In this document: positions 1 through 45,733 of the stretch, piece after piece
How positions within the stretch are numbered: the first letter of the stretch is position 1
Layout of the letters: every line of letters begins with the position of its first letter
Assembly: GCA_018303945.1 (NCBI GenBank)
Contig: JAGVXD010000003.1
Location: forward strand, 1-45,733
From: Candidatus Pacearchaeota archaeon
GTDB lineage: Archaea > Nanobdellota > Nanobdellia > Pacearchaeales > GW2011-AR1
Reading direction: 5' to 3'
DNA: 45,733 nucleotides
The notes under the pieces: generated by a model
Databases searched by the model: none
What the model saw: only the letters and a program-made list of their open reading frames with translations
Told to the model about the DNA's origin: nothing
Program-made: the position numbers and the translations under genes

Positions 1-785
<785 letters not shown>

Positions 786-1025
786 AACAACTTTAGAAAC
801 CTTGGTTTCTTTATTGTTTTGCCACGATGTTAAGAATTTTATTTCTTATTTTAAGAGAAATCGTGAACTCACTCTATATCCTCCATTCTGACGGTGTCAG
901 CATCTAATATTATAAACAATGAGAAGTATACTGTTCTGCATACCTCATACCCTACTTTGCAGATGTCGGACTTTACAAAAATCCGACGATAACCGTAGGG
1001 CACTCATAACAGTTAACATTGTAAA
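786..1025 (-). other. pre-16S rRNA leader
   Basis: This gene-free stretch lies between the 16S 5' end and its promoter and should be transcribed as about 240 nt of pre-rRNA leader. It holds one clear nested inverted repeat: an outer stem of 950-955 with 995-1000 (CCCTAC/GTAGGG) around an inner stem of 965-970 with 982-987 (GTCGGA/TCCGAC). In archaea such leaders hold one strand of the pre-16S processing stem. The partner strand lies outside the window, so that role cannot be checked here. Confidence 0.6.
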
Positions 1026-1048
1026 GTAATGAACTGCCGTATGAATAG

Positions 1049-1063
1049 TATTTAAATCTTTCG
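1049..1063 (-). promoter_or_regulatory. rRNA promoter (BRE + TATA box)
   Basis: On the minus strand the text CGAAAGATTTAAATA is a near-ideal archaeal BRE (CGAAAG, purine-rich) followed by a TATA box (TTTAAATA). It faces the 16S gene and predicts transcription from about 1025. Confidence 0.7.
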
Positions 1064-1217
1064 TTAATTTAGGTATAATTTAGCGACGGAGAAGAAACTT
1101 TTAGAGTTAGTTAATTGCTTAGGTTTGGCGTTCGGTCTCCGAGAATCCGAGAATATGTTCTGTGACTGTCTGTTTGATATCAAATATGCCCATAAAGAGT
1201 TTATTTTTAACCCTATT
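1064..1217. other. gene-free AT-rich spacer
   Basis: No open frame longer than a few tens of codons and no convincing RNA gene was found. A short tandem repeat, CCGAGAAT occurring twice around 1140-1154, is the only visible structure. Confidence 0.4.
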
Positions 1218-1343
1218 TTAATAAGCAGTTCTTACTAATGAATTATATGTTTCTGATTTAGAAGTTAATTCTCTAGTTTCAATCATCACCCAATCATCAA
1301 GTGTCAATCCGGGACATTCTATACCGATATAAGTATTTTTATT
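1218..1343 (-). pseudogene. ribbon-helix-helix-like (CopG/ParD type) remnant
   Basis: The minus-strand frame from 1343 to the TAA at 1218-1220 encodes about 41 residues with a protein-like pattern: a beta-strand-like TYIGIECPG, then LDDWVMIETRE, then SKSETYNSLVRTAY. This matches the layout of ribbon-helix-helix DNA-binding domains (strand, helix with a D-W pair, then S-x-S-E starting helix 2). There is no ATG, GTG or TTG before the strand: an in-frame TAA at 1344-1346 precedes it, and before that the frame reads a dozen codons beginning with ATG. I read it as a gene broken by a stop codon; use of a non-standard start is possible. Family assignment is by eye only. Confidence 0.35.
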
Positions 1344-1346
1344 TTA

Positions 1347-1520
1347 TATTGATATATTTAGTAAATCAAAAATCCCAGTCATAGCGAGTTGTGGAGTATT
1401 ACACCTAGTTTGACAATAAATGATTGAACAAAATAGTATGTTTCTGAAGTAGTCAAAACAAAAACACTCGATTATTTAGGTTGTTGGATATAAATTCATG
1501 CTCACCTTTTTTCCTACTGA
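1347..1520. other. gene-free spacer upstream of the RHH-like remnant
   Basis: Very AT-rich DNA without a supported gene. It contains the few codons upstream of the stop-interrupted RHH-like frame and nothing else I can name. Confidence 0.3.
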
Positions 1521-2132
1521 TTAAGACAGAGCAATAGTTTCAATGGGTTCTGAGCTCTCCCTTAGATAATTGCAGTTGTCTTGACCATAATATCCGCTTT
1601 CGTAATAATAGTAGTTATTATTAATTGGGTTTTGGTTTTTATTTTCTATTCTATAAAGAGAGATACTTTTTATATTCTCCCGGGAAAATGCTGAAAGAGG
1701 AACATCGTAAGTGGTGTATGTTCCAACCAGAACAAAAGACTGTTTTTTGCTGACTGGAATCTCTATTCTTTGCCTTGGAGAATAAGTTACACCCTCCTTA
1801 AGAAACTGAACATTGAATTGATAGTTCCTGATTGCTAATTCTTTCTCGTTTACTCCTTGCTTTAAGTCTATGCACCCGACGATTAATGGAAATGTGTAGA
1901 CTTGAGTAAATATCCCCTCATTTTCCAAGACTACCCTGCCTACCTCTGCTTTGGCAAGACTCAAATAACTCTCTTCTCCCCTTAAATTTTTTTGTATCTC
2001 TATCTGTGAGTAATCTATTTTATCTTTAAAGTTAAAAGATTCTTTGAAATCCTGTGTATTGTAGACTACTAAAAGACTAATTGCAAATAAAAAAACAACA
2101 ATTGCAATTACAAATGAAATAGTTCTTCCCAT
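1521..2132 (-). CDS. hypothetical membrane-anchored protein, 203 aa
   Basis: No family is recognised. Residues about 5-24 form one hydrophobic segment (VIAIVVFLFAISLLVVY), so the protein is probably tethered to the membrane with a mostly beta-rich outer domain of about 175 residues. That domain holds two cysteines and a Tyr/Asn-rich tail. The start follows the stop of the upstream 90-aa gene by one base. It is the last gene of a three-gene unit of small membrane proteins starting at 2582, so the three probably act together. Function is unknown. Confidence 0.75.
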   Translation of the reverse strand: MGRTISFVIAIVVFLFAISLLVVYNTQDFKESFNFKDKIDYSQIEIQKNLRGEESYLSLAKAEVGRVVLENEGIFTQVYTFPLIVGCIDLKQGVNEKELAIRNYQFNVQFLKEGVTYSPRQRIEIPVSKKQSFVLVGTYTTYDVPLSAFSRENIKSISLYRIENKNQNPINNNYYYYESGYYGQDNCNYLRESSEPIETIALS

Positions 2133-2133
2133 G

Positions 2134-2406
2134 TTATATTATATTCTGTTCAGATTCTTTTTTTATCGCTTTGGAGAGATAATAGCCCAGAAACATGAAT
2201 AGCAATGCTGATAAAACCAGAATTGAAAGTATTCCAATCTGGCCTAAATTAAAGACATCTATTACAAACCCTGCTGTGAATACATATAATGCTACTGAAA
2301 TCATGTAAAAAACCGGATAGAGCTTCTTGTATTTAGCAAATAATATAATGGCCAATATGAAACCTACCCAGAATACACCCCAACCTAAGATTGGATAAAA
2401 TACCAT
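2134..2406 (-). CDS. small integral membrane protein, 90 aa
   Basis: No family is recognised. Three hydrophobic segments are visible, at about residues 9-24, 31-52 and 58-77, ending in a short charged cytoplasmic-type tail (KKESEQN). The ATG overlaps the stop of the preceding 58-aa gene by one base (TAATG), and the next gene starts one base after its own stop. This is the geometry of a translationally coupled operon. Confidence 0.7.
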   Translation of the reverse strand: MVFYPILGWGVFWVGFILAIILFAKYKKLYPVFYMISVALYVFTAGFVIDVFNLGQIGILSILVLSALLFMFLGYYLSKAIKKESEQNII

Positions 2407-2582
2407 TAATGCTCACCTCCCCTTAACCATTCTGCTACAAAAAATGAGATTATTATTGAGGCAATTAAGAGCGAGAGCTTAATTGAATTTGGAAGGTCGG
2501 CTATGAATGCCCTTGAGAAGTACCATACAGCAGAAAAGATAAACAGAACCCCTATAGTATAGAAAACGCCCTGTATTTTCAT
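2406..2582 (-). CDS. small membrane protein, 58 aa
   Basis: The start at 2582 (MKIQGVFYT) is preferred over an upstream ATG in the same frame because a TATA box at 2601-2611 lies about 25 nt before it, the spacing of a leaderless archaeal transcript. The product has two predicted membrane helices (about 7-24 and 33-50) and ends in a charged RGGEH. It is the first gene of a coupled trio. The function is unknown. Confidence 0.65.
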   Translation of the reverse strand: MKIQGVFYTIGVLFIFSAVWYFSRAFIADLPNSIKLSLLIASIIISFFVAEWLRGGEH

Positions 2583-2600
2583 GATGAAGCTATGGGGAGA

Positions 2601-2611
2601 GTATTTATAAA
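2601..2611 (-). promoter_or_regulatory. TATA box for the three-gene membrane operon
   Basis: TTTATAAATAC on the minus strand, centred 24 nt before the ATG at 2582, predicts a leaderless mRNA. Confidence 0.55.
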
Positions 2612-2632
2612 TGTTACACTGAATTGATACTG

Positions 2633-2782
2633 TCAAGATAGTATGATGTCATTATCTCTGACAAATCTTATCAAACTTAACCACTTATTAACGCCTAGAT
2701 CCAGAGCAGGGATAGCTTCCTGCTGTGGTGTTTTATTCTCAGTTCCTTGATACTTTCTGATATAGTTGTAATAAATCTCCAT
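2633..2782 (-). pseudogene. DDE transposase C-terminal remnant
   Basis: The frame from 2782 to the TGA at 2633-2635 encodes 49 residues: YYNYIRKYQ, then a KTPQQEA block, then LDLGVNKWLSLIR. This is the C-terminal signature of IS6/IS240-like DDE transposases (YYNYIRPHxxLxGKTPAEAAGI...NKWLSLI). A TAG lies five codons upstream of the ATG, so the catalytic domain is missing; what is left is a tail with no terminal repeats recognisable around it. The family naming rests on recognition of this pattern, not on a search. Confidence 0.65.
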
Positions 2783-2880
2783 ATTGGAATATACCTAAAA
2801 AGAAGAAAAGTTAAATTTTTTTGAATTTTATAAGTCTCGAAGATATAACAATACGCTGTGAATTAATAATTCAAATTGAA
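2783..2880. other. AT-rich spacer
   Basis: No gene or structured element is seen. It separates the transposase remnant from the gene ending at 2881. Confidence 0.3.
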
Positions 2881-3132
2881 TTACATGAGATAAACTGGCT
2901 TAGGAAAAGCAAGTTCAGGAAAAATAAAGTAATTGGTTGATGGATTTTCCTGTTCTGGTAAAATTGCTGGAGGCAAGATATGCGGAGACTTATCAAGTTC
3001 TTCAAATTCTTTCTTAACTGAGAGAGCATAATTCAATGAGAACAAGCTAATTAAAACTGATACCCTTGAAAGTATCATCGGAGTATTTGCTATCATAAAA
3101 TCTGACGATTTTTCCCTGATATTGCTGTTCAT
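2881..3132 (-). CDS. hypothetical protein downstream of rpsB, 83 aa
   Basis: The ATG at 3132 lies two bases after the rpsB stop codon (3135), so translation is probably coupled to rpsB; a longer reading would overlap rpsB. Residues about 13-38 are moderately hydrophobic and could form one membrane segment. The C-terminal half is rich in proline and aromatic residues (HILPPAILPE, FPELAFPKP). No family is recognised, and a non-functional frame cannot be excluded. Confidence 0.45.
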   Translation of the reverse strand: MNSNIREKSSDFMIANTPMILSRVSVLISLFSLNYALSVKKEFEELDKSPHILPPAILPEQENPSTNYFIFPELAFPKPVYLM

Positions 3133-3134
3133 TT

Positions 3135-3965
3135 TTATTTTGGAGGCTGTAAAGTGTCCCAACCGTCTACAAATTCCTGTATTGCTGGAATCTTTACATC
3201 TATTTTTCTTGCTTCAGTATAAAGTTTAGTTAGCAAATAGAAAATCATTCCTAGACTTTTAGCGCTTTTATTATTTCCGGGAAGTATTTGATTGATGCCT
3301 TGAGTAAAGTTATTTGTGTCGCAAATTGACATAACTGGAATCCCTATGCGATTTGCATCATGCAATGCATTCTTATCAAGCCATGGATCGCAGATAAATA
3401 TCATTTCTGTTTCAAAGAAGTTCTCAAGGTTTGTGTTTGTAAGTATGCCTGCAGGGTATTTTTTAAGGAATGATCTTATTCCTGTCGCTTCTGAAAACTT
3501 CTGCACTGCTTTCCAGCCAGATTCCCTTTTGCATACAATAATTGCATCTTTTGGATCAAACTTTGCCAAATAAGCTGCGCTTTCACGGATTTTATCATCT
3601 AAAAGAGCGGTATTGAATACGGCAAGCCCGTCGGCTCGGCGTCGATAAACATATTTGCGCATGTCCGGGGTTATGACTCGTGTTCCTAAGTGAATTGATG
3701 ACTTTAGATAATCCTCCATTGGAACAAGAGTATCGCTCTTTTCAACTTCCTCTTCCTGAAGCTTCTTCTTGATATCTATTTCTTTTGCTTCCTCAACTTC
3801 TCCCTCTAGCTTCTTTGCTTTTTCCAAAAGTTTCGCAAGTTTTGCTTTCTTTTCATCAGATGAAAGTTTTTCTGCTTTTGCAGGCTCTTCTTTTGAGTTT
3901 TCGTTTTTAGTCTTCGCTACATTTATATTTTCTTCTTCTGTTTCTTCCGATTTTTTCTTTGCCAT
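3135..3965 (-). CDS. rpsB: 30S ribosomal protein S2 (uS2)
   Basis: Residues about 85-276 carry the uS2 fold with the archaeal signatures SSIHLGTRVITPDMRKYVYRR, DPKDAIIVCKRE and FICDPWLDKNALHDANRIGIPVMSICD. The family is normally about 200-230 residues in archaea. This one has an extra N-terminal segment of about 80 residues made almost only of Lys, Glu, Asp, Ala and Ser, with a heptad-like middle that probably forms a long charged helix. Its start is the only ATG near the promoter region. It is not next to the other S2-type neighbours (L13, S9, RpoN), so the usual alpha-operon-like context is broken. Confidence 0.95.
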   Translation of the reverse strand: MAKKKSEETEEENINVAKTKNENSKEEPAKAEKLSSDEKKAKLAKLLEKAKKLEGEVEEAKEIDIKKKLQEEEVEKSDTLVPMEDYLKSSIHLGTRVITPDMRKYVYRRRADGLAVFNTALLDDKIRESAAYLAKFDPKDAIIVCKRESGWKAVQKFSEATGIRSFLKKYPAGILTNTNLENFFETEMIFICDPWLDKNALHDANRIGIPVMSICDTNNFTQGINQILPGNNKSAKSLGMIFYLLTKLYTEARKIDVKIPAIQEFVDGWDTLQPPK

Positions 3966-4027
3966 TTTTTGTTATGAACTAGAATAAGGATTCCAGTTCG
4001 CTATTTTTATTAACATTTAAGTCGTAG

Positions 4028-4080
4028 TGCACTAAAGTGCAGGTCAATGTAGCTGTAATATCAGAAATGGGTTTTTAAAG
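4028..4080 (-). promoter_or_regulatory. rpsB upstream region: TATA box and hairpin
   Basis: On the minus strand CTTTAAAAA (4072-4080) is a TATA-like box placed directly after the discoidin gene. Start of transcription near 4048 would give rpsB an 80-nt leader holding a short stem, TGCACT/AGTGCA (4028-4033 with 4036-4041). A second AT-rich candidate near 4008-4019 is closer to the gene. Which one is used cannot be told from sequence. Confidence 0.35.
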
Positions 4081-4099
4081 ATTGCTGTCTATGAGATTT

Positions 4100-5578
4100 C
4101 TAGAAGTAATCACTAACAGGTTTACCATCAATTTCAAGGAAAGCGCGGCGTCCATTGATTTCATAATATTTATCGAAATCTTCCAATCCAATTACATTGT
4201 TAACCTGAAGCCTTAATTCGCGCTCCTCAACATTTTCAGTATATGGGGCTGCGTTTACATGTATCTCGCTTAATGTTCCATATCCTCTTTTTCCAGATAT
4301 TTCATAAATGCGAATGTATCTTGCTGTGACTTCATCTACATCATAATTTGAGTACGACCCTCCATTTACAATTGTATGTTCTGAGCCAACCCTATTCCAT
4401 GTGCGGGCATCTGAAGAAACTTGAATCTCAAAATTGATTGGTGTGTCCCAGATAAAAGCATTGAGCTCAACGGCGTTTATGCATTTCTTGCTGCCAAGGT
4501 CAAAGTAAATCCATTTGGGATAAGCATCATTGGTATCGCCAAACCAGTGAGTATCTGCGTTGCCATCTATTGCATTGGCGGCACGATAATTATTAAATTG
4601 GCTGCTTGCGACCGCCTCTCTTGGAGAAATGCGGGAATAAGAGCCGCAATAAAATAATGGCTTCTCGGGTGAAGAAGAGATTGTTTCTGATTGAACAATT
4701 GAATTGGTATTATTTTCTGATTGTGCTTGCTCACCAGCCGAATTTACCTGAGAAGGTGCCGGATTGCATGCTCCTTGATTGCATCCTGCAATGCATGATG
4801 TAGTGTTAAGTGAAACGTTGATTTCTTCACATGAGTATTCGTATAGGCCAGATCCGGAGTAACATCCGTCCTCGTAAAAACTAGAAGACCCGTTTGCATT
4901 GGTTATATTGACTATTCCCTTTACAAAATAATTCTTTCCACCATCCGAATCGAAACAATTTCTTCCAGGTACTGAAACAGAAGAAGAGTTAGAAGAATTT
5001 TCCTGCGGTGCCGTTGGTGTAGATATATTTGCCGCATTAAGTTTTATTTCTGTTAGAGTACCGTAAATCTTATCTCCTGATGACTCATATACTCTCAAAT
5101 ATCTTGCCTTAACAGAGGAAAATGATTGCGTCAAGAAAGAGTTTCCTTGTGAGACTGACCAGTCAGAAACAATTGTTGTCCAGGCAGTTGCATCGTTGGA
5201 AGTTTGAATAGTTACAGTAATTGGAAGGAAAAACTGGAAGAAGTATAAGTCTGCTGAATTTATGCATTTCCTGCTGCCAAGGTCAAAGTAAATCCATTTG
5301 GGATAAGGAACAGAGCTATTGCCAATCCAATGAGTATTTATATTTTTATCTATTGCCTGTGAAGGGCTGTAAGATGAAGAGAGAATGTCGCTGGCTGTAG
5401 CTGTAATCGGAGTCAGAGAATAGTATTCTCCGCATGTTTCCTCTTCCGAAGTTACTTGTCCGGTTATTTTGCCTCCGAAAATTTGCTTGAAAAATGAAGC
5501 GAAATTTATGGCAGTAGCGAATGTAGTTAGTACCAGAAGAGAAATACATAATATGATAACCACCCCTGAAAGTCGCAT
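4100..5578 (-). CDS. cell-surface protein with two F5/8 type C (discoidin) domains
   Basis: The 492-residue product starts with a signal/anchor segment (LSGVVIILCISLLVLTTFAT). Two F5/8 type C carbohydrate-binding domains follow, at about residues 45-190 and 310-465. Each has the pattern SQAID/NAIDxNxxTHW, YPKWIYFDLG, and a closing ARYxRxYExSG...GTLxEI. Between them sits a Cys-rich segment (CFDSDGGKNYF ... GCNQGACN) of a kind seen in surface proteins. I take the ATG at 5578, not 5650, because a TATA box (5601-5610) lies 27 nt before it and the upstream start would overlap rpo6. It probably binds glycans outside the cell. Confidence 0.88.
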   Translation of the reverse strand: MRLSGVVIILCISLLVLTTFATAINFASFFKQIFGGKITGQVTSEEETCGEYYSLTPITATASDILSSSYSPSQAIDKNINTHWIGNSSVPYPKWIYFDLGSRKCINSADLYFFQFFLPITVTIQTSNDATAWTTIVSDWSVSQGNSFLTQSFSSVKARYLRVYESSGDKIYGTLTEIKLNAANISTPTAPQENSSNSSSVSVPGRNCFDSDGGKNYFVKGIVNITNANGSSSFYEDGCYSGSGLYEYSCEEINVSLNTTSCIAGCNQGACNPAPSQVNSAGEQAQSENNTNSIVQSETISSSPEKPLFYCGSYSRISPREAVASSQFNNYRAANAIDGNADTHWFGDTNDAYPKWIYFDLGSKKCINAVELNAFIWDTPINFEIQVSSDARTWNRVGSEHTIVNGGSYSNYDVDEVTARYIRIYEISGKRGYGTLSEIHVNAAPYTENVEERELRLQVNNVIGLEDFDKYYEINGRRAFLEIDGKPVSDYF

Positions 5579-5599
5579 TAAAAGAAAGACGCTTAATTC

Positions 5600-5610
5600 T
5601 TTATAAATAT
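5600..5610 (-). promoter_or_regulatory. TATA box of the discoidin gene
   Basis: ATATTTATAA on the minus strand lies in the short gap after rpo6, about 27 nt before the ATG at 5578, so a leaderless transcript is expected. It decides the start codon of that gene. Confidence 0.55.
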
Positions 5611-5624
5611 TTGCTTGCAATTTA

Positions 5625-5990
5625 TTATTCTTCACTTGGAGGAGTCTCAACTTCTATGTCTTCTTCCTCTACAAGACCGAGCTCTCCCGCATCCTCTACA
5701 ATCTCTTTCTCAACTTCTTGTTCCTTTGCTACAATCTCCTCATCTGATATCTTCTCTTCTTTGACAGAAACGAGTTTGTCCTTGCGCTTCTGGGGAAGAG
5801 GGCGGTTTATTGTAATTGGAAGAGCTCCTGCATTAAATTCATATTCTGCAATCTTTAAAGCATCGTATTTGAAAGACTTTAAGTTTTCTTCGCTTATCTT
5901 CACTAAAAGGGGGGCGTCCATTGCAATCTGCAATGCTCTCGCTCCTAAAATCCTGGCTATTTCATATTTAGTGAAGTTTTCTTTCATCAT
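5625..5990 (-). CDS. rpoK: DNA-directed RNA polymerase subunit Rpo6 (RpoK)
   Basis: Residues about 6-66 match archaeal Rpo6/eukaryotic RPB6: [21 protein letters not shown], then [19 protein letters not shown]. The subunit helps assemble the polymerase clamp region. Archaeal Rpo6 is usually about 55-90 residues. This one continues with about 55 further residues that are strongly acidic (runs of E and D, ending ETPPSEE). Either of two adjacent ATGs (5990 or 5987) could be used. It follows the rrp42 stop by eight bases, so it probably rides on the exosome operon. Confidence 0.92.
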
Positions 5991-5998
5991 TGATTAAT

Positions 5999-6811
5999 TT
6001 ATAAAAACTTTTTAAGCTTTTCGTTAAGATAAATCTGTTTTTCAAGCAATATAGGCATCATTGATTCCACTTCAGCCCGAGAGAGCGGTTTTGCTCCTCT
6101 TTTCTGGCAGGAATTTATCATGTTCTGGCCATTCCAGAGTGAAATTCCAAATGTTATTCTAGCTTCTGCTGCTTCTTCCTCCTCACGTGTGGGGTCTAAA
6201 AACAAGGAAGAGCCAAGTTTGTAGAAGCTAATGGATACTGGAAAAGTTTCCTTAGATAGAGGAAGTTTATTTTGCGTTTTTATATGATAGTCCACATTAT
6301 TGTCTTTATCCAATCCGGGAAATGTAGCATCTTTTAGAGCCACAGACGCAGCTATTGTGGCCGCATCAATTAAATTGCCGTCATCATTTATAGGAAATAC
6401 ATCTATTATCACTGTCCAGACTTTCTCTCCAGTTATGACTAATTTCTTAAAATCTATCATGCCTGATTCTCTTATTGCTCTGTCAACAAGACGAGGTAAT
6501 TCTATCGCGTTAAAACCTGGAGGACCGCTCTCAAATCTTGGAGAAGCAAGAGGAAGCAAATCTCCTGAAACCATCAGGTTCCCTTTATCCTTTGAGTCTG
6601 GATATGGTGCGCCTACTTGAAGTTTTACTCCTGCTAGAACCTCTGTCTTTCCTATTCTTACTCTTGTGCTTCCTTCTGCCTTGTTTGAAACATTATGTTC
6701 TACGGTAATTGGACGATAATCTTTTAAAGAACGTCCGTCAAATCTCTTTCCTTGTTCAAACATCTGCCTTAAAGTTTCAATAGTCAGGTTTGAAGTATCC
6801 ATTGTGCTCAT
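5999..6811 (-). CDS. rrp42: exosome complex RNase PH-like subunit Rrp42
   Basis: RNase PH-fold protein of 270 residues, with RFDGRSLKDYRPI, GSTRVRIGKTEVLAGVK and PLASPRFESGPPG in the order typical of archaeal Rrp42. In the archaeal exosome it forms the hexameric ring with Rrp41 and is the non-catalytic partner; the ring degrades or tails RNA at the 3' end. The ATG at 6811 overlaps the Rrp41 stop as ATGA, which fixes the start and indicates translational coupling. A longer frame upstream is only an artefact of the overlap. Confidence 0.95.
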   Translation of the reverse strand: MSTMDTSNLTIETLRQMFEQGKRFDGRSLKDYRPITVEHNVSNKAEGSTRVRIGKTEVLAGVKLQVGAPYPDSKDKGNLMVSGDLLPLASPRFESGPPGFNAIELPRLVDRAIRESGMIDFKKLVITGEKVWTVIIDVFPINDDGNLIDAATIAASVALKDATFPGLDKDNNVDYHIKTQNKLPLSKETFPVSISFYKLGSSLFLDPTREEEEAAEARITFGISLWNGQNMINSCQKRGAKPLSRAEVESMMPILLEKQIYLNEKLKKFL

Positions 6812-7506
6812 TCTCCCAAAGCCTCCTTTAATGCTTTCTTCTGAATTTCGTAAATCTTGGCACATGACTCATCTGCAAATGATAAGACTTCCTTAACTCT
6901 TTCAGGCTGAATCTTGCCATCTAACTGAAGCAAAGTATATTGGTCTGTATTTGCAAGTTTTGCAACTGGGAAATCAGTGGGGCCTTCTCCGCCTTCAAAA
7001 TCTTCTTCTGATTTATCCAAATCAACAACTATATCCTTGTCAAGTTTTCCTATAGCCACTGCACAGACTAAATTACGCATTGGCACTCCTGCATGCGCCA
7101 AAGCCAGAGCGGCCGCATTAATTCCTGCTGTTCTTGTGCCTGCATCGGCCTGAATAATCTGAACTTCTACATCAATAACTGTATTTGGGAATCCCTCTAA
7201 ATCTAGAGCAGGCTCAAGAGCCCATTGAGTCATCTTTGAAAGTTCCTGTGAACGTCGCGATGGTCCGGGTTTTTTTCTATCGCTTACTGAAAAGCTAAGC
7301 AAGTCATAGTTGCATCGTAAAATGCCTGTTGATGGGTCCTGCATATGCTGCGGATGCAATTGCTTTGGCCCGTAAACTGCCGCAATAGCAATAGTATCTC
7401 CGAAAGTAAATATTGCTGAACCATCTGCATTTGGTACAACTCCTACTTTCGCCTGCATTGGACGAAGATCACTTGCTTTTCTGCCATCTTCACGTTTTAG
7501 TGCCAT
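6808..7506 (-). CDS. rrp41: exosome complex exonuclease Rrp41
   Basis: RNase PH-fold protein of 232 residues and the catalytic subunit of the archaeal exosome. Visible are RCNYDLLSFSVSDRKKPGPS with the RNA-contacting arginines, IIQADAGTRTAGINAA, and the acidic TDFPVA block whose Asp (about residue 178) matches the catalytic aspartate of the family. The ATG at 7506 comes one base after the Rrp4 stop at 7508, and it is preferred to an in-frame ATG five codons earlier. Order Rrp4-Rrp41-Rrp42 is the usual archaeal one. Confidence 0.96.
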   Translation of the reverse strand: MALKREDGRKASDLRPMQAKVGVVPNADGSAIFTFGDTIAIAAVYGPKQLHPQHMQDPSTGILRCNYDLLSFSVSDRKKPGPSRRSQELSKMTQWALEPALDLEGFPNTVIDVEVQIIQADAGTRTAGINAAALALAHAGVPMRNLVCAVAIGKLDKDIVVDLDKSEEDFEGGEGPTDFPVAKLANTDQYTLLQLDGKIQPERVKEVLSFADESCAKIYEIQKKALKEALGE

Positions 7507-7507
7507 A

Positions 7508-8233
7508 TTAGTTTTTCTCAAACCATTCCTCCATTTTATCTGTTAATCCTTCGACGTGGAATTTCTCTGCAACGAACTCTATGGCTTTTCTTGCCCTAAT
7601 CTGATCATCTAGATTCTGTCCTTTTATCCAAATCCATCCATTCTGCCCGACAGTGATATCACAGCCAGTCTTTTCTTTGATGAGCATTATCATGCTTCCT
7701 TCGCGTCCAATCACTCTTGGCACACGGTTTGGAATTATCCTAAATGTGAAGCCGCCTTCCAATTTGCCAAGACCCTTGCTTTTAAGCGTTAAGTCTATTC
7801 CTCTTGTGTTGATAGACCATATCTTTGCAGCTACAACTTCTCCTATTGCAAGAAACTGATCCATTTCGTTTTTATTGATAAACCGGGGTGACTCATCTAT
7901 TGGAAGAAATCCTGAAGAAGCTGAATCTATATCGACTACCCATCCGTTAAAAGTTATATTTGTAACTCTGCCAATTACAACATTGTTTTTTCTAGGTATG
8001 AATGTACCAGTAACTGGAATTACTTTTACAACTCTGCCTGATTCTTCGGCTAGTCCGAAACGACTTGCGAGTATGTTCATTCCCTCTCTACGCGTTCCTT
8101 CGCTGGGAAGATAATCTTCTCCTGAGACAATTATCTCGCCGGGAACTACTACGCGTCTTTTTTTGACTATACTCTCTTCAGACTCTGATGAGATTTCTGG
8201 GGCTTCGTGTGCCTCTGTGACTTTTGCTATCAT
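7508..8233 (-). CDS. rrp4: exosome RNA-binding subunit Rrp4
   Basis: A 241-residue cap protein of the archaeal exosome that guides RNA into the Rrp41/Rrp42 ring. An N-terminal region about residues 28-65 (VVVPGEIIV...) is followed by an S1 domain (about 80-160, VVIGRVTNITFNGWVVDI) and a KH domain (about 165-235) with the loop IGREGSM. The product carries an N-terminal acidic stretch of about 25 residues not expected in the core. It is the first gene of the exosome transcript; a TATA-like box at 8291-8299 would give a leader of about 30 nt. Confidence 0.95.
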   Translation of the reverse strand: MIAKVTEAHEAPEISSESEESIVKKRRVVVPGEIIVSGEDYLPSEGTRREGMNILASRFGLAEESGRVVKVIPVTGTFIPRKNNVVIGRVTNITFNGWVVDIDSASSGFLPIDESPRFINKNEMDQFLAIGEVVAAKIWSINTRGIDLTLKSKGLGKLEGGFTFRIIPNRVPRVIGREGSMIMLIKEKTGCDITVGQNGWIWIKGQNLDDQIRARKAIEFVAEKFHVEGLTDKMEEWFEKN

Positions 8234-8289
8234 ATGTAAAAAACAAGACTGATATTCTTTCTCGTCTCTGGTTTTGAGTGTTTGCGGAG

Positions 8290-8300
8290 GTTTAAAAAGA
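8290..8300 (-). promoter_or_regulatory. TATA-like box ahead of rrp4
   Basis: CTTTTTAAAC on the minus strand in the gap between SBDS and Rrp4 is about 60 nt before the rrp4 ATG. It may be an internal promoter separating exosome expression from SBDS. Confidence 0.4.
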
Positions 8301-8303
8301 TTT

Positions 8304-8981
8304 CTATTCCTGTTGAGGCAGGTCTTTGCTCTGTACAGCGCCGTGAGTTATGGAATTAAGCTTGTCATAAAAATCTATCTGTACTCCTGCCGGTATGTTT
8401 ATCACCGTCTTTAAATCTCCGTTAGAGAGCCATTCTTCGCTTTCCTTGTAGTCTTTAAGAACCCCATAAACTTGGCCTGTAAAACTGGCAGGAATAATTA
8501 TCTCGACGCGCTTAGTCTCAATCTTAATTGGAATCACTTCCTTTAGTTTATTAACTAAGTCCGTCATTTGCTGTTCTGCAGAACGAGTATCAAAGTTGAA
8601 ATGTATCTCATCTACTGCCCTCCTAATTCTCTCTTCAGTATAAGGTCTGCCGTGCTGGTCAACTGCGTTTTTTATAATTAAATTAATGATTTGCTTTATA
8701 CGCGCTTCTTTTTCCGCATCCCTGAATTCCTGCGTCTTCTGTACTTCTCCGGAGACGATAATTTTCTTTGCAATCTCGTAAGCATCCTCTGTTCCAAAAG
8801 CTTCGAGTAAATCTGCGTTGGAAGCATGAGTTCCTTTGTTTATATCGTAATATATACTTGGGGTAAGCAGGGCTGATACAATATCTCCCTTGCCCGCCTT
8901 TATCTTGAGGGCCTCGTCAAGATCAACATGAGTCTCAAAGTGCTTGCCTTTTAACTTTATTCTTGCAACTACTTTTGGCAT
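8304..8981 (-). CDS. sbds: ribosome maturation protein SBDS/Sdo1
   Basis: The 225-residue product has the SBDS layout: an N-terminal domain (VVARIKLKGKHFETHVDLDEALKI...DIVSALLTPSIYYD), then NLIIKNAVDQHGRPYTEERIRRA, then a ferredoxin-like C-terminal domain. The family releases the anti-association factor aIF6 from the large subunit together with a translocase GTPase. Linkage to the exosome genes is a well-known archaeal arrangement. The ATG at 8981 lies about 25 nt after a TATA box, so the mRNA is probably leaderless. Confidence 0.96.
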   Translation of the reverse strand: MPKVVARIKLKGKHFETHVDLDEALKIKAGKGDIVSALLTPSIYYDINKGTHASNADLLEAFGTEDAYEIAKKIIVSGEVQKTQEFRDAEKEARIKQIINLIIKNAVDQHGRPYTEERIRRAVDEIHFNFDTRSAEQQMTDLVNKLKEVIPIKIETKRVEIIIPASFTGQVYGVLKDYKESEEWLSNGDLKTVINIPAGVQIDFYDKLNSITHGAVQSKDLPQQE

Positions 8982-9000
8982 ACAGGAAAAAAAGCAAGAC

Positions 9001-9011
9001 TATATATAAAG
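9001..9011 (-). promoter_or_regulatory. TATA box of sbds
   Basis: CTTTATATATA on the minus strand is centred 25 nt before the sbds ATG at 8981. It forms one half of a divergent promoter pair with the box at 9031. Confidence 0.6.
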
Positions 9012-9028
9012 ATTGTTGTGTGAGTAAA

Positions 9029-9040
9029 GAATTAAATATC
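9029..9040 (+). promoter_or_regulatory. TATA box of the 118-aa gene
   Basis: AATTAAATATC is centred about 25 nt before the ATG at 9060 and faces away from sbds. A leaderless transcript is expected. Confidence 0.5.
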
Positions 9041-9059
9041 TGTGTATTGCAGGTAAGAT

Positions 9060-9416
9060 ATGGGTTTAAGAGAAAAACTCAAGAATATTACCTCAAATGA
9101 TAGTGTTCTTGAAGAACTTAAGATATGGGGGGAATTTGAGAAGAAAACTTTCAAAGATATTGATCCAATTCAGATAGAAAGAATATTAAGCCTGCAAAGG
9201 AAAGTGTATATATCCGGCTGCATTCTTCCATGGTACTTATTTTTTCATGGGGCAATGACGATGCTCGATAGCGAGGTCCCTTTGACAAATAGTATTTTAC
9301 CAATGATGTGTGCAGGCTTGCTTGAATTTTCAAATAACTATTATTTCAATAAAATTATAAATTTCTACAAAAAACGGAGAGAATACTGGACAAAAAATCC
9401 CCCTACATTTGAATAG
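9060..9416 (+). CDS. hypothetical protein, 118 aa
   Basis: No family is recognised. The first 50 residues are charged and helical (LREKLKNITSNDSVLEEL). Residues about 50-95 hold two weakly hydrophobic stretches with cysteines (VYISGCILPWYLFFHGAMTM and MMCAGLLEF), and the tail is basic (FYKKRREYWTKN). It could be a peripheral membrane protein. The start is supported by the TATA box at 9031-9040. It stands between the divergent sbds and the co-directional psmA, and has its own promoter. Confidence 0.6.
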   Translation: MGLREKLKNITSNDSVLEELKIWGEFEKKTFKDIDPIQIERILSLQRKVYISGCILPWYLFFHGAMTMLDSEVPLTNSILPMMCAGLLEFSNNYYFNKIINFYKKRREYWTKNPPTFE

Positions 9417-9421
9417 GAGTA

Positions 9422-9433
9422 AAGCTTAAATAG
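9422..9433 (+). promoter_or_regulatory. psmA promoter and ribosome-binding site
   Basis: AAGCTTAAATAG is a TATA-like box 40 nt before the psmA ATG. The predicted start near 9454 leaves a 16-nt leader containing GAGG (9454-9457), one of the few Shine-Dalgarno-like sites for a first gene in this window. Confidence 0.45.
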
Positions 9434-9469
9434 GTAAGATGATAGAAAGTTTTAGAGGACATTCTTAAA

Positions 9470-10195
9470 ATGGAAATTCCAACAGAAATGCAGCATCAGG
9501 CAATGGGCTATGACCGAGCTGCGACTATGTTTTCTCCTGATGGGCATCTTTTACAGGTTGAATATGCAGAAAAAACTGTGAGACTTGGGAGCTCCAGCAT
9601 AGGAATCGTATGCAAAGAAGGAGTAGTTATTATTGCTGACAGAAGAATAAGGGATAAGTTAATTGCTCCTGAATCTGCAAATAAAATATTTGAAGTTGAT
9701 GAGCATATTGTGGCAACTGCTGCCGGAATATTATCCGATGCCAGAATACTTATTGATCAGGCTCAAGTATTAGCACAGCAAAATAGGGTAACTTATGCTA
9801 CACCAATTGAGCCAATCTCTGTAATACGCATGATTGCAGATAGAAAGCAGATGTTCACACAATATGGTGGAGCGAGGCCATATGGAGCCGCTTTCCTTTT
9901 AGGCGGTGTAAATAAGGGTAAATCTTACCTATATACTTCAGATGTAACTGGAAACTTTTTTGCCTACAGAGCAAATGCAATTGGTGAAAATGATGAGAGA
10001 GTAAAAGAAATATTGAGGCGTGAATTCAGAGATGATTTAACTATTGAAGAAGGAATAAAATTTATACTTAAAATATTTAAAGAAATTCTTGAGAAGAACT
10101 TTGACCTCAATAGATTTGACGCCGGATACATAAAGCTAAGTGACTCTAAGCTTGTACGCCTGCATGGTGATGAGCTGAAGAGATATTTAAAGTAA
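9470..10195 (+). CDS. psmA: 20S proteasome alpha subunit
   Basis: The N-terminal GYDRAATMFSPDGHLLQVEY is the proteasome alpha-type signature. The core continues with GVVIIADRRIRDKL, NKIFEVDEHI and AAGILSDARILIDQA. The length of 241 residues is normal. Alpha subunits form the outer rings of the 20S particle, gate its entry and dock AAA+ ATPases. They lack the N-terminal catalytic Thr of beta subunits, as here. In many archaea psmA heads the SBDS-exosome cluster; in this genome it lies beside it but in the opposite direction, with a hypothetical gene between. Confidence 0.97.
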   Translation: MEIPTEMQHQAMGYDRAATMFSPDGHLLQVEYAEKTVRLGSSSIGIVCKEGVVIIADRRIRDKLIAPESANKIFEVDEHIVATAAGILSDARILIDQAQVLAQQNRVTYATPIEPISVIRMIADRKQMFTQYGGARPYGAAFLLGGVNKGKSYLYTSDVTGNFFAYRANAIGENDERVKEILRREFRDDLTIEEGIKFILKIFKEILEKNFDLNRFDAGYIKLSDSKLVRLHGDELKRYLK

Positions 10196-10232
10196 TCTTA
10201 GATTTATTTAATTCTTAAAAAGTCATTTGTGT

Positions 10233-10634
10233 TTAAGGCAGTTTAAGCATTTTCCTGAAAATTATACTACCTACAATGCTTGCACCAATATAATACCAGA
10301 GCCAGCTTTTTGCTATTGGAGTTGCTACGAATTCACTTCTCATAAAGGCGAAGATAAATAGCAATGGAACAAGAGTAATAAGCATTGGTTTGAATGAGTG
10401 ACGCATCATTTCCATTGAGTGAGACATCATCTCTTTATTTAGTTCCATCATCTTCTGTGGATTGTCACGATGTTTCTTAATTTCATCCTGAAGAGATTTT
10501 TGCTTTGCTTTTACCTCCCTAAGGCGCTCTTTATCCAAGACAAAATAATTTACCAACTGAACTAGAAAAGAAATTACCAGACCCATGATTATGATGCTTG
10601 CCTTGGGATATTGCTGTATTATTTCTAACACCAT
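10233..10634 (-). CDS. DUF106 membrane protein (EMC3/YidC-like insertase)
   Basis: The 133-residue product has the archaeal DUF106 layout: one membrane helix (about 13-32), a charged coiled-coil loop (LREVKAKQKSLQDEIKKH) followed by a Met-rich amphipathic helix (MMELNKEMMSHSMEMMRHSF), then two more helices (about 83-102 and 111-127). This family is a remote relative of YidC/Oxa1 and EMC3 and is thought to help insert membrane proteins. Its place immediately after secY supports that role. A Shine-Dalgarno-like GGAGG lies about 14 nt before the ATG at 10634. Confidence 0.85.
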   Translation of the reverse strand: MVLEIIQQYPKASIIIMGLVISFLVQLVNYFVLDKERLREVKAKQKSLQDEIKKHRDNPQKMMELNKEMMSHSMEMMRHSFKPMLITLVPLLFIFAFMRSEFVATPIAKSWLWYYIGASIVGSIIFRKMLKLP

Positions 10635-10664
10635 GTTAACATATATTTCCTCCTTATTTAACTC

Positions 10665-12050
10665 TTATGCAGCCATCTTCTTAAGAGCTGGATGCATATC
10701 TACTGCGTGCTGTTGAGCAACGTTCTGATAAAGTTGGTACATAATCATGACTGCCAATAAGATAGCCGTTCCTGATGTAAGGGCTCCGAGAGAGTCTGTT
10801 AATGCTGCAAGAAGGCCTATTGCAAGACCGCCCATTATTGTCAGAGGCATTATATAACGGCTTAATATTGCTTCTAAAACTCTTTCATCTTTTCTAAATC
10901 CGGGAAGCTGTAAACCTGAAGAAATGATGCGTTTTGCCTGATTTGATGCATCCATACCGGAAGTCTTAACCCAGAACACAGCAAATAAAACTGAAAGAGC
11001 CATGTAAAATATCAGATGGGAGAACGCCTGCACTATCTGTATGCCCTGCAAGCTTCCTTTAATTAAAGATTCCAATAAATTTGAGGTACCAAGCCAATAG
11101 GCAAATCCGGAGATTGGTTGACCTTGGGAAAATCCTCCAAATATTGTGGGTCGCCCCAGCCAGTTTTCAACTAGTCCTCCAAGAAGCTGAAGATTAGCAA
11201 TTAAAGCAGCAACTAATATTACTGGAATATTTGACGCATAGAAAAATGCCAACGGCCATTTAACATTATAACCTCTTAGCCTATCGTAAGAGAGAGGTAT
11301 CTCTACTTTTAAGCTCTGGGCCCAAACTACTGCAAGGAAAATTATTGCTGTCACCGCTATCGTTGCTATTGCAAGAAGAGCTTCTCGTGGAGCTCCGTTT
11401 ATAACTGACTGCAAGACTATTAGCACTGCTCCCGCACAAGGAGTGTTGGAAAAGTCCGCAAGACAATTCTCTCCGGCAGCCCCTATGAATTGAAAGAGTC
11501 CTGTGAATAGTCTCCAAGCTACTCCAGCTACGATAAATATGGAAACTCCAGAACCAAATCCCCATTTGGTAGTTACCTCGTCCATCAACATTATAGCAAG
11601 TCCGCCCAGAATAAGCTGGAAAATTACAACTCCAGCTAAGCCCTGGCCTGCCTGCAGACCTCCCATGAGGACATAAACTAAAGCTTCAAAAACGATAAAG
11701 ACCAACACTCCAAGTTTCTGCAAACCTTGAAAATATCTTTTGCCTTCGGGCTGTGACGTGTCTATCTTAAGAATTCCTGAACCAACAAGAAGCTGGAGAA
11801 TAATAGAAGCCATAACTATCGGACCTATACCAAGACTTATTATGCTTCCAAAATCTGTTCCAAGAATTATTGCAAGATACTGAAAACGCTCAAGAGAATT
11901 TGCAGCAAGCCCGAATAAAGGTATGTTTGCAAGAATGAAAAAAGCCCCTAGAATAATTAGAGTCCACTTTAATTTTGTGTTAAAAGCCAGCTTCTTTTCT
12001 ACCGGGGGCTTCACCTCCGGCAGATTATAGAGGATATTTTTAATATTCAT
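10665..12050 (-). CDS. secY: preprotein translocase subunit SecY
   Basis: The 461-residue protein has about ten membrane helices. Recognisable SecY features are the region around GSIISLGIGPIVMASIILQLL (helix 2 and plug-adjacent), the cytoplasmic loop with LKVEIPLSYDRLRGYNVKWPL, and PGFRKDERVLEAILSRYI near the C terminus. It forms the protein-conducting channel with SecE. The gene normally follows rpl15 directly in the spc operon; here 1.25 kb of unrelated DNA intervenes and secY has its own leaderless promoter 25 nt before the ATG at 12050. Confidence 0.96.
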   Translation of the reverse strand: MNIKNILYNLPEVKPPVEKKLAFNTKLKWTLIILGAFFILANIPLFGLAANSLERFQYLAIILGTDFGSIISLGIGPIVMASIILQLLVGSGILKIDTSQPEGKRYFQGLQKLGVLVFIVFEALVYVLMGGLQAGQGLAGVVIFQLILGGLAIMLMDEVTTKWGFGSGVSIFIVAGVAWRLFTGLFQFIGAAGENCLADFSNTPCAGAVLIVLQSVINGAPREALLAIATIAVTAIIFLAVVWAQSLKVEIPLSYDRLRGYNVKWPLAFFYASNIPVILVAALIANLQLLGGLVENWLGRPTIFGGFSQGQPISGFAYWLGTSNLLESLIKGSLQGIQIVQAFSHLIFYMALSVLFAVFWVKTSGMDASNQAKRIISSGLQLPGFRKDERVLEAILSRYIMPLTIMGGLAIGLLAALTDSLGALTSGTAILLAVMIMYQLYQNVAQQHAVDMHPALKKMAA

Positions 12051-12056
12051 TGTTTA

Positions 12057-12188
12057 GTATATAGAAAGCTAGTTTAAAAAGATGTTGGGCGGCTGAGATG
12101 TAAAGTTAAAGGGAGCTAAATGCTTCTTGCTTTTTTCTTCCAAGTTAATTCTCCAACCTATAGTTTTTTAAACTAGCTTTCTATATAC
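12057..12188. repeat. 24-bp perfect inverted repeat carrying two facing-out promoters
   Basis: The arms 12057-12080 and 12165-12188 are exact reverse complements over 24 bases and are separated by 84 bases. Each arm contains the box TTTTTAAACTAG. In the left arm, read on the minus strand, it is the TATA box of secY (start codon at 12050). In the right arm, read on the plus strand, it is the TATA box of the 258-aa gene (start codon at 12194). Because the identity runs well beyond the TATA box and down to the start-site region, one promoter looks copied from the other. Confidence 0.9.
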
Positions 12189-12193
12189 AAGGT

Positions 12194-12970
12194 ATGTTAA
12201 GTAAAACCTCAAAAATCCTTTTAGGATTTTATGCATTTTTGTTGTTGCTAATCTTACTACCTTTCAGAGAGTTTGGGATTTTTTTGCTTATTGGAACAGG
12301 ATTATTTACTTTTGTTACCTCAATATTTCTTGCAAATGATATTAAAAAATTAGAAAATTCAATTACTTCGAGAATCATTAGTATTGTATTAATTAGTTTA
12401 ATTTTTTATTCTGCAATTATATTATTTTATGGTTTAGGAAACATTGGTACTGGTGACATGGGTTTAGTATTTATGTTTACTTTATTTAGTTATTTAATTT
12501 TCTTAGCATTATCTTTAACCATTGGGATAATCTTAGTCATTATTAATAAAAAAATGACTATTGAAAATAAACCAAATAGAATCTTATCAACTTTCTTAAT
12601 TATTATATTAGTTCTATTATTTTATAGTTTTGCGGTGTCTGGAATAGCTAGAATAACCGGTAGCCCGGGATTATGCTCAATGCATATTGAGATGAAAAGC
12701 AATTCTTTTATTTTTGTCAAAGGAATGCAAGACTCTTGCATTCTCAGAGTTGCTTTAGATACTTCAAATGTTGAATATTGTAAAATAATAACTGATATTG
12801 GAAATGAAGAGAGAAATATATGCATTCTGAATGTTGCAAGAAATTTGAGAGATGTGGATATATGTTATCAAATATCTACAAGTAGTGAATGGTTGAGTAA
12901 ATGTGTTGAATATATCACTGATAGGAAAAGCCCTGGTTATTACTATGAAGACGGAGTGGGAAAATACTGA
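12194..12970 (+). CDS. membrane protein with Cys-repeat C-terminal domain, 258 aa
   Basis: The N-terminal 160 residues hold about five hydrophobic helices (about 7-25, 27-45, 59-80, 92-117, 130-152). The C-terminal 100 residues hold regularly spaced cysteines in a repeated pattern: C-x4-A, about 9 residues, C-x-I, about 9 residues, C-x4-A. That pattern probably makes a disulfide-bonded domain outside the cell. No family is named with confidence. The gene is more AT-rich than its neighbours and lies on the opposite strand inside the spc operon. The promoter copy of secY fixes its start at 12194. Confidence 0.75.
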   Translation: MLSKTSKILLGFYAFLLLLILLPFREFGIFLLIGTGLFTFVTSIFLANDIKKLENSITSRIISIVLISLIFYSAIILFYGLGNIGTGDMGLVFMFTLFSYLIFLALSLTIGIILVIINKKMTIENKPNRILSTFLIIILVLLFYSFAVSGIARITGSPGLCSMHIEMKSNSFIFVKGMQDSCILRVALDTSNVEYCKIITDIGNEERNICILNVARNLRDVDICYQISTSSEWLSKCVEYITDRKSPGYYYEDGVGKY

Positions 12971-12990
12971 TTAATTAAGAAGTAAACCTA

Positions 12991-13082
12991 TAGAGAACTG
13001 CGCAGGTTAGATTACATATTTATACACAGTTCTCTAATGGATAACTGCCTCTCGTTGTCATCTAAGCAATGCAGTTATCCAT
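12991..13082. repeat. two adjacent inverted repeats with related arms
   Basis: The first repeat pairs 12991-13000 with 13027-13036 (TAGAGAACTG/CAGTTCTCTA). The second starts at the very next base and pairs 13037-13048 with 13071-13082 (ATGGATAACTGC/GCAGTTATCCAT). Both are perfect. All four arms share the core AACTG/CAGTT. They lie just after the stop codon of the 258-aa gene. They could be a terminator region, paired protein-binding sites or the trace of a mobile element end. Confidence 0.75.
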
Positions 13083-13299
13083 ATTGAATTACTCAGAGAA
13101 GAAATGTATAAATGATGCCACTAAGGGATATTTTAATTAGATAAAATAATATTGCCAATTTAAAGAATGAATTTTGCCAGCCTGATTATATTAACTTATA
13201 TATTTATGTCAAAGTGTCTGACAAACCACGCACTTCAGTGCGTGGAACACTTTGGGCACGAGAAAATCCTCTGGACTTTTTAATCTGATACTTGGAGAA
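13083..13299. other. gene-free end of the secY-rpl15 insertion
   Basis: Apart from the hairpin at 13210-13254 the stretch is AT-rich and has no frame longer than about ten codons starting with ATG. A TATA-like TTATATATTTA at 13195-13205 lies just ahead of the hairpin, so a short non-coding transcript is conceivable but unsupported. Confidence 0.3.
13210..13254. repeat. strong nested hairpin, possible IS200/IS605-type end
   Basis: The inner stem is CCACGCACT (13226-13234) with AGTGCGTGG (13237-13245), closed by a TTCA-type loop. The outer stem pairs CAAAGTGT (13210-13217) with ACACTTTG (13247-13254), leaving an eight-base bulge on one side. Subterminal hairpins with a TTCA loop are typical of IS200/IS605 elements, but no transposase or tnpB frame is present. 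As it lies between two convergent genes it could equally be a bidirectional terminator. Confidence 0.6.
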
Positions 13300-13737
13300 T
13301 TATTCTTCAGAATCTTTGGTTTTAAGTATTATCTCGCTTCCAGCTTGCTTTGCCTTCTCGAGGGCTGATAGTGAAGCGGCGGAAGCTCTTATCTTTACCT
13401 TTGAAGATATCTCTCCATCGCTTAGTATTTTGTAGCCAGTTAGGTCAAGCTCGTCTTTGTCCTTCTTAAAAGAATTTAATCTTAGCTCTATATCTCCTAA
13501 ATTGATAATTTTTAGTTTGGGATGTTTCCTGCCTCTCCTTAGAGTTTTTGACTTGCCAAAATAATTATTGCCATATAAATTTATTATGAGTGACTTCCTC
13601 TGGTCTCCCCGCTTGCCTGTGCCAGCCATTCCGTAACCTCCTCTATTGCCAGACCCCCTTGTACGTTCTTTCGCACCCCTTCCATGTGTCTGGCTTCCCT
13701 TATAACGAATTGCCTTTCGTCTTTTCTTAACTCTCAT
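13300..13737 (-). CDS. rpl15: 50S ribosomal protein L15 (uL15)
   Basis: The N-terminal part (KRRKAIRYKGSQTHGRGAKERTRGSGNRGGYGMAG) is the glycine- and arginine-rich extension typical of archaeal uL15, and the C-terminal half has the fold ending in a K-A-x-A-x-S-x-x-A pattern. The length of 145 residues is normal. It is the last gene of the long ribosomal operon, overlapping the L30 stop by one base. SecY, its normal next neighbour, is displaced by an insertion. Confidence 0.94.
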   Translation of the reverse strand: MRVKKRRKAIRYKGSQTHGRGAKERTRGSGNRGGYGMAGTGKRGDQRKSLIINLYGNNYFGKSKTLRRGRKHPKLKIINLGDIELRLNSFKKDKDELDLTGYKILSDGEISSKVKIRASAASLSALEKAKQAGSEIILKTKDSEE

Positions 13738-14153
13738 TATAACATTCTCCTGACTAAATCATTTATTTTTTCTTTGTTGTCGCCTAAAACTCCCTTTCTT
13801 ATTGGAAAATGCACCTTTGAATCTATTCCACCTCTAGGCGGATGCAAACGGAAGAAAGGTTTAAGTCCTAAATCTGAAAGCTTCTTCTTTGATGCCTGTT
13901 CGGAAACAGAAGATAAGTTTACTTTCTTTCCCGGAAGAGGTTCTCCGCGCTTTTCTACAATTTCTTTTATGGTAGATTCGTCTACATTGCCATATGCTAC
14001 GAAGTTCCTAATCTTTTTCAATAAAGCGAGATTAGAATGTGTTGGCTCCAGAAGAGTAGCCGAATATTTACGCCTTAGATGGATGCGGAAGAGAGATTCC
14101 TCTATTTCAGAAGAAACTTCTACCAATCCGGAAATTCTTATTACCAATATCAT
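13737..14153 (-). CDS. rpl30: 50S ribosomal protein L30 (uL30)
   Basis: Archaeal uL30 of 138 residues with VIRISGLVEVSSEIEESLFRIHLRRKYSATLL near the start and the archaeal extension ending FRLHPPRGGIDSKVHFPIRKG. It is a large-subunit protein. The ATG overlaps the S5 stop by four bases, as most genes of this operon do. Confidence 0.94.
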   Translation of the reverse strand: MILVIRISGLVEVSSEIEESLFRIHLRRKYSATLLEPTHSNLALLKKIRNFVAYGNVDESTIKEIVEKRGEPLPGKKVNLSSVSEQASKKKLSDLGLKPFFRLHPPRGGIDSKVHFPIRKGVLGDNKEKINDLVRRML

Positions 14154-14956
14154 AGTTTCATAAGGTTAGTTTTATTTAGTGCTTCAATGCATGCCTTTGC
14201 AACATTGAACGTTGTTCGTGTCTGGCCCTTGGATACTCCGTAAACATCTTGTATGCCTGCAAGCCTTAGAATCTTCTTGCATTCGTCCCCTACTACCAAG
14301 CCCGTGCCTCTAGGTGCGGGAATTAGCTTAATCCTTACACTACCGCATTTACCTTCGACTATGAAAGGAACTGTGTGCGGTTCTGTGCTGCCTTCTTCAC
14401 GAGATTCATATCCTCTTTTTATCCGTATAAGATTTAATTTAGCTTTACGCAAAGCTTTAGCTCTGGCTGGAAGAGTTTCCTTTGACTTTCCATATCCTAT
14501 ACCTATGTGACCTTTTCTATCTCCTACTACAGCCATAGAGGAGAATGTGACTACGTTGCCCTCCATAGTTTTCTTCTGTGTCTGACGCCATGCTCTGCGC
14601 TTTCCTCCGCCGAATTTTCCCTTTGCCTGGCCTACAAGAAGCAAATCACTTTCCAAATTAAGAAGAGAGTCAACAATTTCTGGCTCAAGTATTTTTCTAT
14701 GTGAATCTAGTATTGAATCTATATCTTTAACTTTTCCTCCCTTTACCAGCTTGCCAAGCGCAGTTTTAGGAATCCATGCATCTATAGTGCGCTGCCTCTC
14801 CAATGCGGGATCTCTTGGTTCCCTTCCTCTGAAATATGACTTAGCATGAGAAATTTCAGGCACTGCTACCTTTAGCTCTTCCTCTAGCTTAATCAATTCC
14901 TCCGGAACTGGTTCAATTAAATCTTTAGGTTTATTCTTTGTTTCTTTCTCTGCCAT
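14150..14956 (-). CDS. rps5: 30S ribosomal protein S5 (uS5)
   Basis: The S5 double-stranded RNA-binding region is at about residues 85-150 (GKFGGGKRRAWRQTQKKT, TFSSMAVVGDRKGHIGIGYG) and the C-terminal domain ends in GQTRTTFNVAKACIEAL. At 268 residues it is longer than typical archaeal S5 (about 200-235), mainly through an N-terminal acidic extension. Its start at 14956 overlaps the end of L18 by 26 bases, the largest overlap within the operon. No internal ATG offers a better start. Confidence 0.95.
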   Translation of the reverse strand: MAEKETKNKPKDLIEPVPEELIKLEEELKVAVPEISHAKSYFRGREPRDPALERQRTIDAWIPKTALGKLVKGGKVKDIDSILDSHRKILEPEIVDSLLNLESDLLLVGQAKGKFGGGKRRAWRQTQKKTMEGNVVTFSSMAVVGDRKGHIGIGYGKSKETLPARAKALRKAKLNLIRIKRGYESREEGSTEPHTVPFIVEGKCGSVRIKLIPAPRGTGLVVGDECKKILRLAGIQDVYGVSKGQTRTTFNVAKACIEALNKTNLMKL

Positions 14957-15437
14957 TTTCTAGTCTTTTCCTCACTGATGTGAATATCTCGCGATTTCCC
15001 TGGTTGCCGACTAATTTCTCCTCGTCTGGAAGAATTTCCTTGTCATGCGGGACTTTAACTCCTGCATCAACGAATCCCTTTAAGACTGCATAAATGCGCG
15101 ACTTTTTAATGTTGCGATGCATCCCCATATCGAAGACGGCTTCTAAAATTTTCTTTTCTTTTGCGCACTTTCCGAGAAGATATCCTGTAAGATAAGAAGC
15201 TGGCAGGCTTTTAAGACTTCCTTTTTTGTTTTCAGGCCATCCTGAATTGATAAGGTCTCTGGATATCACACCTACAACTATACTATCCTGAGCTAAATCT
15301 GTTTTTATGACCTGGGCTACAATATACCTATTAGTTCTACGGACTACTAATCTAGGCATGCCTGATTTGATAAGCGCTAAACGTGAAGTATAGTCTGTTT
15401 TTGCTTCCAACCTTCGTCTTCTAATTGTTCTCTTCAT
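14931..15437 (-). CDS. rpl18: 50S ribosomal protein L18 (uL18)
   Basis: Archaeal uL18 of 168 residues with RRRLEAKTDYTSRLALIKSG and PRLVVRRTNRYIVAQVI, which bind 5S rRNA in this family, and the later block GVKVPHDKEILPDEE. It overlaps L19e by four bases upstream and S5 by 26 bases downstream. Confidence 0.94.
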   Translation of the reverse strand: MKRTIRRRRLEAKTDYTSRLALIKSGMPRLVVRRTNRYIVAQVIKTDLAQDSIVVGVISRDLINSGWPENKKGSLKSLPASYLTGYLLGKCAKEKKILEAVFDMGMHRNIKKSRIYAVLKGFVDAGVKVPHDKEILPDEEKLVGNQGNREIFTSVRKRLENGRERNKE

Positions 15438-15838
15438 TTTATCTGTGCAATATGCTCCTTTATGTGTGTTTTGTCTCTAAATACGCTGGCTTTTATAGAT
15501 TTCCTTAATGTGTGATACAATTCTCGGGATATTTTATTTTGTTTGAGCAATTCTCCAAGATATCTTCTCAATCTTCTAGTACGCATGACATATTTTCTTT
15601 TTCCGTTCTTGACCTTCTTGCGCACACTTCCCATTCTACGACGACTGACTCTGCGCTTGACTGCCTTTCTTCCTTTTATATCCCTGACAGCAATAGCTCC
15701 ATTTGAAAATAAGTCTCTGATATCCTGTTTTGTTATCGCTTCTTTTATCTCATCAAGCCTGTTTATATTAAATATTACTCTGTCTCTCCCTACTCCTAGA
15801 GTTTTTGCTGCAAGGTTTTTCTTTTTGTCTAGTTTCAT
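15434..15838 (-). CDS. rpl19e: 50S ribosomal protein L19e (eL19)
   Basis: An archaeal/eukaryotic-specific protein with KKNLAAKTLGVGRDRVIFN at the N terminus and the Arg/Lys-rich RKAVKRRVSRRRMGSVRKK, followed by LRRYLGELLKQNKIS. The 134 residues are slightly fewer than the usual 150, with a short C terminus. It overlaps L32e by four bases. Confidence 0.94.
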   Translation of the reverse strand: MKLDKKKNLAAKTLGVGRDRVIFNINRLDEIKEAITKQDIRDLFSNGAIAVRDIKGRKAVKRRVSRRRMGSVRKKVKNGKRKYVMRTRRLRRYLGELLKQNKISRELYHTLRKSIKASVFRDKTHIKEHIAQIK

Positions 15839-16185
15839 GATTTCTCCTTATGTATGTTTGAGATTGGCAAGTTAAGTTCTTTAGCTTTTTTTATTACTTC
15901 CTCTCTCTTTTTTGAACCAATTCTTGCTATAATTAATATTGAGCCTTTTGAAGCTCTCTCAAGCTCATTAACATTATGTATTAAAATTGGATTTAGCCCT
16001 TTAATTTTTCCAGAATCCTTTCTTGGCACGCCATATCCGACGGCAGGCATAACTGGATAGCTGAACCTATGGCGGCGTATCTTACTATGTCTGCCTCTTG
16101 GACGACGCCATTTAAGAAGTTTTCTTCTGCCCTTGCCCAGACGAGAGTGTCTTACACTATCAGATCTTAGAAATTGCCTGACCAT
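15835..16185 (-). CDS. rpl32e: 50S ribosomal protein L32e (eL32)
   Basis: Archaeal/eukaryotic-specific protein. The start MVRQFLRSDSVRHSRLGKGR is followed by KWRRPRGRHSKIRRHRFSYP and VGYGVPRKDSGKIKGLNPILI, the core of eL32. At 116 residues it lacks the long N-terminal extension of some archaeal members. One-base overlap with L6. Confidence 0.94.
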   Translation of the reverse strand: MVRQFLRSDSVRHSRLGKGRRKLLKWRRPRGRHSKIRRHRFSYPVMPAVGYGVPRKDSGKIKGLNPILIHNVNELERASKGSILIIARIGSKKREEVIKKAKELNLPISNIHKEKS

Positions 16186-16727
16186 TACATTTTCCTCCTT
16201 GGACGCTGTGTGAGATAAATACCATCCTGAAATATACGCCTGTCACGATTTCTCACTTTTGTCGCTTTTTCTATGTTGGCTACTGTCTGGCCCGCTAGTT
16301 CGAAGTCATGAGAACTAACAGTTATTTTCTGTCCTTTCAAGTCGACTTCCACTCCGGGCAGTATATTAGCTGAACGTGAAGTTTTTTCCCCAAGAAAATT
16401 ATTTATTATCAGCTTGTTTCCTTCAATCTTGAGAGTCATAGGAAAATGCACGTTGCATGCCTCCAGATGATATACAAATTTTTCATCTAGACCTGAAAAG
16501 ATATTTTTAATGTGCGCAACTAGAGACTTTATCGTTTTGTGCTGGTTTCTATTTCCTTTATTGCATTCAAAGACAAGCTCGCCGTTATTCACTTTCGCCG
16601 TTATCGTAGGATCAGATATTATCCTGATTAGATTAATACTGCCTTTTGAAAAATTAAGCACATTATTTGATATACTGCAATTTACCCCTTCTGGGATTTC
16701 GAGCGCTTCATGCATTTTTATTTTCAT
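16185..16727 (-). CDS. rpl6: 50S ribosomal protein L6 (uL6)
   Basis: The 180-residue product has the two repeated L6 domains. The second holds VHFPMTLKIEGNKLIINNF and the C-terminal archaeal tail RNRDRRIFQDGIYL. It binds near the sarcin-ricin loop of 23S rRNA. It starts one base after the S8 stop. Confidence 0.94.
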   Translation of the reverse strand: MKIKMHEALEIPEGVNCSISNNVLNFSKGSINLIRIISDPTITAKVNNGELVFECNKGNRNQHKTIKSLVAHIKNIFSGLDEKFVYHLEACNVHFPMTLKIEGNKLIINNFLGEKTSRSANILPGVEVDLKGQKITVSSHDFELAGQTVANIEKATKVRNRDRRIFQDGIYLTQRPRRKM

Positions 16728-16728
16728 A

Positions 16729-17103
16729 TTAGTAAAAGTAAGCTATTAAGCTCCCCCCTATATTTTTGTCTTGAGCAGTATGATGAGTCATGAGGCCTTC
16801 GCTTGTGGAGAGAATTATAATTCCAATGTCTTTTGCAGGAAGATAGCGTTTTATGTATTGATCTATGTCTTTTACCCTTATTAGAAATCTTGGCTTTATG
16901 GCCTTGCACCCGTTAAGTTTATTGATAGAAACTTTTAAGGTATTATTATCCAGACTGTATTCCTTCACATATCCCTTAAGTTTTGCAATTGCAAGAACAG
17001 AAGAAAGAATTTTGGAAGTATGACTAATTAAGACCGTGTCTTTTCCTGCCTTCTTGGCATTCATCATTTTATTCAATGCGTCTGCTAATATGTCTTGTGC
17101 CAT
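16729..17103 (-). CDS. rps8: 30S ribosomal protein S8 (uS8)
   Basis: The 124 residues carry the archaeal S8 pattern: DILADALNKMMNAKKAGKD at the start, then IKPRFLIRVKDIDQYIKRYLPAKDIGIIILSTSEGLMTH, which contains the conserved S-T-S-x-G-x-M-(T/S)-H. It organises the central domain of 16S rRNA. It begins one base after S14 ends. Confidence 0.95.
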   Translation of the reverse strand: MAQDILADALNKMMNAKKAGKDTVLISHTSKILSSVLAIAKLKGYVKEYSLDNNTLKVSINKLNGCKAIKPRFLIRVKDIDQYIKRYLPAKDIGIIILSTSEGLMTHHTAQDKNIGGSLIAYFY

Positions 17104-17104
17104 T

Positions 17105-17335
17105 TTAGTTATATTTCTTGAATCCGATTTCAGTAGCTATCTCCCTAAAGCACTGACGGCATAAGTTAATATTATATTGCCTTATGTGGGCTCCGAAACG
17201 CCCGCATCTCTCGCATTTGCGCGAAGCAATACCTGTCTTGCGCTCTTTTGGCTTGCAATTCTTAGTGAATTTTGCCAAGACTACCGGCTTTCCTCTAAGC
17301 TGTCTTGCAACTTTACTCCAATCGCTTGCAGTCAT
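17105..17335 (-). CDS. rps14: 30S ribosomal protein S14 (uS14), zinc type
   Basis: The C-terminal half holds the zinc-binding pair C-E-R-C and C-R-Q-C (RKCERCGRFGAHIRQYNI) characteristic of archaeal S14. With 76 residues it is about 20 longer at the N terminus than the shortest archaeal forms; the ATG overlaps the L5 stop by four bases, so I keep the full frame. A later start cannot be excluded. Confidence 0.93.
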   Translation of the reverse strand: MTASDWSKVARQLRGKPVVLAKFTKNCKPKERKTGIASRKCERCGRFGAHIRQYNINLCRQCFREIATEIGFKKYN

Positions 17336-17847
17336 TTTATAAATTCAGTTTTAAACTGCTCCTCCATGAATTTGACAACATCTTCTTTTTTTACATACTG
17401 ATTTCTTCCTACACTTCCTCTCTTTATTTTCTTTCTCTTGACGCGCAATCCTGCGCGGGAAAAAACTATTGTTGTGTTAAATCCGCGAATTCCTATATCT
17501 CTCTGATATTCTGCTCCTGGAATCTCTATATATTCCTTTATTCCGAAAGAAAGATGGGAATCTGCAACCTGCCTTCTTGAAAGTTTATTGTCTAAAGCTC
17601 CCAGAAGGCGGCGAAGCATATCAAGCGCATTCTTGCCTCTTAGAGTAACTTGTGTTCCAACTTCCAAACCCGGTCTTACTCCGAAATCCGGAATACGTTT
17701 TTGAGAGACAATTATCTGAGCTTTGCGGGCAGTAAGGAATTCAAGAAGTTTCTTTGCCTTTGCAAGATTGTCGCTTGTTCCTCCTGCACTTAAGACTACT
17801 TTTTCAATGAATATCTTTCTCATTGGATTATCTTTTTGGTTTTTCAT
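17332..17847 (-). CDS. rpl5: 50S ribosomal protein L5 (uL5)
   Basis: Signature blocks include FIEKVVLSAGGTSDNLAKA, RIPDFGVRPGLEVGTQVTLRG and YIEIPGAEYQRDIGIRGF. The 171-residue length is normal for archaea. It binds 5S rRNA and contacts the P-site tRNA region. The ATG overlaps the S4e stop by four bases. Confidence 0.95.
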   Translation of the reverse strand: MKNQKDNPMRKIFIEKVVLSAGGTSDNLAKAKKLLEFLTARKAQIIVSQKRIPDFGVRPGLEVGTQVTLRGKNALDMLRRLLGALDNKLSRRQVADSHLSFGIKEYIEIPGAEYQRDIGIRGFNTTIVFSRAGLRVKRKKIKRGSVGRNQYVKKEDVVKFMEEQFKTEFIK

Positions 17848-18464
17848 AATGCTATAACCTGACTGGAATTCAGCTCCGTATTTCGTTCGTTTATTTTTAA
17901 AATTACTTTGTTTCCTTTTATTTCAGATATTTTTACCTTTGTCCCTTGATAAGAACCATTCATCACCAATACTTCTTTGCCCTTAGCGAGAGCAATGTGG
18001 TCCACTACTTTATTATTGCTGTCAAGATAAAGAGAGTCCCCCACCTTAACATCATTTTTTGAAATAATATTTGTACCGTCGTGAAGATTCAATTGGAATA
18101 GCCCCTTGCTGACTAAACGCCTGTTCATGACTTTAGCGACCCGGGATTTAAATTCCTTAGTTGGCTGAAGAACAAATTTTCCAGTCTCTAAAATTGAAAG
18201 AACATACGCCTGGTCACTCTGAAATATATTCATTAGTCTTATACTCTCATGATAATCTCTGACCGGGCGGCCATTAAGATTTATGAGCTTTCTTTGAATC
18301 ATTTCTTTTACTTCTCTAGCAGTCCTGGCGATTTTAAGCATATCGCGCACAGCAACAAGAACTGAAACTGAATCATCAATATGGCTGGAAGTTCTGACTA
18401 CATATTTTGTTCCTTTCCGAGGTATCGGAAGATGAGTTGTTGTTTCTTGTCTTGTTTGATGCAT
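17844..18464 (-). CDS. rps4e: 30S ribosomal protein S4e (eS4)
   Basis: Archaeal/eukaryotic eS4 with an N-terminal PIPRKGTKYVVRTSSH, an S4-like RNA-binding part (LKIARTAREVKEMIQRKLINLNG) and a KOW segment near the end (KGKEVLVMNGSYQGTKVKI). At 206 residues it is shorter than the usual 230-245. The C-terminal extension after the KOW motif is reduced. Confidence 0.94.
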   Translation of the reverse strand: MHQTRQETTTHLPIPRKGTKYVVRTSSHIDDSVSVLVAVRDMLKIARTAREVKEMIQRKLINLNGRPVRDYHESIRLMNIFQSDQAYVLSILETGKFVLQPTKEFKSRVAKVMNRRLVSKGLFQLNLHDGTNIISKNDVKVGDSLYLDSNNKVVDHIALAKGKEVLVMNGSYQGTKVKISEIKGNKVILKINERNTELNSSQVIAL

Positions 18465-18871
18465 TATTTGGCTCCTTTGGGGGAAATAGACTGCTTTCTG
18501 TTAATAGCTGCTGAACGTTCCTTGTCTTCTAGAGCAATAGTATTTATCTGAAGCACTCGTGGATGGAAATAAACTGGTATTTTTGTTCCGTCTCTTTTAG
18601 TTCTCTGCAATCCTTCCAATATTACTTGTGTTTTAGATAGATTTACTGAAGAAACTTTAGCTTTCTTGCCTGCAAAACTTCCCCTCATGACAAGCACTTC
18701 GTCTCCCTGCCTAATAGGAAGACTTCTCTTGCCATGTTTCTGACGCAATACTTTCGATAGATGCGCACTTAAAAATCTATGCTTTATATGAAGCGGGGCA
18801 TTATGCCTGTATTTACGCTGTTTTCTTACTTGAGTGCTTGAAATCCAAGATGGTGAGAAATGTTTCTTCAT
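18464..18871 (-). CDS. rpl24: 50S ribosomal protein L24 (uL24)
   Basis: The archaeal N-terminal segment QRKYRHNAPLHIKHRFLSAH is followed by a KOW motif (GDEVLVMRGSFAGKKAKVSS). Length is 135 residues. It binds early to 23S rRNA. In most archaea it follows L14 directly; here an unrelated gene is wedged between, overlapping L24 by four bases. Confidence 0.95.
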   Translation of the reverse strand: MKKHFSPSWISSTQVRKQRKYRHNAPLHIKHRFLSAHLSKVLRQKHGKRSLPIRQGDEVLVMRGSFAGKKAKVSSVNLSKTQVILEGLQRTKRDGTKIPVYFHPRVLQINTIALEDKERSAAINRKQSISPKGAK

Positions 18872-19263
18872 GCCACTGCCTCCATTTGCTCTTGCAAAGA
18901 CAATGGCATAATTTCAGTTGTATGGCTTATCCATTTATTTTGCTTTTCTACTTTCTCAATTTTTTGATTTAACGTCCTATACATACCCAGTAAAATTCTT
19001 GGAGGCAACTTACCATGCACATCTCTTAAGAATTGAATTTCCATATTTGCATAATGATGATCAGTAAAATTAAGATTGCCTTGCCTTAACTGCGACATCA
19101 TATTATCTAAATAATAGTTTGCCCTGGTCATTGATGAAAATATTTTGCTTGCCTCGCTATAGTCCATATATGGATATTCATTGGATTCAAATTTATTGCG
19201 TTGCAGACGCATGAATTTATTTATCCTCTTCATTCTTAATGACAAGCTAGATGATGTTTTCAT
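18868..19263 (-). CDS. unrecognised 131-aa protein embedded between L14 and L24
   Basis: I do not recognise this protein. It is predicted to be almost all helix, strongly basic in its first 25 residues (SLRMKRINKFMRLQRNKF), with two aromatic-rich middle helices (ANYYLDNMMSQLRQG, HHYANMEIQFLRDVHG) and no cysteine, membrane segment or known motif. Its ATG overlaps the L14 stop and its stop overlaps the L24 ATG, each by four bases (ATGA type), so it is made in step with ribosomal proteins. The basic, compact composition suits an RNA- or ribosome-binding protein, but this is inference. It does not resemble the beta-barrel Rpp29. Confidence 0.75.
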   Translation of the reverse strand: MKTSSSLSLRMKRINKFMRLQRNKFESNEYPYMDYSEASKIFSSMTRANYYLDNMMSQLRQGNLNFTDHHYANMEIQFLRDVHGKLPPRILLGMYRTLNQKIEKVEKQNKWISHTTEIMPLSLQEQMEAVA

Positions 19264-19661
19264 AGAACATATTGCGCTATTTTAGCGACCTCCTTCCAAC
19301 GTTCAGAAATTTCCCTTGCAACAGGGCCCTTAATGAATGTTCCCTTTGGATTTCCTTTCTCATCCTTGAGAAGAGCTACTGCATTATCTTCAAAACATAC
19401 TCTTTCGCCTGTTCTGCGCCTATAAAACTTTCTCTGCCTAATTACCACTGCATCAAAAACCTGTCCCTTCATATCCGGCTTGCCTGCACGAACTGAAACC
19501 TTTACCCAGTCTCCCAGTTTTGCAGACTGCTGTCTTCCCTTTCTTGATTTTCCATGCTTAACTCCTGTAATCCTCACTATTCTAGCACCGCTATTGTCTG
19601 CTGCTACAACATTACTGCCTATATTAAGTCCTCTTGTTACTCTTGCACTTATTGCTTTCAT
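19260..19661 (-). CDS. rpl14: 50S ribosomal protein L14 (uL14)
   Basis: A 133-residue protein with the uL14 core AADNSGARIVRITGVK, then GDWVKVSVRAGKPDMKGQVF and AVVIRQRKFYRR. It sits at the intersubunit face and forms part of the aIF6 binding site, which links it functionally to SBDS elsewhere in the window. One-base overlap with S17. Confidence 0.96.
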   Translation of the reverse strand: MKAISARVTRGLNIGSNVVAADNSGARIVRITGVKHGKSRKGRQQSAKLGDWVKVSVRAGKPDMKGQVFDAVVIRQRKFYRRRTGERVCFEDNAVALLKDEKGNPKGTFIKGPVAREISERWKEVAKIAQYVL

Positions 19662-19978
19662 TATTTCTGCCCCCCGTCCTTTACTTTTTCCACTACAACA
19701 AAGTGGATTATCTTGCTCAATGGACGTGACTCGCGAATTTTTACATAATCTCCCACATTAACTTGCAAAGAATCCGGCAAACGCGCATGAAGTCTTGTCT
19801 TTTTCTTATAGAATCTTTGATACTTGCGGACATAAACTGTTCTTTCAAATTCCACCACTATTCTCTTTGGGAATTTTTTTGTAACTGTTCCTTCGAAAGT
19901 CCGGCCTCTGGTTCCTATGCTCTGCTCTGCGTTCTTTATCATTTCAGTTTTATTTTCTTGTTTTTTTGATTTTGCCAT
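19661..19978 (-). CDS. rps17: 30S ribosomal protein S17 (uS17)
   Basis: The S17 OB-fold core is visible as GRTFEGTVTKKFPKRIVVEFERT, KTRLHARLP and VGDYVKIRESRPLSKIIHFVV. I start it at 19978 (MAKSKKQE), one base after the aIF1 stop, which gives 105 residues; a longer frame would overlap aIF1. The RNase P protein gene often found just upstream in archaea is absent. Confidence 0.94.
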   Translation of the reverse strand: MAKSKKQENKTEMIKNAEQSIGTRGRTFEGTVTKKFPKRIVVEFERTVYVRKYQRFYKKKTRLHARLPDSLQVNVGDYVKIRESRPLSKIIHFVVVEKVKDGGQK

Positions 19979-19979
19979 T

Positions 19980-20279
19980 TTAGTCGCTGATTGATTCCTC
20001 CGGGAATCCAAGTTTAATTAATATTGGTTTGACCTGTTTCTTATGGTTGCCTTGAAGCTCTATAACTCCATCCTTGACTGTACCGCCGCATGCGAGCTTT
20101 TCCTTAAGTTGTTTCGCAGTCCCTTTAATGTCAAAAGTACTGTCAAAACCGCTCACTAGCGTGGTAATCTTGCCATACCGACGAGCTACGGTGGAAACGG
20201 TTATCTTCTGACCGTGCTTAGCAATCTCATCGAATACTCCTTCATCTGTTGGCAAACCAAATCTTGGGTCAATATCCAT
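19980..20279 (-). CDS. translation initiation factor aIF1 (SUI1)
   Basis: The 99 residues show the SUI1/eIF1 fold: KITVSTVARRYGKITTLVSGF, then KQLKEKLACGGTVKDGVIELQGNH, which is the family hallmark. It monitors start-codon selection on the small subunit. It sits three bases after L29 and one base before S17. Confidence 0.95.
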   Translation of the reverse strand: MDIDPRFGLPTDEGVFDEIAKHGQKITVSTVARRYGKITTLVSGFDSTFDIKGTAKQLKEKLACGGTVKDGVIELQGNHKKQVKPILIKLGFPEESISD

Positions 20280-20282
20280 ATT

Positions 20283-20483
20283 TTACTTCTCTGCCCTCCC
20301 CTGCGCCGCAGATTTATTATAAGTCATTAATCTTGCAATAGACCTTTTAATTTCTTTGGTCTTGGCACCTGATTTGTGAGCCATCACATTGGCTTTTATA
20401 AGCTCCAACTTTAAATCATCTATCTTAGATATTCTATCCTGCTGGCTCATATTCTTTAAATCTGATTTTTTTAGGATTGCCAT
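20283..20483 (-). CDS. rpl29: 50S ribosomal protein L29 (uL29)
   Basis: A 66-residue two-helix protein with KKSDLKNMSQQDRISKIDDL and IKRSIARLMTYN, the uL29 pattern. It lies near the peptide exit, where it contacts targeting factors. One-base overlap with S3. Confidence 0.92.
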   Translation of the reverse strand: MAILKKSDLKNMSQQDRISKIDDLKLELIKANVMAHKSGAKTKEIKRSIARLMTYNKSAAQGRAEK

Positions 20484-21175
20484 TATTTATTGCCTCCGTT
20501 CTTCTTTTTCGATTTCTTCTTCGGTAATTCTTCTTCCACTTTATCTACCTTAATAAGAGAAGCAGAAAGATGGTTTTTAATCTTATCATCAATAACAATT
20601 CTATCGTGAATTGGTGCATCTGGAGGAAGAATACTGACTTTTATGCCTACAACTCCTGCCATTGTTACTGCTTGAGACATTGCCCTGTCTACAACTTCTG
20701 CCGGATTTCCAGTTTTCTTCAGATAACCCTGTGCAAATCTCCAGCTCTTCGCGCGCTCACTTGGAAGCTTTCCAGAAAGAACTATTTCTGCTCCTAATGC
20801 CCCGGTGCCTATTATTTCCTGAAGCATCTTATATGCAATAACCTTAAACTTTAATGAGCCCTTTCTTTCAAGAGAGAGTGCAATCTCATCTGCTACAAGT
20901 TGTGCATCAAGTTTAGGTTGAGTTATTTCCCTAATTTCAATATGTGGATTGTCTAATTTAAATCTCTTCTTTAGAACTCTGGTAAGCTCTTCTATCTTCT
21001 CTCCTCTTCTTCCAATTACCAATCCGGGCTTGCTTGTCGCAATGATTATCTTCTCTCCAACTGGAGTGTATTCTATATTGGCACTGCTTATTCTTCCCTT
21101 GCCTAGCTCACGCTTGACGTATTCTCTTACTCCCAGTTCTTCTTTCTTAAATGTTACAAACTTTTTCTCTTCCAT
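20483..21175 (-). CDS. rps3: 30S ribosomal protein S3 (uS3)
   Basis: The N-terminal KH domain holds IIIATSKPGLVIGRRGEKIEEL with the G-R-R-G loop, and the C-terminal domain has GAEIVLSGKLPSERAKSWRF. The protein ends in a Lys-rich tail. Length is 230 residues. It forms part of the mRNA entry tunnel. One-base overlap with L22. Confidence 0.96.
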   Translation of the reverse strand: MEEKKFVTFKKEELGVREYVKRELGKGRISSANIEYTPVGEKIIIATSKPGLVIGRRGEKIEELTRVLKKRFKLDNPHIEIREITQPKLDAQLVADEIALSLERKGSLKFKVIAYKMLQEIIGTGALGAEIVLSGKLPSERAKSWRFAQGYLKKTGNPAEVVDRAMSQAVTMAGVVGIKVSILPPDAPIHDRIVIDDKIKNHLSASLIKVDKVEEELPKKKSKKKNGGNK

Positions 21176-21756
21176 TATTTCTTTTCTCCTGTATTCTGAT
21201 TGTCTTTCATTTCCATTGCTTTCAAAACTACATTTACCCTTTTAAATCGTTCCCCTCCGCGGCGCCTTGGACGCGAAGCCCAACTTGGGGAAGCAAAAGA
21301 TATTTTTGTCTTCTCAAGATCTAAGCCATTCGCAAGACTATTCCCTCTTAGTCCTTTTAACATAGGAATGAAAAACTTGATTGCTTTTATTGGATATCTT
21401 CCAGACATCATGTCTCCGTGGCGATGTGGTATTTCTCCTCTGAAAGGAATGGCTCTCTTGAATTTAAGCACCTCTGAAAGCTCTGCAATTGCGATATCTA
21501 TAGATTTTCCTTTGATGAAGTCGCCGATATACATGCAATGTTTTTTTGATGTTGACAAATTAAGTCCGTTAACAATTGCCTCTTCTTTCTTTGATGGCTT
21601 TGCGCTTGCTTTTGGTTTCTCTATGGGAGAGACTTCTAAATTCTCTGCTTTTTGCTGAACAGGCTTATCACTTTTCGTTTCCGAAGATGGCTTTGCGCTT
21701 GCTTTTGGTTTCTCTTCCTTAGGTTTGTTCTGTTTTACGTTAATTGGCCTTTCCAT
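21175..21756 (-). CDS. rpl22: 50S ribosomal protein L22 (uL22) with a repeated N-terminal extension
   Basis: Residues about 60-193 are archaeal uL22: KAIKFFIPMLKGLRGNSLANG and ASPSWASRPRRRGGERFKR. The first 60 residues are an added low-complexity Lys/Pro/Ser/Glu extension containing EKPKASAKPS twice. At the DNA level the two copies are a 30-bp exact direct repeat (21593-21622 and 21686-21715). The start at 21756, one base after S19 ends, replaces a longer overlapping frame. In other organisms L22 lines the exit tunnel through a hairpin loop. Confidence 0.93.
   Translation of the reverse strand: MERPINVKQNKPKEEKPKASAKPSSETKSDKPVQQKAENLEVSPIEKPKASAKPSKKEEAIVNGLNLSTSKKHCMYIGDFIKGKSIDIAIAELSEVLKFKRAIPFRGEIPHRHGDMMSGRYPIKAIKFFIPMLKGLRGNSLANGLDLEKTKISFASPSWASRPRRRGGERFKRVNVVLKAMEMKDNQNTGEKK
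21593..21715. repeat. 30-bp exact direct repeat inside rpl22
   Basis: 21593-21622 and 21686-21715 are identical over 30 bases, offset by 93 bases (31 codons), so both are read in the same frame. They encode the two copies of the KPKASAKPS-type motif in the N-terminal extension. Confidence 0.9.
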
Positions 21757-21757
21757 T

Positions 21758-22162
21758 TTACTTCTTCTCCGTCTTGGAACCTTTAGTTGCACCTATGCCT
21801 GCAGTTCCATGAGTAACTTTAGATCTTGTAAGGGAAAATTCCCCCAGACGATGCCCTATCATTCCCGCGCTTAAATGCACATCATTGAAAGTCTTTCCAT
21901 TATATACTCCGATAGTAAACCCGACCAGTTTAGGAACTACAACTAAATCCCTTAAGTGAGTGCGAATTTTCTTATTTTGCGAAGATGTCTGCTCACAGCG
22001 TTGAATGAATCTTTCTAATATCTCGAAATGCCTTAAAACAGATCTTCTGCTTCTTGAAGGAAGGAACTGCGCGCTTTCCCGCACACTTAAAGTCTTTAAG
22101 TAACTAATGGGCTTTCCCCTGTAGTAAGTTTCTTTTGACTTTACCAATACTTCTTCCGCCAT
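21758..22162 (-). CDS. rps19: 30S ribosomal protein S19 (uS19)
   Basis: The core is AQFLPSRSRRSVLRHFEIL and, near the end, VGFTIGVYNGKTFNDVHLSAGMIGHRLGEFSLTR, which is strongly conserved. Length is 134 residues. It sits in the head of the small subunit. One-base overlap with L2. Confidence 0.95.
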   Translation of the reverse strand: MAEEVLVKSKETYYRGKPISYLKTLSVRESAQFLPSRSRRSVLRHFEILERFIQRCEQTSSQNKKIRTHLRDLVVVPKLVGFTIGVYNGKTFNDVHLSAGMIGHRLGEFSLTRSKVTHGTAGIGATKGSKTEKK

Positions 22163-22857
22163 TATCTTTTCCTCCCTGTGCGTCTTGGGCGCAAATGACC
22201 AACTCTAGTTCCTGGAGGCGCATTGCGTTTGGCAATCTTGGACTTGATGCGCTTGCCTCTGCCTGAACCAAATGGATGGTCTACAGCGTTCATCTTTACT
22301 GCTGATGTTCTTGGCCAAAGCTTGTTGCGAGTCTTCATTTTATAAAACTTAGCTCCTGCTTTTATAAACGGCTTAAAGACACGCCCTTCTCCAGCGATAA
22401 TTCCTATTGTAGCTCTGCAATCTCCGCTGACTATGACTTCATGCTTGTTAGGCATCAATAAAGATATTTTGTTATGTTCATGTTTTTTGAATACAACTGC
22501 GCTTAATCCGGCAGCCCGAATCATCTTCCCACCATCTCCAGGATTGCGCTCAATGTTATAGATATGAGTTCCCAGAGGAATATCTTTAATTGAAAGTACG
22601 TTTCCATCTGCTACAAGGCCAGTAACATTTATTTTCTGCCCTAAAACTGCTCCATTGAATGCTGGATTGTAGAATATCTGATTTCCCAGCTTAACTTTTA
22701 ACAATGGGGCGCTATGTGCAGCCGAATGAATTATATTGAGAACTTCTGCCTCTCCTTCACCCATAGGATATTTAATCTTGTAAATGAATGCACGCTTACG
22801 TGCCTGATATGATAAACTTCCGTGTCCTCGTGCCTGTGATATAATTCTCTTACCCAT
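22162..22857 (-). CDS. rpl2: 50S ribosomal protein L2 (uL2)
   Basis: The 231-residue protein opens with KRIISQARGHGSLSYQARK and has IPLGTHIYNIERNPGDGGKMIRAAGLSA, and ends with the conserved VDHPFGSGRGKR and GTRVGHLRPRRTGRKR. The histidine in the NAVDHPFG block, implicated in peptidyl transferase assembly, is present. Confidence 0.96.
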   Translation of the reverse strand: MGKRIISQARGHGSLSYQARKRAFIYKIKYPMGEGEAEVLNIIHSAAHSAPLLKVKLGNQIFYNPAFNGAVLGQKINVTGLVADGNVLSIKDIPLGTHIYNIERNPGDGGKMIRAAGLSAVVFKKHEHNKISLLMPNKHEVIVSGDCRATIGIIAGEGRVFKPFIKAGAKFYKMKTRNKLWPRTSAVKMNAVDHPFGSGRGKRIKSKIAKRNAPPGTRVGHLRPRRTGRKR

Positions 22858-22858
22858 T

Positions 22859-23101
22859 TTAAATCATCCCCAATTTTGTAGCCACGTCAATGGCTGGATT
22901 TTCCTTTGCCAGTCTGACGTAGGCATATTTTTTATTTTGATTTATCATTGTTCTAATTTTAATTACCTTGACGTTAAAGACTTTCTCGACTTCTTTCTTA
23001 ATCTCCGGCTTTCTTGCCTGACGTTCCATCTCAAACAATAAAGTATTATCTAATTCTATCATCTTGACTGCCTTTTCAGAAGTTATTGGTTTAAGAAGCA
23101 T
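22859..23101 (-). CDS. rpl23: 50S ribosomal protein L23 (uL23)
   Basis: The 80-residue form starting at 23101 (MLLKPITSEKAVKMIE) matches archaeal uL23 exactly at its N terminus, and VEKVFNVKVIKIRTMIN, with KKAYVRL-like text after it, completes the fold. A longer upstream frame would overlap L4 by 59 bases and is rejected. The chosen start overlaps the L4 stop by 11 bases. It is the SRP and chaperone docking site at the exit tunnel. Confidence 0.94.
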   Translation of the reverse strand: MLLKPITSEKAVKMIELDNTLLFEMERQARKPEIKKEVEKVFNVKVIKIRTMINQNKKYAYVRLAKENPAIDVATKLGMI

Positions 23102-23867
23102 CTTTAAGTTCCTCCAGAGATTTTTGAGTATATATTGTAAGCCTTCCAAGAGGATAGAGGTCTGAAATCTTCAATTCCTCAGGAGATTTTATATCAACCC
23201 CTCTGAAATTTACTTTTTCTGACTTTGATTTTATTACTAGAAGACCTGCATTTGACTTGTATTTTCTTCCACGCCTCTTTCCAATTCCTGCACGAACTTC
23301 CCTTTTCTGTATTGCAAGAGAACTTAATGGCCCAAGTATTGAATTAATTAGAGAATAGAATTCTCTTGCTTTTGCAGGCAGTGATTCCACTACTATTGGC
23401 AGAGGAAGCGAAGTTTCGCTAATAGAAGAATAACGCTGAACTACCTTACCCTTATCTGCTGTTGCAGCCAATGCGATGCAAAATGCCTGCTTTCTCTCTT
23501 TCTTGTTTGTTTTTCTTTCTGAAATTAATCCTTTGGGCGGATGAGCTCTTCGTCCACCTCTTGTGTTTGAAACTTCGGCTCCAACCCAGTAAAATTGAGT
23601 GCCTCGGCGCCACATGACTTTTCTAGGAACTCTTGATATTCCTTTTCCGTACTGTCCTTTCCATTCGTGTCTTCTGTGGCTTATAGTTCCTGAAGCAGAA
23701 TGCCTCTTGCCTGCCTCTTCATAAGATGAATATGGCTGAACATGAGAAAACTTATCTGCTTCGTAGAATTTAAGAACCATGTCTTCCCGTATAGGTGTGC
23801 TAAATACTAAAGGTATTTCTATATCTGATTTTTTCTTTCCTGATGAGTCATATAAAGAAGATTTCAT
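23091..23867 (-). CDS. rpl4: 50S ribosomal protein L4 (uL4)
   Basis: Archaeal L4/L1e type: IPLVFSTPIREDMVLKFY, then RVPRKVMWRRGTQFYWVGAEVSNTRGGRRAHPPK, the loop reaching the exit tunnel, and AGIGKRRGRKYKSNAGLLVI. Length is 258 residues. Its ATG overlaps the L3 stop by four bases. Confidence 0.96.
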   Translation of the reverse strand: MKSSLYDSSGKKKSDIEIPLVFSTPIREDMVLKFYEADKFSHVQPYSSYEEAGKRHSASGTISHRRHEWKGQYGKGISRVPRKVMWRRGTQFYWVGAEVSNTRGGRRAHPPKGLISERKTNKKERKQAFCIALAATADKGKVVQRYSSISETSLPLPIVVESLPAKAREFYSLINSILGPLSSLAIQKREVRAGIGKRRGRKYKSNAGLLVIKSKSEKVNFRGVDIKSPEELKISDLYPLGRLTIYTQKSLEELKDAS

Positions 23868-24796
23868 ATTACAAGCTCCGTAAACTCATATTTTTTCTTT
23901 GATTGAAACCTTGTAGGACGAAAAGATGGTGTAAGAAGGACTGCTCTCTTTGAAGGACCTTGCACGCTTCCTTTCACCAAGATATAATCTGACTGTATCT
24001 TCCCATAATGGGAGAATCCTGTTCCAGGATTGATGTTTTTATCCTTGGAATTCCCCTGGGCTATCACTCTTATATTATAATGCACTCTTGAAAACAACCC
24101 TAATTGTCCGGCTTGAGGTGTCCTGAAAGTTACTCTTGCTGGATGCCAAGGGGCAAGACTTCCCGGACGCCTGACACCCTTTTCCGATTTATGAGATTTA
24201 AGAGATATTCCAAAACGGGGGACTGGCCCTTCAAATCCCTTGCCTTTTGTAACGCCTCTTATATCCAACATTGGATGATTAAAGAACTCCTTAAAAGATA
24301 ATTCCTTATTTATCAGGCTCTTGGTGAGCTCTAGTTTGTTTGCTCCGCCTACAGCAACTTCTATCAAATCCGGTGTCTTCTTGACATCTGTCTGACTTAC
24401 CAAGGAATAAACAATAAGATGGATATTATCAAATCCTTCCGGAGCGTTCAAATGTCCTATTTGTTTTGGTACGCGAAGATATCGCTTTAAAGATGGCTCA
24501 TTTGAAACAATAACATCCTTCAAGACTTTTCCGTTCTTGTAAAACCTTACTGAAAAGACCTTCATAGGAGGAGCTTCAAGAATTGTCACAGGTATAAACA
24601 CTTTCTTATTTAGAGTCATGGATTTGTCAGAAGTGTCCTTTACAATGGCAGTTGCCATGCCGACTTTGTATGCAATGAAACCGAGAATGCCGTCGCCCTT
24701 TACAGGATCCCAGTTCACTCTAGGGATGAGATTCTCAGCGCGCTTTCGCGGCCAGAACTGTAAGCTTCCTGCGTGTGGTTTTGATAATTTCGCCAT
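23864..24796 (-). CDS. rpl3: 50S ribosomal protein L3 (uL3), first gene of the operon
   Basis: The 310-residue product begins AKLSKPHAGSLQFWPRKRAE, as archaeal uL3 does, and has IRGVTKGKGFEGPVPRFGI and VRRPGSLAPWHPARVTFRTPQAGQLG. It opens an uninterrupted series of 24 co-directional genes ending with L15. A TATA box at 24833-24838 predicts a leader of about 12 nt; a second upstream box would give about 110 nt of structured leader. Confidence 0.96.
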   Translation of the reverse strand: MAKLSKPHAGSLQFWPRKRAENLIPRVNWDPVKGDGILGFIAYKVGMATAIVKDTSDKSMTLNKKVFIPVTILEAPPMKVFSVRFYKNGKVLKDVIVSNEPSLKRYLRVPKQIGHLNAPEGFDNIHLIVYSLVSQTDVKKTPDLIEVAVGGANKLELTKSLINKELSFKEFFNHPMLDIRGVTKGKGFEGPVPRFGISLKSHKSEKGVRRPGSLAPWHPARVTFRTPQAGQLGLFSRVHYNIRVIAQGNSKDKNINPGTGFSHYGKIQSDYILVKGSVQGPSKRAVLLTPSFRPTRFQSKKKYEFTELVI

Positions 24797-24941
24797 TTAA
24801 TATAAGTTTCATAAGTAGTGCAACTCTCCTGATTTAAACCTGCGTCCAAATAGACGTTGCGTATATTGTGTTATCAGCACAAAATGCGCTTTTTGCATTC
24901 AATTAGATTCTAGCTTCTGACAGAAACAGGGTATTTAAAGC
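24797..24941 (-). promoter_or_regulatory. upstream region of the ribosomal operon with two TATA boxes and three hairpins
   Basis: The proximal box is GGTTTAAATC (24831-24840) and the distal one GCTTTAAATAC (24931-24942), both on the minus strand. Between them lie three small perfect stems: 24843-24846 with 24853-24856, 24866-24870 with 24878-24882, and 24883-24887 with 24895-24899. RNA from the distal promoter would carry all three. Such a leader could be a feedback target for a ribosomal protein, which is inference. Confidence 0.5.
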
Positions 24942-25046
24942 TTGCGAGGTTTTTAAGTCAACTTGCCAATGTAACATTTTATATATTTCTCTAAACTTTT
25001 CTATTATCTTGTGGGTAATAGATACTCTAATCTTAGATAATCTCCA

Positions 25047-25412
25047 TCAGGAAGAAGCAGATTTTACTGCTGGTAAAAGATAGTCCTTGTAAAGAGAATA
25101 AAGTTGTGCTCTGAATCCCAAATCGGAGCTATATTTATCAAGTGCCTCTGAAACAAGAGAATCTCCGTGATGATGTTTATATTGCTCCTTAAACTTATTC
25201 ATTCTTGAGAGAGAAGAAGGTGTTGTTGGGAGTTCTATCTTACCATATTTAGTTTCCTCGTTAACCAGCAGGAATAATGTTAATAAAGCAGTATATGCGT
25301 CTGCGCGATCATGTTCAGGGCAGATAATTCCCATATAATTTATGTCAATTCCCATTGAGATAAGAGCATTTTTTACTTTTTCCACTTCTATTAACTTTTG
25401 TTCAATATTCAT
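25047..25412 (-). CDS. hypothetical protein, 121 aa
   Basis: No family is recognised. The product is soluble and largely helical, with an internal ICPEHDRADAYTALLTLF block, a His-rich KHHHGDSL and a short Tyr-rich end. I start at 25412 (MNIEQKL), four codons inside the longest frame, because a TTAAAAG box at 25434-25442 lies about 25 nt ahead of it. It is monocistronic and read towards the ribosomal operon, behind the pyrG gene. Confidence 0.6.
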   Translation of the reverse strand: MNIEQKLIEVEKVKNALISMGIDINYMGIICPEHDRADAYTALLTLFLLVNEETKYGKIELPTTPSSLSRMNKFKEQYKHHHGDSLVSEALDKYSSDLGFRAQLYSLYKDYLLPAVKSASS

Positions 25413-25432
25413 GAAAAACAGCATAATTTGAG

Positions 25433-25442
25433 ACTTTTAAGC
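25433..25442 (-). promoter_or_regulatory. TATA-like box of the 121-aa gene
   Basis: GCTTAAAAGT on the minus strand, 25 nt before the ATG at 25412, lies in the short gap after pyrG. Confidence 0.45.
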
Positions 25443-25455
25443 TTTACTAAAATAA

Positions 25456-27123
25456 TCATAATTCAATATGAGTTTGAGAGGTAAGAAGATGCTGGCGGGC
25501 TAAGGAGGCTTTGATAAAGCCATCAAAAAGGGGCGCAGGCTTTAGGAGAGAGCTTTTGAATTCTGGATGAGATTGTGTGGCAATGAAGAAAGGATGATTA
25601 GGAAGTTCTATAAATTCCACAAGAGTTTTGTCGGGGCTCATGCCGCTGAATATGAGTCCGTTTTGCTGTAAAATAGAATGATATTCTGGATTGACTTCGT
25701 ATCTGTGCCTGTGACGTTCAGCAACTATGTTTTGTCCGTATAATGAATAAGTTTTTGTGTTCTCTTTTAGGACCGCGGGATATGAGCCGAGACGCATTGT
25801 GCCACCTTTGAGAGAAATTGAATGCTGTTCGGGCAAAAAGTCAATCACTCCGTGCTGTGCATCAGGATTTATCTCTCTTGAGTGTGCGCCTCCAAGAGAG
25901 CATACATTCCTGGCAAATTCAACGACTGCCAATTGCATTCCAAGACAGAGGCCGAGAAAAGGAATATTATTCTCGCGGGCGTAGCGTATTGCTTTTATCT
26001 TGCCTTCCACTCCCGAACTGCCAAACCCTCCAGGTATAAGCAAACCGTCGCATGAAGATAAAAGAGAATGTGATTCCTCTCCGGAATCCTCTAAGCTTGA
26101 AGCATCAATCCAACATATGCTAATTTCTGCATTATTCTTTCCTCCGGCATGGCGAAGAGATTCACATACTGAAATATATGAATCTTTAAGCATGTAATCT
26201 CCTATATTGATATATTTTCCAACTATACCTATCTTAACTTTCTTTTCTGAATGTATTATCCTCCTCGTAGATTCATTCCATTCTTGAGAGTCATAATCCT
26301 CTTTTTTCTGGACATTGAGCCGTTGCAAAATCTTCTCCCCTAAATTCTCTCTTTCTAAAACTGATGGCACTACATAAATTGTATTTGGAGTTCCTTCTCC
26401 TGTGACATCAGGCATTGAAATTATGTTTTCTGAAGAAATATTTGAATATTGTTCAATTTTATTTTTTCTAACAGCATCAAGAGGATATTTCCCACGGCAG
26501 ATTATAAAGTCGGGCTGTATCCCGTTTTCGCGAAGAAGCTTTATAGCTAGTTGTGTTGGTTTTGTTTTCATTTCTTCTATATGTGTTGGGATTGGAAGAT
26601 AAGAAACCAGAATATATATTATGTTCTCTGTCCCAATTTCATTCTCAAGACTTTTCAAAGCAAATAAGAAAGGAATGTTTTCATAATCTCCGATGGTGCC
26701 TCCAATCTCAACTAGAACTATATCGTTGGCTCCTGCTGCATTTATTACTCTCCTTTTTATCTCATTTGGAACATGCGGTATAAATTGTACAGTCTCTCCC
26801 AGAAAATCTCCCCTGCGTTCTTTCTCAATCAGTGTGCGATAAATCTGCCCAGTGGTTATATTATTGAATTTTGATATGGGTTGACCAAGAAAACGCTCAT
26901 AATTGCCTAAATCCTGGTCTATCTCCCCGCCATCGTCTGTTACCCAGACTTCTCCGTGCTCTGTTGGACGAAGAGTGCCGGCATCGCAGTTTATATATGG
27001 ATCTATTTTAATTGCTGTCACGGAGAGTCCATAATTCTTTAGAACACGCCCTATTGATGCAGTAGCAATCCCCTTCCCTACACCAGAAATAACGCCCCCT
27101 ATCACCGCTATATATTTAGGCAT
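25456..27123 (-). CDS. pyrG: CTP synthase
   Basis: The enzyme makes CTP from UTP, ATP and glutamine. The N-terminal synthetase domain (about 1-265) opens with GGVISGVGKGIATAS, the nucleotide loop, and has HGEVWVTDDGGEIDQDLGNYERF. The C-terminal class I glutamine amidotransferase domain has GLCLGMQLAV with the nucleophile Cys and QSHPEFKS with the His-Glu pair. The length of 555 is normal. A TATA box at 27144-27152 lies 25 nt before the ATG, so the mRNA is probably leaderless. It ends 43 bases before the next gene on the same strand. Confidence 0.97.
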   Translation of the reverse strand: MPKYIAVIGGVISGVGKGIATASIGRVLKNYGLSVTAIKIDPYINCDAGTLRPTEHGEVWVTDDGGEIDQDLGNYERFLGQPISKFNNITTGQIYRTLIEKERRGDFLGETVQFIPHVPNEIKRRVINAAGANDIVLVEIGGTIGDYENIPFLFALKSLENEIGTENIIYILVSYLPIPTHIEEMKTKPTQLAIKLLRENGIQPDFIICRGKYPLDAVRKNKIEQYSNISSENIISMPDVTGEGTPNTIYVVPSVLERENLGEKILQRLNVQKKEDYDSQEWNESTRRIIHSEKKVKIGIVGKYINIGDYMLKDSYISVCESLRHAGGKNNAEISICWIDASSLEDSGEESHSLLSSCDGLLIPGGFGSSGVEGKIKAIRYARENNIPFLGLCLGMQLAVVEFARNVCSLGGAHSREINPDAQHGVIDFLPEQHSISLKGGTMRLGSYPAVLKENTKTYSLYGQNIVAERHRHRYEVNPEYHSILQQNGLIFSGMSPDKTLVEFIELPNHPFFIATQSHPEFKSSLLKPAPLFDGFIKASLARQHLLTSQTHIEL

Positions 27124-27143
27124 AGTGATGGAAGTTTGAAGCG

Positions 27144-27152
27144 GTTTTAAAG
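27144..27152 (-). promoter_or_regulatory. TATA box of pyrG
   Basis: CTTTAAAAC on the minus strand is centred 25 nt before the pyrG ATG at 27123. Confidence 0.55.
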
Positions 27153-27186
27153 ATTGTTGTGTTGAAATATTTGCGGCACGATAAAG

Positions 27187-27197
27187 ATTATATATGC
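27187..27197 (+). promoter_or_regulatory. TATA box of the HD-domain gene
   Basis: ATTATATATGC is centred about 25 nt before the ATG at 27216 and settles the choice among three in-frame ATGs. Confidence 0.5.
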
Positions 27198-27215
27198 ATC
27201 GCTGAATGATATTTT

Positions 27216-27971
27216 ATGCTAAAAATAATAAATTATTCTCCTATAGACTATCGTATATGGATTATGGGTGAAAGAGCCAGAGAAGGGTGCAATATAAAGA
27301 GAATGGGATTGCTTAACGAAAATGAAAAAAAACTATGGGAAGAAGCAATGCCTTACATAGACAAGAGAGACGATGCCGGACAAGCAGAATTAGTTTCATA
27401 TTTCACAATAGAACTAATGAAATTTTTTCATGCAATAAGAGAAGTGGTTCTACCTGCAGCTATGCTCCATGATGTCGGTTTTTACGGCATAGACCCTAGA
27501 GACTGGAAGAATTTAGTGCGGAAAGGAAAAACCAATGGTGAGTTAGCTAGAAGACCCCACCAAAACAGAGGAATTCTTCTGGTTGGAAAATTATTTGAGA
27601 GAGTCGGATATCCATTTGAAGAGAAATATCAAATGGAAGTTGCTGAAATAATAGGCGACCATGATACAAGAAAACTTCCGACTAGTGAAAGCGGAAGAGT
27701 CATGCGTGCTGCTGACTTGTTATGGAGAGTAACATATCCCTGCATAGAAACATACCATAGCGGTAAATCTGTTGAATCTCTAATTGAGATTTCGGAGAAG
27801 AATAGTCTTGAGATGAGACATCCGTATTCGCTAAATGATATAGCGAAAAATATGGGTCGGATAGAACTTGTTAATTCTTTATTTTGGAAATTTAAAAAGA
27901 AATCATTTGGAGCTCTTTCAGAAAAATATGGACCAGAGCTTGAAAAAATAAGAAAGATGTATGATGATTAA
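27216..27971 (+). CDS. HD-domain phosphohydrolase
   Basis: The 251-residue product has the HD superfamily metal-binding pattern: a histidine at about 72, the HD pair in AAMLHDVGFYG at 85-86, a histidine in RRPHQNRG, GDHDTRKLP, and an aspartate in MRAADLLWR. Members hydrolyse phosphate esters of nucleotides or second messengers; the substrate cannot be told. The TATA box supports the ATG at 27216. Its stop overlaps the stop region of the convergent pcn gene by four bases. Confidence 0.85.
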   Translation: MLKIINYSPIDYRIWIMGERAREGCNIKRMGLLNENEKKLWEEAMPYIDKRDDAGQAELVSYFTIELMKFFHAIREVVLPAAMLHDVGFYGIDPRDWKNLVRKGKTNGELARRPHQNRGILLVGKLFERVGYPFEEKYQMEVAEIIGDHDTRKLPTSESGRVMRAADLLWRVTYPCIETYHSGKSVESLIEISEKNSLEMRHPYSLNDIAKNMGRIELVNSLFWKFKKKSFGALSEKYGPELEKIRKMYDD

Positions 27972-28696
27972 TCTTCCTGCTCTATTCTTGGAGCCAAGAC
28001 AAAAGAAAGCATGACGTTGCCTGTTGGAAAATCAATACGCATTGGATGGTCATCTGAAAAACTTAATGTAACGCGGCTTGAGATTTTTGCGCCCTTGACA
28101 AATTTATTAAGATATTCCAGAGAAAACCTTGCTTTGCTTGTATCGGAATAAAGTTCTATTTCTTCTGAAGAGAATTCTGCTCTTGCTGAATTTAAACCGT
28201 GAGCTTCGACAATGAATTTTTTAGGTTCTGCGAAGAAAGTGCATGCATCTGCTACAACTAGACAATCCTCTACAACTTCTGCCAGAGCTTCTGAATCCAT
28301 CTTGATTACAGATTTAAATTCCCAATGCGGCATTTCTTTTTCCTCAGTGTCTATATCTAGGAGAGCGAGTGTAAAATCCCTTCTGATTTTATCCTGTATC
28401 CCCAGCTTAAGCATATTATCCTCTCTTGCTAAAGTCAATGCGCTTCCCGGCTTGCATCTGCGCAAGACTGCTTTGAGATTCTCTAGATTAATGCCTATGA
28501 TTTCTTCTTTTTCAAGCTCAAATTGTGCAAAAAGATCCGAAGGTATCTTGAAATAAACCATTGCAACATTAGCCGGGTCAATTGCTGTTAGATTCATCCC
28601 TTCTTTTGTAATCTTGAGGCGGACTTCTGTAACTAATTCTGAAATAATACTTATTAAATCAGAAAATAACTTTGGATTCTCTAGTTTTAATAGCAT
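27968..28696 (-). CDS. pcn: DNA polymerase sliding clamp PCNA
   Basis: The 242-residue product has the two-domain clamp fold: LTAIDPANVAMVYFKIPSDLF with the D-P-(A/S) of the first domain, LENLKAVLRRCKPG, ALLDIDTEEKEMP in the interdomain connector, and the closing segment MRIDFPTGNVMLSFVLAPRIEQ. It forms the ring that tethers polymerases and nucleases. It diverges from the primase gene with only 56 bases between start codons. Confidence 0.96.
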   Translation of the reverse strand: MLLKLENPKLFSDLISIISELVTEVRLKITKEGMNLTAIDPANVAMVYFKIPSDLFAQFELEKEEIIGINLENLKAVLRRCKPGSALTLAREDNMLKLGIQDKIRRDFTLALLDIDTEEKEMPHWEFKSVIKMDSEALAEVVEDCLVVADACTFFAEPKKFIVEAHGLNSARAEFSSEEIELYSDTSKARFSLEYLNKFVKGAKISSRVTLSFSDDHPMRIDFPTGNVMLSFVLAPRIEQED

Positions 28697-28716
28697 GTTT
28701 ATAGAAGCATGAAGAG

Positions 28717-28728
28717 AGCTTTTAAGTT
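28717..28728. promoter_or_regulatory. shared symmetric TATA element of pcn and primase
   Basis: AGCTTTTAAGTT reads as a TATA-like box on both strands (CTTTTAAG/CTTAAAAG). It is centred about 27 nt before the pcn ATG at 28696 and about 30 nt before the primase GTG at 28753. It is the only TATA-like text in the 56-bp gap. Confidence 0.6.
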
Positions 28729-28752
28729 TTATTGTGGTCTGATACTAGACTT

Positions 28753-30414
28753 GTGAGTAAGAAGTGGTACAACAAACCATATAAAATGACCATTCATAGA
28801 ATAAGAATGGATAAGGATGAAGGCAATGAAAAACTTGCCCGCATTAGAGCGATAACTAAACTTTATTATTCAAATCCCAAAGTACAGGAGGCGCTGTTAA
28901 ATTTCTCCGTTGGAAGAGAAGTTGTGCCAAGATACTTTGAGGGTTTTGGAAAAAGGCCCGATACTCTCCAGTATAAGTCAGACATAATGGGTTTAGTCAA
29001 CAAGGGCGCGACTTCATTTCATGCTTCTGAAGAAATATGGAATGATCCTCTTGCAATAAGCTCGGACATGAGCACTGAAAAGCTAAACGAACTTAGAAAG
29101 TCTTGGGACTTATTGATAGATATAGACTCAAAGTATTTAGACTATTCTAAAATAGCTGCGAAACTTATGATTCAAGCCATTGAAAGTTTTGGAATAAATA
29201 ATTATGGAATAAAGTTCAGTGGAAGCAGGGGCTTTCATATAATCATTTCTGGAGAAGCTTTCCCAGAAGAATATGATGGAAGTTTACGCAAAGATAAATT
29301 CCCGGAATGGCCAAGGGCAATATGTGAATACCTGACTATGGGCATACGTCCAAGATATAATGAGGTTGTAAGCAAATTGGACATAAACTTTGATGCATTA
29401 GAAAAGAGAACTAATTTATCCAAAGAAGATATTACTGAAGTAATATGCCCAAAATGTGGAAGACAAGCCAATAAAGGAAATACTGTACATTACCAATGTC
29501 CTGATTGCAGGTTTGAGATAAAAAGAAAAGATGTTAAATTGACACAACGCGCCCTGAAATGTGGAAATGATAAATGTGTTGGAACTCTTGAACTCATACA
29601 GCAGGAGCCATATTATTTCTGTGATTATTGCAAAATCTCAAATATTCCTTACAAGGAAGAAAAAGAAAACAAAAAAATAACTTACACGAAAGAAGCTACT
29701 AATCGAGGAGGATATTCTGAATATTTTGTAAGTGGTATAGCGGCAACAAAACTAGCTGGACTGGATATGGTTTTAGTGGCTCCAAGACACTTATTTCGTA
29801 TGCCCTATTCATTGCATGAGAAGAGTGCTCTAGCGAGTATTGTAATAAAAAAAGAAGAAATAGATAATTTTGCGCCAAAAGATGCAAATCCTTTGTCCGT
29901 TAGCATAAGAGAATTCTTGTTTAAACCTAAATATGAAGAAGGAAAGCGTCTTCTAGCAGAAGCCCTGGCTTGGAAGAAAAAAAATAGTGTGGAAGAAGAA
30001 CAGGCAACTCAAAGGAAGTATGAAAAAAGTGATTATCCGGAAATTAAATTAGAAGGAGTAACTAAAGAAATGTTTCCCAAACCAATTAAGAAATTACTTA
30101 ATGGGCTGCAAGATGGAAAGAAGAGGGGTCTTTTTATATTAATTACATTCCTACGCTCTCTAGGGTTTTCACCTGAATACATAGACAAATGTGTGTTTGA
30201 GTGGAACAAGAAAAATGAGCCTCCTTTAAGAGAAGGTTATGTCAAGAGCCAGATAGATTGGCATTTGAAGCAGAAAAAGAAGATCCTGCCGCCTAATTAT
30301 GGCAATGAGAGTTTCTATAAAGACTTAAACTTGCTTGATGAAAAGCCTAAAGTGAAAAACCCTATTGTTGAGGTTATGCAAAAAATCAGAAAAGGAAACA
30401 GCCGGAGCAGGTAG
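28753..30414 (+). CDS. priS: DNA primase: PriS catalytic part fused to a PriL C-terminal-like domain
   Basis: A 553-residue single-chain primase. The catalytic part has the D-x-D motif LLIDIDSK (D123, D125) and SGSRGFH (156-162). Two zinc-ribbon-like Cys clusters (CPKC/CPDC at 232-252, C270/C275 with CDYC at 290-293) are inserted. The block APRHLFRMPYSLHEKS (343-358) follows. Residues about 435-528 look like the C-terminal domain of the large subunit PriL (KKLLNGLQDGKKRGLFILI ... PPLREGYVKSQIDWHLKQK ... ILPPN), but the iron-sulfur cysteines are not kept. I use the GTG at 28753, about 30 nt past the shared TATA box; a TTG seven codons earlier is less likely. Confidence 0.9.
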   Translation: MSKKWYNKPYKMTIHRIRMDKDEGNEKLARIRAITKLYYSNPKVQEALLNFSVGREVVPRYFEGFGKRPDTLQYKSDIMGLVNKGATSFHASEEIWNDPLAISSDMSTEKLNELRKSWDLLIDIDSKYLDYSKIAAKLMIQAIESFGINNYGIKFSGSRGFHIIISGEAFPEEYDGSLRKDKFPEWPRAICEYLTMGIRPRYNEVVSKLDINFDALEKRTNLSKEDITEVICPKCGRQANKGNTVHYQCPDCRFEIKRKDVKLTQRALKCGNDKCVGTLELIQQEPYYFCDYCKISNIPYKEEKENKKITYTKEATNRGGYSEYFVSGIAATKLAGLDMVLVAPRHLFRMPYSLHEKSALASIVIKKEEIDNFAPKDANPLSVSIREFLFKPKYEEGKRLLAEALAWKKKNSVEEEQATQRKYEKSDYPEIKLEGVTKEMFPKPIKKLLNGLQDGKKRGLFILITFLRSLGFSPEYIDKCVFEWNKKNEPPLREGYVKSQIDWHLKQKKKILPPNYGNESFYKDLNLLDEKPKVKNPIVEVMQKIRKGNSRSR

Positions 30415-30458
30415 AATAGAAATGTATGTAAAGAATACCTCTCAATGCGTCTTACGAA

Positions 30459-30470
30459 GATTTTTAAATA
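30459..30470 (+). promoter_or_regulatory. TATA box of the 614-aa Cys-module protein
   Basis: GATTTTTAAATA is centred 25 nt before the ATG at 30490, pointing to that start and a leaderless mRNA. Confidence 0.55.
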
Positions 30471-30489
30471 AATCATGCCTGTGATTTGC

Positions 30490-32334
30490 ATGAAAAAGAG
30501 AGTGGCAATGTGCATATTCCCGGTAATTGTTGTTTTATCTCTTTTCATGGTTGCCGCCGCAAATGAATCTTATGATAATGCTGGAATTAGCTCTCAAACT
30601 CTCTCACCTGTAGATGAAAATTCTGCTGTAAACAAGGCATATCAGTGCCTTGAAAGTCAGATAGCTAATAAAAGCAATTTTGCCCTGCAGGAAGCAATAT
30701 TTGGAGTTCTTGCCTTGGGCTCTAAAAATAACTTAGTAAGCATAATACAGAATAACAAACAAGCTACAGAGGCATGCTGGCCAAAGGGAGGATGCAAGAT
30801 TAAAGAAAGTGCGCAAGTTGCTTTAGCTTACGAGAGAATTGGCAGCTCCACAAATGATGTAAAACAATGGCTGATTTCTAAAAAAGCTCTCCCAAATGAT
30901 TTGCAGTGGTATCTGGAGATTGATGTTGCACAGCACGTTCCGGCAAGCTGTAACGTAAAATATGATGGAAGAGATTATAAGATATCTGTACAAAACGACA
31001 TGACTTTATCTGGTTCTGCCGGGAGTTGTCTCTCTCTGTCTAACTCTGGATACTGGTTACGCATAAATAATAATTGTTTAGCCAAAAGTTTTGAAATATC
31101 ATGTGACCAAGATTTCATAACTACTCTTCTTTACCAAAAGAGCGGGGGAAGCACTGTTTATGTATCGCCTACAACTCACTCTGCTCCTTCACTTGGGATA
31201 ACAAACGAAAGTGTAAGGGTTTCGTGCTTGAAGAACACTCCTTCCGGAGCGTGCGATTATGAAGGAACTTTGTGGGGTGCCCTTGCTCTTCAAAAAATAA
31301 ATGTTGATGTTTCAGATATTATACCTTACCTTGTAGCTTTATCCGATGAGAATAGCAAGTTGTTCCCAAGCTCCTTCCTTTATATTCTGACTGGTGATGA
31401 AGAATATTATTCTGCTATTATTGAAATGCGAAAAAATGGGCAATACTGGGAAGTACTGAATACGCTATATAACCGGTATCATGATACAAGCTTGGCTATG
31501 CTCTCATTAAGCAGCAGCTCTTCATCATTGAGCGAGATTGACAGAACAAAGTCATACTTATTAGGCATACAGACTAACCAAGGATGCTGGAATAATAACA
31601 ACATCAAAGATACTGCGTTTTTGTTATATTCTGCTTGGCCACGACGCACTGAAGGAACTTCAACAGGAGGATCAAGTTTAATAGCTTGTGTAGAGGCAGG
31701 ATTTTCCTGTGAAAGGCTAAGTGAATGCACTGAAGCTGGAGGAGTAAAAAGAGAGGGATATGATTGTCCATCGGGAGCAAGCATTTGCTGTTCTGTAAAA
31801 GTTGAGCGGGAGAGCTGCCAAGCGCAGAACGGAAATATATGCCAAACTGATGAAATATGTGATGGACAAGCCATAGAATCTGGAGAAGGTGCTTGCTGCA
31901 TAGGTTTTTGCGTTCCTGCCCCGATAGCATCTAATGTTTGTGAAGATTTGGGTGGAAGTTGTTTAGACAGCTGTGGAGATAATCAGGAAGAGTCTAGTGA
32001 ATCATGCTCAAATAACCAAATATGTTGCATTGGTATAAAAAGTTCAGGATTTGGGAAAATATGGATAATAATCTTAATATTGTTAATAGTGATAGTGGCT
32101 CTTGGGATATTTTTCAGAGATAAATTAAGATTATGGTGGTTTACAAAAAGAGGAAAGAGCAGTGCTTCTCCTGTTACAAGAACTGGAATGCCTCCTCGTG
32201 GTCCTCCGGGAGAAACAAGACTTCCACCTAGAATGCAACCGATGTTTGCGCAAAGAAATAGATTGCCTATCGGGGGAGAGAAAGACAAGGACATGGATGA
32301 TACAATGCGAAAATTAAGAGAAATGAGCCGTTAG
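30490..32334 (+). CDS. membrane-anchored protein with three Cys-rich modules
   Basis: A 614-residue surface protein. The signal peptide (KKRVAMCIFPVIVVLSLFMVA) is followed by about 370 residues with helical repeats (ALQEAIFGVLALG, AQVALAYERIG, EGTLWGALALQ, KDTAFLLYSAW) of the alpha/alpha-toroid type known from terpenoid cyclases and complement-like proteins; this similarity is by eye. Three tandem Cys modules follow at about 400-437, 443-476 and 482-514, each ending in ICC or CCIG. A membrane helix (about 524-542) and a basic, proline-rich cytoplasmic tail close the chain. Function is unknown. Confidence 0.8.
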   Translation: MKKRVAMCIFPVIVVLSLFMVAAANESYDNAGISSQTLSPVDENSAVNKAYQCLESQIANKSNFALQEAIFGVLALGSKNNLVSIIQNNKQATEACWPKGGCKIKESAQVALAYERIGSSTNDVKQWLISKKALPNDLQWYLEIDVAQHVPASCNVKYDGRDYKISVQNDMTLSGSAGSCLSLSNSGYWLRINNNCLAKSFEISCDQDFITTLLYQKSGGSTVYVSPTTHSAPSLGITNESVRVSCLKNTPSGACDYEGTLWGALALQKINVDVSDIIPYLVALSDENSKLFPSSFLYILTGDEEYYSAIIEMRKNGQYWEVLNTLYNRYHDTSLAMLSLSSSSSSLSEIDRTKSYLLGIQTNQGCWNNNNIKDTAFLLYSAWPRRTEGTSTGGSSLIACVEAGFSCERLSECTEAGGVKREGYDCPSGASICCSVKVERESCQAQNGNICQTDEICDGQAIESGEGACCIGFCVPAPIASNVCEDLGGSCLDSCGDNQEESSESCSNNQICCIGIKSSGFGKIWIIILILLIVIVALGIFFRDKLRLWWFTKRGKSSASPVTRTGMPPRGPPGETRLPPRMQPMFAQRNRLPIGGEKDKDMDDTMRKLREMSR

Positions 32335-32360
32335 AATATACTGTTAGAGTACAACAATTA

Positions 32361-32375
32361 TTAAAAGTTTTAAAT
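32361..32375 (+). promoter_or_regulatory. TATA-like region of the 81-aa gene
   Basis: TTAAAAGTTTTAAAT contains two overlapping TATA-like boxes 17-28 nt before the ATG at 32389. Confidence 0.4.
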
Positions 32376-32388
32376 TGTTAGTTATTTG

Positions 32389-32634
32389 ATGATATTAAAG
32401 ATTAAAAGGGCAGGAATATTTGGGGTGCATAGAACTGCCCTTCATGGTGGGATAGATGATGTCTTGATAAAATCTGACCTGATTGAACCGACTAGAGAGA
32501 AGATTAGCATATATTTCAAAGGAGAGAAAGCTTCAGGAATAATTCAACTAAGTCATGATGAAATGCAAGCGCTTATAAAATCCATAAAACCACATCTAAA
32601 ACTTATCAAAAAGAGCAAAATAATGCTCAAGTGA
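32389..32634 (+). CDS. hypothetical small soluble protein, 81 aa
   Basis: No family is recognised. The ATG at 32389 is preferred over the TTG one codon before. The product is basic with an alternating pattern suggestive of a small alpha/beta fold: KIKRAGIFGVHRT, then ISIYFKGEKASGIIQLSHDEM, then an amphipathic Lys-rich end (KPHLKLIKKSKIMLK). It lies between two Cys-module surface protein genes but has its own promoter. Confidence 0.6.
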   Translation: MILKIKRAGIFGVHRTALHGGIDDVLIKSDLIEPTREKISIYFKGEKASGIIQLSHDEMQALIKSIKPHLKLIKKSKIMLK

Positions 32635-32637
32635 ACA

Positions 32638-32648
32638 AGTTTATATAA
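32638..32648 (+). promoter_or_regulatory. TATA box of the 389-aa surface protein gene
   Basis: AGTTTATATAA lies about 26 nt before the ATG at 32669. Confidence 0.55.
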
Positions 32649-32668
32649 TCCTGGGCTTTTCAGAGAAT

Positions 32669-33838
32669 ATGAAAAAGAGAACTGCTTTTTTTATATTGAT
32701 GTTAATTATGCTCCCTGGAATTTATGCTTCTCTTGGCCTGAAAGAAAATTATCAGCCTGAAGAAACAATAATTGGGAGTATAGAAGACAGCGTTGTCTCG
32801 CAAATATACCTTAATCAGATTGAGTTTCTTAGAGGGCATATTAGAATACCTGTAGAATATGATATAGTCAGACTTGATGATAAATATTATTTCTGGATAT
32901 TGGCTCCAAGAACTGAAGGCAATTACACGGTGCTTGTAAAAGATATTATAGTCAATAATGAAGGTGAAAACAAAAAAGTCAGCTACATATCAAATATCCA
33001 CGTTGCGGGAGAAAGTATAAATTATAACGTAAAGCCCGGAGCAGTAATAGCCCTGAAGGATTTTGAGTTGGAGATAAACATGAATAAAAAGTCTGGGGAG
33101 GAGATATCTACTTCTCTTGAAAGTTATGAGAGAATATATCTTAGACCTGGAAAGAACATTCTTGCTGTCAAAATAGCAGATATTGTAAATGGAAAAAGCA
33201 TATTGCAGATAGGACAATATAAAATTCCTGTTTATTCTGCTGCTGGGCTAAAGAAAACCAGTATGGGTGAGGTTAAACAGGGAATATCTTTTTATCCGGG
33301 GGAAATTTTAGAAGAGGTAAATTTAACGGATAAAAAAGTTTATAATATAAGCATAAAAAATCTTAAGAATGAAACTATTTACGATATATCATTTAACTAT
33401 TCAAAAGAATTATTTGACATTAAACCTATTTCTATAAATCGCCTAGCTCCAAATGCTAGTGTAAATTTGTCTTTGAGTGTCAAAAATAAGATACAAAGTA
33501 ATATTAATGAGAGGATAATAGCTAAAAGTGGAAATGAAACTGCTTCTTTCTTGCTCTTAATTTTAATTGCTAGAAATAATTTGTCTTTAAATAATTCTTC
33601 CAGGATAGAGCAGATTGAAGAGAGTGAGAAATATTACTGCCCTCAATTGTCAGGAGTAGTGTGTAATGAAGAATCATCATGTAATGGAGACGAAGTGGAA
33701 AGTCTTGATGGTCTTTGCTGCATAGGAATTTGCGAAAACAAAGAAAATGCCGACAAGAGATGGATAGGATATGCACTCGCATTTTTTGTAGCTATTGTCT
33801 TGGTGCTTGTTTTTATAAAATATAGAAAATCAAAGTAG
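32669..33838 (+). CDS. membrane-anchored surface protein with one Cys module
   Basis: A 389-residue protein with a signal peptide (KKRTAFFILMLIMLPGIYA), a beta-rich outer part of about 280 residues with many N-x-S/T sites, a Cys module at about 323-357 (CPQLSGVVC ... GDEVESLDGLCCIGIC) and a membrane helix at about 364-383 with a short basic tail. The Cys module has the same spacing and the same closing CCIGxC as the second module of the 614-aa protein just upstream. A structural or adhesive role at the cell surface is inferred. Its stop abuts the stop of the convergent next gene with no spacer. Confidence 0.8.
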   Translation: MKKRTAFFILMLIMLPGIYASLGLKENYQPEETIIGSIEDSVVSQIYLNQIEFLRGHIRIPVEYDIVRLDDKYYFWILAPRTEGNYTVLVKDIIVNNEGENKKVSYISNIHVAGESINYNVKPGAVIALKDFELEINMNKKSGEEISTSLESYERIYLRPGKNILAVKIADIVNGKSILQIGQYKIPVYSAAGLKKTSMGEVKQGISFYPGEILEEVNLTDKKVYNISIKNLKNETIYDISFNYSKELFDIKPISINRLAPNASVNLSLSVKNKIQSNINERIIAKSGNETASFLLLILIARNNLSLNNSSRIEQIEESEKYYCPQLSGVVCNEESSCNGDEVESLDGLCCIGICENKENADKRWIGYALAFFVAIVLVLVFIKYRKSK

Positions 33839-34351
33839 CTATCTATTTGTCTTTGGCTTTTTTACCTTGAGAGAGGTTTTCTTAGATTTTTTTTGCTGGT
33901 GTGCTGGTGCTGGCATTGGCTCGCGGGCTTTAAACAACTGGGGAGCGACTTCATAGAGCTTTTTTGTTATTGCATCCTTCTCAAATAATGCTTTCTTGAC
34001 TATTGCATCGTAATTATGAAGGCGCTGGATAAGCTGATTTGCTGCCGAATTAAAAACTGTGTTAGGAAAAGTTATCTTTTCAGGATAAAGAATTTCTACA
34101 TGCGAAGGCATGTAAGCAAATAATATCCCGAAAAATAAGTCTATTGACTTTATCTCAATAGTTATTTCTGCAAATGAAGTGTAGAGGTCCTTTGTATCTT
34201 TAACCAATGATGGCTCATGAACTATCTTTTCGCATATTGCAACCCCTTCCTCTGCTGAAAGTTTTGTGATTAAAAGATTCAGAGCATCCTTCACATTATC
34301 GGCTGGCCTGCCAAGTATTTCAAGAACGATGCGCATTTGTATATGTTCCAT
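33839..34351 (-). CDS. hypothetical protein, 170 aa, basic C-terminal tail
   Basis: No family is recognised with confidence. The fold looks alpha/beta for about 140 residues (EHIQMRIVLEILGRPADNVK, then FAEITIEIKSIDLFFGILFAYMPSHVEILYPEK), followed by a Lys/Pro/Ser tail (KKSKKTSLKVKKPKTNR). No membrane segment. The pattern resembles small conserved proteins of DPANN genomes, which is only an impression. A TATA box at 34372-34380, 25 nt before the ATG, supports the start. Confidence 0.7.
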   Translation of the reverse strand: MEHIQMRIVLEILGRPADNVKDALNLLITKLSAEEGVAICEKIVHEPSLVKDTKDLYTSFAEITIEIKSIDLFFGILFAYMPSHVEILYPEKITFPNTVFNSAANQLIQRLHNYDAIVKKALFEKDAITKKLYEVAPQLFKAREPMPAPAHQQKKSKKTSLKVKKPKTNR

Positions 34352-34371
34352 GTTTTGCAGAAGAAAAGCCC

Positions 34372-34381
34372 ATTTTTAAAG
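34372..34381 (-). promoter_or_regulatory. TATA box of the 170-aa gene
   Basis: CTTTAAAAAT on the minus strand is centred 25 nt before the ATG at 34351. Confidence 0.55.
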
Positions 34382-34432
34382 ATTCCTAGATTACAGAGAA
34401 TTCTGTTGATTGCTTCATGTTCAATATAGAAT

Positions 34433-35035
34433 TTACAATATTTTAATAAATATAAGAATGAGGATAAATAAAATAATTCCCATTCCTAGAAATGAAAATA
34501 TATACAAAGCCTTGCCTTGCCGAGTAAGATAGTCTGTCTCGCCAGAGTTTATATTATTTTCCAGAAATATTGTTTTTTTAGCAATGGCTGTCTCTGATTC
34601 CATGCTTGATTCTTTTGAACTTAAATTTCCATTTATAGAGATTGGCAAACATTGCTCTTCGTATGCAGAAGTCCCTGCTTTGCGTGCTCTTACGCAGAGT
34701 GCGGCCTTTTCCGCAGGTTCCAATGCCCGAATCAGATACGTCTTACGTTCAGGAAATGAAGATTTAATATAATAAAACGAGCTTTTCCATCCTGAAGAAT
34801 ATACTTGAGAAATGGTAAGATTGTATTCATTAATTATCAAGATTTTCATATCCATAATGTCTTCTGATGATGTATAAACTTCAATAGTTATATTTTCTCC
34901 CACTATTGCATTTCTAGGAGCTTCCAAGGTTAATGCTGAAGAATAGGACAATAGATAACATACCAATATTAAGCAAAAAAATATCCTATATGGATAATTA
35001 TGAAAGAAAGTCATATAATTGACAGGATTATCCAT
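34433..35035 (-). CDS. signal-peptide protein with C-terminal membrane helix, about 200 aa
   Basis: No family is recognised. A signal sequence (YRIFFCLILVCYLLSYSSA) is followed by a beta-sandwich-like region (LTLEAPRNAIVGENITIEVY ... SGWKSSFYYIKSSFP) with two cysteines, then a linker and a membrane helix at the C terminus. Two starts are possible: 35035 (overlapping the nuclease stop by eight bases) or 35014 (13 bases after it). A longer upstream frame lies inside the nuclease gene and is rejected. It is the last gene of the YbaK-nuclease unit. Confidence 0.65.
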   Translation of the reverse strand: MDNPVNYMTFFHNYPYRIFFCLILVCYLLSYSSALTLEAPRNAIVGENITIEVYTSSEDIMDMKILIINEYNLTISQVYSSGWKSSFYYIKSSFPERKTYLIRALEPAEKAALCVRARKAGTSAYEEQCLPISINGNLSSKESSMESETAIAKKTIFLENNINSGETDYLTRQGKALYIFSFLGMGIILFILILIFIKIL

Positions 35036-35780
35036 AGCCATAATATCCATAACTTTTATAATATACAAGCTTTGCATCTGAATCAAATACATAAAGTGTG
35101 TCTCTGTCATCATTCCAGATGTGAGCTTCGCCATTCCAGTAAACAATGTCAATTTTATTATCTCCTTTTCCAGAAATTATCTTTAATTTCTTGTTTTTTG
35201 CAGGCGGCAAATTAAATTTTGAGCGAGATTCGTCCTTAATCCATAAACCTTCAGGCATATTGCCTTCACAGATATATGTAAGCATGACATATTCTTCTTT
35301 AGGATTAATTTTTCCCTTGATGCAGTTATAAAAAGGTGAGAGTTTCCACATGCCTCTCTCGTTCTCAATAGCTTCTTTTTCTGCTTTTGAAAAAATTCTT
35401 ACTTCTTTATCGCTTACTAAAAATTTTGATGCGTGCCCCTCTTTTACAATTTTAAGATTTATGTAATCAGGAGAATAAATTTTTACCAATTCTCTCCCAT
35501 ATTTATCCTTTCCTAGGAAAACAACTTGCACAGTTTTATTAAAATATGTATTGAGAAAACTGCCGGCTTCATCATATCCCTGCTCTCCTTTTTCAGGAGC
35601 ATTGATATTTGCCAGACGCAGAGTTTTGCCATCCAGAGTCTTAATTGTATCTCCATCGAGAGCATACCCTAAATTTACATCTGTCAGGTTTTCCTTATCT
35701 AAATTGTTTGAAATAAAATATAAAATAAATAGAGCTAGTGTAAACAAGACAGAAAAAATTAATGATAATTTTTTATTCAC
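35028..35780 (-). CDS. thermonuclease-like (SNase) protein with a lamin-tail-like domain
   Basis: A 250-residue protein with an N-terminal membrane segment (LSLIFSVLFTLALFILYFI), so it is exported or anchored. The staphylococcal nuclease domain (about 35-145) has ALDGDTIKTLDGKTLRLANINAPEKGEQGY and GKDKYGRELVKIY: the two key arginines and the Glu of the active site are present, with Asn where the reference enzyme has Asp40. The remainder (YVMLTYICEGNMPEGLWIKDES ... VYWNGEAHIWNDDRDTLYVFD) resembles a lamin-tail domain, as seen in other secreted nucleases. Starts are non-ATG: GTG at 35780 or TTG at 35786, both inside the upstream gene. Confidence 0.82.
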   Translation of the reverse strand: MNKKLSLIFSVLFTLALFILYFISNNLDKENLTDVNLGYALDGDTIKTLDGKTLRLANINAPEKGEQGYDEAGSFLNTYFNKTVQVVFLGKDKYGRELVKIYSPDYINLKIVKEGHASKFLVSDKEVRIFSKAEKEAIENERGMWKLSPFYNCIKGKINPKEEYVMLTYICEGNMPEGLWIKDESRSKFNLPPAKNKKLKIISGKGDNKIDIVYWNGEAHIWNDDRDTLYVFDSDAKLVYYKSYGYYGYG

Positions 35781-36249
35781 TTTCAAAGATAAGAGGTTTA
35801 TTTTTTAGGGAAATGCAGAATTTCTCAAGTTCTTCATGTGAGAGAGTGAGTGTTGATGTATTTATATTTGGGTGCACGCCTATCAAATCTGCCGACCAGA
35901 CTTTTTTAGATATTATTAGGAAAGTTTTCTTAGCGTGAATTATTGCAAGAGGGGAGACACTTCCGGGTTTGACATGAAGTTCAGAGTAAAGCTCATCCGG
36001 AGAACCAAATTCTAAATTCCTGACATTTAGAAAATTACGGAGAGCTTTTATGTTAAGCCGGTCTTCAGAAGGCAGGCAAACTAAATAGAATTTTTTATCT
36101 TTATCCGAGAGAAAAAGGCTTTTTGTACGCAGACCGGGTATGTGGGAAGTAACTTCTCTTGATTCTGCAACTGTAAAAACTGCTGAATGTTCATACTCTG
36201 CATATTTTATTCTATTATCTGCAAGATAATTAAGCAAATCCTTGTCCAT
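35773..36249 (-). CDS. YbaK/prolyl-tRNA editing domain protein
   Basis: A 158-residue free-standing editing domain. Family features are the N-terminal YAEYEHSAVFTVAES, then KSLFLSDKDKKFYLVCLPSEDRLN (the conserved lysine that contacts the tRNA end), then VKPGSVSPLAIIH, typical of YbaK/ProX proteins that hydrolyse mischarged tRNA such as Ala- or Cys-tRNA(Pro). The start at 36249 (MDKDLL) lies 26 nt after a TATA box. Its stop lies seven bases inside the nuclease gene, so the two may be translationally coupled. Confidence 0.85.
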   Translation of the reverse strand: MDKDLLNYLADNRIKYAEYEHSAVFTVAESREVTSHIPGLRTKSLFLSDKDKKFYLVCLPSEDRLNIKALRNFLNVRNLEFGSPDELYSELHVKPGSVSPLAIIHAKKTFLIISKKVWSADLIGVHPNINTSTLTLSHEELEKFCISLKNKPLIFESE

Positions 36250-36269
36250 GAAAAAAAACATGAGCTAAT

Positions 36270-36292
36270 GTTTATATATTCTTCTTTATATC
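36270..36292. promoter_or_regulatory. divergent TATA pair for the YbaK and saccharopine-like genes
   Basis: AATATATAAA (minus, 36271-36279) lies 26 nt before the YbaK ATG at 36249. CTTTATATCC (plus, 36284-36293) lies 24 nt before the ATG at 36311. The two boxes lie almost back to back, and both transcripts are predicted to be leaderless. Confidence 0.55.
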
Positions 36293-36310
36293 CATAGTAA
36301 AGAGTGTTAT

Positions 36311-37456
36311 ATGGGTGATTTTATTATATTTGGAGGTAGTGGAATGCAGGGAAGAATATGCGCAAAAGACCTGATTAGTTCAGGATATAAAATTATTCTT
36401 GTTGGCCGTGACCCTAAGAACATACAAGACATTCTTGGAAATCCTAGAGCTGAATTCATTTATGCAGATTTGCATAATGAAGACTCTATAAATCACATAC
36501 TAAAAAAAAATCGCCCTAAAGTAGTAATAAACTGTGCAGAGCTTTCATTTAACATCCCCATTATGAAAGCGTGCCTTGAAAATAAAATTCCCTATACCGA
36601 CTTAGGGGGTTTACAGAGGGTAACATCTGATCAGTTTAAGTTCAACAAAGAATTCAAGAAGAGAAAATTGCTCGCTCTGACGGGATGCGGCTCAACTCCC
36701 GGAATTGCAAATGTAATGGCTGCTTATGCAGTAGAAAAGATGGAGCGCGTTGAATCTATATATCTGGGATTTGCGTGGGATTCTAACATAAAGATATTTA
36801 TCGTGCCTTATTCAATAGAAAGCATATTCCAAGAGTTCAGTGAAATGCCGGTTACATTCCACAATGGAAAATTTGTCAAAGATAACAGGTATAGATGCAA
36901 GGGAACTTTTGATTTTAAAGAAGTTGGTAGGCAGACAGTTTATTGCATAGTGCATTCTGAAGTATATACTTTCTCAAAATACTTTAAAAGAAAAGGATTA
37001 CAGCATATTCATTACATGGCTGGCTTTCCAGAACACTCAATGAGAGTCATTAATGAACTGATGAGTTTAGGTTTTGGGAATAAGAAATTATTGGAAATTA
37101 ATGGAACAAAAATCAGGCCTATTGATGCAACTACACGAATACTAAAGAATATAAAAATGCCTAAGGGATATAAGGAAAGAGAAAATATATGGGTGAGGGC
37201 AGAGGGAAAAGAAAAAGGGAGGGAGAAAAAAATAGAAATGAACTGTATAGTAAAGAGCGTAAAGGGGTGGGAATCGGCTGGGAGCAATATTGATACTGGG
37301 AGAACTATATCTATCATGTCTCAAATGATTCTAAATGGTGAAATAAATGCGTATGGAGTTCATGCTCCTGAAGGGGTAGTTCCTCAAAGAAAATTCTTCA
37401 AAGAGCTTGCCAAGAGAAGAATGTGGGTGTATGAAAACGGTAGAAAGATTAATTAA
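36311..37456 (+). CDS. saccharopine dehydrogenase family oxidoreductase
   Basis: A 381-residue protein with an N-terminal Rossmann fold: FIIFGGSGMQGRICAKDL (nucleotide loop G-G-S-G-x-x-G), an acidic-to-basic turn at VGRDPKN that suggests NADP(H), and VVINCAELSFNIPIMKACLE. The TGCGSTPGIANVMAAY segment is typical of saccharopine dehydrogenase-like and carboxynorspermidine-type enzymes. The substrate cannot be told: these proteins act on saccharopine, related amino-acid derivatives or lipids. It is followed 21 bases later by a thioredoxin reductase gene. Confidence 0.82.
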   Translation: MGDFIIFGGSGMQGRICAKDLISSGYKIILVGRDPKNIQDILGNPRAEFIYADLHNEDSINHILKKNRPKVVINCAELSFNIPIMKACLENKIPYTDLGGLQRVTSDQFKFNKEFKKRKLLALTGCGSTPGIANVMAAYAVEKMERVESIYLGFAWDSNIKIFIVPYSIESIFQEFSEMPVTFHNGKFVKDNRYRCKGTFDFKEVGRQTVYCIVHSEVYTFSKYFKRKGLQHIHYMAGFPEHSMRVINELMSLGFGNKKLLEINGTKIRPIDATTRILKNIKMPKGYKERENIWVRAEGKEKGREKKIEMNCIVKSVKGWESAGSNIDTGRTISIMSQMILNGEINAYGVHAPEGVVPQRKFFKELAKRRMWVYENGRKIN

Positions 37457-37477
37457 CTCTCTCTAAAATAAAGTCTT

Positions 37478-38428
37478 ATGGAAGAATATGATTTTATTAT
37501 AATTGGTGCTGGAGGCACAGGGCTTGCTGCTGCAATGTATGGAGCGAGACTGGGAATGAAAACGATTTGCTTAGGAACTTCGCATGGCACAGAGCTTCCA
37601 ATTGGAGGCGTCATTACAACGACTAATATTGTTGAGAACTATCCAGGGTTTATACGACTAACTGGAAGCGAGCTTGCTGAAAAGATATACCAGCACGCGG
37701 CTTCTTATCCTCTTGTCACAATAAAAGAAGAGAAAGTAAAGGAAGTAAAAAAAGACGGAGAGAATTTCATTGTTGTGAGTGAAACAAGCAAATATGTGGG
37801 AAAAAGTATATTGTTCGCTACTGGAACAAAATGGCGCAAACTTGAAGTTCCGGGAAGCATAGAACTAGAAAATAAAGGTGTTGCGTATTGCGCACTATGT
37901 GATGCGATACTTTATAAAAATAAAATTGTGGCTGTTGTTGGGGGCTCTGATGCGGCGGCGAAAGATGCACTTGTTCTTGCAGAACATGTTAAAAAAGTAT
38001 ATATTATATATCGGGGGGAGAAAATACGTCCGGAACCTGTTAATCTGAAAAGAATTGAATTAAATAAAAAGATAGAAGTCATTAATAATGCAAATGTTGT
38101 TGAGATAAAAGGAACTCAATTTGTCACCGGGGTTGTTTTAGACAGAGAATACAATGGGAGCAAGGATCTGCCTTTACAGGGAGTGTTTGTAGCTATAGGT
38201 CATCTTGCTCTTTCAGAACTAGCTAAACCTCTGGGAGTTAAATTAAATAAAAAAGGAGAGATAATCATTGACCATAAGACCTCTGAAACAAACGTGCCTG
38301 GAGCATTTGCTGCAGGGGATGTTGCAGACAAGCCATTTAAGCAAGCCATTACAGGAGTAGCGGAAGGATGTACTGCGGCATACTCTGCATATGAGTATAT
38401 TACAAAAAACAGAGTTGAGTCCGCATGA
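37478..38428 (+). CDS. trxB: thioredoxin reductase-like FAD/NAD(P) oxidoreductase
   Basis: The 316-residue product has DFIIIGAGGTGLAAAMYGAR for FAD, the redox pair in YCALCDAILYKNK (C-A-L-C), VAVVGGSDAAAKDALVLAE for NAD(P)H, and GAFAAGDVADKPFKQAITGVAEG at the FAD-binding C terminus. This is the order and length of low-molecular-weight thioredoxin reductases. No promoter is seen before it, so it is probably cotranscribed with the preceding gene. Confidence 0.93.
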   Translation: MEEYDFIIIGAGGTGLAAAMYGARLGMKTICLGTSHGTELPIGGVITTTNIVENYPGFIRLTGSELAEKIYQHAASYPLVTIKEEKVKEVKKDGENFIVVSETSKYVGKSILFATGTKWRKLEVPGSIELENKGVAYCALCDAILYKNKIVAVVGGSDAAAKDALVLAEHVKKVYIIYRGEKIRPEPVNLKRIELNKKIEVINNANVVEIKGTQFVTGVVLDREYNGSKDLPLQGVFVAIGHLALSELAKPLGVKLNKKGEIIIDHKTSETNVPGAFAAGDVADKPFKQAITGVAEGCTAAYSAYEYITKNRVESA

Positions 38429-38510
38429 TTATAGAGAACTGCCCTTCTGTGAGCAATAAAAATTCCCATCGTTTGCTTCGCAGCATATAGGATGTAATTT
38501 GTAGCAATTA

Positions 38511-38520
38511 AGTTTTTAAA
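38511..38520 (+). promoter_or_regulatory. TATA box of the pilus locus
   Basis: TTTTTAAAG lies about 26 nt before the ATG of the first pilin at 38542. The 113 bases between trxB and that ATG hold no other recognisable feature. Confidence 0.55.
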
Positions 38521-38541
38521 GATGGATGATTTAATGAGGTC

Positions 38542-39048
38542 ATGCAAAAGAGAGGATTATCGCCAGTTATTGCCACAGTCTTATTAATATCTATAGTTCT
38601 CGTCCTTGCAGTAATAATTTTCCTCTGGGCTAGAAGTTATCTTGGAGAAACTACGCAAAAAGACCTAGGAGGAGGACCTGAACCTATAGAAAACTTCTGC
38701 GATGATATAAGATTTGATGTTGAAGTTTTTGAGAATGCCTCTTATGTATATGCTGCTGCAGTAAACCGAGGTGACGTGCCGCTTTATGGATTGTCCATAC
38801 AAAAGAAAAGCGGAGGAAGCTTAAAACTAAGCGGCAAGTTTGAAGGAGGAGAGAAAGTTATTAAGAGTGGAGAAAGCAGTATAATAATATTAAAAGATAA
38901 TAGTAATCTGCGCAACAATCCTCCGGATTTGGATGCTGGTGATGTTGTCCGCGTACTGCCTATATTGCTTGGGGAGAAAGGAACTGCACAGGAAGAATAT
39001 ATATGTGGTTCTGAATTTGGAAAAGAAATAACTATAGTGAGGGAATAA
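38542..39048 (+). CDS. archaeal type IV pilin-like protein 1
   Basis: The 168-residue product begins MQKRGLSPVIATVLLISIVLVL. The K-R-G-L-S-P-V-I pattern followed by a hydrophobic helix is the archaeal class III signal peptide, cut before the hydrophobic stretch by a prepilin peptidase. The remaining domain is beta-rich with two cysteines (NFCDDIRF and YICGSEF) that could form a disulfide. It is the first gene of the locus and is followed after two bases by a second pilin. Confidence 0.9.
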   Translation: MQKRGLSPVIATVLLISIVLVLAVIIFLWARSYLGETTQKDLGGGPEPIENFCDDIRFDVEVFENASYVYAAAVNRGDVPLYGLSIQKKSGGSLKLSGKFEGGEKVIKSGESSIIILKDNSNLRNNPPDLDAGDVVRVLPILLGEKGTAQEEYICGSEFGKEITIVRE

Positions 39049-39050
39049 TT

Positions 39051-39554
39051 ATGAATAAGATGGGCATCTCTGCAGTTGTCGCAACGGTTTTGCTTTTGTT
39101 TTTAACTATAGTCGCGGCCCTTAGCATTTATCAATTTGTCGTGCCATTTGTAAAAGAGAATCTGTATAAAAGTACAGAATGCCTCCCTTATCAAAACTAT
39201 TTCTCATTTGATGAAAGCTTGGGGTATAGCTGTTATAATTCAACTCTGCAGAGATATTTGATATCTGTAAAAGCCCAGCAAGAAAAAGACAAAGAAGGAA
39301 AAGTAAATGGATTTAACTTGGTGTTTATACGCACTGGAGAATCCAAGAGTATTGGCGTGAGAGCTCAAATTCCGAGCAGGGAAGTTAGTATGCTTGAGGG
39401 TGGAAATATAATAATTCCTTCTGAAGGGGACATATTAACCTATATGATTAATCCAGGTATAATTTATGATAGTGTTGAAATATACCCTTCCCTGTCAAAT
39501 GGCAGAGTATGCGAGAAAATGTCTGGAAAAATAAAACTAAGCACATGTAGATGA
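39051..39554 (+). CDS. archaeal type IV pilin-like protein 2
   Basis: The start MNKMGISAVVATVLLLFLT has the class III signal pattern (K-M-G-I-S then hydrophobic). The 167 residues hold four cysteines in the outer domain (ECLPY, SCYN, VCEK, TCR). It overlaps the next gene by four bases (ATGA), so these subunits are made together. Confidence 0.87.
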   Translation: MNKMGISAVVATVLLLFLTIVAALSIYQFVVPFVKENLYKSTECLPYQNYFSFDESLGYSCYNSTLQRYLISVKAQQEKDKEGKVNGFNLVFIRTGESKSIGVRAQIPSREVSMLEGGNIIIPSEGDILTYMINPGIIYDSVEIYPSLSNGRVCEKMSGKIKLSTCR

Positions 39555-40081
39555 TAAAACAAAAAAATGGGCAGATATGGATAGAAACGGTATTGTACAC
39601 TTTGATAGGCCTTGCACTTATAGGGGCTGTAATGTCGTTTGCATACCCTAAAATAAACGAAACCAGAGAGAAGATACTTATTGAACAAACCATAGCTTCT
39701 CTACATGCTTTCGATGAGGTTGTAAGAAACGTGGCTGAAAGAGGTCCTGGAAATGTAAGGTCGTTTGATATGACTCTCAAGAAAGGTTCTTTTATTGCGG
39801 ATGGGAAATCAGATAAAGTCTCTATTACTATCAATGGGCTAACTAAGCCGTATTCAGAGCCGGGAGTAGAGATATCTAATGGTCCTGTAACAATAAAAAC
39901 TGAAGAAGGCAATCAATTTTTCAACGTGATTCTTATCTTAAATTATGGCAGTAACATAAATATTACTCATGAAGAAAGAGATGACTCTCTAACCATTTCC
40001 CCTTCTCCAACTATTTACCGCCTTCTTGTAGAAAACAGAGGTATAGGAAATAATCTCATAATTGTTGATATACATGAATGA
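39551..40081 (+). CDS. pilin-like minor subunit
   Basis: The 176-residue product starts MIKQKNGQIWIETVLYTLIGLALI: the Q-x-W-I-E-T helix has the conserved glutamate of type IV pilins at position about +5 and resembles minor pilin-like proteins of archaea. The rest is a beta-rich outer domain with no cysteine. It is joined to pilin 2 by an ATGA overlap and followed by the ATPase gene. Confidence 0.82.
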   Translation: MIKQKNGQIWIETVLYTLIGLALIGAVMSFAYPKINETREKILIEQTIASLHAFDEVVRNVAERGPGNVRSFDMTLKKGSFIADGKSDKVSITINGLTKPYSEPGVEISNGPVTIKTEEGNQFFNVILILNYGSNINITHEERDDSLTISPSPTIYRLLVENRGIGNNLIIVDIHE

Positions 40082-40085
40082 GATA

Positions 40086-40096
40086 ATTTTAAATAC
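40086..40096 (+). promoter_or_regulatory. TATA box of the secretion ATPase gene
   Basis: ATTTTAAATAC is centred about 29 nt before the ATG at 40120, giving the ATPase its own promoter in addition to read-through from the pilins. Confidence 0.45.
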
Positions 40097-40119
40097 ATCT
40101 AAGAGTTCATTGGTATAAG

Positions 40120-43074
40120 ATGGTGACACAGATAATTACTTCCCCGGCTATTCCTGCTCTGCCAAAGGTAGAAGACAAAAAGAAATTAGACGTTAGATAT
40201 ATGCTTATTGCCCCATATGCTTCAGCTCATATTCACTGGGATAATAAACTGGGGGAATTGGTTTACGAAGTTGAGGAGCCCGTTCTGAATGATTATGAAG
40301 ATGCTGTACTAAAAAAAATAGAAGATGCTATGACTGAAGTGGTAAATGTCAATGTTGCCGTAGAGAAAACTCTTGAAGCAACTACATCATATCTTGACAA
40401 AACAGCAAGGCTATTAATAGATGAATTAAACATCCGTATAAACACCGACTCCTACAATAAGATATTCTACTATCTTTTCAGGGATTTTATAGGACTTAAC
40501 GAAGTTGACCCTCTCTTAAGAGATTACTTCATAGAGGATATAGAGTGCAACGGCACGGATACTCCGATATATGTAATCCATAGAATCTATAGAAATCTTA
40601 GAACAAACCTTGCATATAAAGATGTCGAGAAACTGGCCAGTTTCGTAGAAAAATTAGCACAAAGGGCAGGGAGATATATATCATACGCTCAACCGTTGCT
40701 TGACGGAGCATTGCCTGATGGAAGCAGAGTAAATGCATCTTACACTAAAGACGTTACATCGAAAGGACCGACATTTACAATTAGAAAGTTCACTAAGATT
40801 CCTTGGACACCCATACAATTAATATCATTTAACTCATTGAGCCCTGAAATGTTAGCTTATTTCTGGATTCTGCTCCAGTATAAATCAAACATACTGATTG
40901 CTGGGGGGACAGGGTCCGGTAAGACCACTTTACTAAATGCACTTGCTTTTTTCATTCCGCCGGAAGCGAGAGTCGTGAGTATAGAAGATAGTGTGACGGG
41001 AGACTCCAAAATAATAATAAGAAAAGACGGAAAGATAAGAGAAATTACAATAAAAGAATTTGTAGATAATAAAATTGATGCTGAAGTAATGAGTCTGAAT
41101 AAAGAAGGCAAGGTTATCTGGGTTAAACCTTCAAATTATATTAAGCATAATGTAAAAAAAGACATTTACGAGGTAACTACCTATACGGGAAGGAAAGTAA
41201 AAGTAACTCAAGACCACTCATTATTTACACTTGGAGATGACAGTTCACTTATAGATATAAAGCCATGTGAATTAGAAGAAGGAAAATCCTTTATTGCAGT
41301 TCCACGAATTCTTCCTATAGAAGGAGAAGAAATTAAAGAAATAAACCTTATAGAGCATCTTGAGCATTTTGAAGAGTATTTTATAGAGGGAAAACCTCTG
41401 AAGAAGATATTTGAAAATTACTCGTGTGAAAATCTAAGAGTTGAAAAGGAAAGATATGGGTGGTGGAAAAGCCATAATATGATGCAGATTAAGGAGTTTA
41501 GAAAGTTAAAAATGGACTTCTCTTATAATGAACTTAAGGAGATGAAAATTAAAAGTCAGAATAATTCTTCAGTACCGGTAATATTTGATGTAAGCAAGGA
41601 GTTTCTTGAATTTTGCGGGCTTTGGATAGAATCTAGGGGTTATGATAATTATGATGATAATTCAGCCATAATGAATGAAGAATGCGGAGAAGTATTCAGA
41701 AGAATTTCTGATTATGCTGGATTAAAATATTCTCTTATAGGTGGATTTTCTACAAGAATGAAAGATAGTGTTTTGTATAATCTGATGAAGAATGTAATCA
41801 AGATGGATGGATATGCCAAGAAAATCCCTGAATTTATTTTTGGATTGTCCAATGAACAAATAAAGCATTTTATGAGGGGATATTTCAGCGCTAATGGTGA
41901 TGTTAAAAAATATGAAGTTTCCTGCGCATCGCAAAGTTATGAGCTTTTGAGAGGTATTCAGACTATGTTACTGCGACTTGGCATAATATCCAAAATTAAT
42001 GATTTTGAAAGAAAAGACAAGTGCATGAATATGAGCATTTCTGAAAGCAAGAATGTTGAAGAATTCAAGAAAATAGGTTTCCTGCAAAAGAGAAAAAATG
42101 CAAAATTGTGGTTATTTGGCGCAAGAGCACACCATGTAAATTCTGATATTGTTCCATTGCATATTGCACAGTTGGAGAGGCTTAGCAAAATAGCAGCTAT
42201 AAGGCTTAAGCATGGATTAATGCAAAGGCAGATAATTGGAAGAGAGTATATGCAAAGAATAGCTCCTGCTGGCTCTGAATTTAACGATCTTTCCCATAAT
42301 GAAATACTATGGGATAAAGTAAAAAGTGTAAAGAAAGTAAGCAGTGATTCAATAGAAGTATTTGACTTGAGCATCCCAATATATGAGAAATTTTTGTGCA
42401 ATAATATTCTTGTGCATAACACGAGGGAGATTAACCTCCCTAGAGAAAACTGGCTCCCTGCTGTTGCCCGGCCTTCTGTTGGATTAGGCAAGATTGGAGA
42501 AGTAGACTTGTTTGCTCTCTTAAAAAGCTCCTTCAGACAAACTCCTGATTATCTTATAGTTGGAGAAGTAAGAGGAAAAGAAGCTTTCGTCCTATTCCAA
42601 GGGATGGCATCTGGACACTCTTCATTAAGTACTATGCATGCGGACTCTGTGGACACATTAATAAGAAGACTTCAAACTCCACCCATAGAACTTTCGCCTA
42701 CATTGGTAAACTCGCTGGACTGTGTAGTTATAGCCACACATGCCGTTGTCAATCAGCATGAAACAAGAAGAATAAGGGAAGTAGTGGAGATTGTCAATGT
42801 AAACAAGGACGGAACTGCGCTTATAAATACCCCTTTAATATGGGATCCTTCAAGTGATGCATTTTACTTCAAGAAGCAAAGTAAGGTTTTTGAGAAAATT
42901 GCCAACAGACATGGAATATCAATTGATGAATTACACGGAGAGTTTACCAGGAGAACAAAGCTATTATATGCACTCTATCAGGGAAAGGTCTTTGGGTTTG
43001 ATGATGTTGGAAGAATAATAAATGAATACTACAAGAATCCTAATGCTGTATTGTCACGATATGGTATTTCTTAG
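40120..43074 (+). CDS. type II/IV secretion (VirB11/PilB-like) ATPase with an intein
   Basis: The 984-residue precursor contains a 507-residue ATPase interrupted by an intein at residues 291-767. The ATPase has an N-terminal domain (about 1-230), Walker A AGGTGSGKTT (261-270), RVVSIED just before the intein, then TREINLPRENWLPAVARPS, the Walker B region DYLIVGEVRG (810-819) and SGHSSLSTMHADS with the His box. It powers assembly of pili or archaella and belongs with the pilins and two TadC-like proteins around it. Host residues around the insertion join as SIED-TREINLP, which matches uninterrupted relatives. Confidence 0.93.
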   Translation: MVTQIITSPAIPALPKVEDKKKLDVRYMLIAPYASAHIHWDNKLGELVYEVEEPVLNDYEDAVLKKIEDAMTEVVNVNVAVEKTLEATTSYLDKTARLLIDELNIRINTDSYNKIFYYLFRDFIGLNEVDPLLRDYFIEDIECNGTDTPIYVIHRIYRNLRTNLAYKDVEKLASFVEKLAQRAGRYISYAQPLLDGALPDGSRVNASYTKDVTSKGPTFTIRKFTKIPWTPIQLISFNSLSPEMLAYFWILLQYKSNILIAGGTGSGKTTLLNALAFFIPPEARVVSIEDSVTGDSKIIIRKDGKIREITIKEFVDNKIDAEVMSLNKEGKVIWVKPSNYIKHNVKKDIYEVTTYTGRKVKVTQDHSLFTLGDDSSLIDIKPCELEEGKSFIAVPRILPIEGEEIKEINLIEHLEHFEEYFIEGKPLKKIFENYSCENLRVEKERYGWWKSHNMMQIKEFRKLKMDFSYNELKEMKIKSQNNSSVPVIFDVSKEFLEFCGLWIESRGYDNYDDNSAIMNEECGEVFRRISDYAGLKYSLIGGFSTRMKDSVLYNLMKNVIKMDGYAKKIPEFIFGLSNEQIKHFMRGYFSANGDVKKYEVSCASQSYELLRGIQTMLLRLGIISKINDFERKDKCMNMSISESKNVEEFKKIGFLQKRKNAKLWLFGARAHHVNSDIVPLHIAQLERLSKIAAIRLKHGLMQRQIIGREYMQRIAPAGSEFNDLSHNEILWDKVKSVKKVSSDSIEVFDLSIPIYEKFLCNNILVHNTREINLPRENWLPAVARPSVGLGKIGEVDLFALLKSSFRQTPDYLIVGEVRGKEAFVLFQGMASGHSSLSTMHADSVDTLIRRLQTPPIELSPTLVNSLDCVVIATHAVVNQHETRRIREVVEIVNVNKDGTALINTPLIWDPSSDAFYFKKQSKVFEKIANRHGISIDELHGEFTRRTKLLYALYQGKVFGFDDVGRIINEYYKNPNAVLSRYGIS
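40990..42420 (+). mobile_element. intein in the secretion ATPase
   Basis: The intein runs from Ser291 to Asn767 (477 residues). Splicing blocks are present: A (SVTGDSKIIIRKDGKIREI), B (GRKVKVTQDHSLFTL, with the T-x-x-H), F and G (VFDLSIPIYEKFLCNNILVHN), with Thr768 as the first C-extein residue. The middle looks like a LAGLIDADG endonuclease: FCGLWIESRG (498-507) and FMRGYFSANG (584-593). Each motif lacks the catalytic acidic residue (Ser and Asn in its place), so DNA cutting is probably lost although splicing residues are intact. Confidence 0.92.
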
Positions 43075-43106
43075 TTGCAATTAAAGATTAAATATCTCAA
43101 GTGAAA

Positions 43107-43116
43107 GATATATAAA
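43107..43116 (+). promoter_or_regulatory. TATA box before the 53-aa gene
   Basis: ATATATAAAC lies about 27 nt before the ATG at 43138, a strong leaderless-type promoter for the TadC genes. Confidence 0.6.
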
Positions 43117-43137
43117 CAAAACTACATTTTCTGAATA

Positions 43138-43299
43138 ATGGAAAAAGAGGGCGTTATGCTGCTTGCTCAGATTCTGGGAAGCATGAAAGAAGCTGTATTG
43201 AGATGCGAGAAAGCTCTAAAAAATGAGGATACTGAACAGCTTATGTCTGCAAAAAAGGAACTTCTTGAACTACAAAAAAAAGCTAATCAATTTATATGA
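43138..43299 (+). CDS. small helical protein, 53 aa, coupled to TadC-like gene
   Basis: The frame from ATG 43138 to TGA 43297-43299 encodes a charged, all-helical peptide (AQILGSMKEAVLRCEKAL, then MSAKKELLELQKKANQFI) with one cysteine and no membrane segment. A good TATA box lies about 27 nt before it, and its stop overlaps the start of the next gene as ATGA. This makes it a real coupled gene rather than a chance frame. It may act as an adapter between the ATPase and the membrane platform; that role is inference. Confidence 0.7.
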   Translation: MEKEGVMLLAQILGSMKEAVLRCEKALKNEDTEQLMSAKKELLELQKKANQFI

Positions 43300-44603
43300 T
43301 AGAACAACTAAAGTCAAACATTGAAAATGAAATAAAAATTGTGGGTGAGATATCTAAATATATTAATTTGATGGAAGGTGCGTCTCCCATGCAAAGGAAA
43401 CTGCTTGAGTCATCTATAGATTCATTGAGAGCCAGCATAAAAATAATGAATGATTCCCTGCCGGAGATGGTTGGCTCTCTTTCTCTTGCTCAAAAACTGC
43501 CTACTGAAAACAAAGTAGTAAATAAAACTTCTCTGGAGAAAATAACTTTTGTCGGAGAGAGCAGAGAATTTACTGCGATTGTAAAATCTGAAGACAAGGC
43601 AAGATTTTTGAAAGAACTTAACATAACTGAAGAAGCTCTGAAAAAGATAGAAAAGACAAAGATGAAAGTTAAGCAGGATAATAGAGATTTTCAGCGCTCC
43701 AGGGCATATGTAAAAATATCTAATCTTTTCTTCCAGAAAACTGCATTCAACATGGTTGCAAGAGGGAAGTTTAGAGACCTTTCACTTGAGCTGCGTAAAT
43801 CAAACCTGAATATGCTTCTTGAAAGCTACGTTTCAATTATGTTATTCAGCACTCTTTTATCCTTAACCCTTTCTATTATAATTTTAATAATTATTATTTT
43901 TGCAGATTTCTCATTATCTGCCCCACTTGCTAAATTTGCCTTGGAGAATGCAGGCTCTGACTTAATTAAATCTTTTTGGATAATTATAGTCATCCCTCTG
44001 GCTGTTTTTGGGGCGATATATTATTATCCTTCAAGTGAAAAGAAAAATCTTGAAAAGAGAATAGACCAAGAGCTTCCTTTTGCAGTTATTCATATGAGTG
44101 CAATATCCGGTTCTGGAATAGAGCCAACATATATATTTAAGATAATTGGATTAGGAAATGAATATCCTTACTTGAGAAAGGAAATAAGAAAAGTCTTAAA
44201 CCAGCTTAATTTATATGGGTATGACCTTGTGACTGCTTTAAACAATGTATCCCGGTCTACATCAAGCTCTAAGCTTTCTGAATTATTCTCTGGACTTTCT
44301 ACTACTATAAGCTCTGGAGGCGACCTTTCAGAATTCTTAGAAAAGCGCGCCGAGACTCTTTTGGTAGCTTATAGACTTGAACGTGAAAAATTCACAAGAA
44401 TAGCTGAAACATTCATGGACATCTATATCACTGTTGCCATAGCCGCTCCGATGATATTACTGCTCATCCTTGTTATGCTTTCAATAAACAATTTTAGCAT
44501 AGGTCTCTCTCCGGAGTCAATGACTCTCGTAATTATCGCAGTTGTAGGATTGATAAATGTTGTTTTCCTTAGTATGTTAAATATCAAACAACCATCGTAC
44601 TAA
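43296..44603 (+). CDS. type II secretion F-domain (TadC-like) membrane protein 1
   Basis: A 435-residue inner-membrane platform protein. The first 180 residues are charged and helical. Membrane helices follow at about 185-205 (LFSTLLSLTLSIIILIIII), 225-243, and 375-395, 405-430. The T2SF domain sits between, with ELPFAVIHMSAISGSGIEP and the LFSGLSTTISSGGDLSEFLEKRAE block. Platform proteins anchor the ATPase and the growing filament. Coupled by ATGA to the 53-aa gene and by one base to the second TadC-like gene. Confidence 0.87.
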   Translation: MIEQLKSNIENEIKIVGEISKYINLMEGASPMQRKLLESSIDSLRASIKIMNDSLPEMVGSLSLAQKLPTENKVVNKTSLEKITFVGESREFTAIVKSEDKARFLKELNITEEALKKIEKTKMKVKQDNRDFQRSRAYVKISNLFFQKTAFNMVARGKFRDLSLELRKSNLNMLLESYVSIMLFSTLLSLTLSIIILIIIIFADFSLSAPLAKFALENAGSDLIKSFWIIIVIPLAVFGAIYYYPSSEKKNLEKRIDQELPFAVIHMSAISGSGIEPTYIFKIIGLGNEYPYLRKEIRKVLNQLNLYGYDLVTALNNVSRSTSSSKLSELFSGLSTTISSGGDLSEFLEKRAETLLVAYRLEREKFTRIAETFMDIYITVAIAAPMILLLILVMLSINNFSIGLSPESMTLVIIAVVGLINVVFLSMLNIKQPSY

Positions 44604-44604
44604 A

Positions 44605-45462
44605 ATGAAATTAAGAAAAATGCATTGGTTAGGAATGGGTGCAGGAGCTTTAGTAATAATAATAGGAATATTCATGCTTGTTAAGTCTTCAGATTCCAAT
44701 CTGCCTTTCTTTTTAATAGGTCTTGGGGCGGCAATAATAGTCTTTCCATTTATAGTTGACCTGGCTATTGAAAATAAGAGAGACCAGCAAATAAACGAGA
44801 TGTTTCTTGAGTTTTCCAGAAATCTAGCTGAAAGCGTTATGACCGGTACGCCTGTAAGCAAGAGCATAATAAATATGAGGGGGAAAAATTATGGGCTTCT
44901 CACACCCCATGTAGGAAAACTAGCAAATCAGATAAGTCTGGGGATCCCTGTCAGCCAGGCCTTGCAGACTTTTGCACGCGATGTTGACAGCAGAGTAATA
45001 TCCAGGGCGATTGGACTTATATCCGAAGCAGAAAGAGCCGGCGGTGAAATAGACTATATCCTTGATTCTGTCTCTCGCTCTATTGCGGAAGTTGAGAAAT
45101 TAAAAAAAGAGAGAAGAGCAGCCATATCCAGTCTTGTTGTGCAGGGATATATCATATTCTTCATATTTATAGGAATAATGCTAGTCATGCAGTTCAAAAT
45201 TCTTCCTTTGACAGTTCAAGTCGGGTCTTTTTCAGGTATAAGCTCTGGGGGAGGCATTGAGTCGGATATAACAACTCAATCAGCTCTTACGGCTAATAGC
45301 ATAGCCCGCCTGTTTCTGTATCTTTTATTAGTACAGGGATTCTTCACTGGATTGACTGTTGGAAAGCTGGCTGAAGGAACATTAAGAGCAGGAATAAAGC
45401 ATTCATTTATATTAATGATATCTGCATTCCTTATATCTACCGGTGTGCAAGCCCTCATCTAA
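44605..45462 (+). CDS. type II secretion F-domain (TadC-like) membrane protein 2
   Basis: A 285-residue protein with two N-terminal membrane helices (about 8-25 and 34-52), a cytoplasmic T2SF domain (EMFLEFSRNLAESVMTGTPVSKS and ISEAERAGGEIDYILDSVSRS), then two to three C-terminal helices. Two successive TadC-like genes, one long and one short, are the usual arrangement of archaeal Tad/pilus loci. It starts one base after the preceding stop. Confidence 0.88.
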   Translation: MKLRKMHWLGMGAGALVIIIGIFMLVKSSDSNLPFFLIGLGAAIIVFPFIVDLAIENKRDQQINEMFLEFSRNLAESVMTGTPVSKSIINMRGKNYGLLTPHVGKLANQISLGIPVSQALQTFARDVDSRVISRAIGLISEAERAGGEIDYILDSVSRSIAEVEKLKKERRAAISSLVVQGYIIFFIFIGIMLVMQFKILPLTVQVGSFSGISSGGGIESDITTQSALTANSIARLFLYLLLVQGFFTGLTVGKLAEGTLRAGIKHSFILMISAFLISTGVQALI

Positions 45463-45465
45463 GAT

Positions 45466-45733
45466 TTATCTTCGATGAACAAGCCCTAATTTTCCAAGAC
45501 CAAGATGCTCATTAACAATTGCCTTATTTGGCGCACTCAGCGCCTCTGGCGCTACACCGACCGAGCAACCATCGTCAGCAGCAAGCCAGTACCTGCCAAA
45601 AGCAACAGACCAGTAGTAGCCATCAAGCCTGCCGACTGACCACGCCCTTAAAGTTGGGACTTTCTCTCCATCTGAAGGGAACATTCCCATTGCTTGGTCA
45701 TATCTTGAGAAAACAACTTTACCGATATATTCT
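45466..45733 (-). CDS. 3' end of an unrecognised gene, truncated by the window edge
   Basis: The open frame runs from the window edge (the first full codon in view reads GAA) to the TGA/TAA at 45466-45468. It encodes at least 88 residues rich in Gly, Trp and Tyr: VVFSRYDQAMGMFPSDGEK, then AWSVGRLDGYYWSVAFGRYW, ending in a basic GLVHRR. An internal ATG at 45690 is not evidence of a start, because the frame stays open upstream. Base composition (about 53-62% GC in the lines from 45541 to 45660) is well above the rest of the window. I do not recognise the family. Confidence 0.6.
   Translation of the reverse strand, partial: EYIGKVVFSRYDQAMGMFPSDGEKVPTLRAWSVGRLDGYYWSVAFGRYWLAADDGCSVGVAPEALSAPNKAIVNEHLGLGKLGLVHRR

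Follow-up and report, generated by a model that had tools for sequence, protein, structure and literature searches.

Miniature inverted-repeat transposable elements (MITEs) are short units bounded by perfect terminal inverted repeats. In yeast, template switching homogenizes the arms of inverted repeats, extending them, for example, from 4 to 11 bp or from 5 to 16 bp, and, according to the same work, the template-switch idea was first suggested in bacteriophage (PMC8604942). In the BRE-TATA-BRE promoters of Pyrococcus furiosus, a single TATA box serves both directions, with start sites approximately 50 bp apart (PMC6640164).

The locus described here resembles each of these systems in part. 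It lies in a window of 45,733 nucleotides (the whole stretch of DNA that was analysed) from a draft genome of 803,700 bases in 22 contigs, 86.9% complete; the closest named matches of its SecY come from Candidatus Pacearchaeota metagenome-assembled genomes (71 to 79% identity), which makes it very likely that the host is a pacearchaeon (DPANN archaea). The minus-strand order is S5, L30, L15, an intervening stretch of 1,249 bp, and secY, with the gene for a 258-aa protein placed inside this gap on the plus strand (Table 1). The two genes diverge, and their ATGs (12050 on the minus strand for secY, 12194 on the plus strand for the 258-aa gene) are 144 bp apart. A repeat search of the window recovered, between these start codons, two arms of 24 nt that are 100% complementary and 84 nt apart; the exact reverse complementarity claimed in the preliminary description was reproduced at all 24 of 24 positions.

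Table 1. Features of the secY locus in the window
Feature	Coordinates	Strand	Remarks
secY, SecY/Sec61 alpha translocon subunit, 461 aa	10665..12050	-	Pfam PF00344, NCBIfam PRK08568
Arm 1, secY core promoter, TATA box to -7; probable original	12057..12080	-	
TTTTTAAA, TATA box of arm 1	12080-12073	-	
ATC directly upstream of the secY TATA box	12081..12083	-	Common in relatives' secY promoters, absent from the other arm
Inter-arm spacer, 84 bp	12081..12164		Single copy, without Rfam match
Arm 2, exactly reverse complementary to arm 1, core promoter of the 258-aa gene; probable copy	12165..12188	+	
258-aa protein gene	12194..12970	+	Hydrophobic segments, six Cys; no Pfam or PHROG family
Stretch separating L15 and secY, 1,249 bp	12051..13299	.	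Genes adjacent or nearly so in many relatives
Ribosomal protein L15 gene, secY's normal upstream neighbor	13300..13737	-	Assigned by similarity and context

An Rfam search of positions 11900 to 13400 returned no credible match. Two dispersed repeats lie between the 258-aa gene and L15. One of about 97 bp (12989 to 13085) is REP/BIME-like, with two adjacent hairpins (stems AGAGAACTG.../GGATAACTGC...), and recurs, whole or as halves, at about a dozen further sites in the genome. The other (13195 to 13279) contains the strong palindrome CCACGCACTTCAGTGCGTGG, has roughly a dozen other genomic copies, and could be a non-autonomous element with a subterminal hairpin. Neither repeat overlaps or shares sequence with the inverted repeat, and both were rejected as its cause. 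Elsewhere in the window, positions 4100 to 5650 encode a protein whose two F5/8-type C (discoidin) domains derive from an internal duplication (84% identity over 98 bp), and positions 40120 to 43074 hold a type II/IV secretion-type ATPase gene in which an intein bearing a LAGLIDADG endonuclease domain interrupts the P-loop domain region.

The upstream regions of 211 predicted genes (419 kb) show a TATA signal rich in A+T between positions -29 and -22 relative to the start codon, which is, as judged from sequence, the mark of mostly leaderless transcription. The TATA box TTTTTAAA is positioned at -30 to -23 from the ATG of secY and at -29 to -22 from that of the 258-aa gene. With a TATA box 22 to 30 nt before the start codon, both arms fit an archaeal leaderless TATA promoter, in agreement with the earlier assignment of one arm to the TATA-to-start region of secY and of the other to the equivalent position before the 258-aa gene; when scored with a simple matrix, they rank 33rd and 68th among the 211 upstream regions. 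The predicted divergent transcription from archaeal TATA elements is reminiscent of BRE-TATA-BRE promoters; however, this locus has two TATA boxes approximately 90 bp apart, one per gene, with the ATGs 144 bp apart, and does not match a single bidirectional promoter of that type. Co-expression of the 258-aa gene with secY is plausible.

The 24-mer has two sites in the 803,700 bases, namely, the two arms, and no others even when three mismatches are allowed; at the same tolerance, two further places were found in 181 genomes of the family, and a search of viral contigs for the exact 24-mer gave no match. In 419 kb of the same genome, only three further perfect inverted repeats reach 14 bp with their arms no more than 200 bp apart, and the longest of them measures 16 bp, and the longest inverted repeat in a 1.15-Mb sample of this genome and its relatives, drawn from outside the window (spacers of 20 to 300 bp), was 17 bp. 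Comparison of 22,155 pairs of upstream regions from this genome gave a typical identity of about 10/24 and a best value of 18/24 among all other pairs, against 24/24 for this one; the longest other shared word (21 bp) came from two regions that do not form a divergent pair. No similar inverted repeat was observed among approximately 109 other divergent gene pairs sampled. Under a column-frequency model, two independent promoters would be identical over 24 bp with a probability of about 1e-12 per pair. Because the 24-mer is unique to the two arms and the next longest repeats reach 16 to 17 bp, chance is excluded as the origin of the repeat, and a shared promoter consensus alone is insufficient, given 24/24 against a maximum of 18/24 and the modeled probability; the preliminary description was right that the match lies far beyond chance. 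That two strong promoters converged on one consensus by chance, helped perhaps by some sequence preference of the lineage downstream of the TATA box, is a negligible explanation in view of the same figures.

The direction of copying was approached through the secY promoters of related Pacearchaeota, in loci where secY stands apart from L15 or is preceded by a TATA box of its own. These promoters share TTTAAAAACTnnTTTTCT, often with ATC in front (e.g., L151, L113, L116, L188, and L146), and the secY promoter of the window, ATC-TTTTTAAACTAGCTTTCT, fits this pattern, with ATC present on the secY side only. The relatives' secY promoters match the 24-mer at a mean of 13.8/24 positions, compared with 12.1/24 for the other promoters of the window's own genome (Mann-Whitney P value of 7e-7), a similarity that partly reflects the TATA box, for which the relatives were selected. 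Their 5' flanks match the secY-side AACATC at 2.57/6 positions versus 1.68/6 for CTATAG of the other arm. Since the relatives match both the 24-mer and the flank better on the secY side, copying from secY to the 258-aa gene is the likelier direction; the secY arm was probably the source and the 258-aa arm the copy. Downstream of the secY TATA box, ACTnnTTTTCT is conserved across genera (e.g., L113, L116, L151, and L188) and may be a strong-promoter feature of the lineage. This conservation calls for a correction of the premise of the preliminary description that promoter identity normally decays outside the TATA box, as secY promoters keep the downstream motif even between genera.

The 258-aa protein has hydrophobic segments within residues 2 to 156 and cysteines at positions 161, 182, 196, 210, 224, and 237. 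No family was assigned to it by Pfam or PHROGs, and its NCBIfam match was unconvincing (13.5 bits against a cut-off of 934). Two distant relatives with the full architecture (25 to 30% identity) are found in genomes of the same family (G063 and G094); at the two loci inspected, they are not beside secY and do not have such a promoter. The C-terminal cysteine pattern is spread more widely within the class. Neither the GTDB genome contigs nor IMG/VR yielded relatives when scanned by peptide pattern, and tblastn against phage records gave no match. The G+C content of the gene is 27.5%, compared with a median of 36.7%, which places it in the lowest 1% of the genes sampled; its codon usage is typical of the genome. 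The earlier characterization of the gene as foreign-looking thus retains its low G+C content and is opposed by the typical codons, the relatives in the same archaeal family, and the failure to match phage. Because of the codons, the same-family relatives, and the lack of a virus link, it has the appearance of an accessory gene specific to a lineage of these archaea and is not clearly foreign.

In many relatives, secY follows L15 after 0 to 70 bp; elsewhere, the gap is gene-free or contains unrelated genes, and wide gaps mostly go with a separate promoter for secY. The 258-aa gene occupies this position in none of 80 named relative loci. Unrelated inserts were found in L005, L011, L013, L113, L127, L130, L148, L152, L166, and L192; the insert of L011 is a reverse transcriptase, that of L013 is a likely toxin-antitoxin pair, and those of L113, L127, L152, L166, and L192 are small unknown genes. 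Since different relatives hold different inserts, the junction appears to have been invaded repeatedly and, on this comparison, is a recurrent insertion point inside the ribosomal-protein operon of Pacearchaeota. One relative (L168) has a 15-bp perfect inverted repeat at its secY promoter (4822 to 4836 and 4976 to 4990), one of five such repeats in the 1.15 Mb; it was rejected as a parallel case, as its upstream arm has neither a TATA box nor a convincing gene, and it is probably due to chance.

With moderate confidence, we favor template switching between the divergent TATA promoters as the process that homogenized the promoter of the 258-aa gene to that of secY. A lineage-specific membrane-protein gene, divergent from secY and with its own TATA promoter, would have come between L15 and secY; because each divergent gene had a TATA box, the 144-bp gap would then already have contained a short imperfect inverted repeat made up of the two boxes. 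During replication, the polymerase would have switched template between the arms, so that a stretch of approximately 24 bp from the secY promoter overwrote the promoter of the 258-aa gene, the arms became identical, and the distances to the start codons remained unchanged; the two genes would now have core promoters of similar strength. The TATA boxes at -30 and -29 are indeed in unchanged register and at the usual position of the genome, as in-place replacement would leave them. This common register to both start codons makes template switching preferable to a transposable element or to capture during insertion: in-place conversion fits the spacing, and a randomly inserted copy is not expected to be correctly spaced from a start codon. 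As in the yeast cases, perfect arms would have been generated from imperfect ones, one arm templating the other; unlike those cases, the arms are divergent archaeal promoters, exceed them in length (24 bp) and in separation (84 bp), and are seen in their perfect form alone. The yeast study searched spacers of up to 70 bp, shorter than the 84 bp found here, and its events favored short spacers (PMC8604942). Template switching of this kind would be rare, since none of the approximately 109 other divergent pairs is similar. The event would have been recent, although the perfect identity of the arms fits recency and selection for identity alike.

An inverted duplication of the secY promoter at or after insertion of the 258-aa gene, followed by selection of a well-spaced start codon, is the main alternative, though an unlikely one. 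Such a promoter capture would suit a lineage-specific insertion directly beside secY and a copy that begins at the TATA box, but the copy would have to gain the same start-codon spacing within 1 nt, by chance or by selection, and no junction features of integration were found. The insertion mechanism capturing a host promoter that the preliminary description had envisaged found no counterpart, as neither a repeat family nor a recombinase nor a convincing target duplication was detected. It is more doubtful still, and highly improbable, that the 132-bp unit is a MITE-like element that supplied outward promoters to both genes. Like a MITE, it is short, with perfect terminal inverted repeats that enclose a core of 84 bp, and TATATA stands on both sides of a shorter 17-bp arm, where it could be read as a target-site duplication. 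However, the candidate duplications (TATATA, TATA, and ATAT) are palindromic, lie inside the arms only, with none at the outer ends, and are therefore indistinguishable from the repeat itself. In addition, unlike MITEs, the unit is single copy, without an independent target-site duplication or a related family in the genome; a search of the 181 family genomes for a full-length match to the 144-bp gap (E up to 1) recovered short AT-rich matches only, and the secY genes of relatives already have this promoter type.

The symmetry might instead be kept by selection, with a regulator or the basal machinery reading both arms and the two genes being co-regulated. The identical stretch between -30 and -7 before the two genes and the membrane-related nature of both products are in line with this reading, which we nevertheless consider improbable as the whole explanation, because selection on binding sites seldom enforces 24/24 identity and the inferred relatives of the 258-aa gene at the two inspected loci show no such arrangement; selection for co-regulation may, however, add to template switching or inverted duplication. 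An assembly or amplification chimera is very improbable. The draft is incomplete, and the lineage is known almost only from metagenome assemblies, but a 24-bp repeat is far shorter than sequencing reads, and amplification yields long inverted joins, whereas here the flanking genes are intact and their promoters correctly spaced.

The inverted repeat is genuine, well delimited, and unusual. On the favored reading, the locus offers one clear instance of a mutational process that is already known and not a new system, representing one event in one draft genome. That template switching more generally lets new genes take the promoter of an essential neighbor in compact archaeal genomes, with the accessory membrane protein here co-expressed with the Sec translocon, is a speculative extension to which we attach low confidence. 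If template-switch homogenization is the right explanation, a gene inserted beside an essential gene would have gained a promoter of ordinary strength by in-place conversion of its TATA region, a route that would require no mobile element and would preserve the spacing on which leaderless genes depend. The L15-secY junction of Pacearchaeota, with its recurrent inserts, would be a natural place for further cases of promoter copying.
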